NCBI RefSeq assembly: GCF_026340255.1
Contig: NZ_JAPEPJ010000001.1
Coordinates: forward strand, 2,225,001-2,289,000
Length of the DNA stretch: 64,000 nt
Source of the DNA: Streptomyces sp. NBC_01408
GTDB taxonomy: Bacteria > Actinomycetota > Actinomycetes > Streptomycetales > Streptomycetaceae
Direction of reading: 5' to 3'
Below are positions 1 through 64,000 of this stretch, piece after piece; positions within the stretch are counted from its first letter, which is position 1, and each line of letters starts with the position of its first letter. The notes under the pieces are model-generated. The model had not been told where the DNA came from. It was given only the letters and a program-made list of their open reading frames with translations, and did no database searches. The translations under genes were made by a program, and so were the position numbers.

Positions 1-54
1 CACACCGGCCCAATTGGCCGATCCCCCCGGCCGCGCCCCTCTACGGTGTGAGGT

Positions 55-1089
55 GTGAGCAGCAGCGGCCTCATCTACGCAGTCATTGTCGGGGCCTGGG
101 CCGCCTACTTGGTGCCCATGTGGCTCCGGAGGCAGGACGAGCTGAACGAGGCTCGTCCGACGGAACGCTTCTCCACTGCCATTCGGCTGCTTTCCGGCCG
201 GGCGGGAATGGAGCGCCGTTACGCCAAGGGGCTGCGTGAGCGCGGTGCCGAGGAAGCGGATCCCCAGCCCCACGCGGACCCGGACGCGGTCACGGAAACG
301 GTTGATTCCGTGGACGCCGACGCCCGGGCCTTTGTCGTGCCCCCGACCCGGACGGAGCAGCCGAGACCGGCCGCCCAGGGCCGGGAGCAGCGGGCCGAGC
401 GGGCCCGGCGCGAGCAGCGCCTCCAGGTCCTCGCCCGCCGCCGGCGCACCACCGCGCTCCTCTTCCTGGTCTTCACCCTCGGCGCGGTCGTCGCGGCCGT
501 CGGCGGACTCGGCTACCTGTGGGCCCCGGCCGTACCGGCCCTACTGCTGAGCAGCTACATCGTGCACCTGCGGGTCCAGGAGCGACGGCGCTACGAGTTC
601 ACCATGGACCGGCGCCGCGCCGAGGCGGCCGCACGGCAGTTGCGCGAGAACCGCTCGCGCCGCCGCGAGCCCGAGGCCGCGGCGGGAAACGAACCGGACC
701 CGGCGCCACCGGTCTCCCCGCAGGAGGCCGGCCGCCGGGCGCTGGTCGAGCAGACGGACCACGCCGAGTGGGTGGACCAGCAGCGCGAGCGCGAACGCGG
801 CCCCGCCCGCGGTGACAGCTGGGAGCCGGTCCCGGTCCCGCTGCCGACGTACGTGACGGCCCCGGTGGCCCCCCGCGCCACCGGCCCCGCGGCCCCGGAC
901 GCCTGGAGCTCGACCCGCTCCAGCACCGCCGAGCCCACCGAACCCCGCCTGCGCGCCCAGCCGCACGTCCCCGCGCCGGAGGCGAAGCCCCAGCCGACGA
1001 CGCCGCGCCCCCGGGGCCGCGAGCGGGGCCGTACGCCACTGTTCGACCAGTACGAGAGCGACGACCGCCCGCGCGCCGCGAACGAATGA
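55..1089 (+). CDS. sepX: SepX-like divisome membrane protein (Glp receptor family)
   Basis: The 344-residue protein starts at GTG 55 with the N-terminal sequence MSSSGLIYAVIVGAWAAYLV, a first membrane segment. A basic linker follows, then a central pair of hydrophobic segments (about residues 138-175) and a long Arg/Pro-rich disordered tail. I recognise this layout and N-terminus as SepX, the actinobacterial membrane protein needed for stable division septa and sporulation in Streptomyces and related to the corynebacterial Glp receptor. It is normally encoded next to the gephyrin-like glp/moeA gene and immediately upstream of a tRNA-Ala, which is the case here on the downstream side. The upstream partner lies outside the window. 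The identification comes from remembered family sequence, not from a search. Confidence 0.75.
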   Translation: MSSSGLIYAVIVGAWAAYLVPMWLRRQDELNEARPTERFSTAIRLLSGRAGMERRYAKGLRERGAEEADPQPHADPDAVTETVDSVDADARAFVVPPTRTEQPRPAAQGREQRAERARREQRLQVLARRRRTTALLFLVFTLGAVVAAVGGLGYLWAPAVPALLLSSYIVHLRVQERRRYEFTMDRRRAEAAARQLRENRSRRREPEAAAGNEPDPAPPVSPQEAGRRALVEQTDHAEWVDQQRERERGPARGDSWEPVPVPLPTYVTAPVAPRATGPAAPDAWSSTRSSTAEPTEPRLRAQPHVPAPEAKPQPTTPRPRGRERGRTPLFDQYESDDRPRAANE

Positions 1090-1168
1090 TCGGGTGACCT
1101 GCGCGGACGCTCCCCGATATCGGTTTTGGAGCACCCGCGCGGGGATGCTAATGTTTCACACGTCGCAA

Positions 1169-1242
1169 GGGCCTGTGGCGCAGTCTGGTAGCGCACCTCG
1201 TTCGCATCGAGGGGGTCTGGGGTTCAAATCCCCACAGGTCCA
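1169..1242 (+). tRNA. tRNA-Ala (anticodon CGC)
   Basis: A full cloverleaf can be drawn. The acceptor stem is GGGCCTG/CAGGTCC, the D arm is GCGC...GCGC, and the anticodon stem CCTCG/CGAGG encloses the loop TTCGCAT with anticodon CGC. The T arm is TGGGG/CCCCA with TTCAAAT, and the discriminator base is A. CCA is not encoded. It sits directly downstream of sepX. Confidence 0.95.
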
Positions 1243-1341
1243 CAGACGACAGTTCACGGGTTGCTCCCGAGAACGTCACGAGATCCCGTCCGGTCGAACA
1301 GACCGGGCGGGATCTTGGCGTTTCCGGGGTGTGTTCGAGGT
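1230..1341 (+). repeat. Direct repeat copy 1 (tRNA 3' end plus flank)
   Basis: This 112-bp unit begins with the CCCCACAGG of the tRNA T-arm/acceptor end and runs through the downstream hairpin to GTTCGAGGT. A second copy lies at 1511-1614. It lacks 8 bp just after CCCCACAGG and otherwise differs at roughly six positions. The duplication looks like the footprint of a local duplication or a past integration at the tRNA end. Confidence 0.85.
1281..1315 (+). terminator. Hairpin terminator after tRNA-Ala
   Basis: AGATCCCGTCCGGTC (1281-1295) and GACCGGGCGGGATCT (1301-1315) form a 15-bp stem with one G-U pair and a GAACA loop. No strong U-tract follows, as is common in Streptomyces. It would end the tRNA transcript. 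Confidence 0.7.
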
Positions 1342-1510
1342 TCCCGCGAGCTCCGTGATCGCATCGACAGGATCCCCGTTGGCCGTGGTGACGGTGGTCT
1401 GGGAGGACGTGCCGGTCCTGACGGAACTTGTCGAGCTGCCGAGGTCACCGGGCCGGACCGTGATCGTCGGCTTCTGACGGAACCCAGCGGGTCAGGGGCA
1501 CTCGTGAACG

Positions 1511-1614
1511 CCCCACAGGCGACAGTTCACGGGTTGCTCCCGACAGCGTCACGAGATCCCGTCCGGTCGAACAGACCGGGCGGGATCTTGGCCTTGTCGG
1601 GGTCTGTTCGAGGT
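1511..1614 (+). repeat. Direct repeat copy 2 of the tRNA-flank unit
   Basis: This second copy of the unit at 1230-1341 is separated from it by about 170 bp. It keeps the CCCCACAGG start and the whole hairpin but no complete tRNA precedes it. Confidence 0.85.
1554..1588 (+). terminator. Second copy of the same hairpin
   Basis: The 15-bp stem and GAACA loop are identical in sequence to the copy at 1281-1315 and lie within the duplicated unit. It may insulate the downstream cluster from tRNA read-through. Confidence 0.55.
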
Positions 1615-2017
1615 GATGTCCGAACGCGGGCAGGGCCTCGGGTGGTTGTCCGATGGCCGACTCCGCCGCGGTGCAGGGCTGATGCACGTTCACCTCGGCA
1701 TGCGTCCCGCACCCGCGACAGCCACATCCTGATGCACCCGTCACGACGGCGTCGATGCCCCCCCGCTGCGCGAGAGCGTGAACGTATCGATGACCTCGTC
1801 CCGCAACCACGTGTTCCCGGCCGGCCGGGCGGTCCCGGGGCGCGCCCTCACGAGGGATATCCGTGCACCAGGCAGGCGACCTCCTGTTTTGGGTCGATAT
1901 CGCCGCGAGGTGGCCAGGTTGGAGCAAGTTGTCTATTTATCCTTTGATTTGCGGGTGGTGCGCATTGCGAAGGCGGCCAGGTTCGAAATGCGCCTCATGA
2001 AGCCCTCAGGAAATCTG

Positions 2018-2046
2018 TTGACCGAGCTGATCATCGCGACTATGCT
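2018..2046 (+). promoter_or_regulatory. Candidate housekeeping promoter for the RiPP cluster
   Basis: TTGACC (2018-2023) and TATGCT (2041-2046) are separated by exactly 17 bp and match the vegetative sigma consensus well. Transcription would start near 2053 and give a leader of about 325 nt before the precursor gene. No other gene between would use it apart from the doubtful short ORF at 2072. Confidence 0.5.
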
Positions 2047-2071
2047 CCAGATGATCTTCACGGGGGAGACG

Positions 2072-2197
2072 ATGCGGGCCAATGGGTTCCGCATTGGAAA
2101 TGGGGGAGTGGCGGAGTCCGCGGCTGAGGCAGTCGATGGACCGCATCTAGTTCTTTGGTCTGGCCGCATTCTTATGCGATCGCGTACCGCGCGATAA
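2072..2197 (+). CDS. Doubtful 41-residue leader ORF
   Basis: ATG 2072 follows GGGGGAG (2062-2067) and opens a 41-codon frame ending at TGA 2197. It lies inside the transcript predicted from the promoter at 2018. The product shows no motif that I recognise. It could be a leader peptide or chance. Confidence 0.2.
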   Translation: MRANGFRIGNGGVAESAAEAVDGPHLVLWSGRILMRSRTAR

Positions 2198-2377
2198 ATT
2201 TGGTGTGCCCGCCAGTCATTTCTCTTCTTCTCTTTCGCGTGTGGTCGCTGTATCCATCGAGCTTCGGGATCGTTCTGTGCGCTGACGCGTGCGGAATGTG
2301 ACCGATGGGAGTCCTGCACGTCGCAGGCTCCTTTGAGCGCCCAGTCGGGCGACTACGTGTACGGGGAGGTGAAGAAC

Positions 2378-2539
2378 ATGGAGAACCTTGACGTCATCGA
2401 GATCGAGGACGACATCGTCGAGTTCGAGTCCGCTGAGGACAATGCGGCGAACGTTGCCAACATCGGCAACATTGGCAACATCGGAAATATCGGCAACATC
2501 GGCAACATCGGAAATATCGGCAACATCGGCAACATCTGA
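2378..2539 (+). CDS. RiPP precursor peptide with (Asn-Ile-Gly)8 core
   Basis: This short gene has an excellent ribosome binding site (GGGGAGGTGA, 2363-2372) eight bases before ATG 2378. The 53-residue product has two halves. Residues 1-27 form an acidic leader (MENLDVIEIEDDIVEFESAE, then DNAANVA) with ten Asp/Glu and no basic residue. Residues 28-53 are eight Asn-Ile-Gly units plus a terminal Asn-Ile, after an Asn-Val-Ala pre-unit. Cys, Thr, Lys, Arg, His, Trp and Tyr are absent and the only Ser is in the leader. Its position directly before a gene with a PqqD-like recognition domain and a TldD/TldE pair supports a precursor role. The family is not one I know. Upstream in-frame extension to 2333 is possible but has no comparable ribosome binding site. 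Confidence 0.85.
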   Translation: MENLDVIEIEDDIVEFESAEDNAANVANIGNIGNIGNIGNIGNIGNIGNIGNI

Positions 2540-2550
2540 TGAAGCTCGCT

Positions 2551-2575
2551 GGCGGGGGCCTTTCCGGCCCCCGCC
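2551..2575 (+). terminator. Attenuator hairpin between precursor and enzymes
   Basis: GGCGGGGGCC (2551-2560) and GGCCCCCGCC (2566-2575) make a perfect 10-bp GC stem with a TTTCC loop, 12 bases after the precursor stop codon. Partial termination here would keep the precursor transcript in excess over the enzyme operon, a common arrangement in RiPP clusters. Confidence 0.75.
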
Positions 2576-2600
2576 ACATTACGGGGAGGGTCTGCCGGAC

Positions 2601-3710
2601 GTGGCGCGCTCGATCATAGAAGAAAAGATGGAAGCGGCGCGCAAGCTCGCCCGCGTGCTTTCCGATAGCAATGACGGGTCGATCGACTCGATATACATCG
2701 CCGGAAGTCTGACGGCTGGGCTCGGTAACCCCACCAGCGACGCCGATCTGTTTGTCCTCTACGCCAAAGAAGCGGCGATGGGCGATGATGTATCGCAGTA
2801 CAACGTTGACGGACACCGGGTCGACGTGGAGCGATACACCCTCGCGTTCGTCGAGGAGGCCGTCGGCGCGATCACGTCGTTCCGGCTTCAGCGGGACAAC
2901 CTGACGGACCTGCACAAACTCCCGTCCAAGCTGGATTTCGTCTGCCGTCTGTACACGTCGGAGACCTTGCTCTCGTCTCCCGCGCTCGAAGGCTTCAAGC
3001 AGCGCATCGTCGCGTGCATCGGCGACATTCGTCAGGTCGCGGTCAACTACTCGGCGATTGCCATCAACGGGCACCTTGAGGACTTCCTCGGCGCCTCCGT
3101 CGACGGTGACCTCGAAACGGCCGCGCTCGTCGGGCAGGATCTCACCGCTTACGCCGGCAAGGCCGTCGCGGCGGCCTCGGGCGACCTGTACTACAGCAAG
3201 AAGTGGGTCTACAAGCAGCTCGCGCGCAACCCCGTCGAGGGTTTCCCGACCGACACGTTCACGGATTTCCAGCGTGGCACCTGGACCGGTCGGGGCCCCG
3301 AGGCCGCCGAGGAGCTGATCTTCTTCGTCCAGACCTGCATAGCCGTGAGCCAGCTCCTCAGCCGCCAGGGCGTCCCGCTGGACGTCTGGCCGGCCTGGAC
3401 CGCGCCGTCAGTGCCCGCCGCCGACGGTCTGTGGCGCAACCCCTCGTACAACGTCCTCGGCCAGAGCGACGGCATCCTGCTCCACTGGGAGCTGCGCCGG
3501 CAGCTGATGCTGCGCGACCCCGCCGCGTTCGTGTGGGCCCTGTGCGACGGCCGTGGGACGCAGGCCGTGGTCGAGGCCGTGGCGCGACTCGCCGAGCACG
3601 TTCCCGCGCTGAAGACGATGACCGCCGAGCGTGTCGAGAAGCTGCTCCAGTCGCTGCGTGAGCGCGACTTGGTGCGGGCAGAACCGTTCTCCGCTCTCAG
3701 CGCGATCTGA
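2601..3710 (+). CDS. Nucleotidyltransferase fused to a PqqD-like RRE domain
   Basis: The 369-residue protein starts at GTG 2601, ten bases after GGGGAGGG. Its N-terminal third carries a polymerase-beta-type nucleotidyltransferase signature: Gly35-Ser36 and the acidic pair Asp47/Asp49 in GSLTAGLGNPTSDADL, with Asp75 in VDVERY as a likely third carboxylate. The middle is helical and unrecognised. The last 90 residues (YNVLGQSDGILLHW, then FVWALCDGRGTQAVVEAVA, and a helix ending in LLQSLRERDLV) match the winged-helix pattern of PqqD, the RiPP recognition element. Such domains bind leader peptides, so I infer that this enzyme docks the acidic leader and transfers a nucleotidyl or related group. 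The frame runs open far upstream through the precursor, but that extension is a shadow of the repeats. Confidence 0.8.
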   Translation: MARSIIEEKMEAARKLARVLSDSNDGSIDSIYIAGSLTAGLGNPTSDADLFVLYAKEAAMGDDVSQYNVDGHRVDVERYTLAFVEEAVGAITSFRLQRDNLTDLHKLPSKLDFVCRLYTSETLLSSPALEGFKQRIVACIGDIRQVAVNYSAIAINGHLEDFLGASVDGDLETAALVGQDLTAYAGKAVAAASGDLYYSKKWVYKQLARNPVEGFPTDTFTDFQRGTWTGRGPEAAEELIFFVQTCIAVSQLLSRQGVPLDVWPAWTAPSVPAADGLWRNPSYNVLGQSDGILLHWELRRQLMLRDPAAFVWALCDGRGTQAVVEAVARLAEHVPALKTMTAERVEKLLQSLRERDLVRAEPFSALSAI

Positions 3711-3734
3711 TCGGTCCGGGGGATGGGAAGCGTG

Positions 3735-5099
3735 ATGAGCGAGGGAACTGCGGACGGCGGCGGCGCCGAACGGCTCCTGGAGCTGGCGCAGTGGGCGGTG
3801 GAGTGTCTGCAGGGCTCGGCGGACTACGTACAGGTCTACGCCGAGAGCACTGTCGAGGTGCGCGTCGAGTGCCTGGACGGCGACGTGCTCGCCACCTGCG
3901 TCGAGCCCCGTGAGGGGCTCGGCTGCATGGTCCGCAAGGACGACCGCTGGCGTCACCGCGCCTTCTCCGTGACGGAACTCGGTTCGCTGCCCTCATGGTT
4001 GGGGACCGCGCCGCAGGACGGCCCCGACGGCATCGGCGTTCGGTGGCCGGAGCGCGAGGACGTGGACTTCACGCCCGTGGCGGCGCGGGACTGGCTCGTC
4101 CAGGACGCCCGGACACCCCACTCCCTGCGCACGACGGAGGACTTCACCGCGCGCACCGTCGCCGTGGCCGACACCGAGGGCGTGCGGGCGGCCTCCGTCT
4201 CCCGCCTGGTGCGCCGCCGCCTCGAAGCCACCGTCACGACCGACGGCGGACACTACCGGGGCCTCAACCGGTGGCTGGAACGCGGCCCGACGGCAGGCCG
4301 TGGTGCGGGCAGTGACGCGACGCTCCCCCGGGAGGTGGCGCGCGAGGCGCTGGGTCACGCACGCGACTCCGCGCTCGCCGCCCTGCGGGGGAACCGCCGC
4401 ACCCCCGTGGTCTTCGGTCCCACCGCAGCAGTCGGCTTCCTGCACGAGCTCGTCGGGCACGCTCTGGAGGGCGACAACTTCGCCATGCGCAGCGACTACA
4501 TCGCCGCACTGCGCAAGCCGGGCGCCGTCCCCGCCGTGCTCTCGCTGTACGACGACGCGACCCTCGCCGACGGCTACGGCTCGTACGCCATCGACGACGA
4601 GGGCAACACCGGCCGCACCACCGTCCTGGTGGCCAACGGGGAGATCGGCTCGCCGCTCACCTCCGTACGTGCCGCACAGCGCCACGGCTACACGCCCACC
4701 GCGAACGGCCGCCGCCGGGACTACCGCGAGCTGCCGCTGCCCCGGGCCAGCAACACCGTGGTCCGGCCCGGGTCCGAGGACCCGGCCGCTCTGCTCGAAG
4801 CCGGATCCGAGGGCGTGCTCCACGTCGGCTGCCTGGGCGCCGGAATGATCAACCTCGCGACCGGCGAGTTCTCGTTCGCGGCTCTCAACTGCAGCTACAT
4901 CACACCCGACGGCCACCGCGTCCCCGTCCGTGACGTCAGCATCTTCGGCGACGCTCTGGACGTCCTGGGCCGCATCGAAGCCATCGGTTCGGACTTCGGC
5001 GGCGACAGCATCACGTGTGGAAAGCAGGGCCAGATGATCGGGATCGGTCTCTTCTCGCCTTCGATGCGCTACTCCGCACTGGATTGGAGTGCCGCATGA
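3735..5099 (+). CDS. tldD: TldD-like metalloprotease subunit
   Basis: The 454-residue protein carries the TldD zinc motif HELVGHALEGD at about residues 237-247 and the distal Cys ligand in CGKQGQ (Cys428), so it looks catalytically intact. TldD with TldE forms a heterodimeric protease that threads unfolded peptides. It matures microcin B17 and is used for leader removal in several RiPP pathways. ATG 3735 is chosen because GGGAAG lies just before it; ATG 3723 has no usable spacing. The stop overlaps the tldE start by four bases (ATGA). I infer that it trims the acidic leader from the modified NIG peptide. Confidence 0.9.
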   Translation: MSEGTADGGGAERLLELAQWAVECLQGSADYVQVYAESTVEVRVECLDGDVLATCVEPREGLGCMVRKDDRWRHRAFSVTELGSLPSWLGTAPQDGPDGIGVRWPEREDVDFTPVAARDWLVQDARTPHSLRTTEDFTARTVAVADTEGVRAASVSRLVRRRLEATVTTDGGHYRGLNRWLERGPTAGRGAGSDATLPREVAREALGHARDSALAALRGNRRTPVVFGPTAAVGFLHELVGHALEGDNFAMRSDYIAALRKPGAVPAVLSLYDDATLADGYGSYAIDDEGNTGRTTVLVANGEIGSPLTSVRAAQRHGYTPTANGRRRDYRELPLPRASNTVVRPGSEDPAALLEAGSEGVLHVGCLGAGMINLATGEFSFAALNCSYITPDGHRVPVRDVSIFGDALDVLGRIEAIGSDFGGDSITCGKQGQMIGIGLFSPSMRYSALDWSAA

Positions 5100-6444
5100 G
5101 GGTGCTGGAGAACAAAACCGCTCAGGGTCTGGCCACGGCGGCCGCCGTCGAGGACGCCCTGCACGCGGGCGAGCACGCGGCCACCCACCTCGAACGGACC
5201 GCCCGGCGCCGGCTCACGGCGGACCAGGACGGCCGCAAGCGGCTCTTCGTCGACGAAGGGGAGTTCGGCGGCTTCGTACGCCTCGGCCGGGACGGCCGGG
5301 AGCTGTACCTCAATGCCAAGGAGCTGAACGCGCAAGGCGCGGCCGGACTCCTCGGGAGCGGCCGCCGGTTCTTCCATCTCGGCAGCGCCGCCCCCGCGGC
5401 AGCACACGGCGTGGCCCACCACCGCGAACGATCCGCCGACGGCGGCTGGGAGACCACTGCCGAGCGCCTCGACATGGGCGCCGCGGCCGCCGGCGCGGCC
5501 GCGCTGTCCGACGCCCTCGCCGCCCGGCTGCACGGCGGGCAGGGCGTCGGCAGCCTGCAGATCTCCGACGTGCTGCGCGAGTCGGTGTTCGCGGACAGGT
5601 CGGGGACCCGGCTCTGGGACCGCTGCTACGGGGTCGAGCTCACTGCCGTCGCCACGAGTGCCGACGGCACCCGAGCCGTCTCCGCCTCCCGGTACGCCAC
5701 CGGGCTCGACGGGATCGACCCGGCGTGCCTGGGCCGCGAACTGAGCCTGATGGAAGCCGGCATGGCCCCCGGGGAGCAGCGCTTCGAGGGCTCCCGCGTC
5801 GTCTTCGCCCCCAGCGCGGCCGCCCAGCTGCTGCGGGCCCTGACGCAGACGGTCCTGTTCAACCCGATCACGAGCCCCGTCGCACTGGCCGCCGCGCTCG
5901 TGGACGAGGGGCCCCGTCCGGACGCGTACGGCGCCCGCTCCTTCGACTGCGAGGGTTCACCGACCGGCCGTACGGAGCTCATCGGGGTCGACGGCGTGCA
6001 GCGCGCCGTCGCCACCCGCAAGGCGCACGTCGGCGGTGCGCCGGACGAGGCCGGCGGGAGCGGGCGGCTGACCGGGCACGCTTGGTGGAACCCGCTGAAG
6101 AACTTCCCGCAGCCGACGGCGAGCAACATCCGGCTGACCCCGACCGGCGCCGGGTCCGACCTCCTGGCCGGCGAGCGCTGCGTGGTCGTGGACGCCCGGA
6201 CCCTGGGCGTCGAGGAGTTCCGTTCCGGTGGCCAACTGGCCTTCCGGTTGCTGGCCGCCCGTGCGGTGGACGGCGTCCCCCAGGGTTCCCTCCGTCCCAT
6301 GTCCGTCGAGGGCGGGGCCATCGACTTCCTCGCCTCCGTCACGGCCGTCGGCGACCACGTCTCGTACTTCCCCGGCCCGATCCCGGCCGGAGGCGGCTAC
6401 ATGGAGATGGACCTCACACGGGTCACCTCGAAAGAGAGAGAGCG

Positions 6445-6448
<4 letters not shown>
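5096..6448 (+). CDS. tldE: TldE/PmbA-like protease partner
   Basis: This 450-residue protein is encoded with an ATGA overlap after tldD. It has the general U62/PmbA fold pattern, including the C-terminal stretch with NIRLTPT and a terminal glycine-rich segment, but lacks the HExxxH zinc motif, as TldE subunits do. It should form the non-catalytic half of the TldD/TldE protease. A four-base overlap also links it to the ABC transporter gene, so protease and exporter are produced together. Confidence 0.88.
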
Positions 6449-7388
<940 letters not shown>

Positions 7389-7392
<4 letters not shown>

Positions 7393-8192
7393 CTGCCGTG
7401 ACAACGAAGCCCGCACGCTACGACGCCGGCCGGACGGGCTGGTTCCTGCCCACCTTCGTACGGGCCCTGACCGATCAGCTGCGCATGCACGCCTCCAGCC
7501 CCATGGCCGTCTTCTCCACCCTGGCGATGCCGTGCGTGTTCGCGTTCGTCGTGCACGCCAACGCCAGCGGCGGCGGCGCCGCGCGCGAGACCACCGGTGA
7601 CATGGCCGTCGGCTCCGCGGGAATCGGCATGCTCGACTCGATCATCGTGCTCGTCGTCGTCAGCCTGATGGGCGAGAAGCAGTGGAAGACGCTGTACGCG
7701 GCGCTGGGCAGCCCCGGCGGACTCGTCCCGGTGGTGCTCGGCCGACTGACCGGCACCGCCGTGCAGTCGCTGACCGCCCTGCCCGGCACGCTGGTCATCC
7801 TGGTCCTGCTGTTCGGCCTCGGCGACGGCTTCGACTGGACACGCTGGCTGATCGGCGGCGTGTTGCTCGCCTTCTCGACCGCGTCCGTGGTGGGTCTGCT
7901 CGGCTTCGCCGTGCTCCGCTATCCGTACTCGGCTGGCATGACCAACGGCCTGACGGGCCTGGTCATGGCCCTCAGCGCGCTCATCGTTCCGCAGTCCGCC
8001 CTGCCGGGCCCGGTCCAGAAGCTCGCGTTCGTCATCCCGCAGTCCCACGTCATGGCATGGGTGCGCGGCGGCGGTACTGGTGAGCTGCTCGCGGCGCTCG
8101 CGCTGACCGGCGTCTTCTGCGGGCTCGTCGTCCTCGCTGTCCGGCGGCTGGAGCTCATCGCCCGCCGGCAGGCCCTGCCCCTGGAGGCCTGA
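7389..8192 (+). CDS. ABC-2 type permease (exporter subunit 1)
   Basis: The 267-residue membrane protein has about six hydrophobic segments, the ABC-2 permease pattern, and a long extracytoplasmic loop after the first segment. It starts within the ATPase stop (ATGA) and is followed after five bases by a second permease. The pair probably forms a heterodimeric channel for the RiPP product. Confidence 0.88.
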
Positions 8193-8197
8193 CCCTC

Positions 8198-8992
8198 ATG
8201 GAAACCCGCATCGAGGAACGCCCGGGCAGCGCGGCGAGTGCCGCCCTGCGCGGGGCGGCGCTCTCGTACCGAGCCCTGTTCACCTGGCTGAACCCGCTCG
8301 GCTACCTGAGCTCCCGCATCGTCCGGCCGATCGGCATGGCCATCGCCTTCATCTCCCTGTCCACGTACTACGGGGCCAACGCCGGGCGCATGCTCGTGGC
8401 CTCCAGCCTGCTGGCCGGCGCCGGCGCCGTCGTCTACGGCATGGCGCTGTCGATCGGCAACGAGCGCTCGTTCGGCACCCTGGGGATCTGGCTCGCCGCA
8501 CCCCAGAACAAGCTGGCCTCGGTCTGCCAGCGGGCCCTGCCGCACATCGTGGACGGGTTCGTCGGCGGTCTGTGCACCTACCTGGTGTGCTGCCTGCTCT
8601 ACACCACGCTGCCGATGGGGTTGCCGGAGTTCGCCGGCCTGCTGGCCGTCGGCGTGCTGACCACCGCCGGGTTCGGCCTGTCGCTGTCGGCTCTCGCGCT
8701 GGTCGTCGAGGACCTGTTCGTCGGGCCGAACATGGCGGAACTGGTCCTCATGGTCCTGTCGGGAACCCTCGTTCCACAGGACCGGCTGCCGGGATTCCTG
8801 GTGCCGGTGAGTGAGGCCATGCCGCTCACCCACGTGATGGACGCGGTCGAGCGGAGTCTCGCCGGGCGTCCGCACGGGTCGGCCCTCCTGGTCGAACTCC
8901 TGGTCGGCGCCGCCTGGTTCGTGGTCAGCGTGCTCTTCCTGCACCTGGCGGTCCGCCGCGCGTCAGCCCGCGCCGAGCTCGGCCACGCTTAG
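8198..8992 (+). CDS. ABC-2 type permease (exporter subunit 2)
   Basis: The 264-residue permease has about six predicted membrane segments, from the IVRPIGMAIAFISL segment to the C-terminal FVVSVLFLHLAV segment. It is similar in size and layout to the gene before it but distinct in sequence, which suggests a heteromeric transporter. The 20-base gap before the next gene contains its AAGAGAG ribosome binding site. Confidence 0.87.
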   Translation: METRIEERPGSAASAALRGAALSYRALFTWLNPLGYLSSRIVRPIGMAIAFISLSTYYGANAGRMLVASSLLAGAGAVVYGMALSIGNERSFGTLGIWLAAPQNKLASVCQRALPHIVDGFVGGLCTYLVCCLLYTTLPMGLPEFAGLLAVGVLTTAGFGLSLSALALVVEDLFVGPNMAELVLMVLSGTLVPQDRLPGFLVPVSEAMPLTHVMDAVERSLAGRPHGSALLVELLVGAAWFVVSVLFLHLAVRRASARAELGHA

Positions 8993-9012
8993 AACACCCA
9001 AGAAAGAGAGAA

Positions 9013-10293
9013 ATGAGCAACATGTCTACCTTCAGCCGTGAGGCCAACGCCTGGATCGACCCACGAGGAGCCTTCGGCGCCACGGCGAGCTGGCGTGACG
9101 GCTTGATCACCCGCGACAACCTCGCGGCCCGCCCGCTGGCGGCCGCCGAGTCCTACTTCACCCCCTCGCTGCCGGTCGAGGTGCACTGCCACGGGCTGGG
9201 CGACGTCGACTTCTCGAACTTCGCGGAGATCGACCTCTTCGCGGTCGACAAGCACGCCGCCTCCGAGGGCCTGCTGTGCATCCCCACCCTCTACCTCCGC
9301 CAGGAGCGGCTCGACGGCTTCGTCGAATTCATGCGGGGCTTCGCCGCGCTGAAGGCCGACGGCCAGCTGCCGTTCGTCCCCGCCATCGCGTTGGAGGGGC
9401 CGCTCGTCGCCAGCTTCGGCGGCACCCCCGCCTCCTCCGTGTGGGCCCCCTCCAAGGAGGAGTGGGAGAAGCTCGCCGGCTGCGGCCCGCTGGGCCTCGT
9501 CTACATCATGATCTCGCCGGACGCGCTCCAGTCCAGCTCCTACCTCGCGGCCCAGTTCACCCCGGACCACCCGTCGCTGGAGTGGATCGTCACGCGCCTG
9601 GTCGAGAACGGGGTCCGCCCGGCGCTCGGCCACTTCGCCAAGGAGAACCCGCAGATCGGGGCGGACTGCATCGAGGAGGTGCTCGCGACGGCCGAGGCCG
9701 CCGACTGCCCGCACTCCGGTGTCCGCGTGGTCACCGACCACCTCTTCAACGAGATGCCGCTGCTGATCAAGCACGCCTTCCGCACCTCCAGGGCCCGTGC
9801 CAACCGGGACGCGCTGCTCGCGAGCTACGACCTGCCGTCCTGGAACCTGAAGGACCTGCACGAGCAGGTCGGACCCGTCCCGGCAGCCATCATGCGCGGC
9901 GCCCACCAGGGCCGCATCGCCGCCTGCCTCAACTTCGACGGCGAGCACGTCGACTTCGCCATCGCCAAGCGCGCCATCGAGATCGTCGGCCCGCAGAACA
10001 TGATGCTGATGACCGACCGCAGCGACACCGCGCGGCTGGCCGGCCAGAACCTCCACCAGGAGGCGGGCAGCGACCTCTGGTACCAGGAGCAGGGCGTGGT
10101 CGCGGCGGGCACCCAGCCGATCGACCAGCAGATCGCCAACGTACGAGCGCTCGGGATCTCCGAGACCGACATCTGGCACCTCGTGTCCTTCACGGCGTAC
10201 CGCACCTTCTTCCCCGAGATCGACCTCGGGGCGGAGCAGTTCCGGCTGGGGTGCCAGGTGGACGCCGAGCGGCAGCGCATCGCGCTGCTCTGA
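9013..10293 (+). CDS. NagA-like amidohydrolase in the RiPP cluster
   Basis: The 426-residue protein carries the metal-binding pattern of N-acetylglucosamine-6-phosphate deacetylase and related amidohydrolases. It has HxH (His58/His60 in EVHCHG), Glu128 in ALEGP, His207 in GHF, His243 in DHLFNEM and Asp335 in LMTDRS. All catalytic and metal ligands appear present. NagA removes an N-acetyl group; here the substrate is unknown and could be an amide of the modified peptide, for example an Asn side chain or a protecting acyl group. It occupies the middle of the operon after the exporter genes. Orphan placement away from amino-sugar genes argues against a housekeeping role. Confidence 0.75.
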   Translation: MSNMSTFSREANAWIDPRGAFGATASWRDGLITRDNLAARPLAAAESYFTPSLPVEVHCHGLGDVDFSNFAEIDLFAVDKHAASEGLLCIPTLYLRQERLDGFVEFMRGFAALKADGQLPFVPAIALEGPLVASFGGTPASSVWAPSKEEWEKLAGCGPLGLVYIMISPDALQSSSYLAAQFTPDHPSLEWIVTRLVENGVRPALGHFAKENPQIGADCIEEVLATAEAADCPHSGVRVVTDHLFNEMPLLIKHAFRTSRARANRDALLASYDLPSWNLKDLHEQVGPVPAAIMRGAHQGRIAACLNFDGEHVDFAIAKRAIEIVGPQNMMLMTDRSDTARLAGQNLHQEAGSDLWYQEQGVVAAGTQPIDQQIANVRALGISETDIWHLVSFTAYRTFFPEIDLGAEQFRLGCQVDAERQRIALL

Positions 10294-10342
10294 ACCTCGC
10301 GAGATCCGTCGAGGCAGTGAAAGCACAGCAAGGAGAGCAGCG

Positions 10343-11287
10343 ATGGGGACGACGGGGAACCCCGACGAGCGCGCGCACGACATACCGCCGCAGCTTCTGG
10401 CGGCCGTAACCCGCTCGCCGGTCAAGGCACGGCTGTTCGGCGCGGACACCTACCTGCGGGAAGCCGCCTGGACCTTCGGCGAGCACCTGGACGCCCTACA
10501 GGGCATCACCCTGTGTGTCCTCAAGCCGGAGGCCGCCGTGGGCCGCCGCTACGGAACGGCCCTGGAAGCGCTGCAGGAGCACGGCTTCCGTCCGGTCGAC
10601 GTCCTGCGGTTGCGCCACAGCCGACTGACGATCCGCGAAACGTGGCGCTTCCAGCTGAACTTCGCCGACCGTGAGCGGATCGCCACCATGGACCTGTGCC
10701 TGCAGTCCCTGGACAGCGTCCTGCTCGTACTCCAGGACGAACGCCACCGGCCCGGCGACGTTCCGGCATCCGTCCGGCTCGCCGCGCTCAAGGGCCCGGC
10801 CACCGCCGAGCTGCGCCGGCCCGAGCACCTGCGCGAGCGGCTCGGGGCACTCAACGGCCTGTTCAACTTCGTGCACACGGCAGACGAGCCCATCGACGTC
10901 CTGCGTGACCTCGGACTCCTGCTGGAACAGCCGCAACGCGAACGGGTGCGCGGGCGCCTCCTCGCACGCCACGACGCGCGCGAAGAGGCCCGTCGGATCT
11001 GCGACGCGATCGAACGCGAGACGGAACCGCACGATCTCGACCCGGAACAGAGCTGGCTGCGACTCGCGAAGTCCGTCGCCCCCGCCGGTGAGGCGGCGCG
11101 CGCGAGGGCGGCGGGGCGCACCGTCACGCCCGCCGAACTGCTGCGTGCCGCACAGCACCCCGACGCGGACCCCGGCGACCTGTGGGACCTGCTGTCCATC
11201 CTCACAGCCACCGTGCGGTTCAACACCCCGGACATCGAGCGCATCTTCCCCAACGTCCTGCTCGGCGCCTGGCAGGAGGAGCAGTGA
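10343..11287 (+). CDS. NDK-like protein 1 with C-terminal extension
   Basis: The first 200 of 314 residues follow the nucleoside-diphosphate kinase fold. The core is TLCVLKPEAAVG (Lys61), with an Arg in ASVRLAALKGPA and the phospho-His motif NFVHTADEP (His178), corresponding to N-x-x-H-G-S-D in NDK. An extra 40 residues precede the domain and about 110 helical residues follow it, so the protein is twice the usual length. GGAGAG before ATG 10343 is the ribosome binding site. A paralogue lies at 12469. They could transfer phosphate or bind nucleotide for the nucleotidyltransferase; this is inference. Confidence 0.72.
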   Translation: MGTTGNPDERAHDIPPQLLAAVTRSPVKARLFGADTYLREAAWTFGEHLDALQGITLCVLKPEAAVGRRYGTALEALQEHGFRPVDVLRLRHSRLTIRETWRFQLNFADRERIATMDLCLQSLDSVLLVLQDERHRPGDVPASVRLAALKGPATAELRRPEHLRERLGALNGLFNFVHTADEPIDVLRDLGLLLEQPQRERVRGRLLARHDAREEARRICDAIERETEPHDLDPEQSWLRLAKSVAPAGEAARARAAGRTVTPAELLRAAQHPDADPGDLWDLLSILTATVRFNTPDIERIFPNVLLGAWQEEQ

Positions 11288-11508
11288 GCCCTACCATCTG
11301 CATCTGCAACCGCGTCACCGAAGACGAGATCGTCGGCTGGATCCGGCGCGGCTTCACCACCGTGGACGACATCGGCGAGCAGTGCGGCGCCGGGCAGGGC
11401 TGCGGCGGCTGCCGGGACGAGCTCATCGAGCTCATCGAGTTCATCGACGATTTCGCCGACGAGGCAGCCGCCCCGTCGGCGCAGGCGGTGACCGATGCAC
11501 GGAGCTGA
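11284..11508 (+). CDS. BFD-like [2Fe-2S] protein
   Basis: The 74-residue protein has the four-cysteine pattern of bacterioferritin-associated ferredoxins: Cys-Ile-Cys near the start and CGAGQGCGGC in the middle, on a small helical scaffold. It starts at GTG 11284 inside the stop of NDK-like 1. As a [2Fe-2S] carrier it may donate electrons or act as a scaffold for another enzyme of the cluster. No oxidoreductase partner is obvious apart from the cupin. Confidence 0.85.
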   Translation: MSPTICICNRVTEDEIVGWIRRGFTTVDDIGEQCGAGQGCGGCRDELIELIEFIDDFADEAAAPSAQAVTDARS

Positions 11509-12472
11509 AGAGCAGCCCGCGGCGTTCTGGCGGACCGCCCTGGAGGAAGCCGAAGCCGTCCCGCTCGACCCGGCGACCGTCGAGGAGCCCACTGCGCTGC
11601 CCGGAACCGCGGTGTACGACTTCTCCTTCGCCGGCGCCCACGGCCACCGGATCCACGGCTGGCTGATGGTTCCGCGCGCCGGCGACGGCCCGCTCCCGTG
11701 CGTCGTCCAGTACCTCGGGTACGGCGAGGGCCGCGGCCATGCGCTGGACCGGCTGCTGTGGCCGGCCCTGGGATACGCCACGCTGGTCGTCGACACCCGC
11801 GGGCAGAGCGGCGCCGGCGGGCGACGGGGGGCGACACCGGACCCGGTCGGCCTCACCCACCCGCAGGTGCCCGGCTTCACCACCCGGGGCGTCCTGGACC
11901 CCCGGACCTACTACTACCGGGACGCCTACACCGACGCCGTACGGGCCGTGGCGGCGGCCGCTGCGCACCCCGCGGTCGACCCCGCCCGCGTCGCGACCGC
12001 CGGCTGCAGCCAGGGCGGGCAGCTGGCCCTGGCGGCGGCAGTGCTGAGCCCGCTGGTCGCCGCCGCACTCGTGGAGTCGCCGTTCCTGTCCGCCGTCACC
12101 GACCTGGCACGGCTGCCCGACCGGCAGCCGTACCGGGAGCTGCTGCGCTTCGCCGAGTCCTACCCGGACCTCGCGCCGCGCGCCCTGCGAAGCCTGCGCC
12201 TCTTCGACGTAGCCGAACTGGCCGTCCACGGGCGCTGCCCGGCACTGTTCTCCGTTGCCGGCCGGGACGGCCGGTGCGCGCCGGAGACCGGATACGCCGC
12301 GCATGCCCGCTACCCGGCCGAGAAACGCCTCCTCACCTGGCCAATGGCCGAACACGCCGCCCCCAACACACCGTTGCGGCTGGCCGAGGCGGAGTTCCTC
12401 GCGGACATCTTCACCAGGCAGCCGGCTCAGGCGGACACCCCCGCCTTCTGGCAGGAAGGACACGACACATGA
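11495..12472 (+). CDS. Acetyl xylan esterase/cephalosporin-C deacetylase-like hydrolase
   Basis: The 325-residue alpha/beta hydrolase resembles the CE7/AXE1 family. It has the DTRGQSGAGG turn, the GVLDPRTYYYR stretch, the nucleophile Ser172 in GCSQGG, a candidate acid in AGRDGRCAP and His in MAEH. It overlaps the BFD gene by 14 bases and the second NDK-like gene by four. CE7 enzymes deacetylate small O-acetyl substrates. Together with the NagA-like enzyme this gives the cluster two potential deacylases acting on different bond types. Confidence 0.82.
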   Translation: MHGAEEQPAAFWRTALEEAEAVPLDPATVEEPTALPGTAVYDFSFAGAHGHRIHGWLMVPRAGDGPLPCVVQYLGYGEGRGHALDRLLWPALGYATLVVDTRGQSGAGGRRGATPDPVGLTHPQVPGFTTRGVLDPRTYYYRDAYTDAVRAVAAAAAHPAVDPARVATAGCSQGGQLALAAAVLSPLVAAALVESPFLSAVTDLARLPDRQPYRELLRFAESYPDLAPRALRSLRLFDVAELAVHGRCPALFSVAGRDGRCAPETGYAAHARYPAEKRLLTWPMAEHAAPNTPLRLAEAEFLADIFTRQPAQADTPAFWQEGHDT

Positions 12473-13443
12473 GGCTCCTGGACTCCGACAGCCCACCGGT
12501 CGACCGGCTGACCGAGGTGAGCGCGGACATCCGCGAGGCCGTCACCTGGTCGGACGAGAAGGCCGACCTGTATGCGGTGGACCAGTACTTCCGCGAAGCA
12601 TGCTGGACCTTCGGCGACATCGTCCCCCAGATGCTCGGCGTCGCGCTGTGCATGCTCAAGTCCGAGGCGACGGCCGGACGCAGGCTGCGGCCCGCGCTGC
12701 GCATCCTGCGGGAGGAGGGCTTCCAACCCGTCGACGCGGTGCGCTTCCGGCACGACCGGCTGACGATCCGCGAGGTCTGGCGCTATCAGTTCAACATCGC
12801 CTCCCGCGAGCGGATCGAGGCGATGGACGCCATCCTGCCCAGCACCGACACCGTTGCGCTGGTGCTCAGGGACGAGCGGTGGACGCCCGGCGCCCTGCCC
12901 GCAGCGGTGCGGCTCAACGCGCTCAAGGGGCCGGCGGACCCCGCGCTGCGCGGCCCGCAGCACCTGCGCCACCGGCTCGGCGTCGTCAACGGCCTGTTCA
13001 ACTTCACGCACATCTCCGACGAACCGGCCGACGTGCTCCGCGAGCTTGCGGTGATCTGTGACGAGCCCCGACGCGAGCTCGTACGGCAGCGCATCCTCGA
13101 AGGGCACAACGCCCGCCCCGAGGTCCTCGCCGTCTTCCAAGACCTCGAACGCCGGCACCCCGAGCACGACTTCGACCTGGAGGCGAGCTGGCAGCGGCTC
13201 GCGGCCGTCCCCGGACCGCTGGGCGAGCCGGCCCGTCGCCGCGCGCAGGGCGAGGATCCGTCGCTCGACGGGATACTCGCGCTGACGCACACCACACCCG
13301 TGGACGATCCCCACCGCTGGGACCTGCTGACCGTGGTGACGCACCTCCTGACGGAGATGAACGTGCCCGGAGTGACTCCCACGGTCCCCAACGTCACGGA
13401 AGTTTGGCGCCCCGGAGGCCGGGCGGTCGGAGCCGCCTCGTGA
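12469..13443 (+). CDS. NDK-like protein 2 with C-terminal extension
   Basis: This 324-residue paralogue of the protein at 10343 shares the NDK-like core (ALCMLKSEATAG with Lys64), the Arg in AAVRLNALKGPA and the His motif NFTHISDEP (His181). The canonical Pro after Lys is replaced by Ser, and the N-terminal and C-terminal extensions are kept. Two diverged copies in one operon suggest a heteromer or two successive phosphotransfer steps. It is joined by four-base overlaps to the esterase before and the MOSC gene after it. Confidence 0.72.
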   Translation: MRLLDSDSPPVDRLTEVSADIREAVTWSDEKADLYAVDQYFREACWTFGDIVPQMLGVALCMLKSEATAGRRLRPALRILREEGFQPVDAVRFRHDRLTIREVWRYQFNIASRERIEAMDAILPSTDTVALVLRDERWTPGALPAAVRLNALKGPADPALRGPQHLRHRLGVVNGLFNFTHISDEPADVLRELAVICDEPRRELVRQRILEGHNARPEVLAVFQDLERRHPEHDFDLEASWQRLAAVPGPLGEPARRRAQGEDPSLDGILALTHTTPVDDPHRWDLLTVVTHLLTEMNVPGVTPTVPNVTEVWRPGGRAVGAAS

Positions 13444-14096
13444 CGGCAGTGCTGTCGACCGTCAACCTCGGCGTCGAGAGCACCGGCCAGTGGACGGACG
13501 TCGGCCGCAGCGGAATCGACAAGCGCCCCGTCGCCCACAGGGTGACGGCTCGCACCTGGGGCCTGGAGGGCGACCTGATCGCCAACCCGAAGGTGCACGG
13601 CGGCCCGGACAAGGCCGTCTACGCCTTCGCCCGCGAGGACGCCGTCTTCTGGGAGCGGGAACTCGCGCGCGAGGTCGCTCCCGGCAACATCGGTGAGAAC
13701 TTCTCCACCCTCGGCCTCGACATCACCGGCGCCGAGGTGGGGGAGCAATGGGCCATCGGCGAAGCCGTGTTCGAGGTGATCAGAGCCCGTAAGCCGTGCC
13801 GCGTCTTCGCCGGCTTCTGGGACGTGCCCGACCTGGTCAAGCGCTTCATCGCCCACGGGGCGCCCGGCGCGTACCTGCGCGTGCTGAAGGAGGGCACCGT
13901 CGGCGCAGGGGACCCGATCGAGATCATCAAGCGCCCCGGCCACGGCGTGACCATCGGCTTGATGCTGCGGGCCCTGACCACGGAGCGCCATCTGCTGCCG
14001 CGCTTCCTCGACGCCCCCGAGATGCTCCCCAAACACCACGAGAAGGCCCGCCGGTGGCTGGCCGCACAACAACAGACGGAGAATGCGACGCGATGA
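13440..14096 (+). CDS. MOSC-domain protein (YiiM-like)
   Basis: The 218-residue protein starts at GTG 13440 in the preceding stop. It shows the YiiM-type MOSC pattern: an N-terminal strand with LEGDLIANPKVHGGPDKAVY, then GENFSTLGLDIT, and the conserved Cys in RKPCRVF, followed by a helical tail of 3-alpha type. MOSC domains handle molybdenum cofactor or sulfur; YiiM proteins reduce N-hydroxylated bases. Here it may reduce or carry sulfur for the peptide modification. That assignment is inference. Confidence 0.85.
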   Translation: MTAVLSTVNLGVESTGQWTDVGRSGIDKRPVAHRVTARTWGLEGDLIANPKVHGGPDKAVYAFAREDAVFWERELAREVAPGNIGENFSTLGLDITGAEVGEQWAIGEAVFEVIRARKPCRVFAGFWDVPDLVKRFIAHGAPGAYLRVLKEGTVGAGDPIEIIKRPGHGVTIGLMLRALTTERHLLPRFLDAPEMLPKHHEKARRWLAAQQQTENATR

Positions 14097-14755
14097 CGAC
14101 GACCGACACCCAACCGCTGATCGCCCCGGCCCGGCTGGCCGCACTGGACTGGAGCGACATGCCGGCCCTGCACGCCCCCATGGAGGAGCTGCTCGACGAG
14201 CTGGTGTCCCCGAAGTGGCTGAACGACGCCTTCGACCACGTGCTGCGCACTCCTGAGCTCCTCAACCAGTGCGAGCGGCTGCAGGAGCTCGACCGCGTCG
14301 TCCTGGTCAACGACAAGGCATCCGACGTCCGCATCCGGCTGCACGTCTTCACCGGCAGCGGCTTCGACCGCCCGCACAACCACCGGTGGAGCTTCGGCAG
14401 CCGCATCCTGCACGGCAGCTACCAGCACTACCTCTTCGGGGACTACGAGAACCTGGACACCGAAACGCGCATCGGCTCCCCGGCGCTGGTCCGCGAGGAG
14501 ACCGCCGGGTCCGGCTACGTCATCCGGCACACCATGGTCCACACGGTCAGCTCGGCGCCCGACACCACCTCGCTGATCGTCCGCGGCCCCTCGGAGAAGG
14601 ACGCCTTCGTGGTGATGAACCGCGACACGGGCGAGGCCTGGTGGCAGTACGGCCAGAAGGCGGAGAAGCCGGAGGACCAGGCCAAGCGTCGGCTGGGAGC
14701 GGAGAGGGTCGAGGAGATCCGTCAGCTCCTGATCAGCCAGGGCTGCATCCGTTGA
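14093..14755 (+). CDS. Cupin-like metal-binding protein
   Basis: The 220-residue protein has a jelly-roll metal pattern: HNHRWSFGSRILHGSYQHY in the middle and a second His in MVHTVSS about 60 residues on. This resembles the cupin/cysteine-dioxygenase-like fold with a possible mononuclear iron site. It ends with a charged helix. ATG 14093 overlaps the MOSC stop by four bases. It is the best candidate for an oxygenase in the cluster, though an isomerase or binding protein cannot be excluded. Confidence 0.65.
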   Translation: MTTTDTQPLIAPARLAALDWSDMPALHAPMEELLDELVSPKWLNDAFDHVLRTPELLNQCERLQELDRVVLVNDKASDVRIRLHVFTGSGFDRPHNHRWSFGSRILHGSYQHYLFGDYENLDTETRIGSPALVREETAGSGYVIRHTMVHTVSSAPDTTSLIVRGPSEKDAFVVMNRDTGEAWWQYGQKAEKPEDQAKRRLGAERVEEIRQLLISQGCIR

Positions 14756-15465
14756 CCGGGAACGGGAGCGAGCCGGTCGAGCTCGTCATCTTCGACTGCG
14801 ACGGCGTACTCGTCGACAGCGAGCCCATCGCCGTGCGGACCCATGTCGCTCTCGGCGCCGAGCTGGGCTGGCCGTTGACCGAAGCCGAGGTCATGGAGCG
14901 CTTCGTCGGCCGCTCCACCACCTCCATCGGCGAACTGATAGCCGATCGGGTCGGCCCTGATACCGCACGGATCTGGGACGAGCGCTTCCGCGAGATGCAT
15001 GCACTGGCGGTGGACACCGGCTTGACGTCCGTCGACGGCATCGAGGAAGCCCTCGACGGCCTGGAGGCAATGGGCTTCGGGCCGCAGCAGTGGTGCATCG
15101 CCTCCAGCGGCAGCCACGAGAAGATGCGGCACACCCTGGGCCGGGTCGGACTGTACGACCGCTTCGAAGGCCGGATCTTCAGCGCCCACGAGGTCGAGCG
15201 TGGCAAGCCCGCCCCCGACCTCTTCCTGCACGCCGCCCGCTCCCTCGGAGTGGACCCGGCGCGCTGCGCGGTCGTCGAGGACAGCCGTTTCGGCATCCAG
15301 GCCGCCACGGCCGCCGGCATGCGCGGCTTCGGCTACGCAGGTGGCTTGACACCCGCCGAGTGGCTGACGGTCCCCGGGACGGTGGTCTTCACCGACATGC
15401 GGCAGCTGCCGGCCCTGCTCGCGGCGCACTGGGCGATCGGGGTCGGACATGCCTCTGGAAATTGA
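14752..15465 (+). CDS. HAD-family phosphatase (beta-phosphoglucomutase-like)
   Basis: The frame begins at TTG 14752, which overlaps the cupin stop by four bases. No ATG or GTG lies closer to the catalytic motif, so the TTG is the likely coupled start. HAD motifs are complete: FDCDGVLVDSEP, the Ser in CIASSGS, Lys in GKPAPD and acidic VVEDS. A helical cap follows motif 1, as in beta-phosphoglucomutase-like enzymes. In this cluster it could remove a phosphate installed by the nucleotidyltransferase or NDK-like proteins. Confidence 0.88.
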   Translation: MTGNGSEPVELVIFDCDGVLVDSEPIAVRTHVALGAELGWPLTEAEVMERFVGRSTTSIGELIADRVGPDTARIWDERFREMHALAVDTGLTSVDGIEEALDGLEAMGFGPQQWCIASSGSHEKMRHTLGRVGLYDRFEGRIFSAHEVERGKPAPDLFLHAARSLGVDPARCAVVEDSRFGIQAATAAGMRGFGYAGGLTPAEWLTVPGTVVFTDMRQLPALLAAHWAIGVGHASGN

Positions 15466-15931
15466 GCGCAAGTTCCTGCTGGACCGCTTCACACCGCCGC
15501 CCGCGGCGGTCGCGGAGCCCATCGAGCAGGGCTACATCGCGATCACTCCGGACGGTACCGAGGTCCGTCTGCGCAGCATTGCCGGCAAGTACGTCCTCGG
15601 CGTCAAGCGCGGCACCGGCTCGCTGTCGCGTATCGAGGTGGAATGTCCGCTGACGGAGTCGGAGTTCGACGAGCTGTGGCCGGCGACGGCCGGTGCCCGA
15701 CTCGTGAAGACCCGCTACACCGTGCCGCTGGAAGGCACGACGGTGTACGTGGACGTCTACGCGGAGGGCTTGGCGGGTCTGCACACGGCCGAAGTCGAAT
15801 TCGCCTCGGAGGCGGCGGCCGAGGACTTCACCCCGCCGCCCTGGTTCGGCTCGGAGGTCACCAGAGCCAAGCCCTACAAGAACCGCATCCTGGCGACCGA
15901 GGGCCTCCCGCGCTTTCCGGCCGGCCACTGA
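15449..15931 (+). CDS. CYTH-domain triphosphate tunnel enzyme
   Basis: The 160-residue protein begins with the diagnostic EIERKFL motif (ExExK) and continues with alternating charged strands (EVRLRS, LGVKRG, RIEVECPL, VDVYAEGL, AEVEFAS) that line the triphosphate tunnel. CYTH enzymes act on inorganic or nucleoside triphosphates. The ATG lies 17 bases inside the HAD gene. It closes the operon ahead of a strong terminator and strengthens its phosphate/nucleotide theme. Confidence 0.9.
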   Translation: MPLEIERKFLLDRFTPPPAAVAEPIEQGYIAITPDGTEVRLRSIAGKYVLGVKRGTGSLSRIEVECPLTESEFDELWPATAGARLVKTRYTVPLEGTTVYVDVYAEGLAGLHTAEVEFASEAAAEDFTPPPWFGSEVTRAKPYKNRILATEGLPRFPAGH

Positions 15932-15980
15932 CGCTTCAGGTCGGGGCGGTCGCGATGCCGGCTGCACCTGACGGCCGGGG

Positions 15981-16006
15981 CCGGGCCGCCCGGTGGGGCG
16001 GCCCGG
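15981..16006. terminator. Bidirectional terminator closing the RiPP operon
   Basis: CCGGGCCGCCC and GGGCGGCCCGG form a perfect 11-bp stem with a GGTG loop, between the end of the CYTH gene and the convergent lipoprotein gene. Confidence 0.75.
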
Positions 16007-16014
16007 ATCCGGGG

Positions 16015-16509
16015 TCAGCCGTTCCGTTGGAGCTTCAGGCGGAAGTCCGGGCAGACGTCGGGGTCGGAGTTGTCGTAGACGAAGGTCCGCTCGGCGTCGA
16101 CGCCGATGGAGAGCTTGTCCAGGGTGTCGCCCGGCAGGAACAGTTCCGGCTTCTCGAAGTGCAGGCGGAGCAGGGAGCGGCCGTTCGGGGACTGGCCGGA
16201 CTCGACCTCCCAGGTGCCCGAGCCGGAGAATGCCTCGCCGAGCTTGGCGCGGTGGAAGCTGCCGGTGGGCCAGTTCTCCGCGCTGAGGGTGCCGCCGCGG
16301 TTCCCGCCGGGGTCGGCGGTGAGGGTGAGGCGGACGCCCTCGGCCTTGAGGGAACCCTCGTAGGTGCCGGTGAGCTGGGCGGGACCCGCCGTCGTCGACT
16401 CCTCCGGGACGCAGCGCTCGAAGGTGTCCGAGCCGCAGGCGGTGAGTGAGCCGACGAGGACGGCGAGGGCTGCCGCGGCGCGGCGGATGCGGTGGGATCG
16501 GTGGTGCAC
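16015..16509 (-). CDS. Small lipoprotein
   Basis: The 164-residue product has a basic N-terminus, a hydrophobic segment and a lipobox LTAC, so Cys25 should be lipid-modified and the protein anchored outside the membrane. The mature part is a beta-rich domain without a family I know; two later Cys residues may form a disulfide. It lies seven bases downstream of the WXG100-type gene and is probably co-transcribed, which makes a partner or immunity role possible. Confidence 0.75.
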   Translation of the reverse strand: MHHRSHRIRRAAAALAVLVGSLTACGSDTFERCVPEESTTAGPAQLTGTYEGSLKAEGVRLTLTADPGGNRGGTLSAENWPTGSFHRAKLGEAFSGSGTWEVESGQSPNGRSLLRLHFEKPELFLPGDTLDKLSIGVDAERTFVYDNSDPDVCPDFRLKLQRNG

Positions 16510-16516
16510 GGGACTA

Positions 16517-17656
16517 CTACTTTCCGTCTGCCGGGATGCGCTCGGTCCAGGTGATCGTCTGCTCGACCGTGGAGAAGACGCCCTCCTCGCGGTTGAACTT
16601 CTTCAGCCAGTCGTAATAGCCGACGAAGTGGAGGAAGGACTCGTTGCTGGTCTTGTTCTCCAGGGAGTACTCGACCACGAGGGAGCCGTCCGGGTCCTGC
16701 CCCTTCACGTTGTAGCCGAGGGAGTAGGAGCCCATGAAGGCCTCGCCGAGGTGGTCCTCGTCATTGGTGACGATCGCGGGGATGTCGGTGAACAGCAGCT
16801 TCTCGAGCGCGCCGAGCTTCCCGTCCTTGGAGATGGAGTAGCTGACGGTGCCCTCCTGCTTCCCCTTGGCCTGCCACTCGGCGAGCGTGTCGGCGCGCAG
16901 TTGGTCCATGCTCACGCTGGACTTGATGAGCTCCGTCATCTTGTCGCCGTCGGCGTACTCACGCTTGCGCGGGCCGTCTCCGCTGACCCAGTCCCAGCCC
17001 AGCGAGTAGGCGCCTTCCTTCTGTGTGCCGGGGTACGGGTCCTTGCCCTGCATCGCGAGGTTGAAGGCGTTGTAGTCGTCGTGGGAGATCTTGTTCGTGG
17101 AGTCGATGTTGCTGTGCTGGGGGTTCGGGTTGAACCACTGGCCGAGCCCGACGTCCGACATCAGCGCGTACGCCAGGTTCCGGTCGGCGGCGATGCCGCG
17201 CTTCACGATGGCGTTGATCTCCTTCTGGGCCCCCTCGATCGTCTTCGCCTCCGGGGAGTCCTTCGCGATCACCTTGCACTGGCCGTCGAACACGGTGGTG
17301 GCCACGTCGCCGCCGGCCTGGATGAAGACCCCCTGCGCCTGGATCCGCTTGACGGCTTCCTGGAGTTCCTTCTTCACCGTCTTGAAGTCGCCCAGGGCGT
17401 CTTCAAGGACACCGACCGCCGCCTTGGCGACCTTGGTGGCCGACTCGATCTGCCGCTCGATGTCGTCGATCATCCGCCAGGCGTACGGGGCCGCCGCGCC
17501 CTCCCAGTAGCCCTTGTCCCGCAGCGGCGTGAGCATCTCGTCGTGGACGCGCTTCGGGAGCTTGGTGAGGGCCTCGTGCGTGGTGCGCCACTGGGTGACG
17601 AGCTTCTCCAGCGGCCCGAGGTCGGTTTCCAGGATCTCCTGGTAGAAGGTCGTCAT
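16517..17656 (-). CDS. WXG100-like N-terminal domain protein
   Basis: The first 110 of 379 residues form a long amphipathic helical hairpin with a central Trp-Glu-Gly (GYWEGAAAPYA), the WXG signature of type VII secretion substrates. The rest contains a charged helical region and a C-terminal mixed domain that I do not recognise. There is no signal peptide. Its start overlaps the upstream helical gene (ATGA) and a lipoprotein gene follows. ESX-type polymorphic toxin and structural roles are both possible; the sequence does not decide. Confidence 0.75.
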   Translation of the reverse strand: MTTFYQEILETDLGPLEKLVTQWRTTHEALTKLPKRVHDEMLTPLRDKGYWEGAAAPYAWRMIDDIERQIESATKVAKAAVGVLEDALGDFKTVKKELQEAVKRIQAQGVFIQAGGDVATTVFDGQCKVIAKDSPEAKTIEGAQKEINAIVKRGIAADRNLAYALMSDVGLGQWFNPNPQHSNIDSTNKISHDDYNAFNLAMQGKDPYPGTQKEGAYSLGWDWVSGDGPRKREYADGDKMTELIKSSVSMDQLRADTLAEWQAKGKQEGTVSYSISKDGKLGALEKLLFTDIPAIVTNDEDHLGEAFMGSYSLGYNVKGQDPDGSLVVEYSLENKTSNESFLHFVGYYDWLKKFNREEGVFSTVEQTITWTERIPADGK

Positions 17657-18222
17657 CAGAGCCCCTCCAGCAGCGAGCGGCGCTTCACGCCGTTGAACGA
17701 CTGCTCGATCTCGGCATTGGTCTTGTTGTAGTCCCGGGCTCCGGCGCGCAGGCTCTCGGCGATGTGCGCCAGCCAGCCCGCGACGGTTCCGGCCTGCCGC
17801 TCCCACTGCGTGTGCGCCGTACGGATGCTCTTGGCCGACTCCCAGCCCACCATCGCGGCGACCGCCGCCTGGGCGGGCTCCTCCAGCGCGGCCGCCGGCT
17901 TGGTGAAGGCGGTGTGGATCTCGTCCGCCTGGCCCGCCGCCTTGTTGAGGATCGCGGGCTCGATCCTGAGCCGGTCCTGGGACGGGCCGCCGGGTGCGGG
18001 TGCGAAGGGCGAGCCGAGCGACGGGGGTTTCTGGAGGAAGGGCGACGAGGGCTGCTGGAAGAGGGGCGGGCCGGGCTGCGGCAGGAGCGGCGTCAGCGGG
18101 TCCCGGTAGCTGTCCGCGGGAGGGGCCTTGGTGACGCCGCCCATCCACTCGGAGTTGTGCCGTTTGAGCTCATCCGGCGTCAACGGCAACTGGGCCGGTT
18201 CGGGCAGTTTGTCGTCGGCCAT
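17656..18222 (-). CDS. WXG100-related helical partner protein
   Basis: Start ATG 18222 gives 188 residues. The first 90 are Pro-rich and disordered (LLPQPGPPLFQQP). The last 95 form two long helices with Ala/Gln-rich heptads and a VGWES turn in place of WXG. This is the usual partner architecture for ESX-like pairs. It is encoded directly upstream of, and overlapping, the larger WXG protein. Confidence 0.7.
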   Translation of the reverse strand: MADDKLPEPAQLPLTPDELKRHNSEWMGGVTKAPPADSYRDPLTPLLPQPGPPLFQQPSSPFLQKPPSLGSPFAPAPGGPSQDRLRIEPAILNKAAGQADEIHTAFTKPAAALEEPAQAAVAAMVGWESAKSIRTAHTQWERQAGTVAGWLAHIAESLRAGARDYNKTNAEIEQSFNGVKRRSLLEGL

Positions 18223-18310
18223 GCGTGGATCCCCCTGTGCGCGAACGCGAATACGAACACATTTGCGTCCGTACTTTAGTCGAGTGGTCCGGAGGACCGA
18301 GAATGGGTCC

Positions 18311-19654
18311 ATGGCGATCAGCGGTGCGAGCGATCAGGCGACGGCGCAGGCGTGGGCGGCCCTCGGTGGGGCGGCCGAGGCGGTCGGGCGAGTGCGGTAC
18401 GGCGGGGCCGGCGGGCTCGGCGAAGGGCCCCTTCCTGTACGGGAATTGGCGCGGGCGACGGTGGGTGCGTGCGCCCTGGCGGCGGCGGAGCTGGGCGCGG
18501 TGCGGGCCGGGGGAGACGTGGACGGCGTAGGCCCGCTCGCGGTGGACGAAGGGGCCGTGGCCACCGCGTTCGTGAGCGAGCGTCACCTGCGCGTGCAGGG
18601 GCGTGCACCGGTGAACTTCGCGCCGCTGTCCGGGTTCTGGCGGACTGCGGACGGATGGGTGCGGACGCACGCCAACTATCCGCACCACGAGGCGGCGCTC
18701 GTGCGCGCGCTGGGGCTGGGCTCGGCGACCCCGGAGGGCCTGCGGGAGGCGGTGGCCCGGTGGTCGGCCGTGGAGGTGCAGGAGCGGGCGTACGGGGAGG
18801 GCGGGCTGGCCGTCGCGGTGGCGGGGGAGTACGGGGAGCCGCAGCCGCTGGTGGAGGCCGTACGGGACTCCGGCGGGCCGGGCCGGGCGCTCGGGCCGGC
18901 TCCAGAGGGGCGGCCCGCGGCCGGGGTGCGGGTACTGGACCTGACCCGGGTCATCGCCGGACCCGTGGCCACGCGGACCCTCGGGCTGCTCGGGGCGGAC
19001 GTGCTGCGGATCGATGCGCCCGGGCTGGCGGAGGCGGACGACGCGTACGCGGACACCGGCTTCGGGAAGCGGTCGGCGCTGCTGGACCTGGGCGGCGCGG
19101 AGGACCGGGCGGTGTTCGAGGGGCTGCTGGCGGAGGCCGACGTGGTGGTCACGGGGTACCGGCCGGGCGCGCTGGAGCGGTACGGGCTCGGGGCGCGGGA
19201 CCTGCTGCGGCGCAGGCCCGGGCTGGTGGTGGCGGAGCTGTGCGCGTGGGGGTGGCAGGGGCCCTGGGCGCACCGGCGGGGGTTCGACTCGCTGGTGCAG
19301 GCGGGCTACGGGATCTCCGCGCGCTGTGCGGGCGCGGACGGCGTCCCGGGGGTGCTGCCGGCGCAGGCGCTCGACCACGGCACCGGGTACCTGGTGGCGG
19401 CCGGTGTGCTGCGGGCCCTGGCGGACGGGGGCGGGTACGCGCTGCGGTGCTCCCTGGCGGGGACGGCGTCGTGGCTGGTACGGGAGGTTCCGGCGGCGGG
19501 CCCGTCCGCCGGGCCGGGGTACTCGGCGCAGCCGTGGCTCCGGGACACGGACTCGGGGTACGGGGCGCTCCGGTACGCCGTGAGCCCCTTCGGTGACTGG
19601 GCGGCGGGTCCGTCACGGTGGGGCACGGATCGGGCCGGCTGGCTCCCGCGGTAG
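18311..19654 (+). CDS. CaiB/BaiF-type CoA-transferase family protein
   Basis: The 447-residue protein shows the family III CoA-transferase landmarks VRVLDLTRVIAGPVATRTLG, GLLGADVLRID and ADVVVTGYRPGALERYGL. It ends with a loop rich in Gly and Trp. The N-terminal 190 residues resemble a diverged second copy of the same fold, which suggests a fused or duplicated chain. It reads away from the WXG genes across an 88-base shared promoter region. The substrate is unknown. Confidence 0.82.
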   Translation: MAISGASDQATAQAWAALGGAAEAVGRVRYGGAGGLGEGPLPVRELARATVGACALAAAELGAVRAGGDVDGVGPLAVDEGAVATAFVSERHLRVQGRAPVNFAPLSGFWRTADGWVRTHANYPHHEAALVRALGLGSATPEGLREAVARWSAVEVQERAYGEGGLAVAVAGEYGEPQPLVEAVRDSGGPGRALGPAPEGRPAAGVRVLDLTRVIAGPVATRTLGLLGADVLRIDAPGLAEADDAYADTGFGKRSALLDLGGAEDRAVFEGLLAEADVVVTGYRPGALERYGLGARDLLRRRPGLVVAELCAWGWQGPWAHRRGFDSLVQAGYGISARCAGADGVPGVLPAQALDHGTGYLVAAGVLRALADGGGYALRCSLAGTASWLVREVPAAGPSAGPGYSAQPWLRDTDSGYGALRYAVSPFGDWAAGPSRWGTDRAGWLPR

Positions 19655-19892
19655 GCCCCTGCGGGCCCGCTGCCGGGGCTCCGCCGCAGGGGCTCCGCCC
19701 TCGGATCCTGCGCCTCGAACTCCCCCCGACTCCGTCCGGGGGATCGCCTGGCGGGGCTGGAGGGTGCGGCGCCGCCGCGGGGGCTCCGCCCCCGGGCCCC
19801 CGCGCCTCAAACGCCGGCGGGGCTGAAGATCGCCGTCGGCGGGGCTGGAGGGTGCGGCGGGGCTGGATTGGGCTCGGCTGTCGACGGGTGCT
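19655..19892. repeat. Intergenic region with REP-like palindromic repeats
   Basis: The 238 bases hold no gene. Two related GC-rich units occur. The clearer one (19779-19825) reads GGGGCTCCGCCCC, then GCGCCTCAAACGCCGGCGG followed by GGCTG. The same unit recurs at about 23618-23669, 53581-53627 and, inverted, 53977-54023. It probably acts as a terminator for the convergent genes. Confidence 0.75.
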
Positions 19893-20393
19893 TCAAGAAG
19901 GGGAGTGGAGCGGCTTTGCCATGCAGCGGCTGGAGTCGTGGAAGCGGTAGTAGCCGAACTTCGGGGCCGCCGTGTAGCCCGTGGAGGAGTAGAGGGCTAT
20001 CGCCTCGGGCTGCTGGTCGCCCGTCTCCAGGACCATGCGCAGCCGGCCCGCCGCGCGGGCGTCCTGCTCCAGCTCCGCCAGGATCCGGCGGGCCAGGCCG
20101 AGGCCGCGCGCCTCGGGTATGACGTACATGCGCTTCAGCTCGGCGTCGCCGTCCGCGTAGCCCTCGTCGTTCTCGTCCTGGCTGCGCCAGCCGCCGGTGG
20201 CGACCGGCGCGCCCGTGGCGTCGTACGCGATCAGGTAGAGGCCCCGCGGCGGGGCGAACATCGACGGGTCGAGGAAGGTGAGATCGCCCTCACCCCCGTA
20301 CCGCGCCTCGTACTCCAGCTGGACCTGGTCGTTGAGTTTCGCCGCGTCCGGGTGGTCGTACGGCACGGGGCGGAGCTGGATCGCGTGAGACAT
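19893..20393 (-). CDS. GNAT-family N-acetyltransferase
   Basis: The 166-residue protein has the GNAT core: ELKRMYVIPEARGLGLARRIL (acetyl-CoA pyrophosphate loop, R-G-L-G-L-A) followed by LRMVLETG and AIALYSSTGY. The substrate cannot be inferred. It is divergent from exonuclease III with a 38-base gap. Confidence 0.88.
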   Translation of the reverse strand: MSHAIQLRPVPYDHPDAAKLNDQVQLEYEARYGGEGDLTFLDPSMFAPPRGLYLIAYDATGAPVATGGWRSQDENDEGYADGDAELKRMYVIPEARGLGLARRILAELEQDARAAGRLRMVLETGDQQPEAIALYSSTGYTAAPKFGYYRFHDSSRCMAKPLHSPS

Positions 20394-20431
20394 CCAGACA
20401 TCGTACGGAACCCTCCGGTTATGGTGCTCGG

Positions 20432-21241
20432 ATGCTCACTGTGACCTCCGTGAATGTGAATGGGATCCGCGCCGCCGCCAAGAAGGGCTTCGGGGCGTGG
20501 CTCGAGGGATCCGACGCCGACGTGGTCTGCCTCCAGGAGGTACGGGCCGAGGAAGGGCAGATCCCGGAGGAGGTCAGGCAGCCCGAGGGCTGGCACACCG
20601 TCTTCGCTCCGGCCGCCGCGAAGGGCCGGGCCGGGGTCGCGCTGTACACGCGCAGGGCGCCGGAGGCGGTGCGGATCGGGTTCGGCAGCGACGAGTTCGA
20701 CGCCGCCGGCCGGTACATCGAGGCGGACCTTCCTGGTGTGACCGTCGCCAGCCTCTACCTGCCCTCCGGGGAGGCCGGGACCGAGAAGCAGGACGAGAAG
20801 TACCGGTTCATGGCGGAGTTCCTGCCCTACCTGCGCGAGCTGCGGGTGCGGGCCGCCGCGGACGGCCGGGAGGTCGTGGTCTGCGGCGACTGGAACATCT
20901 GCCACGAGGAAGCCGACCTCAAGAACTGGAAGACCAACCGCAAGAACGCCGGCTTCCTCCCCGAGGAGCGGGAGTGGCTCGGCCAGGTCTACGACGGGGC
21001 GGGCGCCGGGTACGTCGACGTCGTGCGGACCCTGCACCCCGACACGGAGGGGCCGTACTCCTGGTGGTCCTACCGGGGCCGGGCCTTCGACAACGACGCC
21101 GGCTGGCGGATCGACCTCCAGGTCGCCACCCCGGGGCTGGCGGGGAAGGCCGTGAAGGCCTTCGTCGAGCGGGCCGAGACGCACCCGGAGCGGTGGTCCG
21201 ACCACGCGCCGGTGACGGTCGTCTACGAACTCGGTGCGTGA
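20432..21241 (+). CDS. xth: Exodeoxyribonuclease III
   Basis: The 269-residue protein has the endonuclease/exonuclease/phosphatase fold with LTVTSVNVNGIRAA, the metal-binding Glu in VCLQEVRA, the catalytic CGDWNICH segment and the terminal WSDHAPV. This is an AP endonuclease/3'-5' exonuclease of base-excision repair. Its end overlaps the convergent MerR-family gene by 19 bases. Confidence 0.93.
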   Translation: MLTVTSVNVNGIRAAAKKGFGAWLEGSDADVVCLQEVRAEEGQIPEEVRQPEGWHTVFAPAAAKGRAGVALYTRRAPEAVRIGFGSDEFDAAGRYIEADLPGVTVASLYLPSGEAGTEKQDEKYRFMAEFLPYLRELRVRAAADGREVVVCGDWNICHEEADLKNWKTNRKNAGFLPEEREWLGQVYDGAGAGYVDVVRTLHPDTEGPYSWWSYRGRAFDNDAGWRIDLQVATPGLAGKAVKAFVERAETHPERWSDHAPVTVVYELGA

Positions 21242-21906
21242 CCGGAGCCGGATGCCAGCAGGCGGTCCATCGCCATCGTCAGCTCGGCCTCGACCACGCT
21301 CTTGGCCAGCGGGCGCAGGCGCGGTAGGGCGTCCTCCGGGAGATGGGCCGAGATCAGCTCGGTGAACAGGGCCGCCATCGCGTCCGCGTGCTCGCGGACG
21401 CGGCGGCCCGTCTCCAGCACGGCCGAGAGCGGGACGCCCTCGCGGACCAGGGCCGAGGAGACGTCCAGCAGGCGCCTGCTGACGTGCACGATCTCGTCGC
21501 CGTCGGTGGCCAGGTAGCCGAGGTCGAGCGAGGCCGCCAGGTTCTCCGGGGTGACCTCGCCCTCGAAGTAGTCGGCCAGTGCCTCCGGGGTGAGGCGCAC
21601 CGGGGTCTCCTCCGACCAGCCGATGCCCAGCAGCTCGCCGAGCTGGCCGACGTCGCGGCCGTTCTCGAAGGCGGCGGTCAGCTCGGCGATGCCGCCCAGG
21701 GTGTGGCCGCGCTCCAGCAGGGCGGCGATGGTGCGCAGCCGGGCCAGGTGGTGGTCGTCGTACCAGGCGATGCGGCCCTCGCGGCGGGGCGGCGGGAGCA
21801 GTTTGCGCTCGCGGTAGAAGCGCAGGGTGCGCACCGGGATGCCGGCCGCCTCGGCCAGTTCCTCCGTACGGTACTCACGCACTGTCTTCGCTTCCGTCTC
21901 TTCCAC
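21223..21906 (-). CDS. MerR-family transcriptional regulator
   Basis: The 227-residue protein has an N-terminal winged helix (YRTEELAEAAGIPVRTLRFYRERKLL, written here as the MerR signature), a DDHHLARLRTIAALLERG dimerisation start and a long all-helical effector domain of about 140 residues. It is divergent from the monooxygenase operon with a palindrome between them, so it most likely controls that operon and itself. Confidence 0.9.
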   Translation of the reverse strand: MEETEAKTVREYRTEELAEAAGIPVRTLRFYRERKLLPPPRREGRIAWYDDHHLARLRTIAALLERGHTLGGIAELTAAFENGRDVGQLGELLGIGWSEETPVRLTPEALADYFEGEVTPENLAASLDLGYLATDGDEIVHVSRRLLDVSSALVREGVPLSAVLETGRRVREHADAMAALFTELISAHLPEDALPRLRPLAKSVVEAELTMAMDRLLASGSGHAPSS

Positions 21907-21949
21907 GGGCGCAGCCTAAGCCGTACCCGCAGTAACTTTCCGGGCGTGA

Positions 21950-21970
21950 CCCCTACCCATGGGTACGGGG
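21950..21970. promoter_or_regulatory. Palindromic operator between MerR gene and monooxygenase operon
   Basis: TACCCATGGGTA (21954-21965) is a perfect 12-bp palindrome, extended by CCCC and GGGG on its flanks. It lies in the divergent promoter region, 44 bases before the regulator's start codon, and is the best candidate site for the MerR-family protein. Confidence 0.5.
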
Positions 21971-22093
21971 CTGCTCTACCCTCCCGATTGTGCCAGTGAT
22001 TGCTGGCAGTGTTTCGGCGGTATGTGTGACGCGGTGTGGCGTGGTGTGGCGTGGCTGGGACTGCGGACCAAGCGGAAGCGGAAGGCGGCGGGC

Positions 22094-23731
22094 ATGGGTG
22101 GCAAGGACGAGCGCGAGCGGCGCGAGCACGTACGAGTGGCAGTGATCGGGTCGGGATTCGGCGGGCTCGGGGCCGCCGTGCGGCTGCGGCGGGAGGGGAT
22201 CACCGACTTCGTCGTCCTGGAGCGGGCCGACTCGGTCGGCGGGACCTGGCGCGACAACAGCTATCCCGGGTGCGCCTGCGACGTCCCGTCGCACCTGTAC
22301 TCCTTCTCCTTCGCGCCCAACCCCGACTGGCCCCGGACCTTCTCGGGGCAGTCGCACATCCGGGCGTACCTGGAGCACGTCGCCGACACCTTCGGGCTGC
22401 GTCCGCACCTCCGGCTGAACTCGGACGTGCGGATGATGCGCTGGGACGCCGAGGAGCTGCGGTGGGACATCGAGACCTCCTCCGGTGAGCTGACCGCCGA
22501 CGTGGTGGTCTCGGCGACCGGGCCGCTGTCCGACCCGAAGATGCCCGAGATCCCCGGCCTCGCCCAGTTCCCCGGCAAGGTCTTCCACTCGGCGCGCTGG
22601 GACCACGACTACGACTTGTCCGGCAAGCGCGTCGCCATGATCGGCACCGGTGCCTCCGCCATCCAGATCGTGCCCGCCATCGCACCCGAGGTGGAGCACC
22701 TCACGCTCTTCCAGCGGACCCCGCCGTGGGTGATGCCGCGCACCGACCGGGCCATCTCCGCCGTGGAGCGCTGGCTCCACCGCCAGCTGCCCTTCACCCG
22801 GGCGGCGCGGCGCGGGCTGCTGTGGGGGATCCGCGAGCTCCAGGTCAGCGCCTTCACCAAGCGGCCGAACCAGCTCGGGCTCATCGAGTCGCTGGCCAAG
22901 GCCAATATGGCGCGCTCGATCAAGGACCCGGCGCTGCGCGCCAAGCTGACGCCGTCCTACCGGATCGGCTGCAAGCGGATCCTGCTCTCCAGCGAGTACT
23001 ACCCGGCGCTGGCCCGGCCCGACGTGGACCTGGTCGCCTCCGGGCTCAAGGAGATCCGGGGCTCGGTCCTGGTCGCCGCGGACGGGACCGAGACCGAGGC
23101 CGACGCGATCATCTTCGGCACCGGCTTCCACGTCACGGACATGCCGATCGCCGACCGGGTGGTGGGCGCGGAGGGCAAGACCCTCGCCGACGAGTGGAAG
23201 GACGGGATGAAGTCGCTGCGCGGGGCCACCGCGGCGGGCTTCCCCAACTGGATGACGATCATCGGGCCGAACACCGGGCTCGGGAACAGCTCGATGATCC
23301 TGATGATCGAGTCGCAGCTCAACTACATGGCGGACTACCTGCGGCAGCTGGGCGTCCTGGGCGGGCGGGCCGCGCTCTCCGCCAGGCCGTCCGCCGTGAA
23401 CCAGTGGAACCGGCAGGTGCAGGCCCGGATGGAGCGGACGGTGTGGAACACCGGCGGCTGCACCAGCTGGTACCTGGACGCGCAGGGGCGCAACACGACG
23501 GTGTGGCCGGGCACGACGGGCGAGTTCCGCCGGGAGACGCGGAGCGTCGATCTGGCGGAGTACGAGGTCGTACGGGTCCGCGAGCCCGAGCGGATCCCGG
23601 TGGCCGCCGCGGCGCCGTTGCCGGGGGCTCTGCCCCCGGACCCCCGCGCCTCAAACGCCGGCGGGGCTGGATCGGCCGCCGGCGGGGCTGGAGATGTGCG
23701 GCCCGCCGCCCAGGCGGAGGGTGCCGCGTGA
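22094..23731 (+). CDS. Baeyer-Villiger-type flavin monooxygenase
   Basis: The protein from ATG 22094 is 545 residues, with the FAD-binding GSGFGGLG loop near residue 19 and a second nucleotide loop GTGASAIQ. The Baeyer-Villiger fingerprint is FPGKVFHSARWD (FxGxxxHxxxW with D). ATG 21959 and 22022 would add an Arg/Lys-rich extension overlapping the operator, so 22094 is preferred. The last 40 residues (PPDPRASNAGGAGSAAGGAG region) are a translated REP-like repeat, unlike the rest of the protein. It is followed by an overlapping hydrolase and an SDR, a trio that recalls the mycobacterial mymA-lipR-sadH genes. Confidence 0.9.
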   Translation: MGGKDERERREHVRVAVIGSGFGGLGAAVRLRREGITDFVVLERADSVGGTWRDNSYPGCACDVPSHLYSFSFAPNPDWPRTFSGQSHIRAYLEHVADTFGLRPHLRLNSDVRMMRWDAEELRWDIETSSGELTADVVVSATGPLSDPKMPEIPGLAQFPGKVFHSARWDHDYDLSGKRVAMIGTGASAIQIVPAIAPEVEHLTLFQRTPPWVMPRTDRAISAVERWLHRQLPFTRAARRGLLWGIRELQVSAFTKRPNQLGLIESLAKANMARSIKDPALRAKLTPSYRIGCKRILLSSEYYPALARPDVDLVASGLKEIRGSVLVAADGTETEADAIIFGTGFHVTDMPIADRVVGAEGKTLADEWKDGMKSLRGATAAGFPNWMTIIGPNTGLGNSSMILMIESQLNYMADYLRQLGVLGGRAALSARPSAVNQWNRQVQARMERTVWNTGGCTSWYLDAQGRNTTVWPGTTGEFRRETRSVDLAEYEVVRVREPERIPVAAAAPLPGALPPDPRASNAGGAGSAAGGAGDVRPAAQAEGAA

Positions 23732-24654
23732 GCCGACTGATGCACGTCGCCTCCGGGCGGTACGCCCCGCCCGCCGCGCGGCGGGAGCTCGTCGCCGTCT
23801 CCGCCGACGGGGCCCGGCTGCACGCCGAGGTGCACGGCGAGGAGGGGGCGCCGGCCGTGGTGCTCGCGCACGGCTGGACCTGCTCCACCGCGTTCTGGGC
23901 CGCGCAGATACGGGACCTGGCGAAGGACCACCGGGTCATCGCCTACGACCAGCGCGGCCACGGGCGCAGCCCCGTCTCCCGTACGCACACCACCACCGCC
24001 CTCGCCGACGACCTGGTGGCCGTCCTCGGCGCCGCCCTCGCCCCCGGGGAGCGGGCCGTCGTCGCCGGGCACTCCATGGGCGGGATGACGATCATGGCCG
24101 CCGCCGGGCGGCCGGAGTTCGCCGAGCACACCGCGGCCGCCCTGCTGTGCAGCACCGGCAGCGCCCGGCTCGTCGAGGAGGCCCTGGTCCTGCCGTTGCG
24201 CGCCGGGCGGCTGCGGACCCGTGTCACCGGCGCGGTACTCGGCTCCCGCGCCCCGCTCGGACCGGTCACGCCGATCGCGCGGAAGGTGCTCAGGTACGCC
24301 ACCATGGGCGCCGGCTCCGCGCCGGACAAGGTCGAGGCCTGCGCCCGTATCGTGCACGCCTGCCCCACCGGGGTCCGCCACGCGTGGTCCCAGGTGCTGG
24401 CCGGGCTGGACCTCGACGCGGAACTGGCCCGGCTCCTCGTGCCCACCGCCGTCATCGGCGGCAAGGACGACCGGCTCACCCCCGTGGTGCACGCCCGGGG
24501 GATCGCCGCCGCCCTGCCGAACTGCGTAGGACTCACCGAGCTCACCGGCACGGGGCACATGACGCCCATCGAGGCCCCCGAGGCCGTCACGAACGCGGTG
24601 CGCGAGCTGACCGCGCTGTACCTCCCCGCCGACGAGAAGGAGAAGACGCCGTGA
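23728..24654 (+). CDS. Alpha/beta hydrolase
   Basis: GTG 23728 overlaps the monooxygenase stop. The 308-residue protein has the oxyanion HGWTCS, the nucleophile elbow GHSMGG (Ser116), Asp in GGKDDRLTP and His in GTGHMTP, a complete triad. In this operon it could hydrolyse the ester formed by the monooxygenase. The downstream SDR gene overlaps its stop by four bases. Confidence 0.9.
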   Translation: MSRLMHVASGRYAPPAARRELVAVSADGARLHAEVHGEEGAPAVVLAHGWTCSTAFWAAQIRDLAKDHRVIAYDQRGHGRSPVSRTHTTTALADDLVAVLGAALAPGERAVVAGHSMGGMTIMAAAGRPEFAEHTAAALLCSTGSARLVEEALVLPLRAGRLRTRVTGAVLGSRAPLGPVTPIARKVLRYATMGAGSAPDKVEACARIVHACPTGVRHAWSQVLAGLDLDAELARLLVPTAVIGGKDDRLTPVVHARGIAAALPNCVGLTELTGTGHMTPIEAPEAVTNAVRELTALYLPADEKEKTP

Positions 24655-25535
24655 GCACGCGCAGGAGTCTGGAAGGCCAGGTCGCCGTCGTCACCGGAGC
24701 CGCCCGCGGGGTGGGCGAGCTGCTCGCCCGCAAGCTCTCCGCGCGGGGCGCGAAGGTCGCGCTCGTCGGTCTGGAGCCGGAGGCCCTCAAGGAGGTCTCC
24801 GAGCGGCTGCACACCGACAGCGACCACTGGTACGCCGACGTCACCGACCACGAGGCCATGGCCCGGGTCGCGCAGGAGGTCAAGGAGCGGTTCGGCAAGG
24901 TCGACATAGTCGTCGCCAACGCGGGCGTGGCCTCCGGCGGGCCGTTCGCCGACTCCGACCCCGACGCCTGGCGCCGGGTCATCGAGGTCAACCTGATCGG
25001 CGGGGCCGTGACGGGACGGGCCTTCCTGCCCGTCCTGACGGAGAGCCGCGGCTACTTCCTCCAGATCGCCTCGCTCGCCGCGATCACCCCGGCGCCGATG
25101 ATGACCGCGTACTGCGCCTCCAAGTCGGGAGTCGAGGCCTTCGCCCACTGCCTGCGCGCCGAGGTCGGCCACAAGGGGGTCAAGGTCGGCGTCGGCTACC
25201 TCTCCTGGACCGACACCGACATGGTGCGCGGCGCCGACGAGAACGACGTCATGCGCGAGCTGCGCCAGCGGCTGCCATGGCCGGCGAACCGCACGTACCC
25301 GCTGGGTCCCGCGGTCGACCGGATCGTGGCGGGCATCGAGCGGCGCTCGGCGCACGTGTACGCGCAGTGGTGGCTGCGCGGGATGCAGGGCGTACGCGGG
25401 TACCTGCCGGGGATCATCGGGGCGGTCGGACAGCGCGAGATGAAGCGGTTCGAGCCCCGACTCGGCAGTGTCTCCAAGGGACTTGTGGGGGCCGGCGGGG
25501 CCGCCGACGAGCAGGAGCGGACCCGGCGCGTCTAG
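24651..25535 (+). CDS. Short-chain dehydrogenase/reductase
   Basis: The 294-residue SDR has the cofactor loop TGAARGVGE, NAG in VVANAGVA and the active-site YCASK (Tyr154, Lys158). A hydrophobic C-terminal segment and a basic tail follow. It is third in the monooxygenase-hydrolase-SDR operon and would oxidise or reduce the alcohol/ketone in the same route. Confidence 0.92.
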   Translation: MSTRRSLEGQVAVVTGAARGVGELLARKLSARGAKVALVGLEPEALKEVSERLHTDSDHWYADVTDHEAMARVAQEVKERFGKVDIVVANAGVASGGPFADSDPDAWRRVIEVNLIGGAVTGRAFLPVLTESRGYFLQIASLAAITPAPMMTAYCASKSGVEAFAHCLRAEVGHKGVKVGVGYLSWTDTDMVRGADENDVMRELRQRLPWPANRTYPLGPAVDRIVAGIERRSAHVYAQWWLRGMQGVRGYLPGIIGAVGQREMKRFEPRLGSVSKGLVGAGGAADEQERTRRV

Positions 25536-25609
25536 CCGAAATGCGGGGAATGTCGCTGCGTGCCAGGCTGGTCGGGGCCAAGCCCCGACACCCTTCCAGG
25601 AGGAACAGC

Positions 25610-25783
25610 ATGGGTCTCAAGGACCAGTTCCAGGACAAGGCGAAGCAGCTCGCCGAGCAGGCCGAGGCCAAGGCGCAGGGCGCACGGGACGAGGCCCCCG
25701 AGCGTTCCTCGCAGGCCGAGCGGGACACGGGGGCGCGGGCCGACAAGGCCCGTGACGCCTTCGACAACGGCTTCGAGGACTGA
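25610..25783 (+). CDS. Small hydrophilic helical protein
   Basis: AGGAGGAAC lies five bases before ATG 25610, a very strong ribosome binding site. The 57-residue product (MGLKDQFQDKAKQLAEQAEA, then charged repeats to DNGFED) is a single charged, Ala/Gln-rich helix like LEA-type or antitoxin-like small actinobacterial proteins. I cannot assign a function. A perfect terminator follows. Confidence 0.75.
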   Translation: MGLKDQFQDKAKQLAEQAEAKAQGARDEAPERSSQAERDTGARADKARDAFDNGFED

Positions 25784-25817
25784 CCGGGTCCGCAGTCGCA
25801 CCCGAGTTCGCCGGGAG

Positions 25818-25850
25818 GGGCCCGGTCCGCACCTGCCGCGGACCGGGCCC
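25818..25850. terminator. Strong convergent terminator
   Basis: GGGCCCGGTCCGC (25818-25830) pairs perfectly with GCGGACCGGGCCC (25838-25850) over 13 bp with a seven-base loop. It serves the small-protein gene and the convergent Tricorn-like gene. Confidence 0.8.
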
Positions 25851-25886
25851 TTCCGTGCGTCTGCGTTTCCGCGCGCCCGCGTCCCG

Positions 25887-28800
25887 CTAAGGCCTCGGCG
25901 GCAGCTTCGGACGGCGCAGGTCCGGTACGTCCGTGTAGCCGGGCGGAATCGCGGCCGGGTCCTGTTCCAGCAGCTCCAGCGCCAGGTGCACGGCATCGTC
26001 CAGCCCCGGGTACCGCCCCTCCGCCCAGTCGAGGGGGGTGCGCAGGACCGCGAAGTCCGGTTCCACGCCGTGGTTCTCCACCGACCAGCCGTACTCCGGG
26101 AACCAGGCGGCGTTCATCGGCACCGTGATCACCGTGCCGTCGCCGAGGGTGTGCCGGCCGGTCATACCGACCACTCCGCCCCAGGTCCGCTGGCCCACCA
26201 CCGGACCCAGGCCCAGCAGCTTGAAGGCCGCGGTGATCATGTCACCGTCCGAGGAGGTCGCCTCGTCGGCCAGCGCCACGATCGGACCGCGGGGCGCGTT
26301 GGAGGCGTACGACACCGGCTGGGCGCCCCGCGTGAGGTCCCAGCCGAGGATGGAGCGGGTCAGCTTCTCCACCACCAGCTCGCTGATGTGGCCGCCCGCG
26401 TTGCCGCGTACGTCCACGAGCAGCGCGGGGCGCGACATCTCCATGCGCAGGTCGCGGTTGAACTGTGCCCAGCCCGAGCCGCCCATGTCGGGGATGTGGA
26501 GGTAGCCGCACCGGCCGCCGCTGATCTCCCGCACCACCTCGCGCCGTTTGGACACCCAGTCCTGGTAGCGCAGCGGCCGCTCGTCGATCAGCGGCACGAT
26601 GGCGACCCGGCGGGGCCGGCCCTCGCCCTCCGGGGGCTGGAAGGTCAGCTCCACCGTGGTCCCGCCCGCCGCCGACAGCAGCGGATAGGGCCCGGCCACC
26701 GGGTCCACCGGCCGCCCGTCCACGTGGGTGAGCACCGCGCCGTCCCGGATGCCGGTGCCGGCCAGCGGGGAGCGGGCCTTGGAGTCCGAGGACTCGCCGG
26801 GCAGGATCCGGCCGACCACCCACGTCCCGTCCTTGGGGTACAGGTTGGCGCCGAGCAGGCCGATCGCCCGCTGGTAGTGCGGGGGGCCTTCGTTGCGGCG
26901 TGCGGGGGAGACGTAGGCGTGCGAGGTGCCGAGCTCGCCGAGGACCTCGCGCATCAGGTCGGCGAACTCGTCGGGGGAGGCGACCCGTTCGACCAGGGGA
27001 CGGTACTGGCGCAGCACCCCGTCCCAGTCGATGCCGCACATCTTCGGCTCCCAGAAGTACGCGCGGATGATCCGCCCGGCCTCCTCGAAGGCCTGGCGCC
27101 ACTCGGCCGCCGGGTCCACCTCGTGCAGGATGCGCCGCAGGTCCAGGTAGACCGTCGAGTCGCTGTCGCCCGACTCGTTCGCCGGGACCGCCCGCAGGTC
27201 GCCGTCGTCGTTGATCACGAGCCGGGTGCCGTCACCGCTGGCTGCGAACCAGTCCAGCCCCGAGGCCAGTTCCGTCTTGCGGGCCTTGGTGAGGTCGAAG
27301 TGCTCCAGCGTGGGCTTGCCGCTGATGTCGTTCGGGTTGGCGAACGTCTCGCCGAGCGCGCCCGAGATCGGCCAGCGCAGCCACACCAGCCCGCCGCCGT
27401 GCACCGGGTGCAGGGCCGAGTACTTGGACGCGGTCACCGGGAAGGGGGTGACCCGGCTCTCCAGCCCCTCCACCTCCACGGTCACGGCGCCGCCTTCGCC
27501 GGTGTCGCCCGAGTCCCCTTCCACCGGGTCGAGTCCGCCCGCCGCGGGCCGCCCCTCGGCTGACAGCGCGAAGGGGGAGGGCGTCGCCGAGGACAGCGGC
27601 ACCAGGTACGGGCGGCAGCCCAGCGGGAAGGACAGGTCGCCGGTGTGCACGTCGTACACCGGGTCGAAACCGCGCCACGACAGGAAGGCGAGGTAGCGCC
27701 CGTCCCGGGTGAAGACCGGGCTCTCGTCCTCGAAGCGGCCGTTGGTGACGTCGATGACCGTGCGTCCGCCGGGGCCGGAGATCCGGGCCATCTTGATCTG
27801 CCGCAGCGAACGCCCGATGCCCGGATGCGACCAGGTCAGCCAGGCCCCGTCGGGGGAGAAGGCCAGGTCGGTGACGGGTCCGTTGATGGACCGGATCAGC
27901 TCGGTGACCGCGCCGTCGGACTCCTCGGTACCCGCGGCGGCAGCCGCTTTTTCGGACACAGTGACGAGCAGCAGCCGCCCGTCGTTGGAGGCGATGGCGA
28001 GCCGCTCCCCGTCGGGGTCCGAGAGCAGCTCGGTCACGCGCCCCAGCTCGCCCGAGGCCAGCCGGCGCGGCTCCCGTTCCCCGGAGGCCCGCGGGAGGTA
28101 GGCGATCTCGATCGCGTCCTCGCCCTCGGCGTCGGTGACGTAGGCGACCTGCCCGCCGCTGCCGAGCATCTCGGGCAGCCGCACGCGTACGCCCGGGGTG
28201 TCGGCGATGGTCCGGGCCGGCCCGTCGCGGTGGGTCAGCCAGTACAGGCTGCCGCGGACCACGACCGCGCTGGCCCGCCCGGTGGTGTCGACGGACAGCG
28301 AGTCGACGTGGCTGGCGGCCGGCACCTGGTACGTACGCCGGCCCGCGCGCGGTCCGCCCAGCCGGACCTGGAGCTTGCGCGGGGCGGCGCCAGGGGCCAG
28401 CGAGTCCACGAGCCAGATGTCCCCGGCGCACTGGTAGACGATCCGGGAGCCGTCGGTGGAGGCGTGCCGGGCGTAGAACTCGTCGTGGTCGGTGTGCCGG
28501 CGCAGATCGGTGCCGTCGGGCAGGCAGGAGTACAGATTGCCGATGCCCTCGTGGTCGGAGAGGAACGCGATCCTCCCGTCCACGAACATCGGGGCGTCGA
28601 GGTGCCCCTCGATGTCCTCCAGCAGCCGCTTGCCGTGCAGCCACAGCCGGCCGGTGGCGCCGCCGCGGTAGCGCTTCCAGGCGGCGGGCTCGTGCGGGGG
28701 CTTGCCGGTGAGCAGCAGGGTGCGCCGCTCGCCGTCGTCCCCGGCGTGCACCTGGATGTCGGAGACCGGCCCCCAGGGCAGGCGTCCGCCGGGGCTGCCG

Positions 28801-29201
28801 TCGGTGGGGAGGCTGTAGGCCCAGGCGAAGTAGGAGAAGGGCTGGCTGTGCGAGGAGACGGCGAGGATGTCGCTGTGGCCGTGCTCGTCGGGCGGGGTCC
28901 AGCCGCAGACGCGGGTGTCGGTGGCGCCCCAGTGGCTGAGCTGGCGGGCCGGGCCGCCGTCGACGGGGGCCAGGTGGATTTCGGGGTCGAGGCTGCGCCA
29001 AGTGGTGAAGGCGATGTGCCGGCCGTCGGGGGAGAAGCGCGGGTGGCTGACCCGGGTCCGGTCGACGGTGATCCGCCAGGCCCGGCCGGGTGTCTGTCCG
29101 TCGGGGACCAGCGGGGCGACCCACAGGTCGTCCTCGGTGGCGAAACACAGAAGGTCGTCGTGCAGGTGCGGGAACCGGAGGTACGCGACGTCGTGACTCA
29201 C
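25887..29201 (-). CDS. Tricorn-like S41 protease
   Basis: The 1104-residue protein follows the Tricorn protease order: two beta-propeller halves, a PDZ domain (GTGIRDGAVLTHVDGRPV) and an S41 catalytic core. His761 in GTSHAYVSP and the serines in DEATSSDGD (around residue 984) match the catalytic residues. There is no signal peptide, so it should be cytosolic and degrade peptides released by the proteasome or other proteases. The repeated FSPDG and FTRDG motifs mark propeller blades. It is divergent from a TetR gene and may share its operator. Confidence 0.92.
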   Translation of the reverse strand: MSHDVAYLRFPHLHDDLLCFATEDDLWVAPLVPDGQTPGRAWRITVDRTRVSHPRFSPDGRHIAFTTWRSLDPEIHLAPVDGGPARQLSHWGATDTRVCGWTPPDEHGHSDILAVSSHSQPFSYFAWAYSLPTDGSPGGRLPWGPVSDIQVHAGDDGERRTLLLTGKPPHEPAAWKRYRGGATGRLWLHGKRLLEDIEGHLDAPMFVDGRIAFLSDHEGIGNLYSCLPDGTDLRRHTDHDEFYARHASTDGSRIVYQCAGDIWLVDSLAPGAAPRKLQVRLGGPRAGRRTYQVPAASHVDSLSVDTTGRASAVVVRGSLYWLTHRDGPARTIADTPGVRVRLPEMLGSGGQVAYVTDAEGEDAIEIAYLPRASGEREPRRLASGELGRVTELLSDPDGERLAIASNDGRLLLVTVSEKAAAAAGTEESDGAVTELIRSINGPVTDLAFSPDGAWLTWSHPGIGRSLRQIKMARISGPGGRTVIDVTNGRFEDESPVFTRDGRYLAFLSWRGFDPVYDVHTGDLSFPLGCRPYLVPLSSATPSPFALSAEGRPAAGGLDPVEGDSGDTGEGGAVTVEVEGLESRVTPFPVTASKYSALHPVHGGGLVWLRWPISGALGETFANPNDISGKPTLEHFDLTKARKTELASGLDWFAASGDGTRLVINDDGDLRAVPANESGDSDSTVYLDLRRILHEVDPAAEWRQAFEEAGRIIRAYFWEPKMCGIDWDGVLRQYRPLVERVASPDEFADLMREVLGELGTSHAYVSPARRNEGPPHYQRAIGLLGANLYPKDGTWVVGRILPGESSDSKARSPLAGTGIRDGAVLTHVDGRPVDPVAGPYPLLSAAGGTTVELTFQPPEGEGRPRRVAIVPLIDERPLRYQDWVSKRREVVREISGGRCGYLHIPDMGGSGWAQFNRDLRMEMSRPALLVDVRGNAGGHISELVVEKLTRSILGWDLTRGAQPVSYASNAPRGPIVALADEATSSDGDMITAAFKLLGLGPVVGQRTWGGVVGMTGRHTLGDGTVITVPMNAAWFPEYGWSVENHGVEPDFAVLRTPLDWAEGRYPGLDDAVHLALELLEQDPAAIPPGYTDVPDLRRPKLPPRP

Positions 29202-29268
29202 CCCCCAATGCTTTCCGCGCGGGAGGGGCCTGGCAACTCGTACAGGTGATCCATGCCACGGTCCGAAG

Positions 29269-29286
29269 CGAAACGGAACGGTTTCG
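29269..29286. promoter_or_regulatory. Candidate TetR operator
   Basis: CGAAAC and GTTTCG form an inverted repeat around a GGAACG spacer. Further partial CGTTTCG copies occur at about 29285-29292 and 29333-29339. The site lies between the Tricorn-like gene and the TetR gene, about 85 bases upstream of the latter's start. Confidence 0.5.
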
Positions 29287-29370
29287 TTTCGTTGGGCGCG
29301 GGGGTATCGTCATAGGGGTACGGAACACATTCGTTTCGATAAGAAGCGCGTTCGGACGGGAGGAGCGGCG

Positions 29371-29961
29371 ATGACCGAAGCGATGGCGGCTCGGCGCAGC
29401 CGGATCACCCCCGAACGGCAGGCCGAACTGCACGAGGCGGTCCTCGACCTCCTGCGTGACGTCGGCTACGAGGCGTTGACCATGGACGCGATCGCCGCCC
29501 GTACGAAGTCCAGCAAGGCCACCCTCTACCGCCAGTGGGGGAGCAAGCCGGAGCTGGTCGCCAAAGCCCTGCGATGCACGCAGCCGGTCTCGCTGCGGGA
29601 GATCGACACGGGCAGCCTGCGCGGGGACTTCGCGCGCATGGTGGAGCACTCCGACGACGCCCAGATGGCCAAGGACACCGCGCTGATGCGGGGTCTGGCC
29701 CACGCGGTCCACGAGAGCCCGGAGCTCCACAAGGCGCTGCGGGACCTGCTGGTCGACCCGGAGATCACCGGTTTGCAGGTGATGCTCCAACGTGCGGTGG
29801 ACCGGGGTGAGATCGCCCCGGACTGTCCGGCCCTGGACTTCGTGCCGCACATGCTCATCGGGGCGTTCATCGCGCTCCCGCTGATCGAGGACCGTCCGGT
29901 GGACCGGACCTTCCTCGGTGACTTCATCGACGCCGTGGTCTTCCCCGCCCTCGGCGTCTGA
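29371..29961 (+). CDS. TetR-family regulator
   Basis: The 196-residue protein has a TetR helix-turn-helix (EALTMDAIAARTKSSKATLY with QWGSK) and a C-terminal ligand-binding domain of the type that often controls efflux pumps. An MMPL transporter gene follows after 122 bases. I infer repression of itself and the transporter through the CGAAAC...GTTTCG site. Confidence 0.92.
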   Translation: MTEAMAARRSRITPERQAELHEAVLDLLRDVGYEALTMDAIAARTKSSKATLYRQWGSKPELVAKALRCTQPVSLREIDTGSLRGDFARMVEHSDDAQMAKDTALMRGLAHAVHESPELHKALRDLLVDPEITGLQVMLQRAVDRGEIAPDCPALDFVPHMLIGAFIALPLIEDRPVDRTFLGDFIDAVVFPALGV

Positions 29962-30083
29962 TCCGCCCGTCCCCATATTTCGTTCCTGCTGCTCCTGACA
30001 CGCCGCTCTCGTCGTCGGGCCGGCTTTCCACGCCCTGATCCGCACCGGATCCATCCCACGACCTGAACGGGAGAACCACCGAC

Positions 30084-32303
30084 GTGGCCACCTTCCTCTA
30101 CCGCCTCGGCAGAGGCGCCTTCCGGCGCCGCCGCCTCGTCGCCCTCATCTGGGTGGCGCTGCTGTTCGTCGCCGGCTTCGGCGCGGCATCGGCGTCCGCC
30201 CCCACCTCCGGCTCGTTCTCGATACCCGGCACGGAGGCCCAGAAGGCCTTCGACCTGCTGGACAAGAAGTTCCCGGGGATGGCCGCCGACGGCGCCACCG
30301 CCCGCATCGTCATCAAGGCCCCGGCCGGGGCCAAGGTCACCGACCCGGGCACCAAGACCCAGGTCGAGAAGATCGTCGAAGACCTGAAGTCCGGGCCGGG
30401 CAAGGACCAGATCTCCTCGGTCGCCGACCCGTACCAGGCGCAGGCCGTGAGCCAGGACGGCTCCACCGCCTTCATCAGCACCAAGTACAAGGTCAGCGGC
30501 ATGGAGCTGACCGACCAGACCCGCGAGGCGCTGAAGGACTCCGGCAAGGAGGCCCAGGCCCAGGGGCTGACCGTCGAGATCGGCGGCGACGCGCTGATGG
30601 CGGCCCCCGAGACCGGCTCCGGCGAGATCATCGGCATCCTGGTCGCCGCGATCGTCCTCGTCATCACCTTCGGTTCGCTGATCGCGGCCGGTCTGCCGCT
30701 GCTGACCGCCGTGATCGGCGTGGGCATCGGCGTCTCCTCCATCACCGCGCTCGCCAACGTGCTGGACCTCGGCAACACCACCGCCACCCTCGCGACGATG
30801 ATCGGCCTCGCGGTCGGCATCGACTACGCCCTCTTCATCGTCTCCCGCTACCGCGCGGAGCTCGCCGAGGGCCGCGAACGGGAGGAGGCTGCGGGCCGGG
30901 CCGCCGGAACCGCCGGCTCCGCCGTCGTGTTCGCGGGTCTGACCGTGGTCATCGCCCTCGTGGGCCTGGCCGTCGTCAACATCCCGATGCTGACCAAGAT
31001 GGGCGTCGCAGCCGCCGGAACCGTGGTCATCGCGGTCCTGGTCGCCCTCACGCTGGTCCCGGCCATCCTCGGCTTCGCGGGCAGGAAGGTCCTGCCGGCC
31101 GGCGAGAAGAGCAAGCTGTTCGGCAAGGGCAAGGGCAAGGGCAAGGGCGAGACGGCCGGTACGGAGCAGAAGGCCAACGGCGGCACCCGCTGGGCCCGCT
31201 TCGTCCTGCGCCGCCCGGTCATGGTCCTGCTGGCCGGTGTGATCGGCCTCGGCGTCATCGCCATCCCGGCGAGCAAGCTGGAGATGGGCCTGCCGGACGA
31301 CGGCGCCCAGCCGGTCTCCACCACCCAGCGCCAGGCGTACGACATGCTGTCCGACGGCTTCGGCCCCGGCTTCAACGGCCCGCTGATGGTGGTCGTGGAC
31401 GGGGACAAGGCCCTGGCCGACCGGACGGTCGACCGGATCAAGGGCCTGGACGGCGTGGCCGCGGTCATGCCGCCCATGCCCAACGAGGCCGGCGACGCCG
31501 CGATGATCAGCGTCATCCCGAAGGACCGCCCGTCCTCCGCCCAGACCGAGGACCTGGTCCACACGATCCGCGACGGCAGCGGGGGCGACGTCATGGTCAC
31601 CGGCGCCACCGCGATGAACATCGACTTCTCGCAGAAGATGAACGACGCGCTGCTGCCCTACCTGGCGCTCGTGGTCGGCCTCGCCTTCCTGCTGCTGATG
31701 CTGGTGTTCCGCTCGATCCTGGTCCCGCTCAAGGCGGCCCTCGGCTTCCTGCTCTCGGTAGTCGCCGCCCTCGGCGCGGTCGTCGCGGTCTTCCAGTGGG
31801 GCTGGCTCGGCTCGGTCTTCGGGGTGGAGCAGACCGGCCCGATCATGTCCATGATGCCGATCTTCATGGTGGGCGTGGTCTTCGGTCTGGCCATGGACTA
31901 CGAGGTCTTCCTCGTCACCCGGATGCGGGAGGCGTACGTCCACGGCGAGCGCCCGGGCCAGGCCGTCGTGACCGGCTTCCAGTACAGCGCACGGGTGGTC
32001 GTGGCCGCCGCCGTCATCATGATCGCGGTGTTCGGGGGCTTCATGGGAGCCAGTGACCAGATGGTCAAGATGATCGGCTTCGGTCTGGCCGTCGCCGTCT
32101 TCTTCGACGCCTTCGTGGTCCGCATGGCCATCGTCCCGGCGGTGCTCGCGCTCCTCGGGCACAAGGCCTGGTGGCTGCCGAAGTGGCTGGACCGGCTGCT
32201 GCCGAACGTGGACGTGGAGGGCGAGAGCCTGCGCCGCCACCTCGAGGACGGCACCGGCTCCTCCGACGGCCCGGACAAGGACCGCGAGCTGGTCAACGCC
32301 TGA
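30084..32303 (+). CDS. MMPL/RND-type membrane transporter
   Basis: The 739-residue protein starts at GTG 30084. It has the MMPL layout: one membrane segment, a large outside loop (residues about 40-175), five segments, a basic cytosolic Lys-Gly linker (GKGKGKGKG), then the same pattern again. GIDYALFIVSRYR and GLAMDYEVFLVTRMRE are the paired proton-relay motifs of this family. Substrates in Streptomyces are lipids or hydrophobic drugs. The TetR gene before it is the likely local regulator. Confidence 0.92.
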   Translation: MATFLYRLGRGAFRRRRLVALIWVALLFVAGFGAASASAPTSGSFSIPGTEAQKAFDLLDKKFPGMAADGATARIVIKAPAGAKVTDPGTKTQVEKIVEDLKSGPGKDQISSVADPYQAQAVSQDGSTAFISTKYKVSGMELTDQTREALKDSGKEAQAQGLTVEIGGDALMAAPETGSGEIIGILVAAIVLVITFGSLIAAGLPLLTAVIGVGIGVSSITALANVLDLGNTTATLATMIGLAVGIDYALFIVSRYRAELAEGREREEAAGRAAGTAGSAVVFAGLTVVIALVGLAVVNIPMLTKMGVAAAGTVVIAVLVALTLVPAILGFAGRKVLPAGEKSKLFGKGKGKGKGETAGTEQKANGGTRWARFVLRRPVMVLLAGVIGLGVIAIPASKLEMGLPDDGAQPVSTTQRQAYDMLSDGFGPGFNGPLMVVVDGDKALADRTVDRIKGLDGVAAVMPPMPNEAGDAAMISVIPKDRPSSAQTEDLVHTIRDGSGGDVMVTGATAMNIDFSQKMNDALLPYLALVVGLAFLLLMLVFRSILVPLKAALGFLLSVVAALGAVVAVFQWGWLGSVFGVEQTGPIMSMMPIFMVGVVFGLAMDYEVFLVTRMREAYVHGERPGQAVVTGFQYSARVVVAAAVIMIAVFGGFMGASDQMVKMIGFGLAVAVFFDAFVVRMAIVPAVLALLGHKAWWLPKWLDRLLPNVDVEGESLRRHLEDGTGSSDGPDKDRELVNA

Positions 32304-32322
32304 CCTTGCTCCGTACGGCTGA

Positions 32323-32373
32323 CGACCCCGGCCCCGTACCGCCTGATCCTCAGGTGGTACGGGGCCGGGGTCG
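32323..32373. terminator. Long bidirectional terminator
   Basis: A 24-bp stem, CGACCCCGGCCCCGTACC... (32323-32346) against 32350-32373, with one G-U pair and a three-base loop. It lies between the convergent MMPL and SsgA-like genes. Confidence 0.85.
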
Positions 32374-32379
32374 TTGCGC

Positions 32380-32784
32380 CTATCGGGTGGCGGCGGGGGC
32401 GTACGTACGGCGCAGGAAGCGGCGCAGGGCGGCGATGTCGAACTGGATCACGGCGACCCCGTCAGGGGAGTGGAACTCGACGACCGCCTGCACGCGGCCG
32501 CACGGCCAGACGCGGACGTCCCCGGTGCCGGTCGGGGCCAGCAGGCCCGCCTCCAGCAGGGCGAGGGGGAAGACCCACTCGTTGTCGGTGCCCTCGGGGG
32601 ACAGGTCGGCGGGGAAGACGATCCGTACGGCCAGCGGCTCGGCGGGGACGAAGCGAAGGACGACCGGAATCTTCCGGTAGAGCGGGTCGTCGGTGATCAC
32701 GCGCGCGCTCACGCGTTCCTCGATGAGAGCGACCGTCGCGGTGGCGGTCCGGGTGGCAGGGGGATTCTCGGCGGTCGCTGACAT
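32380..32784 (-). CDS. ssgE: SsgA-like sporulation protein (SsgE-like)
   Basis: ATG 32784 has AGGAG at proper spacing and gives 134 residues. The SALP family pattern is clear: IPVVLRFVPAEPLAVRIVF, EWVFPLALLEAGLL, then TGTGDVRVWPCG and the terminal LRRFLRRTY. SALPs direct septum and cell-wall events during sporulation and are specific to sporulating actinomycetes. The proximity to a PBP gene, as I recall for S. coelicolor ssgE, favours SsgE, but the paralogue assignment is from memory. Confidence 0.8.
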   Translation of the reverse strand: MSATAENPPATRTATATVALIEERVSARVITDDPLYRKIPVVLRFVPAEPLAVRIVFPADLSPEGTDNEWVFPLALLEAGLLAPTGTGDVRVWPCGRVQAVVEFHSPDGVAVIQFDIAALRRFLRRTYAPAATR

Positions 32785-32884
32785 CGACACGACTCCTCGA
32801 AATCGGAACCTTTGACTCCGTTTGTCCGTCCAGCCTCGCACATTCCGACGAAACCGCGCGGCTCTATTTGTGACGTGAGCGCTC

Positions 32885-32901
32885 TTGCCAACGGTTTGCA
32901 A
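32885..32901. promoter_or_regulatory. Candidate Nur box (nickel-responsive)
   Basis: TTGCCA-ACGGT-TTGCAA matches the Streptomyces Nur consensus tTGCaa-N5-ttGCAA at all but one emphasised position. It lies 52 bases before the CbiM/NikM-type gene, whose product is a nickel/cobalt uptake component. Confidence 0.65.
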
Positions 32902-32953
32902 GTGGGCACTATTCTTGAACGGCTAAAGACTGCATAAGAAGCGGAGCCACTCC

Positions 32954-34006
32954 ATGCACGTGCCCGACGGATTCATCAACGCACCCGTCTCGGTGGCCGC
33001 CGGAGTGGCGGCCGCCGCCGCGGTGGCCGTCAGCCTCCGCGGCGCCCGCCGGGAGCTGGACGAGCGCACCGCGCCGCTCGCCGGCCTCGTCGCCGCCTTC
33101 ATCTTCGCCGTCCAGATGCTGAACTTCCCGGTCGCCGCCGGCACCAGCGGCCACCTGCTCGGCGGGGCGCTCGCCGCCATACTCGTCGGCCCCTACACGG
33201 GTGTGCTGTGCGTGTCCGTGGTCCTCCTCATGCAGGGCATCCTCTTCGCCGACGGCGGCCTGACCGCCCTCGGCGTCAACATCACCGTCATGGGCGTCGT
33301 CACCGTGGTCGTGGCCTACGCCCTCTTCCGCGGGCTGCTCAAGGTGCTGCCGCGCACCCGCCGCTCCGTGACCGGCGCCGCCTTCGCCGGAGCCCTGATC
33401 TCGGTACCGGCCTCGGCCACCGCCTTCACCCTCCTCTACGCCGTCGGCGGGACCACCGACGTGGCCACCGGCAAGGTGCTCACGGCCATGGTCGGCGTGC
33501 ACGTGCTCATCGGTATCGGCGAGGCCGCCATCACCGCCGCCACCGTGGGCGCCGTGATCGCCGTCCGGCCCGACCTCGTCCACGGGGCCCGCGGGCTGAC
33601 CGCGCCGCTGAAGCTGCGCGTCGGCGGAGAGCTCGTCGACGCCCCCGCCACCGCCCCTGAGCCGGTCGCTGCCCGGTCCACCGGCAAGGTCTGGGCCACC
33701 GGCCTGATCGCCGCCCTCGCCCTCGCCGGGATCGTCTCCTCCTTCGCCTCGGGCAGCCCCGACGGCCTGGAGAAGGTCGCCGCCGACCAGGGCATCGACG
33801 CCAAGGCCGACGAGTACACGCACGCCACCGCCGACTCGCCGCTCGCCGACTACGCGATCAAGGACGTCGCGAACGAGAGCCTCTCCGTCGGCCTCGCGGG
33901 CGTCATCGGCGTCGGCGCGACCGTGGCCGTCGGCTCCGGAGTCTTCTGGGTGGTGCGCCGCCGCCGTACCGAAGAGCCCGCCGCGGCCGAGCCCTCGGCG
34001 GTCTGA
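32954..34006 (+). CDS. Nickel/cobalt ECF transporter substrate component (NikMN/CbiMN-like)
   Basis: The protein begins with MHVPDG, the metal-binding N-terminus of CbiM/NikM, followed by about seven membrane segments. Residues about 238-350 form the fused N component, with an outside loop (SSFASGSPDGLEKVAADQGI) and a final membrane segment. The M and N domains are thus one chain, as in NikMN types. The genes for the T and A components follow. The Nur-type box upstream points to nickel as the regulated metal. Confidence 0.92.
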   Translation: MHVPDGFINAPVSVAAGVAAAAAVAVSLRGARRELDERTAPLAGLVAAFIFAVQMLNFPVAAGTSGHLLGGALAAILVGPYTGVLCVSVVLLMQGILFADGGLTALGVNITVMGVVTVVVAYALFRGLLKVLPRTRRSVTGAAFAGALISVPASATAFTLLYAVGGTTDVATGKVLTAMVGVHVLIGIGEAAITAATVGAVIAVRPDLVHGARGLTAPLKLRVGGELVDAPATAPEPVAARSTGKVWATGLIAALALAGIVSSFASGSPDGLEKVAADQGIDAKADEYTHATADSPLADYAIKDVANESLSVGLAGVIGVGATVAVGSGVFWVVRRRRTEEPAAAEPSAV

Positions 34007-34007
34007 C

Positions 34008-34769
34008 ATGGGCGCGGGCCACGCCCACCGTCTCTACCGGCCCGGTAACTCACCGGTCCACGCACTGCCGCCGCACTGCAAGCTCGCCGCGACCTTCGCG
34101 TTCGTGGTGGTCGTCGTGTCCACACCGCGCGAGGCGGTGTGGGCCTTCGGCCTGTACGCCCTCCTCATCGGCGGGGTCGCGGCCGTGGCCCGGATCCCGG
34201 CCGGCTTCCTGCTGAAGCGGCTGCTGATCGAGGTCCCGTTCGTGGCCTTCGCCGTCCTGATGCCCTTCGTGGCCGAGGGCGAGCGGGTGGATGTACTCGG
34301 GGTCCCTCTCAGCGTCTCGGGTCTGTGGGGCGCCTGGAACGTGCTGGCCAAGGGCACCCTCGGCGTGGCCGCGTCCGTCCTGCTCGCCTCCACCACCGAA
34401 CTGCGGGCACTGCTGCTGGGGCTCCAGCGGCTGAAACTGCCGCCGCTGCTCGTACAGATCGCCACCTTCATGATCCGCTACGGGGACGTGATCACCGATG
34501 AGCTGCGCCGGATGTCCATCGCCCGCCGCTCGCGCGGGTTCGAAGCCCGCGGCATCCGGCACTGGGGGGTGCTGGCCAAGACGGCAGGCGCGCTGTTCAT
34601 CCGCTCCTACGAGCGGGGCGAGCGCGTCTACCTCGCGATGGTCAGCCGCGGCTACGCCGGCTCGATGCCGGTGATCGACGACGTAGCGGCCACGCGCGGC
34701 CAGTGGGCCTACGCGGCCGTGCTCCCGGTGACGGCGCTCGCCGTCTGTCTGATCGGATGGACCCTGTGA
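34008..34769 (+). CDS. ECF transporter transmembrane protein (CbiQ/NikQ-like)
   Basis: The 253-residue membrane protein starts two bases after the M/N gene stop. It has four to five hydrophobic segments and the cytosolic coupling helices with the Ala-Arg-Gly motifs SRGF and SRGY, which dock the ATPase in ECF T components. It overlaps the ATPase gene by four bases (GTGA). Confidence 0.9.
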   Translation: MGAGHAHRLYRPGNSPVHALPPHCKLAATFAFVVVVVSTPREAVWAFGLYALLIGGVAAVARIPAGFLLKRLLIEVPFVAFAVLMPFVAEGERVDVLGVPLSVSGLWGAWNVLAKGTLGVAASVLLASTTELRALLLGLQRLKLPPLLVQIATFMIRYGDVITDELRRMSIARRSRGFEARGIRHWGVLAKTAGALFIRSYERGERVYLAMVSRGYAGSMPVIDDVAATRGQWAYAAVLPVTALAVCLIGWTL

Positions 34770-35557
34770 CCACGCCTTCCGCCACCCCGCCCGCGGCGCC
34801 GGCCCCCTCCCTGGAGGTCTCCGGCCTCGCCTACGCCTACCCCGACGGCCACCAGGCCCTCTTCGGCGTCGACCTGACCGTCGGGCACGGCGAGCGGGTC
34901 GCCCTGCTCGGCCCCAACGGCGCCGGGAAGACCACCCTGGTGCTGCACCTCAACGGCATCCTGACCGGTGGGGTCGGCTCCGTGACCGTGGCCGGGCTGC
35001 CGGTGGCGAAGCGGAACCTCGCCGAGATCAGGCGCCGGGTCGGGATCGTCTTCCAGGACCCCGACGACCAGCTGTTCATGCCGACCGTGCGGGAGGACGT
35101 CGCCTTCGGCCCGGCGGCGGCCGGAATGCGCGGCGCCGAGCTGGAGGAGCGGGTCCGGGACGCCCTGGAGCAGGTCGGCATGGCGGACTTCGCCGACCGG
35201 CCGCCGCACCACCTGTCCTTCGGCCAGCGCCGCCGGGTCGCGGTGGCCACCGTCCTGGCCATGCGGCCCGAGATCCTCGTCCTCGACGAGCCCTCGTCCA
35301 ATCTGGACCCGGCCTCGCGCCGCGAGCTCGCGGACATCCTGCGCTCCCTGGACGTGACCGTCCTGATGGTCACGCACGACCTCCCGTACGCGCTGGAGCT
35401 CTGCCCGCGGGCCGTGGTCCTCAGCCAGGGGGTCATCGCGGCGGACGGACGCACGCAGGCGCTCCTGTGCGACGAGGAGCTGATGCGGGCCCACCGCCTG
35501 GAGCTCCCCTTCGGCTTCGACCCCCGCATTCCCCTTTTGACGCGCCCCTCGCACTGA
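34766..35557 (+). CDS. ECF transporter ATPase (CbiO/NikO-like)
   Basis: GTG 34766 overlaps the preceding stop; ATG 34757 is an alternative three codons upstream. The 263-residue ATPase has Walker A GPNGAGKTT, the Q-loop in FQDPDDQLF, the typical ECF signature LSFGQRRRVAVATVLAM and Walker B LVLDEPSSNLD. It energises the nickel/cobalt transporter. Confidence 0.93.
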   Translation: MTTPSATPPAAPAPSLEVSGLAYAYPDGHQALFGVDLTVGHGERVALLGPNGAGKTTLVLHLNGILTGGVGSVTVAGLPVAKRNLAEIRRRVGIVFQDPDDQLFMPTVREDVAFGPAAAGMRGAELEERVRDALEQVGMADFADRPPHHLSFGQRRRVAVATVLAMRPEILVLDEPSSNLDPASRRELADILRSLDVTVLMVTHDLPYALELCPRAVVLSQGVIAADGRTQALLCDEELMRAHRLELPFGFDPRIPLLTRPSH

Positions 35558-35731
35558 TCGGCGCCGGCGCGCCTCCAGGGCTTCGGGGCCGCTGCGCCGG
35601 ACTCCGTCCGCCGGTCGTGGCCGGGCTCGGTGGGCTGCTTCAGGGGACCCGGGAAGCAGGGCCGTCCGGCGGGCGTTGCATTCTGTCGTGGGCGCCGTCG
35701 GGGCGTCGCGGCAGGGTGCTGGGAGTCAGGC

Positions 35732-36901
35732 GTGGATGTCCACGGGATGGTGGCGGAGGGCTTCGAGCCCGTCAGGGACGCGTTCGTACGCAACTTCGAG
35801 GTGCTCGGGGACCGGGGCGCGGCGGTCGCCGTGTACCGGGACGGCCGCAAGGTCGTGGACTTGTGGGGCGGAACCAAGGACGCGCAGGGCACCGAGCCCC
35901 GGCCCCCCTGGACCGAGGACACCGCCCAGATCGTGCGCTCCGCGACCAAGGGCGTGGCCGCGGCCGTCCCCCTGCTGCTGCACCAGCGCGGACTGCTCGA
36001 CCTGGACGCGCCGGTGGGCTCGTACTGGCCGGAGTTCAAGACGGGCGGCAAGGACCGGACCCTGGTCCGCGACCTGCTCGCGCACCGCGCGGGCGTTCCG
36101 GCGCTGGACCGGGGACTGACCGTGGCCGAGGCCGTCGACGGGGTCAGCGGCCCGCGCGCGGTCGCCGCGCAGCAGCCGTTCTGGCAGCCCGGCACCGACC
36201 ACGGCTACCACGCGCAGACCTACAGCTGGCTGCTGTCCGAGCTGGTGCTGCGGGCGACGGGCCGCACGGTCGGCGGGATCCTCGCCGAGGAGATCGCGGA
36301 GCCGCTGGGCCTGGACTTCTGGATCGGCCTGCCGGAGAACGAGGTGCACCGGGTGGGACGGGTGGCCCCCGTGGACCCGCCCGAGAGCGCGGGCATGCTC
36401 AGGACCCGGCCGAGGAGAAACGTTTCCGAGGCCTACGCCGACCCGGACTCCCTCACCCGCCGCGCCTTCGCCGCCATCGATCCGCTGCCGGACGAGAACG
36501 ACCCCGCCTACCGGGCCGCCGAACTGCCGGCCTCGGCGGGCATCGGCACCGCCCGCGCCCTCGCCCGCTTCTACGCGGCCACCATCGGGGTGGTGGAGGA
36601 CGGCGCCCGGATCTTCACCCAGGCCACCACCGCCCTCGCCGGGCGGGAGCTCTCCTCCGGCCCGGACCGGGTCCTGGTGGTGAACACCCGATTCGGCCCC
36701 GGCTACATGCTGCACGGCCCGGCGTCCCCGCTGCTGTCCCCGGCCTCCTTCGGCCACCCGGGCCGCGGCGGTTCGCTGGCCTTCGCGGACCCGGAGGAGG
36801 GCATCGGCTTCGGTTACGTGACGAACGCCCACGCCAAGTCCGTCACGGCCGACCCCCGCGCCCAGGCCCTCGTACGGGCCCTCCGCGCGGCCCTGGCCTA
36901 G
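35732..36901 (+). CDS. Serine hydrolase of the beta-lactamase/EstB family
   Basis: GTG 35732 with GGGAG upstream gives 389 residues. The class C-like nucleophile tetrad is Ser-Ala-Thr-Lys (VRSATKG), with a Tyr in YHAQTYSW and a late HPGRGGS segment in place of KTG. Such proteins are esterases or D-amino-acid peptidases. No signal peptide is seen, so it is probably cytosolic. Its stop codon lies inside a terminator stem. Confidence 0.88.
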   Translation: MDVHGMVAEGFEPVRDAFVRNFEVLGDRGAAVAVYRDGRKVVDLWGGTKDAQGTEPRPPWTEDTAQIVRSATKGVAAAVPLLLHQRGLLDLDAPVGSYWPEFKTGGKDRTLVRDLLAHRAGVPALDRGLTVAEAVDGVSGPRAVAAQQPFWQPGTDHGYHAQTYSWLLSELVLRATGRTVGGILAEEIAEPLGLDFWIGLPENEVHRVGRVAPVDPPESAGMLRTRPRRNVSEAYADPDSLTRRAFAAIDPLPDENDPAYRAAELPASAGIGTARALARFYAATIGVVEDGARIFTQATTALAGRELSSGPDRVLVVNTRFGPGYMLHGPASPLLSPASFGHPGRGGSLAFADPEEGIGFGYVTNAHAKSVTADPRAQALVRALRAALA

Positions 36902-36938
36902 TGCTGTGGCCGGCAAACCTTTCCGGCCACAGCACTAG
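36898..36938. terminator. Bidirectional terminator containing both stop codons
   Basis: CTAGTGCTGTGGCCGG (36898-36913) pairs perfectly with CCGGCCACAGCACTAG (36923-36938). The TAG of the esterase gene and the TAG of the convergent deacylase gene are both part of the 16-bp stem. Confidence 0.88.
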
Positions 36939-37411
36939 CCGGCCTCCCGTACGTCGGAGAGTGTGGCCCCCGCGTAGTCGATGAGCTGGTACGGCCCCAT
37001 CGGGAACACCGTGTTCGGGGTGCCGGCCGCCGCCCAGACCACGTCGTGGTCCAGCAGCCGCCGGTCGGCGAGCACGCGGGTGCGGGTGCGGTGCCCGAAG
37101 GGCGGGACCCCGCCGATGGCGTAGCCGGTGGTCTCGCGGACCACGGCGGCGTCCGCCCGCGTCACCTTCCCGGCGCCGAGCTCCCGGCGTACCGCCTCGA
37201 CGTCGACCCGCGAGGCCCCGTCCATCAGGACCAGCACCGGGACCCCGTCGGCGGCGAAGATCAGCGACTTGACGATCTGGCTCAGCTCGCAGCCGATCGC
37301 GGCTGCCGCGTCGGCCGCGGTACGGGTCCCCTCGGGGAAGGTCCGGACGGTGAGTTCGAGGCCCAGCCCGGCCAGGGCCTCGGCGAACAAGGGGTGCGTG
37401 GACGTCGTCAT
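36935..37411 (-). CDS. YbaK/EbsC-type aminoacyl-tRNA deacylase
   Basis: The 158-residue single-domain protein matches the YbaK/INS family: an N-terminal helix, then SQIVKSLIFAADGVPVLVLM with the catalytic Lys, and the loop IGGVPPFGH. These proteins clear mischarged tRNA, typically Cys-tRNA(Pro). It is monocistronic. Confidence 0.9.
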   Translation of the reverse strand: MTTSTHPLFAEALAGLGLELTVRTFPEGTRTAADAAAAIGCELSQIVKSLIFAADGVPVLVLMDGASRVDVEAVRRELGAGKVTRADAAVVRETTGYAIGGVPPFGHRTRTRVLADRRLLDHDVVWAAAGTPNTVFPMGPYQLIDYAGATLSDVREAG

Positions 37412-37615
37412 ACGGGGACGCTAGCGCCGCGCGGGCCAGCCGAGCGAGCGGTTTCCCCTCCTGTGCTCCCCGTTGTCGTAGCTCGTCGAGCCGAGCGATT
37501 CCGTTACGTTTCGCGGTGGACCGATGTACTCGGTCAGACCGTGGCGCCGATCCGCTGGGCGAACCGGCGCAGGCCTGGGATCTCGCAGCCGGCGCCGGGC
37601 ACCACCGTCCGCGCG

Positions 37616-37804
37616 ATGGAAGCCCCCGAGCACTTGGCCGTGGGAGTTCTTGCCCGGTACGGCACCTTCACCGACGCGTTTCCCGGCCACGCCTACGTAC
37701 GCCCCCTCGGCGGTGGCCGTGAGTGGATCGCCGCCCCGGAGTACCTGCGTCCCGCGACCTGGCCGGAGACGGCCGCCGTCCGGATGCAGGAGTGGACGGG
37801 GTGA
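37616..37804 (+). CDS. Small ORF with RPxGGGREW motif
   Basis: The 62-residue frame from ATG 37616 contains YVRPLGGGREWIAAPEYLRP, a motif I associate with small hypothetical Streptomyces proteins found near HTH/DUF397-type genes. The stop overlaps a GTG start of the next frame. Function unknown. Confidence 0.45.
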   Translation: MEAPEHLAVGVLARYGTFTDAFPGHAYVRPLGGGREWIAAPEYLRPATWPETAAVRMQEWTG

Positions 37805-38160
37805 CCGGCCGCCCGGTCCTCGGTCCGATCCGAGGAGGTGGGCGCCGCACCGTCGACCACCCGTTGACCGGCCGCCAGGTCCGCGACATCGCATCCGGGC
37901 AGACCGGCGAGCTGATGGAGGCCACGGAGGAGTGGCACGGCGGCCGCATCCTGCGCCTGGCGCACATCCGCCCTCCCGGCGGCGGCGTCGCAACCAGTGA
38001 GCGCCGCCCGGATCGGCGACCTCGTAGAGGACGGCCCCGGCGGCGTGCCGGCCGCGCAGGCCCGCTGGGTCGGGTCGGAAGCCATGGCTGTCGCGTCGAT
38101 CACCCGGCTGCCGGTCCTGCCTTAGCAGCAAACCAACAACTGTCACTTAAGGTGACTTAA
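37801..38160 (+). pseudogene. Degenerate small ORF of the same family
   Basis: GTG 37801 is coupled to the previous stop. The frame reads SGQTGELMEATEEW and HIRPPGGG and then loses family character, becoming Arg-rich. A different frame from GTG 37997 to TAG 38125 (42 codons, ARIGDLVEDGPGG) looks like another member. A frameshift after the GGG codons is likely. Confidence 0.35.
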
Positions 38161-38188
38161 AGATTACTTACTGCAATCTGGAGAAGAG

Positions 38189-39172
38189 ATGCTCAGACGT
38201 CAGCTCAGTGCCGTGGCCTTGGCTGTGCCGATGGTCGCCGTGCTCGGTATCGGAAGCGCGGCAGGCGCGGAACCCCAGGTATCCATCCCGTGCGATGTCG
38301 CCGCGCTCAACAGCGCGATCATCGCGGCGAACAACAACACCGGCCCGCAGACCATCCGGCTCGCGCCCAGATGTGTCTACAACGTCCAGACTCCGGCGTC
38401 GACCGGCGGGCTCGGCGCCAACGCCCTGCCGAGGATCACAGGCACGGTCACGCTGCTGGGTCGTAACACCACCATCCGACGGGACCCCGACGCCTCCGAG
38501 GGCTTTCGCATCGCGGAGATCGACGGCCCGAATGGACGTCTGACCGTCGACGGTGTCACCGCGACCGGCGGCGGCTATCTCGAATACGCCGGCACCTATC
38601 TGCCCACCGACGGAGCGACGCTCATCCTCCGGCACAGCGCCGTGACCAACAGCACGGCGAACTACGGGGGCGCCATCTTCGTCAATCAAGGCAGCACCCT
38701 CGAAGTGCACGACAGCGTCCTGCGGAACAGTGCGGCGCAGCAGGGAGGCGCCGTCTACAACGGGCCGCGCAGCACCACCCTGCTCATGCGCACCCGTGTG
38801 GAGGGGAACCAGGCCACGGCGTTCGGGGGCGGCATCTTCACCGCCGGGGCCTCTCTGACCATCAAGAACTCGCACATCGGCGCCAATCGCGCCTTCGATC
38901 AGGGCGGCGGAATCTACAACGACCGAGCCCCGATGGACATCTCCTCGACGACCATCGCCGACAACCGTGCAGGCCTCATGGGCGGCGGTATCGCCAATTA
39001 CGGCAGCAGTACGCTGACGAAAACAACGGTGCGGCGCAACAGCGCGCTCAATGGCGGCGGCATCTGGCAAGCGCCATCCCCCAGCGTCCTGAACCTCGTC
39101 AACAGCCAGATCGTCGACAACACGCCCAACAACTGCCGCCCTGTCGGGTCGGTCCCCGCCTGTACGTCCTGA
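38189..39172 (+). CDS. Secreted right-handed beta-helix protein
   Basis: The 327-residue protein has a Sec signal peptide cleaved near SAAGAEP. Seven or more imperfect turns follow (GGAIFVNQGSTLEVHDSVLR, GGAVYN, GGGIFTAGASLTIKNSHI, GGGIYNDRAPMDISSTTI, GGGIANYG, GGGIWQ), the repeat signature of parallel beta-helix proteins such as pectate lyase-like folds. Two Cys pairs could staple its ends. It may bind or cleave polysaccharide, but no catalytic set is evident. Confidence 0.85.
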   Translation: MLRRQLSAVALAVPMVAVLGIGSAAGAEPQVSIPCDVAALNSAIIAANNNTGPQTIRLAPRCVYNVQTPASTGGLGANALPRITGTVTLLGRNTTIRRDPDASEGFRIAEIDGPNGRLTVDGVTATGGGYLEYAGTYLPTDGATLILRHSAVTNSTANYGGAIFVNQGSTLEVHDSVLRNSAAQQGGAVYNGPRSTTLLMRTRVEGNQATAFGGGIFTAGASLTIKNSHIGANRAFDQGGGIYNDRAPMDISSTTIADNRAGLMGGGIANYGSSTLTKTTVRRNSALNGGGIWQAPSPSVLNLVNSQIVDNTPNNCRPVGSVPACTS

Positions 39173-39406
39173 CCGCGGAGCGGGGCGCATCGACGGTGCG
39201 GCCCTCGGTGATCGGTGATCCGGGGGAGAGGGCGGAGGAGGCGGAGTAGTCCGAGTAGTCGGCCCAGCCCTTTGCGGTCAATGGCCTGGTGGGTCGATGC
39301 CTCAAATTTCTGCGGTGCCCCTGAGACGCCGCTGTCCGCCGGGCGGAGTCCGGCGCAGCGGTCCGCCCGTGAGGCGCTCCCGGCGCCTCACGGTGCGAGG
39401 GCGGCG

Positions 39407-41050
39407 TCAGGAAGAGGAAAGGACCGACGCGACGATCGGGCCCGCCGCGTCGCCGCCGTGGCCGCCGCCCTCGACCATCGCCGCCGCGGCCATGTCGCCG
39501 CTGAAGCCCGTGAACCAGCTGTCCGGGCTGCCCCCGCCGCCGACCTCCGCCGAGCCGGTCTTCGCGCCCTTGTCGCCGCCGACCGAGGCCATCGCCTTCT
39601 GGCCGGTGCCCTCGGTGGCCGTCAGCCGCATCATCGAGACCAGCTGCTGCTGCACCGCGGGCTTCATCCGGCGCTGAGCCGTCGCGATCGTGCGGCCGTC
39701 GAGCTCGGGGGAGACCAACAGCGGCTGGCGGAAGACCCCGGTGCGGGCGGTCGCGGTGATGGAGGCGACGTTCAGCGGGTTCATGGTGATCTGGCCCTGC
39801 CCGATGTACGCGGCGGCGGCCTCCGCGCCCGTCGCCGCCGGGACCTTGCCGTCGGTGGACTTCACGCCGGTCTTCCAGTCCAGGCCGATGCCGAAGACCT
39901 CCTTGGCCTCCTTCGACAGTGCGGAGTCGTCGTCGACGGGCTTGATCTGCTTGATGAAGGCGGTGTTGCAGGACTTGGCGAAGCTGGTCGCGAAGGTGGT
40001 GCCCGCCGGCAGGTCGAAGTTCTTCAGGTTGTGGAAGGGGCGGCCGCCCCAGGACACGGTCTTCGGGCAGTCCGCGGGCTTGTCGGCCGCCACCATGCCG
40101 CGGTCCAGCAGCATCGCCGCCGTCACGATCTTCATGGTGGAGCCCGGCGCCCGGGTGCCGGCCATCGCCGCGTTGTACCCGTCCTGGCGGTGGTTGGCGA
40201 CGGCCAGGATGTGCCCGGTGCTCGGCTTGACCGCGACCACGGAGGCCTCCGGGAACCTCGCGACCGCCTTCTCGGCCGCCGCCTGCACCTTCGCGTCCAG
40301 GTACGTCTTGAGGACGCTCGGCTCCCCCTCCACCAGGGTCAGCAGGGTCCGCTTGGGCGTGTTCGCGACGGCCGGCTCGATCCAGACCTCGGCGCCGGTC
40401 TTGCCGCCCGCCTTGCTGCCGTACGTCTCGCGGAGCTGGTCGAGGAGGGGGCGCAGCGAGGGGTACTTCTCCGCCGTCAGCTCCTCGTCGTTGCGGTCGA
40501 CCAGTTTGACGGGCGGGCTCGCCGGGGCGCCCGCGCGCAGCTTCTCGTCCTTCTGGAGCTCCGGGTGGATCACCGAGGGCTGCCAGTCGACCAGCGGCTT
40601 GCCGCTGGTGACCCCGCGGACCACGGTCAGCCGGGACTCGTAGGCGAGGGGCTTGGTGGTGCCCTCGTAGGTGATCTCCGCGGCGACCGTGAAGGGGACG
40701 GTGTCGCCCTTCGCCGCCCCGGGGGTGATCACCGCCTTGGAGATGTACGCCTTGGCCTTGTAGTCGGCTACGGCCGTCTGGGCGGCCGTAGCGTTGTTCG
40801 TCAGGTCGGCGGCCGTCCGGTCGTCGCCCGCCGCCCATGCGGCGAGGAAGGCCTTGGCCGTCTCGGCGGTCTCCTTCTCGGTGACCGGGCCGCTGCCCTT
40901 CTCCGGACGGTAGGCGGCGTCACCGGCCTTGGTGCTGGTCCCGCCTTCGCCGCCCGCGTCCCCCACCAGCGCGTACACCCCGTACCCGGCCCCGCCGAGC
41001 ATCGCGAGAAACACCCCGCCGATGACGGCGCCCTTCGCTGCCCCGTTCAT
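39407..41050 (-). CDS. Penicillin-binding protein (transpeptidase with NTF2-like domain)
   Basis: ATG 41050 follows GGGAGGGACGTTA. The 547-residue protein has one N-terminal membrane anchor, an NTF2-like MecA_N domain (AKAFLAAWAAGDDRTAADLT), a dimerisation region and a transpeptidase domain. Its motifs are GSTMK (Ser304, Lys307), SCN and KTGSAE. It cross-links peptidoglycan outside the membrane. The MecA_N domain is shared with PBP2a-type enzymes of low beta-lactam affinity. The tandem operator upstream suggests specific control. Confidence 0.92.
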   Translation of the reverse strand: MNGAAKGAVIGGVFLAMLGGAGYGVYALVGDAGGEGGTSTKAGDAAYRPEKGSGPVTEKETAETAKAFLAAWAAGDDRTAADLTNNATAAQTAVADYKAKAYISKAVITPGAAKGDTVPFTVAAEITYEGTTKPLAYESRLTVVRGVTSGKPLVDWQPSVIHPELQKDEKLRAGAPASPPVKLVDRNDEELTAEKYPSLRPLLDQLRETYGSKAGGKTGAEVWIEPAVANTPKRTLLTLVEGEPSVLKTYLDAKVQAAAEKAVARFPEASVVAVKPSTGHILAVANHRQDGYNAAMAGTRAPGSTMKIVTAAMLLDRGMVAADKPADCPKTVSWGGRPFHNLKNFDLPAGTTFATSFAKSCNTAFIKQIKPVDDDSALSKEAKEVFGIGLDWKTGVKSTDGKVPAATGAEAAAAYIGQGQITMNPLNVASITATARTGVFRQPLLVSPELDGRTIATAQRRMKPAVQQQLVSMMRLTATEGTGQKAMASVGGDKGAKTGSAEVGGGGSPDSWFTGFSGDMAAAAMVEGGGHGGDAAGPIVASVLSSS

Positions 41051-41072
41051 TAACGTCCCTCCCCCGGACCTC

Positions 41073-41098
41073 AGTTCTCTGAACATGTTCAAAGAACT
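41073..41098. promoter_or_regulatory. Tandem inverted-repeat operator before the PBP gene
   Basis: GTTC-TCT-GAAC, AT, GTTC-AAA-GAAC: two 11-bp inverted repeats in a row. They also combine into a 26-bp palindrome with one mismatched pair. It starts 23 bases before the PBP start codon, in the 5' untranslated or promoter region. Confidence 0.6.
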
Positions 41099-41190
41099 CG
41101 TGGTGCAGACCTTACGCTGCGCTGACACACCAGTAGGACTTTGTTACCGGACCGGAACATGTCAAGTGGCCGCCTCCGGCCCCCGGATGG

Positions 41191-41226
41191 CGGATGGCCC
41201 GGCACCTGGAGGTGCCGGGCCATCCG
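41191..41226. terminator. Native terminator of pmt, now next to attL
   Basis: CGGATGGCCCGGCACCT and AGGTGCCGGGCCATCCG form a 17-bp stem with a two-base loop. It directly follows the displaced pmt tail and closely resembles the terminator at 45369-45406, with which it shares the CCCGGCACC...GGTGCCGGG core. Confidence 0.75.
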
Positions 41227-41249
41227 CGTTCTCGCTGCTGTTCTCGCTT

Positions 41250-41337
41250 CTAGACCCAGGTGTCCAGCCACATGCGGCCGCGCCAGGAGTCCATCGGGAG
41301 GGTCTGGCCCGTGTAGATCGGCCAGAAGTAGATGAAG
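41250..41337 (-). repeat. Direct repeat / att site: displaced pmt 3' end
   Basis: 88 bases identical to the last 88 bases of pmt, including its stop codon (antisense FIYFWPIYTGQTLP...MWLDTWV). It is separated from the gene body and next to the native terminator, so it is probably the original chromosomal tail. Confidence 0.9.
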
Positions 41338-41522
41338 CCTCCTGGGACAAGGGGCGTAGTGACCTGACCAGCGGCGGAGCTGTCGGCGCGGGTCCTGCGG
41401 CGGCCGCTGGGCCGTCTCTGGGCCGTGATCACGCGCTTGGCTGCATTCTCACCTGCCATCCGCGTCAAGCAGGTGCGTGAATGCTGCTTCGGGGGTCGGC
41501 AGTCGAAGCTACACTCAGCGCC

Positions 41523-42224
41523 ATGCAGCGGGGTGGGGTTACAGAGCGGGTTTCTGCCGGTTCGGCGGCTGTTTTCACTGGTTTAGTAGCCGATACGGCG
41601 GCCGTTGTCGCGCTGCTGGCATCGGATACCTTTCGGAGATGGTGCAAGGACTATTGGATTATTCCGACAGGTCTCAGCCTTCTCCTGGTTTACGTGGTGA
41701 TCGCGCTGCTGGAAGCCAATTCGAGGAAGGCCGGAGAGCTGCGCATCCTCAGGGATACATTAAGGGAGCCGAGTCAGCATGACCGCACTCTCTTTTCTAC
41801 AGTCACAGCCTCACTTCATCCTGATGGGAGGACTGTGGAGTGGCTCAAGCATGGCTTCATCTGCACGAGCTTCGAGGGCTCGCTGATGGGCCCGCTTGAC
41901 GCTCTACAGAGGAGTCGGCTTCGGGACCCGCGCGGGTTCGATAGTGCAGAAATTGAGCCTGTATACCGAGAGCTTTCCGCCTGCATCATGCGGTTTACCA
42001 GAGTCGTAAATCAGCACATGTGGTCCGATTACCCGGATAACCCGTCTAGGCTGGCTATCCCGAGAGAGTGGGAAGTCTCTGACCCCGAGCGCTACGAGGG
42101 CGCAATGGACGATCTGAATGCGCGCTCGCTCGAATTGGTGGAAGCCTATGACGCATTTCTCCTCACAGCGCAGCGAAACGGTGTGACTGAGGTTGGCGCG
42201 GAGATTGGCTCGCCTGTCGTCTGA
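41523..42224 (+). CDS. Two-transmembrane cargo protein of unknown function
   Basis: The frame could start at ATG 41481, but ATG 41523 lies 7 bases after TACACT (41510-41515), as expected for a leaderless transcript, and no ribosome binding site is present at either. From 41523 the 233-residue product has two hydrophobic segments (AAVFTGLVADTAAVVALLA and YWIIPTGLSLLLVYVVIALL) and a 160-residue cytosolic domain with no family that I recognise. Codon use is less GC-biased than in the surroundings. Membrane-anchored cargo of this shape is sometimes defensive, but nothing here shows it. Confidence 0.65.
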   Translation: MQRGGVTERVSAGSAAVFTGLVADTAAVVALLASDTFRRWCKDYWIIPTGLSLLLVYVVIALLEANSRKAGELRILRDTLREPSQHDRTLFSTVTASLHPDGRTVEWLKHGFICTSFEGSLMGPLDALQRSRLRDPRGFDSAEIEPVYRELSACIMRFTRVVNQHMWSDYPDNPSRLAIPREWEVSDPERYEGAMDDLNARSLELVEAYDAFLLTAQRNGVTEVGAEIGSPVV

Positions 42225-42225
42225 T

Positions 42226-43107
42226 CTAGAACACGTCCATGCCGAAAACATCGTCAAGAGCCCTTCGGGTGCGCCCCTCGCTGCTCGGCATCAGGTGCGT
42301 GTACGTCCGCAGCGTGAAGCCCGGGTCGGCGTGGCCGAGGTATTGGCTCAGGGCTCGGATGTTCTCGCCGGCGTCCAGCAGGACGGACGCGTAGAAGTGC
42401 CGCAGTGCGTGCATGCCGTGCTGAGGGGCGGAAGCGTACCGCTCACCCTCCTTCGCTGGCGGGATGATGCCCGCGACTGCGAGGGCGGGCTTCCACATGT
42501 GGTCGTTGAAACCGCTGACCCTGACGAAGCTGCCGCGCAGGCTGGGGAAGACGAGCGACTTCGTCACCGGCGGACCGTCGGGCGTCCGCCAAGGCAGGTG
42601 ACCGTTACGGCGCGGTGGAGCTTGGAGTGCGCGCGCAGGGCCGCCGCCACGGACCCGGGCAGCGGAACAGAGCGCGCCTTGGCGCCCTTCGGCGGGGCGA
42701 AAACGTATTTCCCCCGGATGCGCTTGAGCTGGTGCTCCACACGCAGCCATTCGCCTTCGTAGTCGATCTCCTCGTCGGAAAGCCCGAATACCTCGCCCTG
42801 TCGCAGGCCGCAACCACTGGCAATGTCGACAGTCGTCCGCAGATGCCGGGGCAGGGCGGCCCGTACCGCCAGCACCTGTGCGGTGGTCCACGGCGTGACG
42901 CGAGGCGTGGCGGGCTTGGTTCAGCCACAGCTCGGCGAGTCGCTTCTGCTTGTCCGGGAACGACTTGCTCTTCTCGGTGCCGTCGGGACCGATGTACCGG
43001 GCGCGGTAGCGCGCGCCGGTGCCGTACCTGTCGGTCTTGACCCGGACCGACTTTCCTTCGGGGCCGCGTTCGGCCTTGTACCACCGGTCTTGGATGTGGC
43101 CTGCCAC
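42226..43107 (-). pseudogene. int: Tyrosine integrase pseudogene
   Basis: Three pieces of a Streptomyces phage-type integrase are present. The N-terminus, from GTG 43107, contains AGHIQDRWYKAERGPEGKSV through KQKRLAELWLNQA. The middle, in another frame, runs from TPWTTAQVLAVRAALPRHLR to HRAVTVT. The C-terminus, back in the first frame, carries HGMHALRHFYASVLLDAG, YLGH and the nucleophile Tyr in RTYTHLM. The core-binding SAM-like domain between the first two pieces is missing, roughly 100 residues compared with the family. A one-base loss breaks the frame before LPWRTPDG. Confidence 0.85.
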
Positions 43108-43169
43108 GTGGGGCCTTTCTGAGATGCACTGAGGGCGGGGCCCGGGTGGGCCCGCCCTCAGTGGTTGGG

Positions 43170-43367
43170 TTAGGCGGCTTGGCTGATGTCCTTGCGCTTC
43201 TGCTCGGCGATCCAGTCGTAGAGGTCGGCAGGGTCGTAGCGGGTGTGCTTGCCGACGCGGAACCCGGGCGGCCCGGTCCGCTTCTTGCGCCACTGGTAGA
43301 GGGTCTCTACGGGGACGTCGAGGATTTCGGCGACGTCGTCGGGGTTGAGGTAACGGTCGTGGCGCGC
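43170..43367 (-). pseudogene. xis: Excisionase remnant (no start codon)
   Basis: The frame reads RHDRYLNPDDVAEILDVPVE, then TLYQWRKKRTGPPGFRVGKH and RYDPADLYDWIAEQKRK, the MerR/AlpA-like winged helix of Streptomyces excisionases, normally just upstream of int. In this frame a TAG lies six codons before the conserved part and no ATG, GTG or TTG intervenes. The 5' end has been lost by a deletion that joins it to the HTH gene. Confidence 0.8.
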
Positions 43368-43741
43368 TTGACTGCTCTATTGGAGCGCGACAGTTCTTCA
43401 CGGAGCGATTTCAGCTCGAATCTACCCGGATTTATGGCTTTGAGGGACGATAGGTACTGAGCTCTGATTGCTAGTCGAGCTTCCTCGGTAATTGGGCTTC
43501 CGCAATGAGTCTCCACCTCGTCAACGAGGCGGTCGACGAAATCCTGAGGGGCGAGGCGCCTTCCGCTCAAGTAGCGGGAAACTGCCGACTTGTCCAGATG
43601 GACTCGATACGCATAAGCAGACTGCGAGACGCCGAGAGTGTTGAACAGACGCAGCAACACGTTGCCAAGGGCGACAACCTCAGCTACATCACCGGTCTCT
43701 ACCGGCCCCGAAGTGCCTGGTCGGCGGGCGAGTTCATCCAT
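43307..43741 (-). CDS. HTH regulator, C-terminus replaced by deletion
   Basis: ATG 43741 opens a 144-residue frame with an XRE-like helix-turn-helix (FNTLGVSQSAYAYRVHLDKS with AVSRYLSGRR) and a helical region up to LREELSRSNRAVK. The final 20 residues (RATTVTSTPTTSPKSSTSP) are the excisionase gene read in the wrong frame. The gene is therefore probably truncated, although its DNA-binding part is intact. Confidence 0.65.
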   Translation of the reverse strand: MDELARRPGTSGPVETGDVAEVVALGNVLLRLFNTLGVSQSAYAYRVHLDKSAVSRYLSGRRLAPQDFVDRLVDEVETHCGSPITEEARLAIRAQYLSSLKAINPGRFELKSLREELSRSNRAVKRATTVTSTPTTSPKSSTSP

Positions 43742-43856
43742 GCGACCCCCACAGTTCGCGATGCCATCCAGTCGGCAACAGTTGCCAACTGTCGCAACGT
43801 ACCCGATGGCCTGCAGGGTCAAGGCCAGATCCGAACACCGAAGGGAGTCAACACGT

Positions 43857-44078
43857 ATGACGGCAAGTTGGACGGCGCTGGCTGGCGGACTTCGCTGGAT
43901 GCAGAGGACGGTAATCGTCTTGATCGCGGCGGTGCCGGTGATGGTCGTGACGTTGGCATTCGTGCCAGCACTCCTAGTCCTCCCGTTCTTTCCGTCCAGG
44001 GCCGCAGGGTCCCTCGATATGGTGCGGCAACTAGGCGCTTGGACAAAGGTTGTGGTGCTGGCGAGTCGAGACAGGTAA
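43857..44078 (+). CDS. Small single-pass membrane protein
   Basis: ATG 43857 with AAGGGAG upstream gives 73 residues. One strong hydrophobic stretch (TVIVLIAAVPVMVVTLAFVP followed by ALLVLPF) and a basic C-terminus suggest a membrane peptide. It is divergent from the HTH gene, an arrangement I associate with Streptomyces integrative elements. Function unknown. Confidence 0.6.
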   Translation: MTASWTALAGGLRWMQRTVIVLIAAVPVMVVTLAFVPALLVLPFFPSRAAGSLDMVRQLGAWTKVVVLASRDR

Positions 44079-44532
44079 ACGCGCGTGGCGATCAGCCGCA
44101 GCTGTAGCTGACCAGACGGCCTCAACGGACCGGGCGGTCTCTGGGTCGTAGCGGGGTGGCCCGACCTACGACCCCTCGGGTGCTGGTCTCGCCGGGGCTT
44201 CCTTTGAACGCGCCGCTGGCCGGAGTACGGGCGGGTTCCAGGGCCTGACCGAGTCGCCGCAGATTTTCGGGCCTTGGCAGCACTAGCTCCGAACCGCTCC
44301 ATGGCCTCAGTTGACCGATCCACTTTGGATCGCATTCATCATTGAATCGTGCGCGAAATGTAAAATCCTGCCGACTTGCGATCAGGATTGCGGAGTGCTG
44401 CTCTGGAATAGGCAGGGGGTAAGGGGCTAAATGATCCGGGCCCGAATGGGTGGCGTTCAGCCGAAGTAGGGGGACGACGCGTCGTGTGACGACGGGATGC
44501 CCCGCGCTGCGACCCGCTATCGGAGGTTCACG
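44079..44532. other. Intergenic stretch within the element
   Basis: I see no gene in these 454 bases. An A/T-rich patch with TAAAAT at 44361-44366 may be a promoter -10 element for the secreted protein. Confidence 0.4.
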
Positions 44533-44988
44533 ATGACACAGGTCTCTTCTGCCCGCATTCCACTACGCCAGATCATGGCCGTGCTCTTGACGGCCGCCCT
44601 GACGCTCTCCCTCTCGGTGGTGCTCACCGTCACCTCGACGAAGGAAGCAGCCGCCTTGTGCTCCGCCAACCGGTTCAACGGAACGTGGCGCTCGTCCGAC
44701 GCGAGGCTGAAGCGTATCGACATATGGCAGGGAGAGGACTGCCACCTGTACGCCAGGGCCTGGTCCGTCTGCAAGAACGACTCGTCGCATATCTGCAGCT
44801 GGGGAAACAGGAGAATGGGAGACAGTCCCGAGCCGAACTTCCAGTTCGTCGGATACAACTGGAGCAACGCCGATGAGGTGCTGCACCTGCGGATGCAGGA
44901 CAGGTCTCACATCTCGGTGTGGGACAGCACCGACTACCACAACGGTAAGAAGGTCAGCTTCACGGTCGCGATGTACAAGAGCCGTTGA
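44533..44988 (+). CDS. Small secreted protein
   Basis: GGAGG six bases before ATG 44533 fixes the start. The 151-residue product has a signal peptide (IMAVLLTAALTLSLSVVLTV) and a mature domain of about 110 residues. That domain has four Cys and many Trp (FNGTWRSSDARLKRIDIWQG, CSWGNRR), a beta-rich secreted-domain pattern without a family name that I know. It is probable cargo of the element. Confidence 0.75.
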   Translation: MTQVSSARIPLRQIMAVLLTAALTLSLSVVLTVTSTKEAAALCSANRFNGTWRSSDARLKRIDIWQGEDCHLYARAWSVCKNDSSHICSWGNRRMGDSPEPNFQFVGYNWSNADEVLHLRMQDRSHISVWDSTDYHNGKKVSFTVAMYKSR

Positions 44989-45368
44989 GCCCGCGAAGGG
45001 CAGCAACTCCGCCCGCGCCGCTACTGGACGAGACCCCCTACCAAGACAGGTGGGGGCCTCGCCGCTCGTCCCCCGCCCCCGCCCCCGACAGGATGCGAAC
45101 CGCGCCGGGGTGGGCCCCTGTTCGCCGACCGTGCCTACACGGGTGCCGGCTCCTGGGTCACCACCGGACTCAAACGGCCACCGGGCGGCGAGCTCACCCT
45201 CACATGACCGTCATCACCAAAGCTGTCCTCATCCTGGAGGGGCAACGCTGAAAACGCTCAGTGCTACGGATCACGTCACCGCCACGGGCTGACCTCATGA
45301 TGGATGCCGGGCCGTCTGTGGGCAGTCGAGGGGCGGCCCAGGACGGCCGGCGACCACCACCAACAACC
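44989..45368. other. Intergenic stretch at the right end of the element
   Basis: No gene is convincing in these 380 bases. A hairpin with CCCCCTACC and GGTGGGGG (about 45034-45056) follows the secreted protein gene and is a likely terminator. Confidence 0.45.
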
Positions 45369-45406
45369 ACGACGGGCCCGGCACCAGGAGGTGCCGGGCC
45401 CGTCGT
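45369..45406. terminator. Terminator at the pmt end, carried by the element
   Basis: ACGACGGGCCCGGCACC and GGTGCCGGGCCCGTCGT form a perfect 17-bp stem with an AGGA loop. It has the same core as the native pmt terminator at 41191-41226, so the element appears to bring its own version. Confidence 0.8.
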
Positions 45407-45414
45407 TTTGCCTG

Positions 45415-45502
45415 CTAGACCCAGGTGTCCAGCCACATGCGGCCGCGCCAGGAGTCCATCGGGAGGGTCTGGCCCGTGTAGATCGGCCAGAAGTAGATGA
45501 AG
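45415..45502 (-). repeat. Direct repeat / att site fused to the pmt body
   Basis: This 88-bp sequence is identical to 41250-41337. It now encodes the last 28 residues and stop of pmt and marks the right junction of the element. Confidence 0.9.
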
Positions 45503-47184
45503 TTCCACACGATCAGCAGGACCAGCACCCCCGCCCCGATCGCGCCCAGCGCCCGCCGGCGTTCGGTCGAGCCCGCCGGGCCCAGCAGGGCGCCGATCAT
45601 CATCGCCACCGCCAGGCACAGGTACGGGACGAAGACCACCGCGTAGAAGTAGAAGATGGTCCGCTCCTGGTAGTTGAACCAGGGCAGCAGGCCCGCGCCG
45701 AGCGCGCACGCGATCGCGCCCGCCCGCCAGTCGCGGCGGAAGAACCACCGCCACAGCACGTACAGCAGCGCGAAGCAGCCCGCCCACCACAGCAGCGGGG
45801 TGCCCAGGGCCAGGACCTCGCGGGCGCACTTGCCCGCCTCCGTCGCCGGGCAGCCGTCGGTGCCGGGCTCGGGGGACTCGTAGAAGTAGGAGACGGGACG
45901 GCCCAGGACCAGCCAGCTCCACGGGTTGGAGTCGTAGGTGTGCCCCGAGGTCAGGCCGACGTGGAACTTGTAGACCTCGGTCTCGTAGTGCCACAGGCTG
46001 CGCAGCCACTCCGGCAGGAACGACAGGGAGCTGCCCTGGTCGTGCTTGGCCGCCCAGTCGCGCAGGTATCCGCCCTTGCCGTTGTCGGGGCTGAAGATCC
46101 AGCCGCTCCAGGAGGCCACGTACGTCACGACCGCCACCGGGACCGTGGAGACGAAGGCGGGCACGGCGTCGCGGCGCAGCATCGCCGCGTACGGGGCGCC
46201 CGCGCCCGCGGTGCGGCGTGCGGCGGCGTCCCAGAGGACGGTGAGGACGCCGAAGAAGGCCAGGACCACGAAGCCGTTCCACTTCGTGCCGGCGGCCAGG
46301 CCCAGGCAGACCCCGGCCAGGATCCGGTACGGGCGCCAGCCCAGCCGTAGCGTCTCGGCGATCTTCAGGTCCGGCCGGAGCCGGCCCTCGTCGTCCACCG
46401 GCAGCGCGGCCGCGAGTCTGGCCCGGGTCCGGTCGCGGTCGATGAGCAGCGCCCCGAAGGCGGCGAGGACGAAGAACATCAGCACCAGGTCGAGCAGCGC
46501 GGTACGGCTCATCACCAGGTGCAGGCCGTCCACGGCGAGCAGGGCGCCCGCCAGGCAGCCGAGGAAGGTGGAGCGCAGCAGGCGGCGCCCGATCCGGCAC
46601 AGCATCAGCACCGAGAGGGTGCCGAGCACGGCGGTCATGAACCGCCAGCCGAACGGGGTGAAGCCGAAGATCCACTCGCCGAGGCCGATCACCCACTTGC
46701 CGACGGGCGGGTGCACGACGTAGCCCGGGTCCAGGGGGAGGGAGATCCCGTCGGGGTTGGCGAGGATCGACTTGTCGATGTCCTTGGGCCAGCTCGCCTC
46801 GTAGCCCTGCTGGATCGTGGCCCAGGCGTCCTTGGCGTAGTACGTCTCGTCGAATATCACCGCCTTCGGGCTGCCCAGGTGCACGAACCGCAGCACCCCG
46901 GCGACCAGCGCCACCAGCAGCGGCCCCGCCCAGGCGAGGACCCGCTGCCAGGCGTCCACGGCCGAGGCGGGCACGCCGAGCGCCGTCCACAGCTGGTGGG
47001 ACGGCTTGGCGTACGGGGGCACCAGGCGGGTGCGGACGTCCGCGCGCGGCTCGGCCGCGGCGGAGCGCACGTAGCCGAAGCCGCGCAGGCGGCGCAGCCA
47101 GGTGGGCGGCTCTTCCGCCCGTCCCTCCGGCGGGGCGGGAGGGGCCCCCGCGGGGCTGGGCGGAGGCGTCGCGGTACTGGTCAC
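45415..47184 (-). CDS. pmt: Protein O-mannosyltransferase
   Basis: The 589-residue multi-spanning protein has the PMT/GT39 pattern: a first loop with FDETYYAKDAW (the catalytic Asp-Glu pair), HPPVGKWVIG, and about ten membrane segments. It transfers mannose from polyprenyl phosphate mannose to secreted proteins. In S. coelicolor Pmt is required for infection by phage phiC31. The last 28 codons coincide with an attachment site, so the present C-terminus was supplied or regenerated by the integrated element without changing the protein. Confidence 0.92.
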   Translation of the reverse strand: MTSTATPPPSPAGAPPAPPEGRAEEPPTWLRRLRGFGYVRSAAAEPRADVRTRLVPPYAKPSHQLWTALGVPASAVDAWQRVLAWAGPLLVALVAGVLRFVHLGSPKAVIFDETYYAKDAWATIQQGYEASWPKDIDKSILANPDGISLPLDPGYVVHPPVGKWVIGLGEWIFGFTPFGWRFMTAVLGTLSVLMLCRIGRRLLRSTFLGCLAGALLAVDGLHLVMSRTALLDLVLMFFVLAAFGALLIDRDRTRARLAAALPVDDEGRLRPDLKIAETLRLGWRPYRILAGVCLGLAAGTKWNGFVVLAFFGVLTVLWDAAARRTAGAGAPYAAMLRRDAVPAFVSTVPVAVVTYVASWSGWIFSPDNGKGGYLRDWAAKHDQGSSLSFLPEWLRSLWHYETEVYKFHVGLTSGHTYDSNPWSWLVLGRPVSYFYESPEPGTDGCPATEAGKCAREVLALGTPLLWWAGCFALLYVLWRWFFRRDWRAGAIACALGAGLLPWFNYQERTIFYFYAVVFVPYLCLAVAMMIGALLGPAGSTERRRALGAIGAGVLVLLIVWNFIYFWPIYTGQTLPMDSWRGRMWLDTWV

Positions 47185-47285
47185 CGGGCCATCGTAGGGA
47201 ACTGATCTGTGGGAGCCCAGTCATGCCGGGGAGCCTGCTGAAAGCGTCCCGGGGAACGGCCGGGCCCCAATGAGAGGATGGCCGG

Positions 47286-48194
47286 GTGACAACTGACCAG
47301 CCCCGCGGTACCGAACCCGTCCACCCGGCCCCCGGCGCGGCGGGTGTGCTCGTCCTCGCCGGCACCCCCATCGGCGATCTCGCCGACGCCCCGCCCCGGC
47401 TCGCGGCCGAGCTGGAACGGGCCGACGTGGTCGCCGCCGAGGACACCCGGCGGCTGCGCCGGCTGACCCAGGGGATCGGCGTGCACACCACCGGCCGGGT
47501 CCTGTCGTACTTCGAGGGCAACGAGTCGGCGCGCACCCCGGAACTGGTCGAGGCTCTGGAGGCGGGCAAGCGGGTGCTGCTCGTCACCGACGCGGGCATG
47601 CCCTCCGTCTCCGACCCCGGCTACCGGCTGGTCGCCGCCGCGGTGGAGAAGGACATCAAGGTCACCGCCGTGCCCGGCCCCTCGGCCGTGCTCACCGCGC
47701 TCGCCCTGTCCGGGCTGCCGGTGGACCGCTTCTGCTTCGAGGGGTTCCTGCCGCGCAAGGCGGGCGAGCGCCTGGGCCGGCTGCGCGAGGTGGCCGACGA
47801 GCGGCGCACGCTCGTGTACTTCGAGGCCCCGCACCGGCTCGACGACACCCTGGCCGCGATGGCCGAGGTGTTCGGCCCGCAGCGGCGGGCCGCCGTGTGC
47901 CGCGAGCTGACGAAGACCTACGAGGAGGTCAAGCGCGGCGGCCTCGGCGAGCTGGCGGCCTGGGCGGCCGAGGGCGTGCGCGGGGAGATCACCGTCGTCG
48001 TGGAGGGCGCCGCCGCGCCCGGGCCCGGCGACGTGGACGCGGTGGAGCTGGTGCGCAGGGTGCGGGTGCGCGAGGAGGCGGGGGAGCGGCGCAAGGAGGC
48101 CATCGCGGCCGTCGCGGCCGAGGCCGGGGTACCCAAGCGGGAGGTGTTCGACGCGGTGGTGGCGGCAAAGAATGAGGCACAAAAGGTGCCGTAA
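47286..48194 (+). CDS. rsmI: 16S rRNA 2'-O-ribose methyltransferase RsmI
   Basis: The 302-residue protein from GTG 47286 has the tetrapyrrole-methylase-type SAM fold of RsmI. Landmarks are LAGTPIGDLADAP, AAEDTRRLRRL, LVTDAGMPSVSDPG and VPGPSAVLTAL, plus a C-terminal helical domain. It methylates C1402 of 16S rRNA. It is divergent from pmt with a 101-base gap. Confidence 0.93.
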   Translation: MTTDQPRGTEPVHPAPGAAGVLVLAGTPIGDLADAPPRLAAELERADVVAAEDTRRLRRLTQGIGVHTTGRVLSYFEGNESARTPELVEALEAGKRVLLVTDAGMPSVSDPGYRLVAAAVEKDIKVTAVPGPSAVLTALALSGLPVDRFCFEGFLPRKAGERLGRLREVADERRTLVYFEAPHRLDDTLAAMAEVFGPQRRAAVCRELTKTYEEVKRGGLGELAAWAAEGVRGEITVVVEGAAAPGPGDVDAVELVRRVRVREEAGERRKEAIAAVAAEAGVPKREVFDAVVAAKNEAQKVP

Positions 48195-48354
48195 GTCGGT
48201 AAAGAGCTAACCTGAAAGGCAAAGCTCAGACCGCGCACCGGGCGCTTTGGGCATGAGTCGCCCAAAGGCCGTCCAACACTAGACAGGGCCTGATGCGCTC
48301 CCGCCCGAAGAGGCGTCCACTGGCAATGGCACCAGTGGAACAAGAGGAGCTGGC

Positions 48355-48846
48355 ATGAGTGAGATCGCAGACACCCCGGTACCCGTCTCCGCGGCCGGCG
48401 CGCCGGTCCCGGCACCTGATGTGCAGACCGTGCACGAGGCGTACTCCTTCGCCTGCATGCGGTGCGGATACGGCTGGGAGCAGGCCTACGCGATAGAGCA
48501 CCACGTCGACGCCGCGGGCCGGCCGTTCATCATGTACACGGTCAAGGGTGAGCGGGTGCCCTCCCCGCTGTCGAACCTGACCTGCCTCAACTGCGGCGGC
48601 CACGTCGTACGCATCATGCGGGCGGGCCAGGTCTCCTCGGTGCTCGGCATGCTCGACCAGCTCTACCACTACCCCGTCGCGCCCGGGATCGCCGGCCCGG
48701 TGCCGGCGGGCGCGAACGTCCCCAGGACCCCGAAGCCGCGCAGGGCCACCCCGCGCCACGACGCCCCCGGGCCCGTAGCCATCGACGCGGACGAGGAGCG
48801 CCGGGGCCTGCTCTCCCGGCTGCTGGGGATCTTCCGCCGGTCATAG
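48355..48846 (+). CDS. Zinc-ribbon hypothetical protein
   Basis: The 163-residue protein has two CxxC pairs (FACMRCGYGW and LTCLNCGGH) that should form a zinc ribbon, a middle helix and a Pro/Arg-rich linker ending in a basic helix LLSRLLGIFRRS. I recognise it only as a conserved actinobacterial protein located between rsmI and tatD. Confidence 0.8.
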   Translation: MSEIADTPVPVSAAGAPVPAPDVQTVHEAYSFACMRCGYGWEQAYAIEHHVDAAGRPFIMYTVKGERVPSPLSNLTCLNCGGHVVRIMRAGQVSSVLGMLDQLYHYPVAPGIAGPVPAGANVPRTPKPRRATPRHDAPGPVAIDADEERRGLLSRLLGIFRRS

Positions 48847-48857
48847 GATTCGGCCCT

Positions 48858-49730
48858 ATGAGCGCTTCGAAGGACGCACCGCCGCCGCTGCCCGAACCCC
48901 TCCGGGTGGCGGTGGCGGATTCGCACACCCACCTGGACATGCAGTCCGGGACCGTCGAGGAGGGCCTGGCGAAGGCCGCCTCGGTGGGTGTGACGACCGT
49001 CGTCCAGGTGGGCTGCGACGTGAAGGGCTCCCGCTGGGCGGCCGAGACCGCCGCCGCCTACGAGAACGTCCACGCGGCCGTGGCCCTTCACCCGAACGAA
49101 GCCCCCCGCATCGTGCACGGGGACCCCGACGGCTGGTCCCGGCAGGGCGCGCGGACCGGGGGCGGCGAGGGCGCCCTGGACGACGCGCTGGCCGAGATCG
49201 AGGCGCTGGCCGCGCTGGACCACGTCAAGGCGGTCGGCGAGACCGGGCTGGACTACTTCCGCACCGGGCCCGAGGGGATGGCCGCGCAGGAGCGTTCCTT
49301 CCGCGCCCACATCGAGATCGCCAAGCGGCAGGGCAAGGCCCTGGTCATCCACGACCGCGAGGCCCACGCGGACGTCCTGCGGGTGCTGCGCGAGGAGGGC
49401 GCCCCGGAGCGGACCGTCTTCCACTGCTACTCCGGGGACGCTGCCATGGCCCGCGAGTGCGCCGCCGCCGGGTACTACATGTCCTTCGCCGGGACGGTCA
49501 CCTTCAAGAACGCGGCGCCGCTGCGCGAGGCCCTCGCCGTGGCCCCGCTGGAGCTGGTCCTCGTCGAGACGGACGCGCCCTACCTCACCCCGGCCCCGTA
49601 CCGCGGACGGCCCAACGCCCCGTACCTCATTCCGCTGACCGTACGGGCGATGGCGGCGGTCCGCGGCCTCGACGAGGACGCGATGGCCACGGCCCTGGCG
49701 GCCAACACGGCCCGCGCCTTCGGCTACTGA
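48858..49730 (+). CDS. tatD: TatD-family metal-dependent hydrolase
   Basis: The 290-residue TIM-barrel protein has HTHLD, AVGETGLDYF, IHDRE, FHCYSGD and ETDAPYLTP, the complete TatD metal set. TatD proteins are 3'-5' DNA/RNA exonucleases. The gene starts 11 bases after the zinc-ribbon gene. Confidence 0.92.
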   Translation: MSASKDAPPPLPEPLRVAVADSHTHLDMQSGTVEEGLAKAASVGVTTVVQVGCDVKGSRWAAETAAAYENVHAAVALHPNEAPRIVHGDPDGWSRQGARTGGGEGALDDALAEIEALAALDHVKAVGETGLDYFRTGPEGMAAQERSFRAHIEIAKRQGKALVIHDREAHADVLRVLREEGAPERTVFHCYSGDAAMARECAAAGYYMSFAGTVTFKNAAPLREALAVAPLELVLVETDAPYLTPAPYRGRPNAPYLIPLTVRAMAAVRGLDEDAMATALAANTARAFGY

Positions 49731-49871
49731 GACCGCCGGCGCCCCCGACGCCCGACGCCCGGCGCCCGACGTTCGACACGCTGAGTAGCCGCACCGCTTT
49801 GTTTGAGTGACCGCAGCTCCGCTAAGGTGCCGTGCCCCGACCAGGGGTGCCGGACCAGTGGAGCGAGCGTC

Positions 49872-51632
49872 GTGAGCGATACGCAGGGCAGTCACCGCCT
49901 CGGCGGTCCCGTCCCGGAGTCGTACGGGGCCGATCAGCCGACCTGGCCGCCGACGCTGCCGGACCCCGGGCCGCTCACCTGGCCCGCCGCCGACCCAGGG
50001 CCGCTCGCCTGGACCGCCCCAGACCCAGGGCCGGTGGCCTGGCCCGCCCCCGAAGGGGATACCGAGCCGGGGGTCCCGGCCCCGCGGGCATCGCGCCGCC
50101 GCGCCCTCGGCCCGGAGACGCAGCCGTCCGCCGACGCGCCGGGCACGGGCCGCCGCCGCAGCGCCGGTGAATCCGGCGGCCCGCCCGCCGGGGAAGGCCC
50201 CCCGTCCGCATCCGCCGGGCCCGGCCGCCGCCGCGGTGCCGCGGCCGACGCCGAGGACCTCGCCGCCGCACCCGCCGGGACCGGCTCCGGCCGCCGCAGG
50301 GGCGGCGCGGCCGACACCGCCACCCCACCCGCGCCGGGTACCGGCAGACGCCGGGGCGGCCCGGAGGCCGGAGACGCGGGCTCCCCAACCCTCCCCGCGC
50401 CCGCAGGACCCGGCCGACGCCGGGGCGGCGGGCAGCCGCCCCCCGAACCGGAGACCGCGCCCGCCGGACGCGCCCACCGCCGGGCCGCCGCCGGGGCCCC
50501 GACGGCAGGCACCGGACTCCTCGCCGCCCCCGTCCCGGCAGGGAACTGGCGGCGCATCATCCCCCAGGCGCTCGTCGTCGCCTTCCTCGCCGGCGGCACC
50601 ACCGCCTTCGTCGCCGCCGACAAGGCGGTACGGCTCACCGTGGACGGCGTACCGAGGACCCTGCACACCTTCGCCGACGGCGTGGACGAGCTGCTCGCCG
50701 CCGAAGGCCTCGGCGTCGGCCCGCACGACCTCGTCGCCCCCGCCCCCGGCGCGCCCATCGAGGACGGCGAGGAGATCGTCGTCCGCTACGGCCGCCCGCT
50801 GCGCCTCACCGTCGACGGGCAGCAGCGCCAGGTGTGGACCACCGCCCGCACCGTCGACGGGGCCCTGCGCCAGTTCGGCATCCGCGCCGAGGGTGCCCAC
50901 CTCTCCGCCCCCCGCACCGCGTCCGTCCCGCGCGCTGGCCTGACCCTCAACGTCCGCACCGAGCGCAGCGTCACCTTCATGGCCGACGGCCGCGAACGCA
51001 CCATCCGCACCAACGCCGCCACCGTCGGGGAGGCCCTCGGCCAGGCCGGCATCACCCTCCAGGGCCAGGACACCACCTCCGTGCCCCCCGGCTCCTTCCC
51101 GCGCGACGGCCAGACCGTCACCGTGCTCCGGATCACCGGCACGCGCGAGGTCCGGGAGGAACGCATCCCGTACGCGACGGAGCGGGTCGAGGACGGCAGC
51201 CTCTTCGCCGGGACCGAGGTCGTCGAAAGGGCGGGCCGGCCCGGGGCCCGCCGGGTCACCTACAGCCTGCGCACCGTCAACGGGGTCCGGCAGCAGCCCC
51301 GCCGCGTCGCCGAGGAGACGATCCGCGAGCCCGTCACCCAGCTCGTCAAGGTCGGCACGAAGCCGCTGCCGGCCTCCGTCTCGGGCGCGGACGGCCTCGA
51401 CTGGCCGGCCCTGGCCCAGTGCGAGTCCGGCGGGCGCCCCTCGGCCACCGACCCCTCCGGCACCTACGGCGGGCTCTACCAGTTCGACGTCCGCACCTGG
51501 CAGGGGCTCGGCGGCAGCGGCCGCCCGCAGGACGCCTCCGGCGCGGAGCAGACGTACCGGGCGAAGAAGCTCTACGTACAGCGGGGCGCGAGCCCGTGGC
51601 CGCACTGCGGCCGCAGGCTCACCCGGGGGTGA
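49872..51632 (+). CDS. rpfB: Resuscitation-promoting factor (RpfB type)
   Basis: GTG 49872 with GGAG upstream gives 586 residues. A Pro/Arg-rich cytosolic region (residues 1-225) precedes one membrane segment (IIPQALVVAFLAGGTTAFVA). Then come three DUF348 repeats (LTVDGVPRTL, LTVDGQQRQV, FMADGRERTI), a G5 domain and a C-terminal Rpf lytic transglycosylase domain (DWPALAQCESGGRP with catalytic Glu, YGGLYQF, CGRRL). Rpf proteins cleave peptidoglycan during germination. The unusually long cytosolic tail is notable. The start could also be TTG 49803, but no site supports it. Confidence 0.88.
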   Translation: MSDTQGSHRLGGPVPESYGADQPTWPPTLPDPGPLTWPAADPGPLAWTAPDPGPVAWPAPEGDTEPGVPAPRASRRRALGPETQPSADAPGTGRRRSAGESGGPPAGEGPPSASAGPGRRRGAAADAEDLAAAPAGTGSGRRRGGAADTATPPAPGTGRRRGGPEAGDAGSPTLPAPAGPGRRRGGGQPPPEPETAPAGRAHRRAAAGAPTAGTGLLAAPVPAGNWRRIIPQALVVAFLAGGTTAFVAADKAVRLTVDGVPRTLHTFADGVDELLAAEGLGVGPHDLVAPAPGAPIEDGEEIVVRYGRPLRLTVDGQQRQVWTTARTVDGALRQFGIRAEGAHLSAPRTASVPRAGLTLNVRTERSVTFMADGRERTIRTNAATVGEALGQAGITLQGQDTTSVPPGSFPRDGQTVTVLRITGTREVREERIPYATERVEDGSLFAGTEVVERAGRPGARRVTYSLRTVNGVRQQPRRVAEETIREPVTQLVKVGTKPLPASVSGADGLDWPALAQCESGGRPSATDPSGTYGGLYQFDVRTWQGLGGSGRPQDASGAEQTYRAKKLYVQRGASPWPHCGRRLTRG

Positions 51633-51692
51633 CCGCGCGGCGGAGCCGCGGTCCGGCGCGGGACCGCCGGGCCGATCTGAGACGCTTTACCG

Positions 51693-52604
51693 GTGAGCAC
51701 CGCAGAGCAGCAGCCCGAAACCGCCTCCTCCAGTACCCCCGACGCACTCCTCGGCGCGTCCGACATCCGCGAGCTGGCAGCAGCCCTCGGTGTCCGCCCG
51801 ACGAAGCAGAAGGGCCAGAACTTCGTCATCGACGCCAACACGGTCCGCCGGATCGTGCGCACCGCCGAGGTGCGCCCCGACGACGTGGTCGTCGAGGTCG
51901 GGCCGGGCCTGGGCTCGCTGACGCTCGCCCTGCTGGAGGCCGCCGACCGGGTGATCGCCGTCGAGATCGACGACATCCTGGCCGCGGCGCTGCCCGCCAC
52001 CATCGAGGCCCGGATGCCCACGCGCCGGGACCGCTTCGCGCTGGTCCACTCCGACGCGATGCTGGTCACGGAACTGCCCGGTCCGGCCCCGACCGCGCTC
52101 GTCGCGAACCTGCCGTACAACGTGGCCGTGCCCGTCCTGCTGACGATGCTCGACCGCTTCCCGACCATCGAGCGGACCCTGGTCATGGTGCAGGCGGAGG
52201 TCGCCGACCGGCTCGCCGCCAAGCCGGGCAACAAGGTGTACGGGGTCCCGTCCGTCAAGGCCAACTGGTACGCCCACGTCAAGCGCGCCGGGTCCATCGG
52301 CCGCAACGTCTTCTGGCCCGCGCCCAACGTCGACTCCGGTCTGGTCTCACTGGTGCGCCGCACCGAACCGATCAAGACCAGCGCCTCGAAGGCGGAGGTC
52401 TTCGCGGTCGTGGACGCGGCGTTCGCGCAGCGCCGCAAGACCCTGCGCGCCGCCCTGGCCGGCTGGGCCGGCTCGGCGGCGGGCGCCGAGGCGGCGCTGG
52501 TCGCCGCGGGAGTGTCGCCGCAGGCCCGCGGGGAGTCCCTGACGGTGGAGGAGTTCGCGGCGATCGCCGAGAACAAGCCCGCGGCGGAGAGGCCCGCACT
52601 GTGA
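51693..52604 (+). CDS. rsmA: 16S rRNA dimethyladenosine transferase
   Basis: The 303-residue KsgA/RsmA protein has [32 protein letters not shown] and the catalytic [11 protein letters not shown]. It dimethylates A1518 and A1519 of 16S rRNA. It overlaps ispE by four bases (GTGA). Confidence 0.95.
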
Positions 52605-53497
52605 GCGTGACCGTACGGGTCCCGGCGAAGGTCAACGTCCAGCTGGCGGTGGGCGCGGCCCGCCCCGACGGCTTCCACGGCCTGGCCAACGTCTTCCTCG
52701 CGGTCTCCCTCTTCGACGAGGTCACGGCCACCCCCGCCCAGGCCCTGACCGTCACCTGCGCGGGCCCCGACGCCGACCAGGTCCCCCTGGACCGCACCAA
52801 CCTCGCCGCGCGCGCCGCCGAGATCCTCGCGGCCCGGGCCGGCATCGAACCCGCCGTCCACCTCCACATCGCGAAGAACATCCCCGTCGCGGGCGGCATG
52901 GCGGGCGGCAGCGCGGACGGCGCCGCCGCACTGCTGGCCTGCGACGCCCTGTGGGGCCTGGACACCCCGCGCGCCGAACTGCTCGACATCTGCGCGGTAC
53001 TGGGCAGCGACGTCCCCTTCAGCCTCGTCGGCGGGGCCGCGCTGGGCACGGGCCGCGGCGAGCTGCTCACCCCGGTGGACGCGGGCACCTTCCACTGGGT
53101 GTTCGCCGTGGCCGACGGCGGACTGTCCACCCCGGCGGTGTTCCGCGAGTTCGACCGCCTCACCGCCGGTACGGCGGTCCCGGAGCCCGAGGCCTCCCCG
53201 GCGCTCCTCGCCGCGCTCGCCTCCGGCGACCCCGACGCGCTGGCCGCCACCCTGGCCAACGACCTCCAGCCCGCCGCCCTGTCGCTGCGGCCGGCCCTGG
53301 CGGACACCCTGGCCGCGGGGACCGGGGCCGGCGCGCTGGCCGCGCTGGTCTCCGGCTCGGGCCCCACCACGGCCTTCCTGGTCCGCGACGAGGAATCCGC
53401 GGCGAAGGTCGCCGCCGCGCTGTACGCCGCCGGTGCGTGCCGCGCCACCCACGTGGCCTCCTCCCCGGCCCCCGGAGCCACGGTCCTGCCGTCCTGA
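52601..53497 (+). CDS. ispE: 4-diphosphocytidyl-2-C-methyl-D-erythritol kinase
   Basis: The 298-residue GHMP kinase has [11 protein letters not shown], the ATP loop [26 protein letters not shown] and GSGPTTAF. It catalyses the fourth step of the MEP isoprenoid pathway. The rsmA-ispE coupling is widespread in actinobacteria. Confidence 0.94.
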
Positions 53498-54147
53498 TCC
53501 GCCGCGCGGCTGCACGGGGCTCCACCGTGTCCCCTGCGGGGGGCTTGGCGGGGGCTTGGCGGGGTGCGGCGCCGTTGCACGGGGCTCTGCCCCGGGCCCC
53601 GCGCCTCAATCGCCGGCGGGGCTGGGTTTGGCCTTGGCCCTGGCGGGGGCTTGACGGTGTGTGGGTCGGGGTCGCTCCGGAGCGTCTCCTCGGCTCGCGC
53701 ACTGAGCCCCGGCTACGAGAGTCCGGCCCAGGTTGCGCGCTCGTCCTGCGGGGACTCTCCTGCGCGACCCCGCCCCACGCCCGGGCTCCGGAAGGCGAAG
53801 CCGTGGTGGAGGGGAGTGGGGACGCGCAGGGTTGTCCCCGCAGGACGAGCGCGCAACCCGGGCCGAGGACGTCGGATCGGGCTCAGTGCGCGAGCCGAGG
53901 AGACAACCCGGAGCGGCCCCGCGGACCGACCCCACCGACCAGGCCACCTGCCCCCCAGAGGCGAAGCCAGGGCCAAATCCAGCCCCGCCGGCGTTTGAGG
54001 CGCGGGGTCTGGGGCGGAGCCCCAGGGGCCCGGGCGCAGCCGAACCCGACACCGCCGAGCCCCCCCCCGCAGGGGCCCCGGTACCTAGGGCGGAGTTGAG
54101 TATCCGCACCCTGTCGGGAGACACCCGGCGGGGGCGACCGTAGCCCC
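53498..54147. other. 650-bp intergenic region containing a long palindrome
   Basis: No gene is supported. The region is almost filled by an imperfect inverted repeat (53581-54023); the remaining 120 bases carry the promoter and start region of the acyltransferase. Confidence 0.7.
53581..54023. repeat. Long imperfect inverted repeat with REP-like ends
   Basis: Left arm (about 53581-53780) and right arm (about 53800-54023) are inverted copies that match in blocks. These are GCGCCTCAAACGCCGGCGG plus GGCTGG near the ends, CTCCTCGGCTCGCGCACTGA in the middle and GTTGCGCGCTCGTCCTGCGG with GGAC near the centre. The outer blocks are the same REP-like unit found at 19779 and about 23630. The structure could fold into a cruciform or long hairpin RNA. 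Confidence 0.8.
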
Positions 54148-55488
54148 ATGACAGCCAGCGCAAGCGCCATCGCCGCCGCCACCCCCGCCGGACGGGACCG
54201 GTACGTCGACCTGCTGCGCGTCGCCTCCCTCGGCACGGTCATCGGCGGGCACTGGCTCATGGCCGCCGTCAGCGGCGACGGCATAGGGAACCTGCTCGCC
54301 CTCCTGCCCCCGCTCCAGGTGCTCACCTGGGCGCTCCAGGTCATGCCGGTCTTCTTCTTCGTCGGCGGGTTCTCGCACGCCCTGTCCTACCGGTCGCTGG
54401 CCCGCACGGCCGACGGGCCCGTCTACGCGGCCTTCCTGCGGGCCCGCCTCCAGCGGCTGCTGCGGCCCACCCTGGTCTTCGTCCTGGTGTGGGGCGTGCT
54501 CGCGCTGGCCGTCCAGCTCGCCGGCGGCGGCGACGGGCGGCTGACCGGGGCCGCGCTGCGGGTGGTCACGCAGCCGCTGTGGTTCATCGGGATCTACCTC
54601 GCGATGGCCGCCTTCACCCCGCCGCTGCTCCGGCTCCACGAACGCCACGGCTGGGCCGCCTTCGCCGGGCTCGTGGCAGCGGCCGCGCTGGTCGACGTAC
54701 TGCGCTTCGCGCTCGGCGTGCCGTACGTGGAGTTCCTGAACTTCGCCTTCGTCTGGCTCGCCGTCCACCAGCTCGGCTTCCTCCGCGCCGACGGGCGCAT
54801 CCGCCGGCCCGCCGCGCTCGCCGCCGCCGGTCTCGCCGGGGCCGTCCTGCTGGTGGCGTACGGCCCGTACCCGCTGTCCATGGTCGGGATGCCCGGCGAG
54901 CGCGTCTCCAACATGGCCCCGCCCACCTTCGCCCTGCTCTGCCACGGCATGTGGCTCGTCGGAGCCGTGCAGCTCGCGGCCGGGCCTGCCACCGCCTGGC
55001 TGCGCCGCCCCCGGGTCTGGCGTGGCGTGGTCGCCGCCAACGGGATCGCCATGACCGCCTTCCTGTGGCACCTCACCGCCATGCTCGGGGTGTACGGGGT
55101 CCAGCTCGCCCTCGGCCTGGCCCTGCCGGTCCCGGCCGGAGCCGCCTGGTGGGCGCAGGTGCCGGTCCGGGTGCTGGCCGCGATCGGGCTGACCGGCCTG
55201 TTCGTCGCCCTGTTCCGCCGCTTCGAGGCCCCGGCCCGGCCCGCCCCGGCCGCAGAGCCCGCCCCCGCCCGGCGCGGGAGCGGCGCCCGCGCCGCCCTGG
55301 GGATCACCCTCTGCCTGCTCGGCGTCCTCGGCCTGTCCATGACCGGCCTCGGGGGTCTCCTGGAGGGCCACAGCGCCACCCTGATCGCCCTCCCGGTCAC
55401 CGCGCCCGCCGCCATCGGCATGGCCGTCGGGGGCTGGCTCCTGGTGGAACGGTCCGCCCCGTCCCGGAGGGTTAGGCTGAGGGGCTGA
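54148..55488 (+). CDS. Acyltransferase-3 family membrane protein
   Basis: The 446-residue protein has about ten to twelve hydrophobic segments. It begins with RYVDLLRVASLGTVIGGHWL, where Arg and His are the conserved pair of this family, followed by MPVFFFVGGFSHALSYRS. Such enzymes O-acylate sugars or lipids at the membrane. The C-terminal part has an extra hydrophobic domain. It lies 28 bases before the ABC-F gene. Confidence 0.88.
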   Translation: MTASASAIAAATPAGRDRYVDLLRVASLGTVIGGHWLMAAVSGDGIGNLLALLPPLQVLTWALQVMPVFFFVGGFSHALSYRSLARTADGPVYAAFLRARLQRLLRPTLVFVLVWGVLALAVQLAGGGDGRLTGAALRVVTQPLWFIGIYLAMAAFTPPLLRLHERHGWAAFAGLVAAAALVDVLRFALGVPYVEFLNFAFVWLAVHQLGFLRADGRIRRPAALAAAGLAGAVLLVAYGPYPLSMVGMPGERVSNMAPPTFALLCHGMWLVGAVQLAAGPATAWLRRPRVWRGVVAANGIAMTAFLWHLTAMLGVYGVQLALGLALPVPAGAAWWAQVPVRVLAAIGLTGLFVALFRRFEAPARPAPAAEPAPARRGSGARAALGITLCLLGVLGLSMTGLGGLLEGHSATLIALPVTAPAAIGMAVGGWLLVERSAPSRRVRLRG

Positions 55489-55516
55489 TCCACACCCCTT
55501 CCCTGGAGCGCGTCTG

Positions 55517-57319
<1,803 letters not shown>

Positions 57320-57365
57320 CCTCCGGGGCGCGTACGGGCCAACTGGCCCGATAACGACGGCATCA

Positions 57366-57406
57366 CGGGCCGGTCCTCCCTTGGGAACAGGGGGCGGACC
57401 GGCCCG
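57366..57406 (+). terminator. Terminator after the ABC-F gene
   Basis: CGGGCCGGTCC (57366-57376) and GGACCGGCCCG (57396-57406) form a perfect 11-bp stem with a 19-base loop. Confidence 0.65.
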
Positions 57407-57474
57407 GCGTGCGAGAGCCGTCAGTGATAGAAAGGTCATCCTCCATGACCTCCTGAAGCCGAAAGTGTGCGCTG

Positions 57475-59115
57475 ATGACCGAGCCGCCCCAGCCGCCGAA
57501 CCAGCCGCCGACACCTTCCGGTTACGGCCACCTGCCCGGCCCGCCGCTGCCCGGCTACGGCTACCCCCCTCAGGGCGACAACCCGTACGCCCAGCAGTCC
57601 CCGTACGGCCAGCAGCAGCAGCCGCCCCAGCCCCAGCCCGTCGGCTACGGCTTCCCGCCCCCGCCCCCCGGCCCGCCGGGGATGTACCCGGGCGCTCCGG
57701 GCACGCCGCCGAAGAAGAAGCCGGTGGTGTGGATCGCCGCTGCGGTCGCCGCCGCGCTCGTCGTCGGCACCGTCGGCTACGTGGGCTTCCTCCGGGGCGA
57801 CGGCGAGGACCCGAAGCAGCCCGTCGCGCAGTCCTCCCCGCCCGTCGACGAGAAGCCCTCCGCCTCGCCCTCCGTGGACAAGGGGGACGGCAGCGGTGAC
57901 GGCGGCCAGGAGGGCGACCTCAACTCCGGCCGCAAGCAGGGCGAGGACAAGGTCCTCTGGCTCAAGACCAGCAAGATCGACGGACCCGGCGCGGGCGTCG
58001 AGACCGACGGCCAGTGGGTCGTCGGCGACACCGTGGTCAAGACCGTCTGGAAGTCCGTGACGGGCTACGCGGTCGCGGACGGCAAGGAGAAGTGGACGCT
58101 CACCCTCCCTGCCGAGATCTGCGCGGTCACCGACCAGATGACCGCCGACGGCAAGACCGTCCTCATGTACCGGGACGGCGAGTCCGACACCGCGAACTGC
58201 AACCAGATGCGGATGATCGACCTCAAGGCGGGCAAGGAGGGCTGGTCGAAGGAGGTGCCCAAGGAGGGCATGTTCGACCTCTTCGCCGGCCCCAACCTGT
58301 CCCTCACCGGGGACACCGTCTCCGTCAACCGCGTGACCCGCGCCAGCGCCTTCAAGGTCAGCACCGGCGACAAGCTCTTCGCCACCCCGTCCGAGGGCTG
58401 CCAGCCCGGCAGCTACATCGGCGGCAACGGCAAGATGATCGGCATCGCCACCTGCCAGGACGCCGACCACACCGTCGAGGTCCAGGACGCCGACCCGGCC
58501 ACCGGCAAGACGACCTGGTCCTTCAGGCTCCCCAAGGACTTCAAGGTCACCAGCGTCTACTCGGTGGACCCGCTCGTCCTCGACATCGGCAACGAGGCCA
58601 AGAAGGAACGCTCCATCGTGGTCCTGGGACCCGACGGGAAGCAGCGCGCCACCGTCACCGGCGAAGGCAGCTTCGCCACCGGCTGCGGACTCTCCTTCAG
58701 CCGCTCCCTCCAGTGCTCCTCCGGCCTGGTGGACTCCAACACCCTGTACCTGCCCACGTCCCCGGCCGCAGGCACCGGCAACGAGATCGTCGCCTTCGAC
58801 CTGGGCACCGGCAAGGTCAAGTGGCGCACCCCGGCCGGGGACAAGCGCACCCTGACCCCGGTCAAGGCCGAGGGCGGACAGCTGACCGCCTACCGCGAGG
58901 CCGAGTACGACCAGGGCGGCGAGGTCGTGACCGTCCCCGCCGCCGGAGGCACGCCCACCCCGGTGCTGCGCCACCCGTCGGGCGCCGCGGCCCCGGTCGA
59001 GAGCTCCTTCCACTCCCCGAGGATCGACTACGTGGACGGCCGGTTCTTCATCTCCGTCTCGCGCCTCCTCGCCAAGGGCAAGGACGAGAAGCTCCTGATG
59101 GTCTTCGGCAAGTGA
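57475..59115 (+). CDS. Membrane-anchored beta-propeller-like protein 1
   Basis: The 546-residue protein has a 75-residue Pro/Gln/Tyr-rich cytosolic N-terminus (QSPYGQQQQPPQPQ), one membrane segment (VVWIAAAVAAALVVGTVGYV) and a large outside domain. Repeated elements of PQQ-like propellers are present (TGYAVADGKEKWTLTLP, DPATGKTTWSFRLP, GTGKVKWRTPAGD). A paralogue follows. Role unknown; sensing or binding outside the membrane is likely. Confidence 0.82.
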   Translation: MTEPPQPPNQPPTPSGYGHLPGPPLPGYGYPPQGDNPYAQQSPYGQQQQPPQPQPVGYGFPPPPPGPPGMYPGAPGTPPKKKPVVWIAAAVAAALVVGTVGYVGFLRGDGEDPKQPVAQSSPPVDEKPSASPSVDKGDGSGDGGQEGDLNSGRKQGEDKVLWLKTSKIDGPGAGVETDGQWVVGDTVVKTVWKSVTGYAVADGKEKWTLTLPAEICAVTDQMTADGKTVLMYRDGESDTANCNQMRMIDLKAGKEGWSKEVPKEGMFDLFAGPNLSLTGDTVSVNRVTRASAFKVSTGDKLFATPSEGCQPGSYIGGNGKMIGIATCQDADHTVEVQDADPATGKTTWSFRLPKDFKVTSVYSVDPLVLDIGNEAKKERSIVVLGPDGKQRATVTGEGSFATGCGLSFSRSLQCSSGLVDSNTLYLPTSPAAGTGNEIVAFDLGTGKVKWRTPAGDKRTLTPVKAEGGQLTAYREAEYDQGGEVVTVPAAGGTPTPVLRHPSGAAAPVESSFHSPRIDYVDGRFFISVSRLLAKGKDEKLLMVFGK

Positions 59116-59156
59116 AACGCGTCCACCGAGCCGCCCACGAGAGGCAGTAGCAACCG

Positions 59157-60926
59157 ATGAGTACCCCGCCGCCCCCCCACCAGCCGCCGCCCGGCGGTTT
59201 CGGCGCCCCGCCGCCCCCCGGCCAGCCGCCCGCGGGCGGATTCGGCGCGCCGACGCCCCCGCCACCCCAGCAGCCCCCGACCCCGCCGCCGGTCCCGCAG
59301 CAGCCGCCCGCGCCGCCGCAGCAGCCGCCCGGCGCCCCGGCGCAGCCGGCGTACGGCTACCCGCAGGCGGGGCCCGGCTACGGATACCCGCAGCAGCAGC
59401 CCGGCACCCCGCCGCCGTTCGGCCCGCCCACCACGCCCATGGCCGCGTCCCAGGCGCCGGCCGGCGGCGCGGGCGGCGGCCGAGGTGAGGTCCGCACCCA
59501 GCTGATGATCGTCGGCGCGGCCCTGCTGGCCATCGTCCTCATCATCGGCGGCGGCTTCTGGTACGTCTCCGGCGACAGCGGCGGCGGTACGCAGCCCACC
59601 GCCGACGGCGGCCCCAGCGGCTCCCCGGACGGCGACAAGCCGCAGGCGGGCGGCGGCGGCAGCGAGAAGCCGCCGGCCAACCCCAAGTCCAAGACCCTGC
59701 TGAACGTGCCGCTCCCGGCGCCGGAGGAGCAGGTCACGGTCAAGGGCTCCTGGATCACCGACTCCACCTACATCAAGTCCGATGTGGGCAAGGTCGTCGG
59801 CTACAACCTCGTCGACGGCGGCAAGAAGTGGGAGATCGCGCTCCCGGCCAACGTCTGCGGCGCGACCCAGCACGTCAGCGAGAACAAGACCGCCATCCTC
59901 TTCGAGGAGGGCCTGGCGACCCCGGAGAAGAAGTTCCAGCCGTGCACCAAGGTCGGCGTCATCGACCTGGAGGCCGGCAAGCTCCTGTGGTCCGCCGCCG
60001 CCAAGTCCTCGACCGGCGGCGACAAGAACGTCACCTTCGCCGAGGTCTCCCTCAGCGGCCAGACGGTCGCCGCGGGCGGTCTGTCGGGCGGCGCCGCCTG
60101 GACCCTGGCCGACGGCAAGCCCCTGTGGACGCCGAAGGTCGACAACGAGGGCTGCTACGACCTCGGCTACGCGGGCGGCGAGGCCCTCGCCGTGCTCCGC
60201 AAGTGCGGCCGCAGCCCCAACCAGACCCTCCAGGCGCAGGCCCTCGACCCCGCCACCGGCGCGGTCAAGTCCTCGTACAAGCTCTCCCCGGGCCTCGAGT
60301 GGGCCGGCATCATCTCCACCAAGCCGCTGGTCATCGCCGCCGACGTCGGCAAGACCGCCAAGAACGCCACGGGCGTCAGCGACCTCTTCGTCGTCGACGA
60401 CGCGGGCCAGCTCAAGTCGCGGATCTCCCTCGCCTCGGGCAACTTCAACCCCGACTGCCCGGCCACCGAGGTCGAGCAGTGCGTGAACATGGTGGTCGGC
60501 AACGGCAAGGTCTACGTGCCCTCCTACGAGCACCAGGGCCAGGACTCCAGCGGCGCCCGCACCAACGAGCTGCTCTCCTTCGACCTGGAGACCGGCAAGC
60601 AGACCAACGACCGCGCCGACGCGGGCGAGCGCTACCAGATCATGCCGCTGCGCATGGACGGGTCGAACGTCATCGCGTACAAGATCCCCCCGCACGACAG
60701 GGGCGGTCAGATCGTCAGCATCGATGGGAAGACCATGAAGGAGACCCTCCTCATGGAGAACCCGGGGGACAAGACCAGCCAGCGCGCGGAGACCCGCTCC
60801 ACGCCCACCGCTGCCGAGTACCGCTACCACAACGGCAAGCTGTTCATCGCCCGCTGGTACGCGCGCAAGCCGTACTCGGGCGGCGGCGACCCGGAGTACC
60901 TGTTCGTCTCGTTCACGGCGAGCTGA
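59157..60926 (+). CDS. Membrane-anchored beta-propeller-like protein 2
   Basis: The 589-residue paralogue of the preceding gene lies 41 bases downstream. Its N-terminus is a Pro/Gln/Gly low-complexity region (PPPPQQPPTPPPVPQQPP), followed by one membrane segment (LMIVGAALLAIVLIIGGGFW) and an outside propeller-like domain with DLEAGKLLWSAAA, DPATGAVKSSY and DLETGKQTND turns. The pair is the kind of duplicated surface protein often found in Streptomyces. Confidence 0.82.
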   Translation: MSTPPPPHQPPPGGFGAPPPPGQPPAGGFGAPTPPPPQQPPTPPPVPQQPPAPPQQPPGAPAQPAYGYPQAGPGYGYPQQQPGTPPPFGPPTTPMAASQAPAGGAGGGRGEVRTQLMIVGAALLAIVLIIGGGFWYVSGDSGGGTQPTADGGPSGSPDGDKPQAGGGGSEKPPANPKSKTLLNVPLPAPEEQVTVKGSWITDSTYIKSDVGKVVGYNLVDGGKKWEIALPANVCGATQHVSENKTAILFEEGLATPEKKFQPCTKVGVIDLEAGKLLWSAAAKSSTGGDKNVTFAEVSLSGQTVAAGGLSGGAAWTLADGKPLWTPKVDNEGCYDLGYAGGEALAVLRKCGRSPNQTLQAQALDPATGAVKSSYKLSPGLEWAGIISTKPLVIAADVGKTAKNATGVSDLFVVDDAGQLKSRISLASGNFNPDCPATEVEQCVNMVVGNGKVYVPSYEHQGQDSSGARTNELLSFDLETGKQTNDRADAGERYQIMPLRMDGSNVIAYKIPPHDRGGQIVSIDGKTMKETLLMENPGDKTSQRAETRSTPTAAEYRYHNGKLFIARWYARKPYSGGGDPEYLFVSFTAS

Positions 60927-60947
60927 CCCCGCACAGCACCCGTCAGG

Positions 60948-60978
60948 AGCCCCCGGAAGGTCAATCCTTCCGGGGGCT
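60948..60978 (+). terminator. Terminator after the paralogue pair
   Basis: AGCCCCCGGAAGG (60948-60960) and CCTTCCGGGGGCT (60966-60978) form a perfect 13-bp stem with a TCAAT loop, followed by TCTG. Confidence 0.85.
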
Positions 60979-61056
60979 TCTGCACGGTATCCCCCGCGCA
61001 CCGTCGAACAAGCGTGTAGCTTGCCGGGGCAGAAGGGTGGGGGGTGGGGTGCCTCA

Positions 61057-61749
61057 ATGGGCGTACGGGTCGTGGTGGTCGACGAGCACCGGCTGCTGGC
61101 CGAGGCGCTCGCCTCGGCCCTGAAACTGCGGGGCCACCGGGTGCTCGCCGCGGCGGCCCCGGCCGCCGGCGCCGCCGAGCTGGTCATCAGCCGGGCCCCG
61201 GAGGTCTGCCTGTTCGGCACCGCCTCCCCGGCCGAGCCCGGGGTCTTCGAACCCGTCACGCGGATCAAGCGGGAGCGTCCGCAGCTCGCCGTCGTGGTCC
61301 TCGGCCCGGTGCCCAGCCCGCGCGGGATCGCGGCCGCCTTCGCCGCCGGTGCCTCGGGGTACGTGCGCCACGACGAGCGCATCGAAGGCGTGGAGCGGGC
61401 CCTGGCCAAGGCCAGGGCGGGGGAGGTGGCGATCGCCCCGCAACTGCTCCAGGGGGCCTTCGCCGAGCTCCTCAACCCCGCGGCGCAGCCCGACGACGAG
61501 GGCAGCCGGCTGCTGCGGCTGCTCACCCCGCGCGAGGTGGAGGTGCTGGTCCGGGTCGCCGAGGGCGAGGACACCCGGCTCATCGCCGCGGGCATGGAGA
61601 TCGCGCCCAGCACGGCCCGTACGCACGTGCAGCGGGTGCTGATGAAGCTGGGCGTGGGGTCCCGGCTGGAGGCGGCCGCACTGGCCGCGCGCACCGGCCT
61701 GCTGGACCGGGCGGTGCCGGAACAGCCCTCCGCGGCTCCCGCCGTCTGA
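61057..61749 (+). CDS. LuxR-type response regulator lacking the phospho-acceptor Asp
   Basis: The 230-residue protein has a receiver-like domain (residues 1-125) and a LuxR helix-turn-helix (LTPREVEVLVRVAEG, MEIAPSTARTHVQRVLMKLG). In the receiver the usual acidic acceptor in DVVLLD is replaced: the stretch reads EVCLFGT with Gly54. It should therefore act without classical phosphorylation, as an atypical receiver. The gene stands alone without a sensor kinase. Confidence 0.85.
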   Translation: MGVRVVVVDEHRLLAEALASALKLRGHRVLAAAAPAAGAAELVISRAPEVCLFGTASPAEPGVFEPVTRIKRERPQLAVVVLGPVPSPRGIAAAFAAGASGYVRHDERIEGVERALAKARAGEVAIAPQLLQGAFAELLNPAAQPDDEGSRLLRLLTPREVEVLVRVAEGEDTRLIAAGMEIAPSTARTHVQRVLMKLGVGSRLEAAALAARTGLLDRAVPEQPSAAPAV

Positions 61750-61855
61750 CGGGGCCGCCGGGCTCCCGATTTCCCCGTGGGCGCGGAATCGGGTAAGCCA
61801 GTGACCGGCATGTGGAACCTCCCGCGTGCGTACCCCCGTGAGAGGCAGTAGGCGA

Positions 61856-62845
61856 GTGAGCAGCACGCCGATTCATGACACGCCGGTTCTCAAGTGCCTG
61901 GTCACCGGCGGCGCCGGTTACGTCGGCAGCGTGGTGGCCGCCCATCTCCTGGAGGCCGGCCACCAGGTCACCGTCCTGGACGACCTGAGCACCGGCTTCC
62001 GCGCCGGTGTCCCGGCGGGCGCCACCTTCATCGAGGGCCGGATCCAGGACGCGGCACGCCACCTGGACGACTCCTACGACGCGGTGCTGCACTTCGCCGC
62101 CTCCTCCCAGGTCGGCGAGTCCGTCGCGAACCCGGCCAAGTACTGGGAGAACAACGTCGGCGGCACCCTCGCGCTGCTGACCGCCATGCGGGACGCCGGG
62201 GTGGGCAAGCTGGTCTTCTCCTCCACCGCGGCCACCTACGGCGAGCCCACCGAAGGCCTGCTCACCGAGGCCTCGGTGACCGCCCCGACCAACCCGTACG
62301 GCGCCTCGAAGCTGGCCGTGGACCACATGATCGCCGGTATGTGCGCGGCGCACGGCCTGGCCGCGGTCTCGCTGCGGTACTTCAACGTGGCGGGCTCGTA
62401 CAAGGAGTTCGGTGAGCGCCACGACCCCGAGACCCACCTGATCCCGCTGGTGCTCCAGGTCGCCCAGGGCAAGCGGGAGGCCATCTCGGTCTTCGGCGAG
62501 GACTACCCGACCCCGGACGGCACCTGCGTACGCGACTACATCCACGTCGCCGACCTGGCGGAGGCGCACCTGGACGCGCTGCGGGTGGCCGCGCCCGGGG
62601 AGCACCTGGTCTGCAACCTGGGCAACGGCAGCGGCTTCTCGGTCCGCGAGGTCATCGAGACGGTCCGCAAGGTCACCGGCAAGGAGATCCCCGAGGTGGT
62701 CGCACCCCGCCGGGCCGGCGACCCGGCGGTCCTGGTCGCCTCGGCCCGCGCGGCCCACGAGCGCCTCGGCTGGACTCCGACCCGCTCGGGTCTCACCGGC
62801 ATCATCACGGACGCGTGGAACTTCGCCCGTACGCACACCTCCTGA
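61856..62845 (+). CDS. galE: UDP-glucose 4-epimerase
   Basis: GTG 61856 gives 329 residues with GGAGYVGS, the catalytic Ser in FSSTAATYGEP, YGASK (Tyr and Lys) and RYFNVAGS, characteristic of GalE. It interconverts UDP-glucose and UDP-galactose. GAGAGGCAGTAG upstream is the probable ribosome binding region. Confidence 0.92.
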   Translation: MSSTPIHDTPVLKCLVTGGAGYVGSVVAAHLLEAGHQVTVLDDLSTGFRAGVPAGATFIEGRIQDAARHLDDSYDAVLHFAASSQVGESVANPAKYWENNVGGTLALLTAMRDAGVGKLVFSSTAATYGEPTEGLLTEASVTAPTNPYGASKLAVDHMIAGMCAAHGLAAVSLRYFNVAGSYKEFGERHDPETHLIPLVLQVAQGKREAISVFGEDYPTPDGTCVRDYIHVADLAEAHLDALRVAAPGEHLVCNLGNGSGFSVREVIETVRKVTGKEIPEVVAPRRAGDPAVLVASARAAHERLGWTPTRSGLTGIITDAWNFARTHTS

Positions 62846-63323
62846 GCCCCTTGGGCCCGCCTGGGCCATCCCCGCTCCACCCGCCCCTCGCGCCGACCGG
62901 TGCGGGGGGCGTGTGCGTTTGGGCCGCGCGCCGCTGTCGGGCGCTGTGCGCGGGCGCCCGGCGTGCACACGCCGGGTGAAATGCACCCCGTGCAACTGCC
63001 CGCGGCACACGCCGGGCATGAAGCCGCCATCCGGACCTTCAGGGCGGTCGAATTCAAGCCACCACAAAGGCCGTTCCGGACGGCCGCGCTGGAAAATCCC
63101 CGGGAAAACTTCTGCTATTCGGCCAACTGTGAGCGGTCACCGGCCCTACGCTGATGCGTGACACCGGTGGGGGCCGGTGTTGATTCAGGGGTCGAGACAC
63201 GTCGGGTACGGCGTCCGGTCCGGGGTAGTGCAGAGATGTCACGGCGGCGGCCGCGGCAGCTGCGGATCACCCGGTCCGGGCGCCGTACCCGCCGTCGTCC
63301 GTTCCCCGACCCTTGGGGGTTTT
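62846..63323. other. Intergenic region before the second regulator
   Basis: No gene is supported in these 478 bases. It holds the galE terminator near its start and an A/T-richer patch around 63095-63130 that may contain the promoter of the next gene. Confidence 0.5.
62957..62976. terminator. Palindromic terminator after galE
   Basis: CCCGGCGTG-CA-CACGCCGGG forms a perfect 9-bp stem 111 bases after galE. A half copy (ACACGCCGGGC) follows at about 63007. Confidence 0.6.
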
Positions 63324-64000
63324 GTGGTTCGTATCCGGGTTCTCGTCGTCGACGATCACCGCATCTTCGCCGAATCGCTCGCAGCCGCGCTCGCGGCCGA
63401 GCCGGACGTGGACGTGTCCGCGGCCGGCAGCGGTCCCGCCGCCCTGCGCTGCCTCGAACGCGCGGTGGCCGAGGGCCGCCGCTTCGACGTCCTGCTGGTC
63501 GACGCCGATCTGGGCGCCGTCGCCGGGACCGTGCCCGCCCAGCGGGAGCCGGGCTCCGGGCCACCGCCCGTCGCCGACGGGATCGCGCTGGTCGCGGGGG
63601 TGCGGGTGTCCCACCCCGGGGTCCGTACCGTGGTCCTCGCCGAGCGCGACGACCCCCGCCGGGCCGCCCACGCGCTCCAGGCCGGGGCCTCGGGCTGGGT
63701 GGCGAAGGACTGCTCGCTCTCCCGGCTGCTGGCCGTCGTCCGGGGCGTCCTGCGGGAGGAGACCCACCTGCCGCCCGCGCTGCTCACCGGGGTGCTGCGC
63801 GAACTGACCGCGGCCCGCAAGCACCGTACGGACAGCGAACGGCTGGTGGAGTCGCTGACCCCGCGTGAGCACGAGGTGCTGCGCTGCATGGTGGCGGGGC
63901 TGGGCCGCAAGGACGTGGCCGCGCGGCTGTTCCTGTCCCCGCACACCGTCCGCACCCACATGCAGAACGTGCTGGGCAAGCTCGGTGTGCACTCCACCCT
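63324..64000 (+). CDS. LuxR-type response regulator, cut by the window end
   Basis: GTG 63324 after GGGGG opens a frame that is still open at 64000 (225 complete codons). The receiver domain has VLVVDDHRIF and an acceptor Asp60 in DVLLVDADLG, an inserted loop of about 25 residues (PAQREPGSGPPP region), and a LuxR helix-turn-helix (LTPREHEVLRCMVAG, RLFLSPHTVRTHMQNVLGKL). Unlike the regulator at 61057, its phosphorylation site is intact. Only the last residues are missing. Confidence 0.88.
   Translation, partial: MVRIRVLVVDDHRIFAESLAAALAAEPDVDVSAAGSGPAALRCLERAVAEGRRFDVLLVDADLGAVAGTVPAQREPGSGPPPVADGIALVAGVRVSHPGVRTVVLAERDDPRRAAHALQAGASGWVAKDCSLSRLLAVVRGVLREETHLPPALLTGVLRELTAARKHRTDSERLVESLTPREHEVLRCMVAGLGRKDVAARLFLSPHTVRTHMQNVLGKLGVHST

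What the first reader, a model, noticed from the sequence alone, without database searches (positions are those of the whole stretch)
2378..15931. A probable new class of RiPP biosynthetic cluster
A tiny tandem-repeat peptide gene is followed by a leader-binding (PqqD-like) fusion, TldD/TldE, an exporter and ten further genes, nearly all joined by 4-17 base overlaps. None of the standard RiPP enzymes (YcaO, lanthionine synthetase, radical SAM, ATP-grasp, P450) is present. The enzymes share a nucleotide/phosphate theme (nucleotidyltransferase, two NDK-like proteins, HAD, CYTH) plus two deacylases, a [2Fe-2S] protein, MOSC and cupin. The combination is not one I know.
Basis: partly seen in the sequence, partly recalled or inferred. 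Interest (0 to 1): 0.95.

Follow-up and report, generated by a model that had tools for sequence, protein, structure and literature searches.

The report
Nucleotidyltransferase-guided tripeptide-repeat RiPP cluster
Streptomyces and related soil bacteria carry a gene cluster in which a tiny gene encodes a three-residue unit 5 to 15 times in a row, beside an enzyme that likely attaches nucleotides to the peptide and a protease that would cut it into small modified peptides; it looks like a natural-product class not yet described, but the product is unknown.

The parts
2378..2539 (+). precursor peptide, 53 aa: leader MENLDVIEIEDDIVEFESAEDNA + ANV ANI (GNI)8
   Evidence: counterparts upstream of the NTase in 9 other loci
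2601..3710 (+). nucleotidyltransferase (ANT(4')-like, with HEPN-like helical part) fused to a C-terminal PqqD/RRE, 369 aa, GTG start
3735..5099 (+). TldD-like metalloprotease subunit (HELVGH); an alternative start lies at 3723
5096..6448 (+). TldE-like partner without HExxxH
6445..7392 (+). ABC transporter ATPase
7389..8192 (+). ABC-2 type permease 1 (Pfam score just below cut-off)
8198..8992 (+). ABC-2 type permease 2
9013..10293 (+). amidohydrolase-like protein (weak NagA match, HxH)
   Evidence: 53-87% relatives in 5 of the 9 other clade loci
10343..11287 (+). NDK-like protein 1, NDK-type His178 conserved
11284..11508 (+). BFD-like [2Fe-2S] protein
11495..12472 (+). acetyl xylan esterase family (AXE1) hydrolase
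12469..13443 (+). NDK-like protein 2 (HISDEP)
13440..14096 (+). MOSC domain protein, KPC motif
14093..14755 (+). conserved protein with His motif ('cupin-like'; no Pfam hit)
   Evidence: 82-89% relatives in the 4 other complete clusters
14752..15465 (+). HAD-family phosphatase (TTG start overlapping the previous stop)
15449..15931 (+). CYTH-like triphosphate-tunnel protein (EIERK; Pfam score below cut-off)

Best explanation
The cluster encodes a precursor made of tandem tripeptide units (X-Asn-Val/Ile, or X-Asp-Val/Ala in sister loci) next to a nucleotidyltransferase fused to a PqqD-type domain; this enzyme is predicted to attach a nucleotide to the Asn or Asp of each unit, after which TldD/TldE would cut the chain into modified tripeptides that the ABC exporter would likely secrete. 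Shown: the conserved gene set, the unit rule, the intact NTase catalytic aspartates, the PqqD domain, the TldD zinc motif. Inferred: that the peptide is the NTase's substrate (RRE logic), that the acceptor is the side chain of the invariant middle residue, that TldD/E cuts at unit borders (E. coli TldD/E is modelled to release tripeptides), and that the NDK/HAD/CYTH/amidohydrolase/MOSC/BFD set builds or trims the nucleotide-derived group.
Against: No biochemical or mass data. No NDK-like gene in the fetched regions of 2 of 10 clade loci, and the full accessory module is missing in 5 of 10, so it is not needed for the basic reaction. The acceptor could be another residue, a hydroxyl of a second substrate or the C-terminus. 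Leader lengths vary (9, 22, 23, 25, 26, 27 residues; mostly not multiples of three), so stepwise tripeptide cutting from the N-terminus would need a first cut at the leader border. Units were counted back from the C-terminus and the count stops at the first unit that breaks the rule. One database relative (P0079) ends in AII, off the rule. The Glu160/Ser swap is one evolutionary event. No TldE was recognised by similarity in L053, only an ORF in its place. The 0-of-18 control used patterns taken from the known peptides and about 10 kb on each side.
Confidence: 0.4

Rival explanations
1. The NTase only activates the side chain: the nucleotide leaves again, and the final change is a nitrile, amidine, imide or an amide to a small amine made by the accessory genes.
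For: Asn and Asp alternate between sister clades, and both carry a side-chain carbonyl that could be activated; aminotransferase and formyltransferase genes lie in the NDK-like cluster L112, a carbamoyltransferase gene in the Asp-type locus L138.
Against: No obvious partner ligase; Asp-type and Asn-type would give different products; no data on the product.
Confidence: 0.25
2. The repeat chain is not cut into units but stays whole as a modified repetitive peptide, for example a helix or solenoid acting at membranes; TldD/E removes only the leader.
For: Composition (Asn, Val, Ile, Gly, Ala) recalls pore-forming polytheonamides (recalled); TldD/E acts as leader peptidase for microcin B17, klebsazolicin and a microcin C analogue (PMC10885120, passages).
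Against: Copy number varies from 5 to 15 units (15 in L138 counted by eye); no epimerase or N-methyltransferase domain listed for the 16 proteins; chains end exactly at a unit border.
Confidence: 0.2
3. The peptide is a scaffold only, as in pearlins: the accessory genes build a small molecule on its C-terminus, which TldD/E then clips off.
For: Ammosamide's TldD/E-like Amm12/13 removes a C-terminal dipeptide (PMC12424672, passages incl. abstract); many small-molecule enzymes here.
Against: No LanB-type (PEARL) domain listed; no reason for 5-15 repeated units.
Confidence: 0.1

Closest known systems
Microcin C family (MccA/MccB; TldD/E-processed McC of Yersinia pseudotuberculosis)
   Same: Would put a nucleotide on Asn of a ribosomal peptide; TldD/E maturation (passages of PMC12250964 and PMC10885120)
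   Different: No MccB/ThiF; C-terminus is Val/Ile/Ala, not Asn; many units; ANT-type NTase fused to a PqqD/RRE domain
Lasso peptide NTases (pseudomycoidin; NTase-B2 fusions)
   Same: NTase in a RiPP cluster, sometimes fused to another maturation protein (PMC8498205, passages)
   Different: There it tailors a phosphorylated lasso peptide; no lasso cyclase among the 16 proteins here
ANT(4')/kanamycin nucleotidyltransferases
   Same: Fold and catalytic aspartates
   Different: About 11-12% identity; extra PqqD/RRE domain; sits beside a precursor peptide
Pearlins / ammosamide
   Same: Short peptide plus TldD/E-like genes in the cluster (PMC12424672, passages)
   Different: No PEARL enzyme; tandem core
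Daptide clusters with NTases
   Same: Some hold NTase genes as secondary enzymes (PMC10036551, passages)
   Different: Here the NTase is the only RRE-bearing enzyme; daptide core enzymes were not searched for by name

Membership tests
RiPP (general) | short precursor gene with leader and core | tested here: met
   10 loci plus 4 database proteins, leader motif in 14 of 14; a fifth hit, P0082, was set aside as chance-like before the count
RiPP (general) | leader-binding RRE/PqqD domain in a modifying enzyme | tested here: met
   PqqD 31.4 bits, cut-off 23.4; binding itself not tested
RiPP (general) | post-translational modification of the core | not testable with these tools
   needs mass spectrometry
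Microcin C | MccB/ThiF-type adenylyltransferase | tested here: not met
   no ThiF domain listed for the 16 proteins
Microcin C | C-terminal Asn of a short peptide | tested here: not met
   10 of 10 end in Val, Ile or Ala
Pearlin | PEARL (truncated LanB) enzyme | tested here: not met
   no such domain listed for the 16 proteins
Lasso peptide | asparagine-synthetase-like cyclase | tested here: not met
   none among the 16 proteins
TldD/TldE (M103) peptidase | HExxxH in TldD, lost in TldE | tested here: met
   HELVGH in TldD, none in TldE
ANT(4')-like NTase fold | GS-x(n)-DxD plus third Asp, NT + helical domain | tested here: met
Nucleoside diphosphate kinase | NDK fold with active-site His | tested here: met
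   TM 0.83 to 6ay1; His178 invariant in 23 rows
Nucleoside diphosphate kinase | phosphoryl transfer between nucleotides | not testable with these tools
   needs assay; Pfam scores below cut-off

The most novel reading that the evidence does not exclude
A RiPP class whose first enzyme is an RRE-fused, aminoglycoside-nucleotidyltransferase-type enzyme that writes a nucleotide onto every Asn (or Asp) of a concatemer of tripeptides, and in which a tripeptide-cutting TldD/E turns one ribosomal chain into up to fifteen peptidyl-nucleotide molecules: microcin C logic reinvented in multi-copy form.
Probability: 0.3. Interest if true: 0.93.

Novelty: new variant of a known kind. Interest (0 to 1): 0.8.

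Why it matters
It would add a class-defining enzyme type (polymerase-beta-fold nucleotidyltransferase) to RiPP biosynthesis, give a handle (RRE-NTase plus X-N-Z/X-D-Z repeats) to find such clusters, and link a recurring NTase/NDK-like gene partnership seen beside other scaffolds (asparagine-synthetase-like in L112, phosphonate in L109) to one chemistry. Peptidyl nucleotides are a known antibiotic principle in microcin C.

Tried and rejected
Chance repeat or wrong frame: rejected, since the same unit rule recurs in nine other loci with synonymous codons. Known class under another name: ten paper searches listed no paper that I recognised as describing it; several lists were capped (for example 15 of 1,413, 20 of 33) and the library lacks most subscription journals, so this is weak evidence. 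Sequence searches of the NTase in the PDB gave no relative (only unrelated matches with E over 0.5); only the fold did. PDB sequence searches for the cupin-like protein and the amidohydrolase gave nothing useful. Plasmid collection: one 25% match. The idea that the accessory module is part of the core was dropped: complete in 5 of 10. Mapping Glu160 onto the general base of kanamycin NTase could not be done (no coordinates); that equivalence is recalled, not tested.

NDK loci: of 28 genomes with an NDK-like match I fetched loci for 20; an NTase lies near in 14 (13 inside the 20 kb, one, G030, in the neighbouring region), none in 6 (L110, L113, L114, L120, L122, L128). The small-NTase model used there was seeded with L109, L112 and L115 among others, but the model built from A1 matches all 13 too. 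Not fetched: G024, G033, G063, G146, G195, G238; G001 and G003 were already held. Of the 29 NTase places I fetched no wider region for nine at first; six of these (G022, G035, G053, G188, G327, G337) came with the NDK fetch, three (G320, G096, G028) never. In the family and genus searches only the best few candidates per genome were scored, so their tallies are lower bounds. That the two 394-genome draws are the same set is judged from identical handles. My gene caller cut the N-terminus of the L053 and L136 NTases in the alignments; the full L053 frame has the GS...DxD motif. The no-peptide label of the 18 outside NTases rests; L139-L142 were scanned with one repeat pattern only.

Full report
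Observation. The region 2378-15931 holds 16 same-strand genes; 10 of 15 junctions overlap by 4-17 nt (coordinates). The first is a 53-residue peptide, MENLDVIEIEDDIVEFESAEDNA followed by ANV ANI (GNI)8. The second is a 369-residue protein with an NTP_transf_2 and a PqqD domain, both above Pfam's cut-offs. TldD carries HELVGH, TldE lacks it.

Relatives. A protein search found 41 homologues of the NTase (candidates capped at 7,999). A genome-contig scan gave five loci, and genome searches gave more: 26 of 394 in the family sample of L001's genome at 1e-10, 4 of 394 in a class sample at 1e-15, 5 of 220 in the family of G520 at 1e-15, and at 1e-30 1 of 14, 6 of 70, 1 of 3 and 10 of 392 in further samples that overlap with these. 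Most of these hits are distant (tblastn identities to the window's NTase mostly 24-33%). In a maximum-likelihood tree of 39 NTases the eight Asn-type and two Asp-type NTases and ten database proteins (one of them, P0021, the L004 protein itself) form one side of a branch (98/93), apart from the 18 NTases whose surroundings I scanned and found without such a peptide.

Gene content. TldD 10 of 10; TldE by similarity 9 of 10 (L053 has an unassigned 430-aa ORF in its place); ABC transporter with two permeases 9 of 10 (L004 has an ORF that looks like an MFS transporter, by eye). The module amidohydrolase-NDK1-BFD-AXE-NDK2-MOSC-cupin-like-HAD-CYTH is complete in 5 of 10 (window, L001, L002, L003, L136). 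L005 (with L064) has one NDK-like gene and relatives of the amidohydrolase, BFD, HAD, cupin-like and CYTH genes in a rearranged neighbourhood; L138 has one NDK-like gene and a carbamoyltransferase; L039 has two NDK-like matches about 13 kb off; L004 and L053 have none in the fetched regions.

NTase and NDK. In what I take to be the same 394 genomes, 26 have an NTase match and 28 an NDK-like match; 9 have both against 1.8 expected (P 1.7e-5), and in 9 of 9 the two genes lie within 13 kb. In six of the nine the NTase is a different, longer protein (545-583 aa in the loci L118-L127 that have one). Small NTases with a separate PqqD protein next to or near them occur in L050, L052, L057, L078, L109, L111, L112 and L115. 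L112 adds asparagine-synthetase-like, CAAX-protease-like, AurF-like, formyltransferase and aminotransferase genes; L109 has PEP mutase; L041 has a radical SAM gene (B12-binding match below cut-off) next to an NTase with a PqqD-like end. So NTase and RRE go together beside several scaffolds, often with an NDK-like enzyme. Six of the 20 NDK loci examined have no NTase nearby.

Mechanism. The RRE fusion argues that the NTase acts on the peptide. The constant middle residue of each unit is the likely acceptor. TldD/E threads unfolded peptides and is modelled to release tripeptides; it also removes the leader of a microcin C analogue (PMC10885120, passages). A chain of tripeptide units that always ends at a unit border fits such a protease, but leader length (9 to 27 residues, mostly not a multiple of three) does not set the phase, so a first cut at the leader border would be needed. 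The ABC exporter would carry the product out. HAD, CYTH, NDK, MOSC/BFD, AXE and amidohydrolase would build or trim the group; none of this is shown.

Comparison. It works like microcin C, but two defining features were tested and not met. It is not a lasso peptide or pearlin by gene content. Lasso and daptide clusters can hold NTases as tailoring enzymes (PMC8498205, PMC10036551, passages). A recent survey of RRE domains does not hold the word nucleotidyl- in its main text (PMC12710340, word search only).

Verdict. The cluster and its class are real on comparative evidence; that it is a RiPP I hold at about 0.85, the nucleotidylation-tripeptide mechanism at 0.4.

Noticed in passing
L109 (G117:C73:2501-22500): Two NDK-like genes, PqqD + small NTase and phosphonate genes (PEP mutase, TPP enzyme by Pfam; an AEP-transaminase-like ORF by eye) in one region: a possible peptide-linked phosphonate pathway.
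   Followed up: partly
L112, L115: Asparagine-synthetase-like + CAAX-protease-like + small NTase + PqqD + AurF-like + amidohydrolase-like + cupin-like + formyltransferase + NDK-like + class III aminotransferase + BFD: a cluster type I do not know (Pfam on L112 only; L115 by similarity and eye).
   Followed up: partly
L040, L041, L042, L056: Relatives of the NTase next to a 640-677-aa protein (radical SAM in L041; the others by eye) and ABC exporter genes; no repeat peptide seen.
   Followed up: partly
L045-L048: NTase relatives with a CYTH-like gene (tblastn) and, by eye, MFS, SDR and thymidylate-kinase-like genes, in genomes of the genus of L003 (Kitasatospora).
   Followed up: no
L116, L117 (and L039 end): NDK-like pair beside ORFs that look like enolase, ClpX and Ppx/GppA (by eye): possible resistant-target copies of housekeeping genes.
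   Followed up: no
window 1169-1614: tRNA-Ala (1169-1243) followed by a 102-nt direct repeat (1240-1341, 1513-1614, 93%) that starts at the tRNA's 3' end, like a duplicated attachment site.
   Followed up: partly
L138 18037-19677: Carbamoyltransferase gene beside the NDK-like gene of an Asp-type cluster.
   Followed up: no
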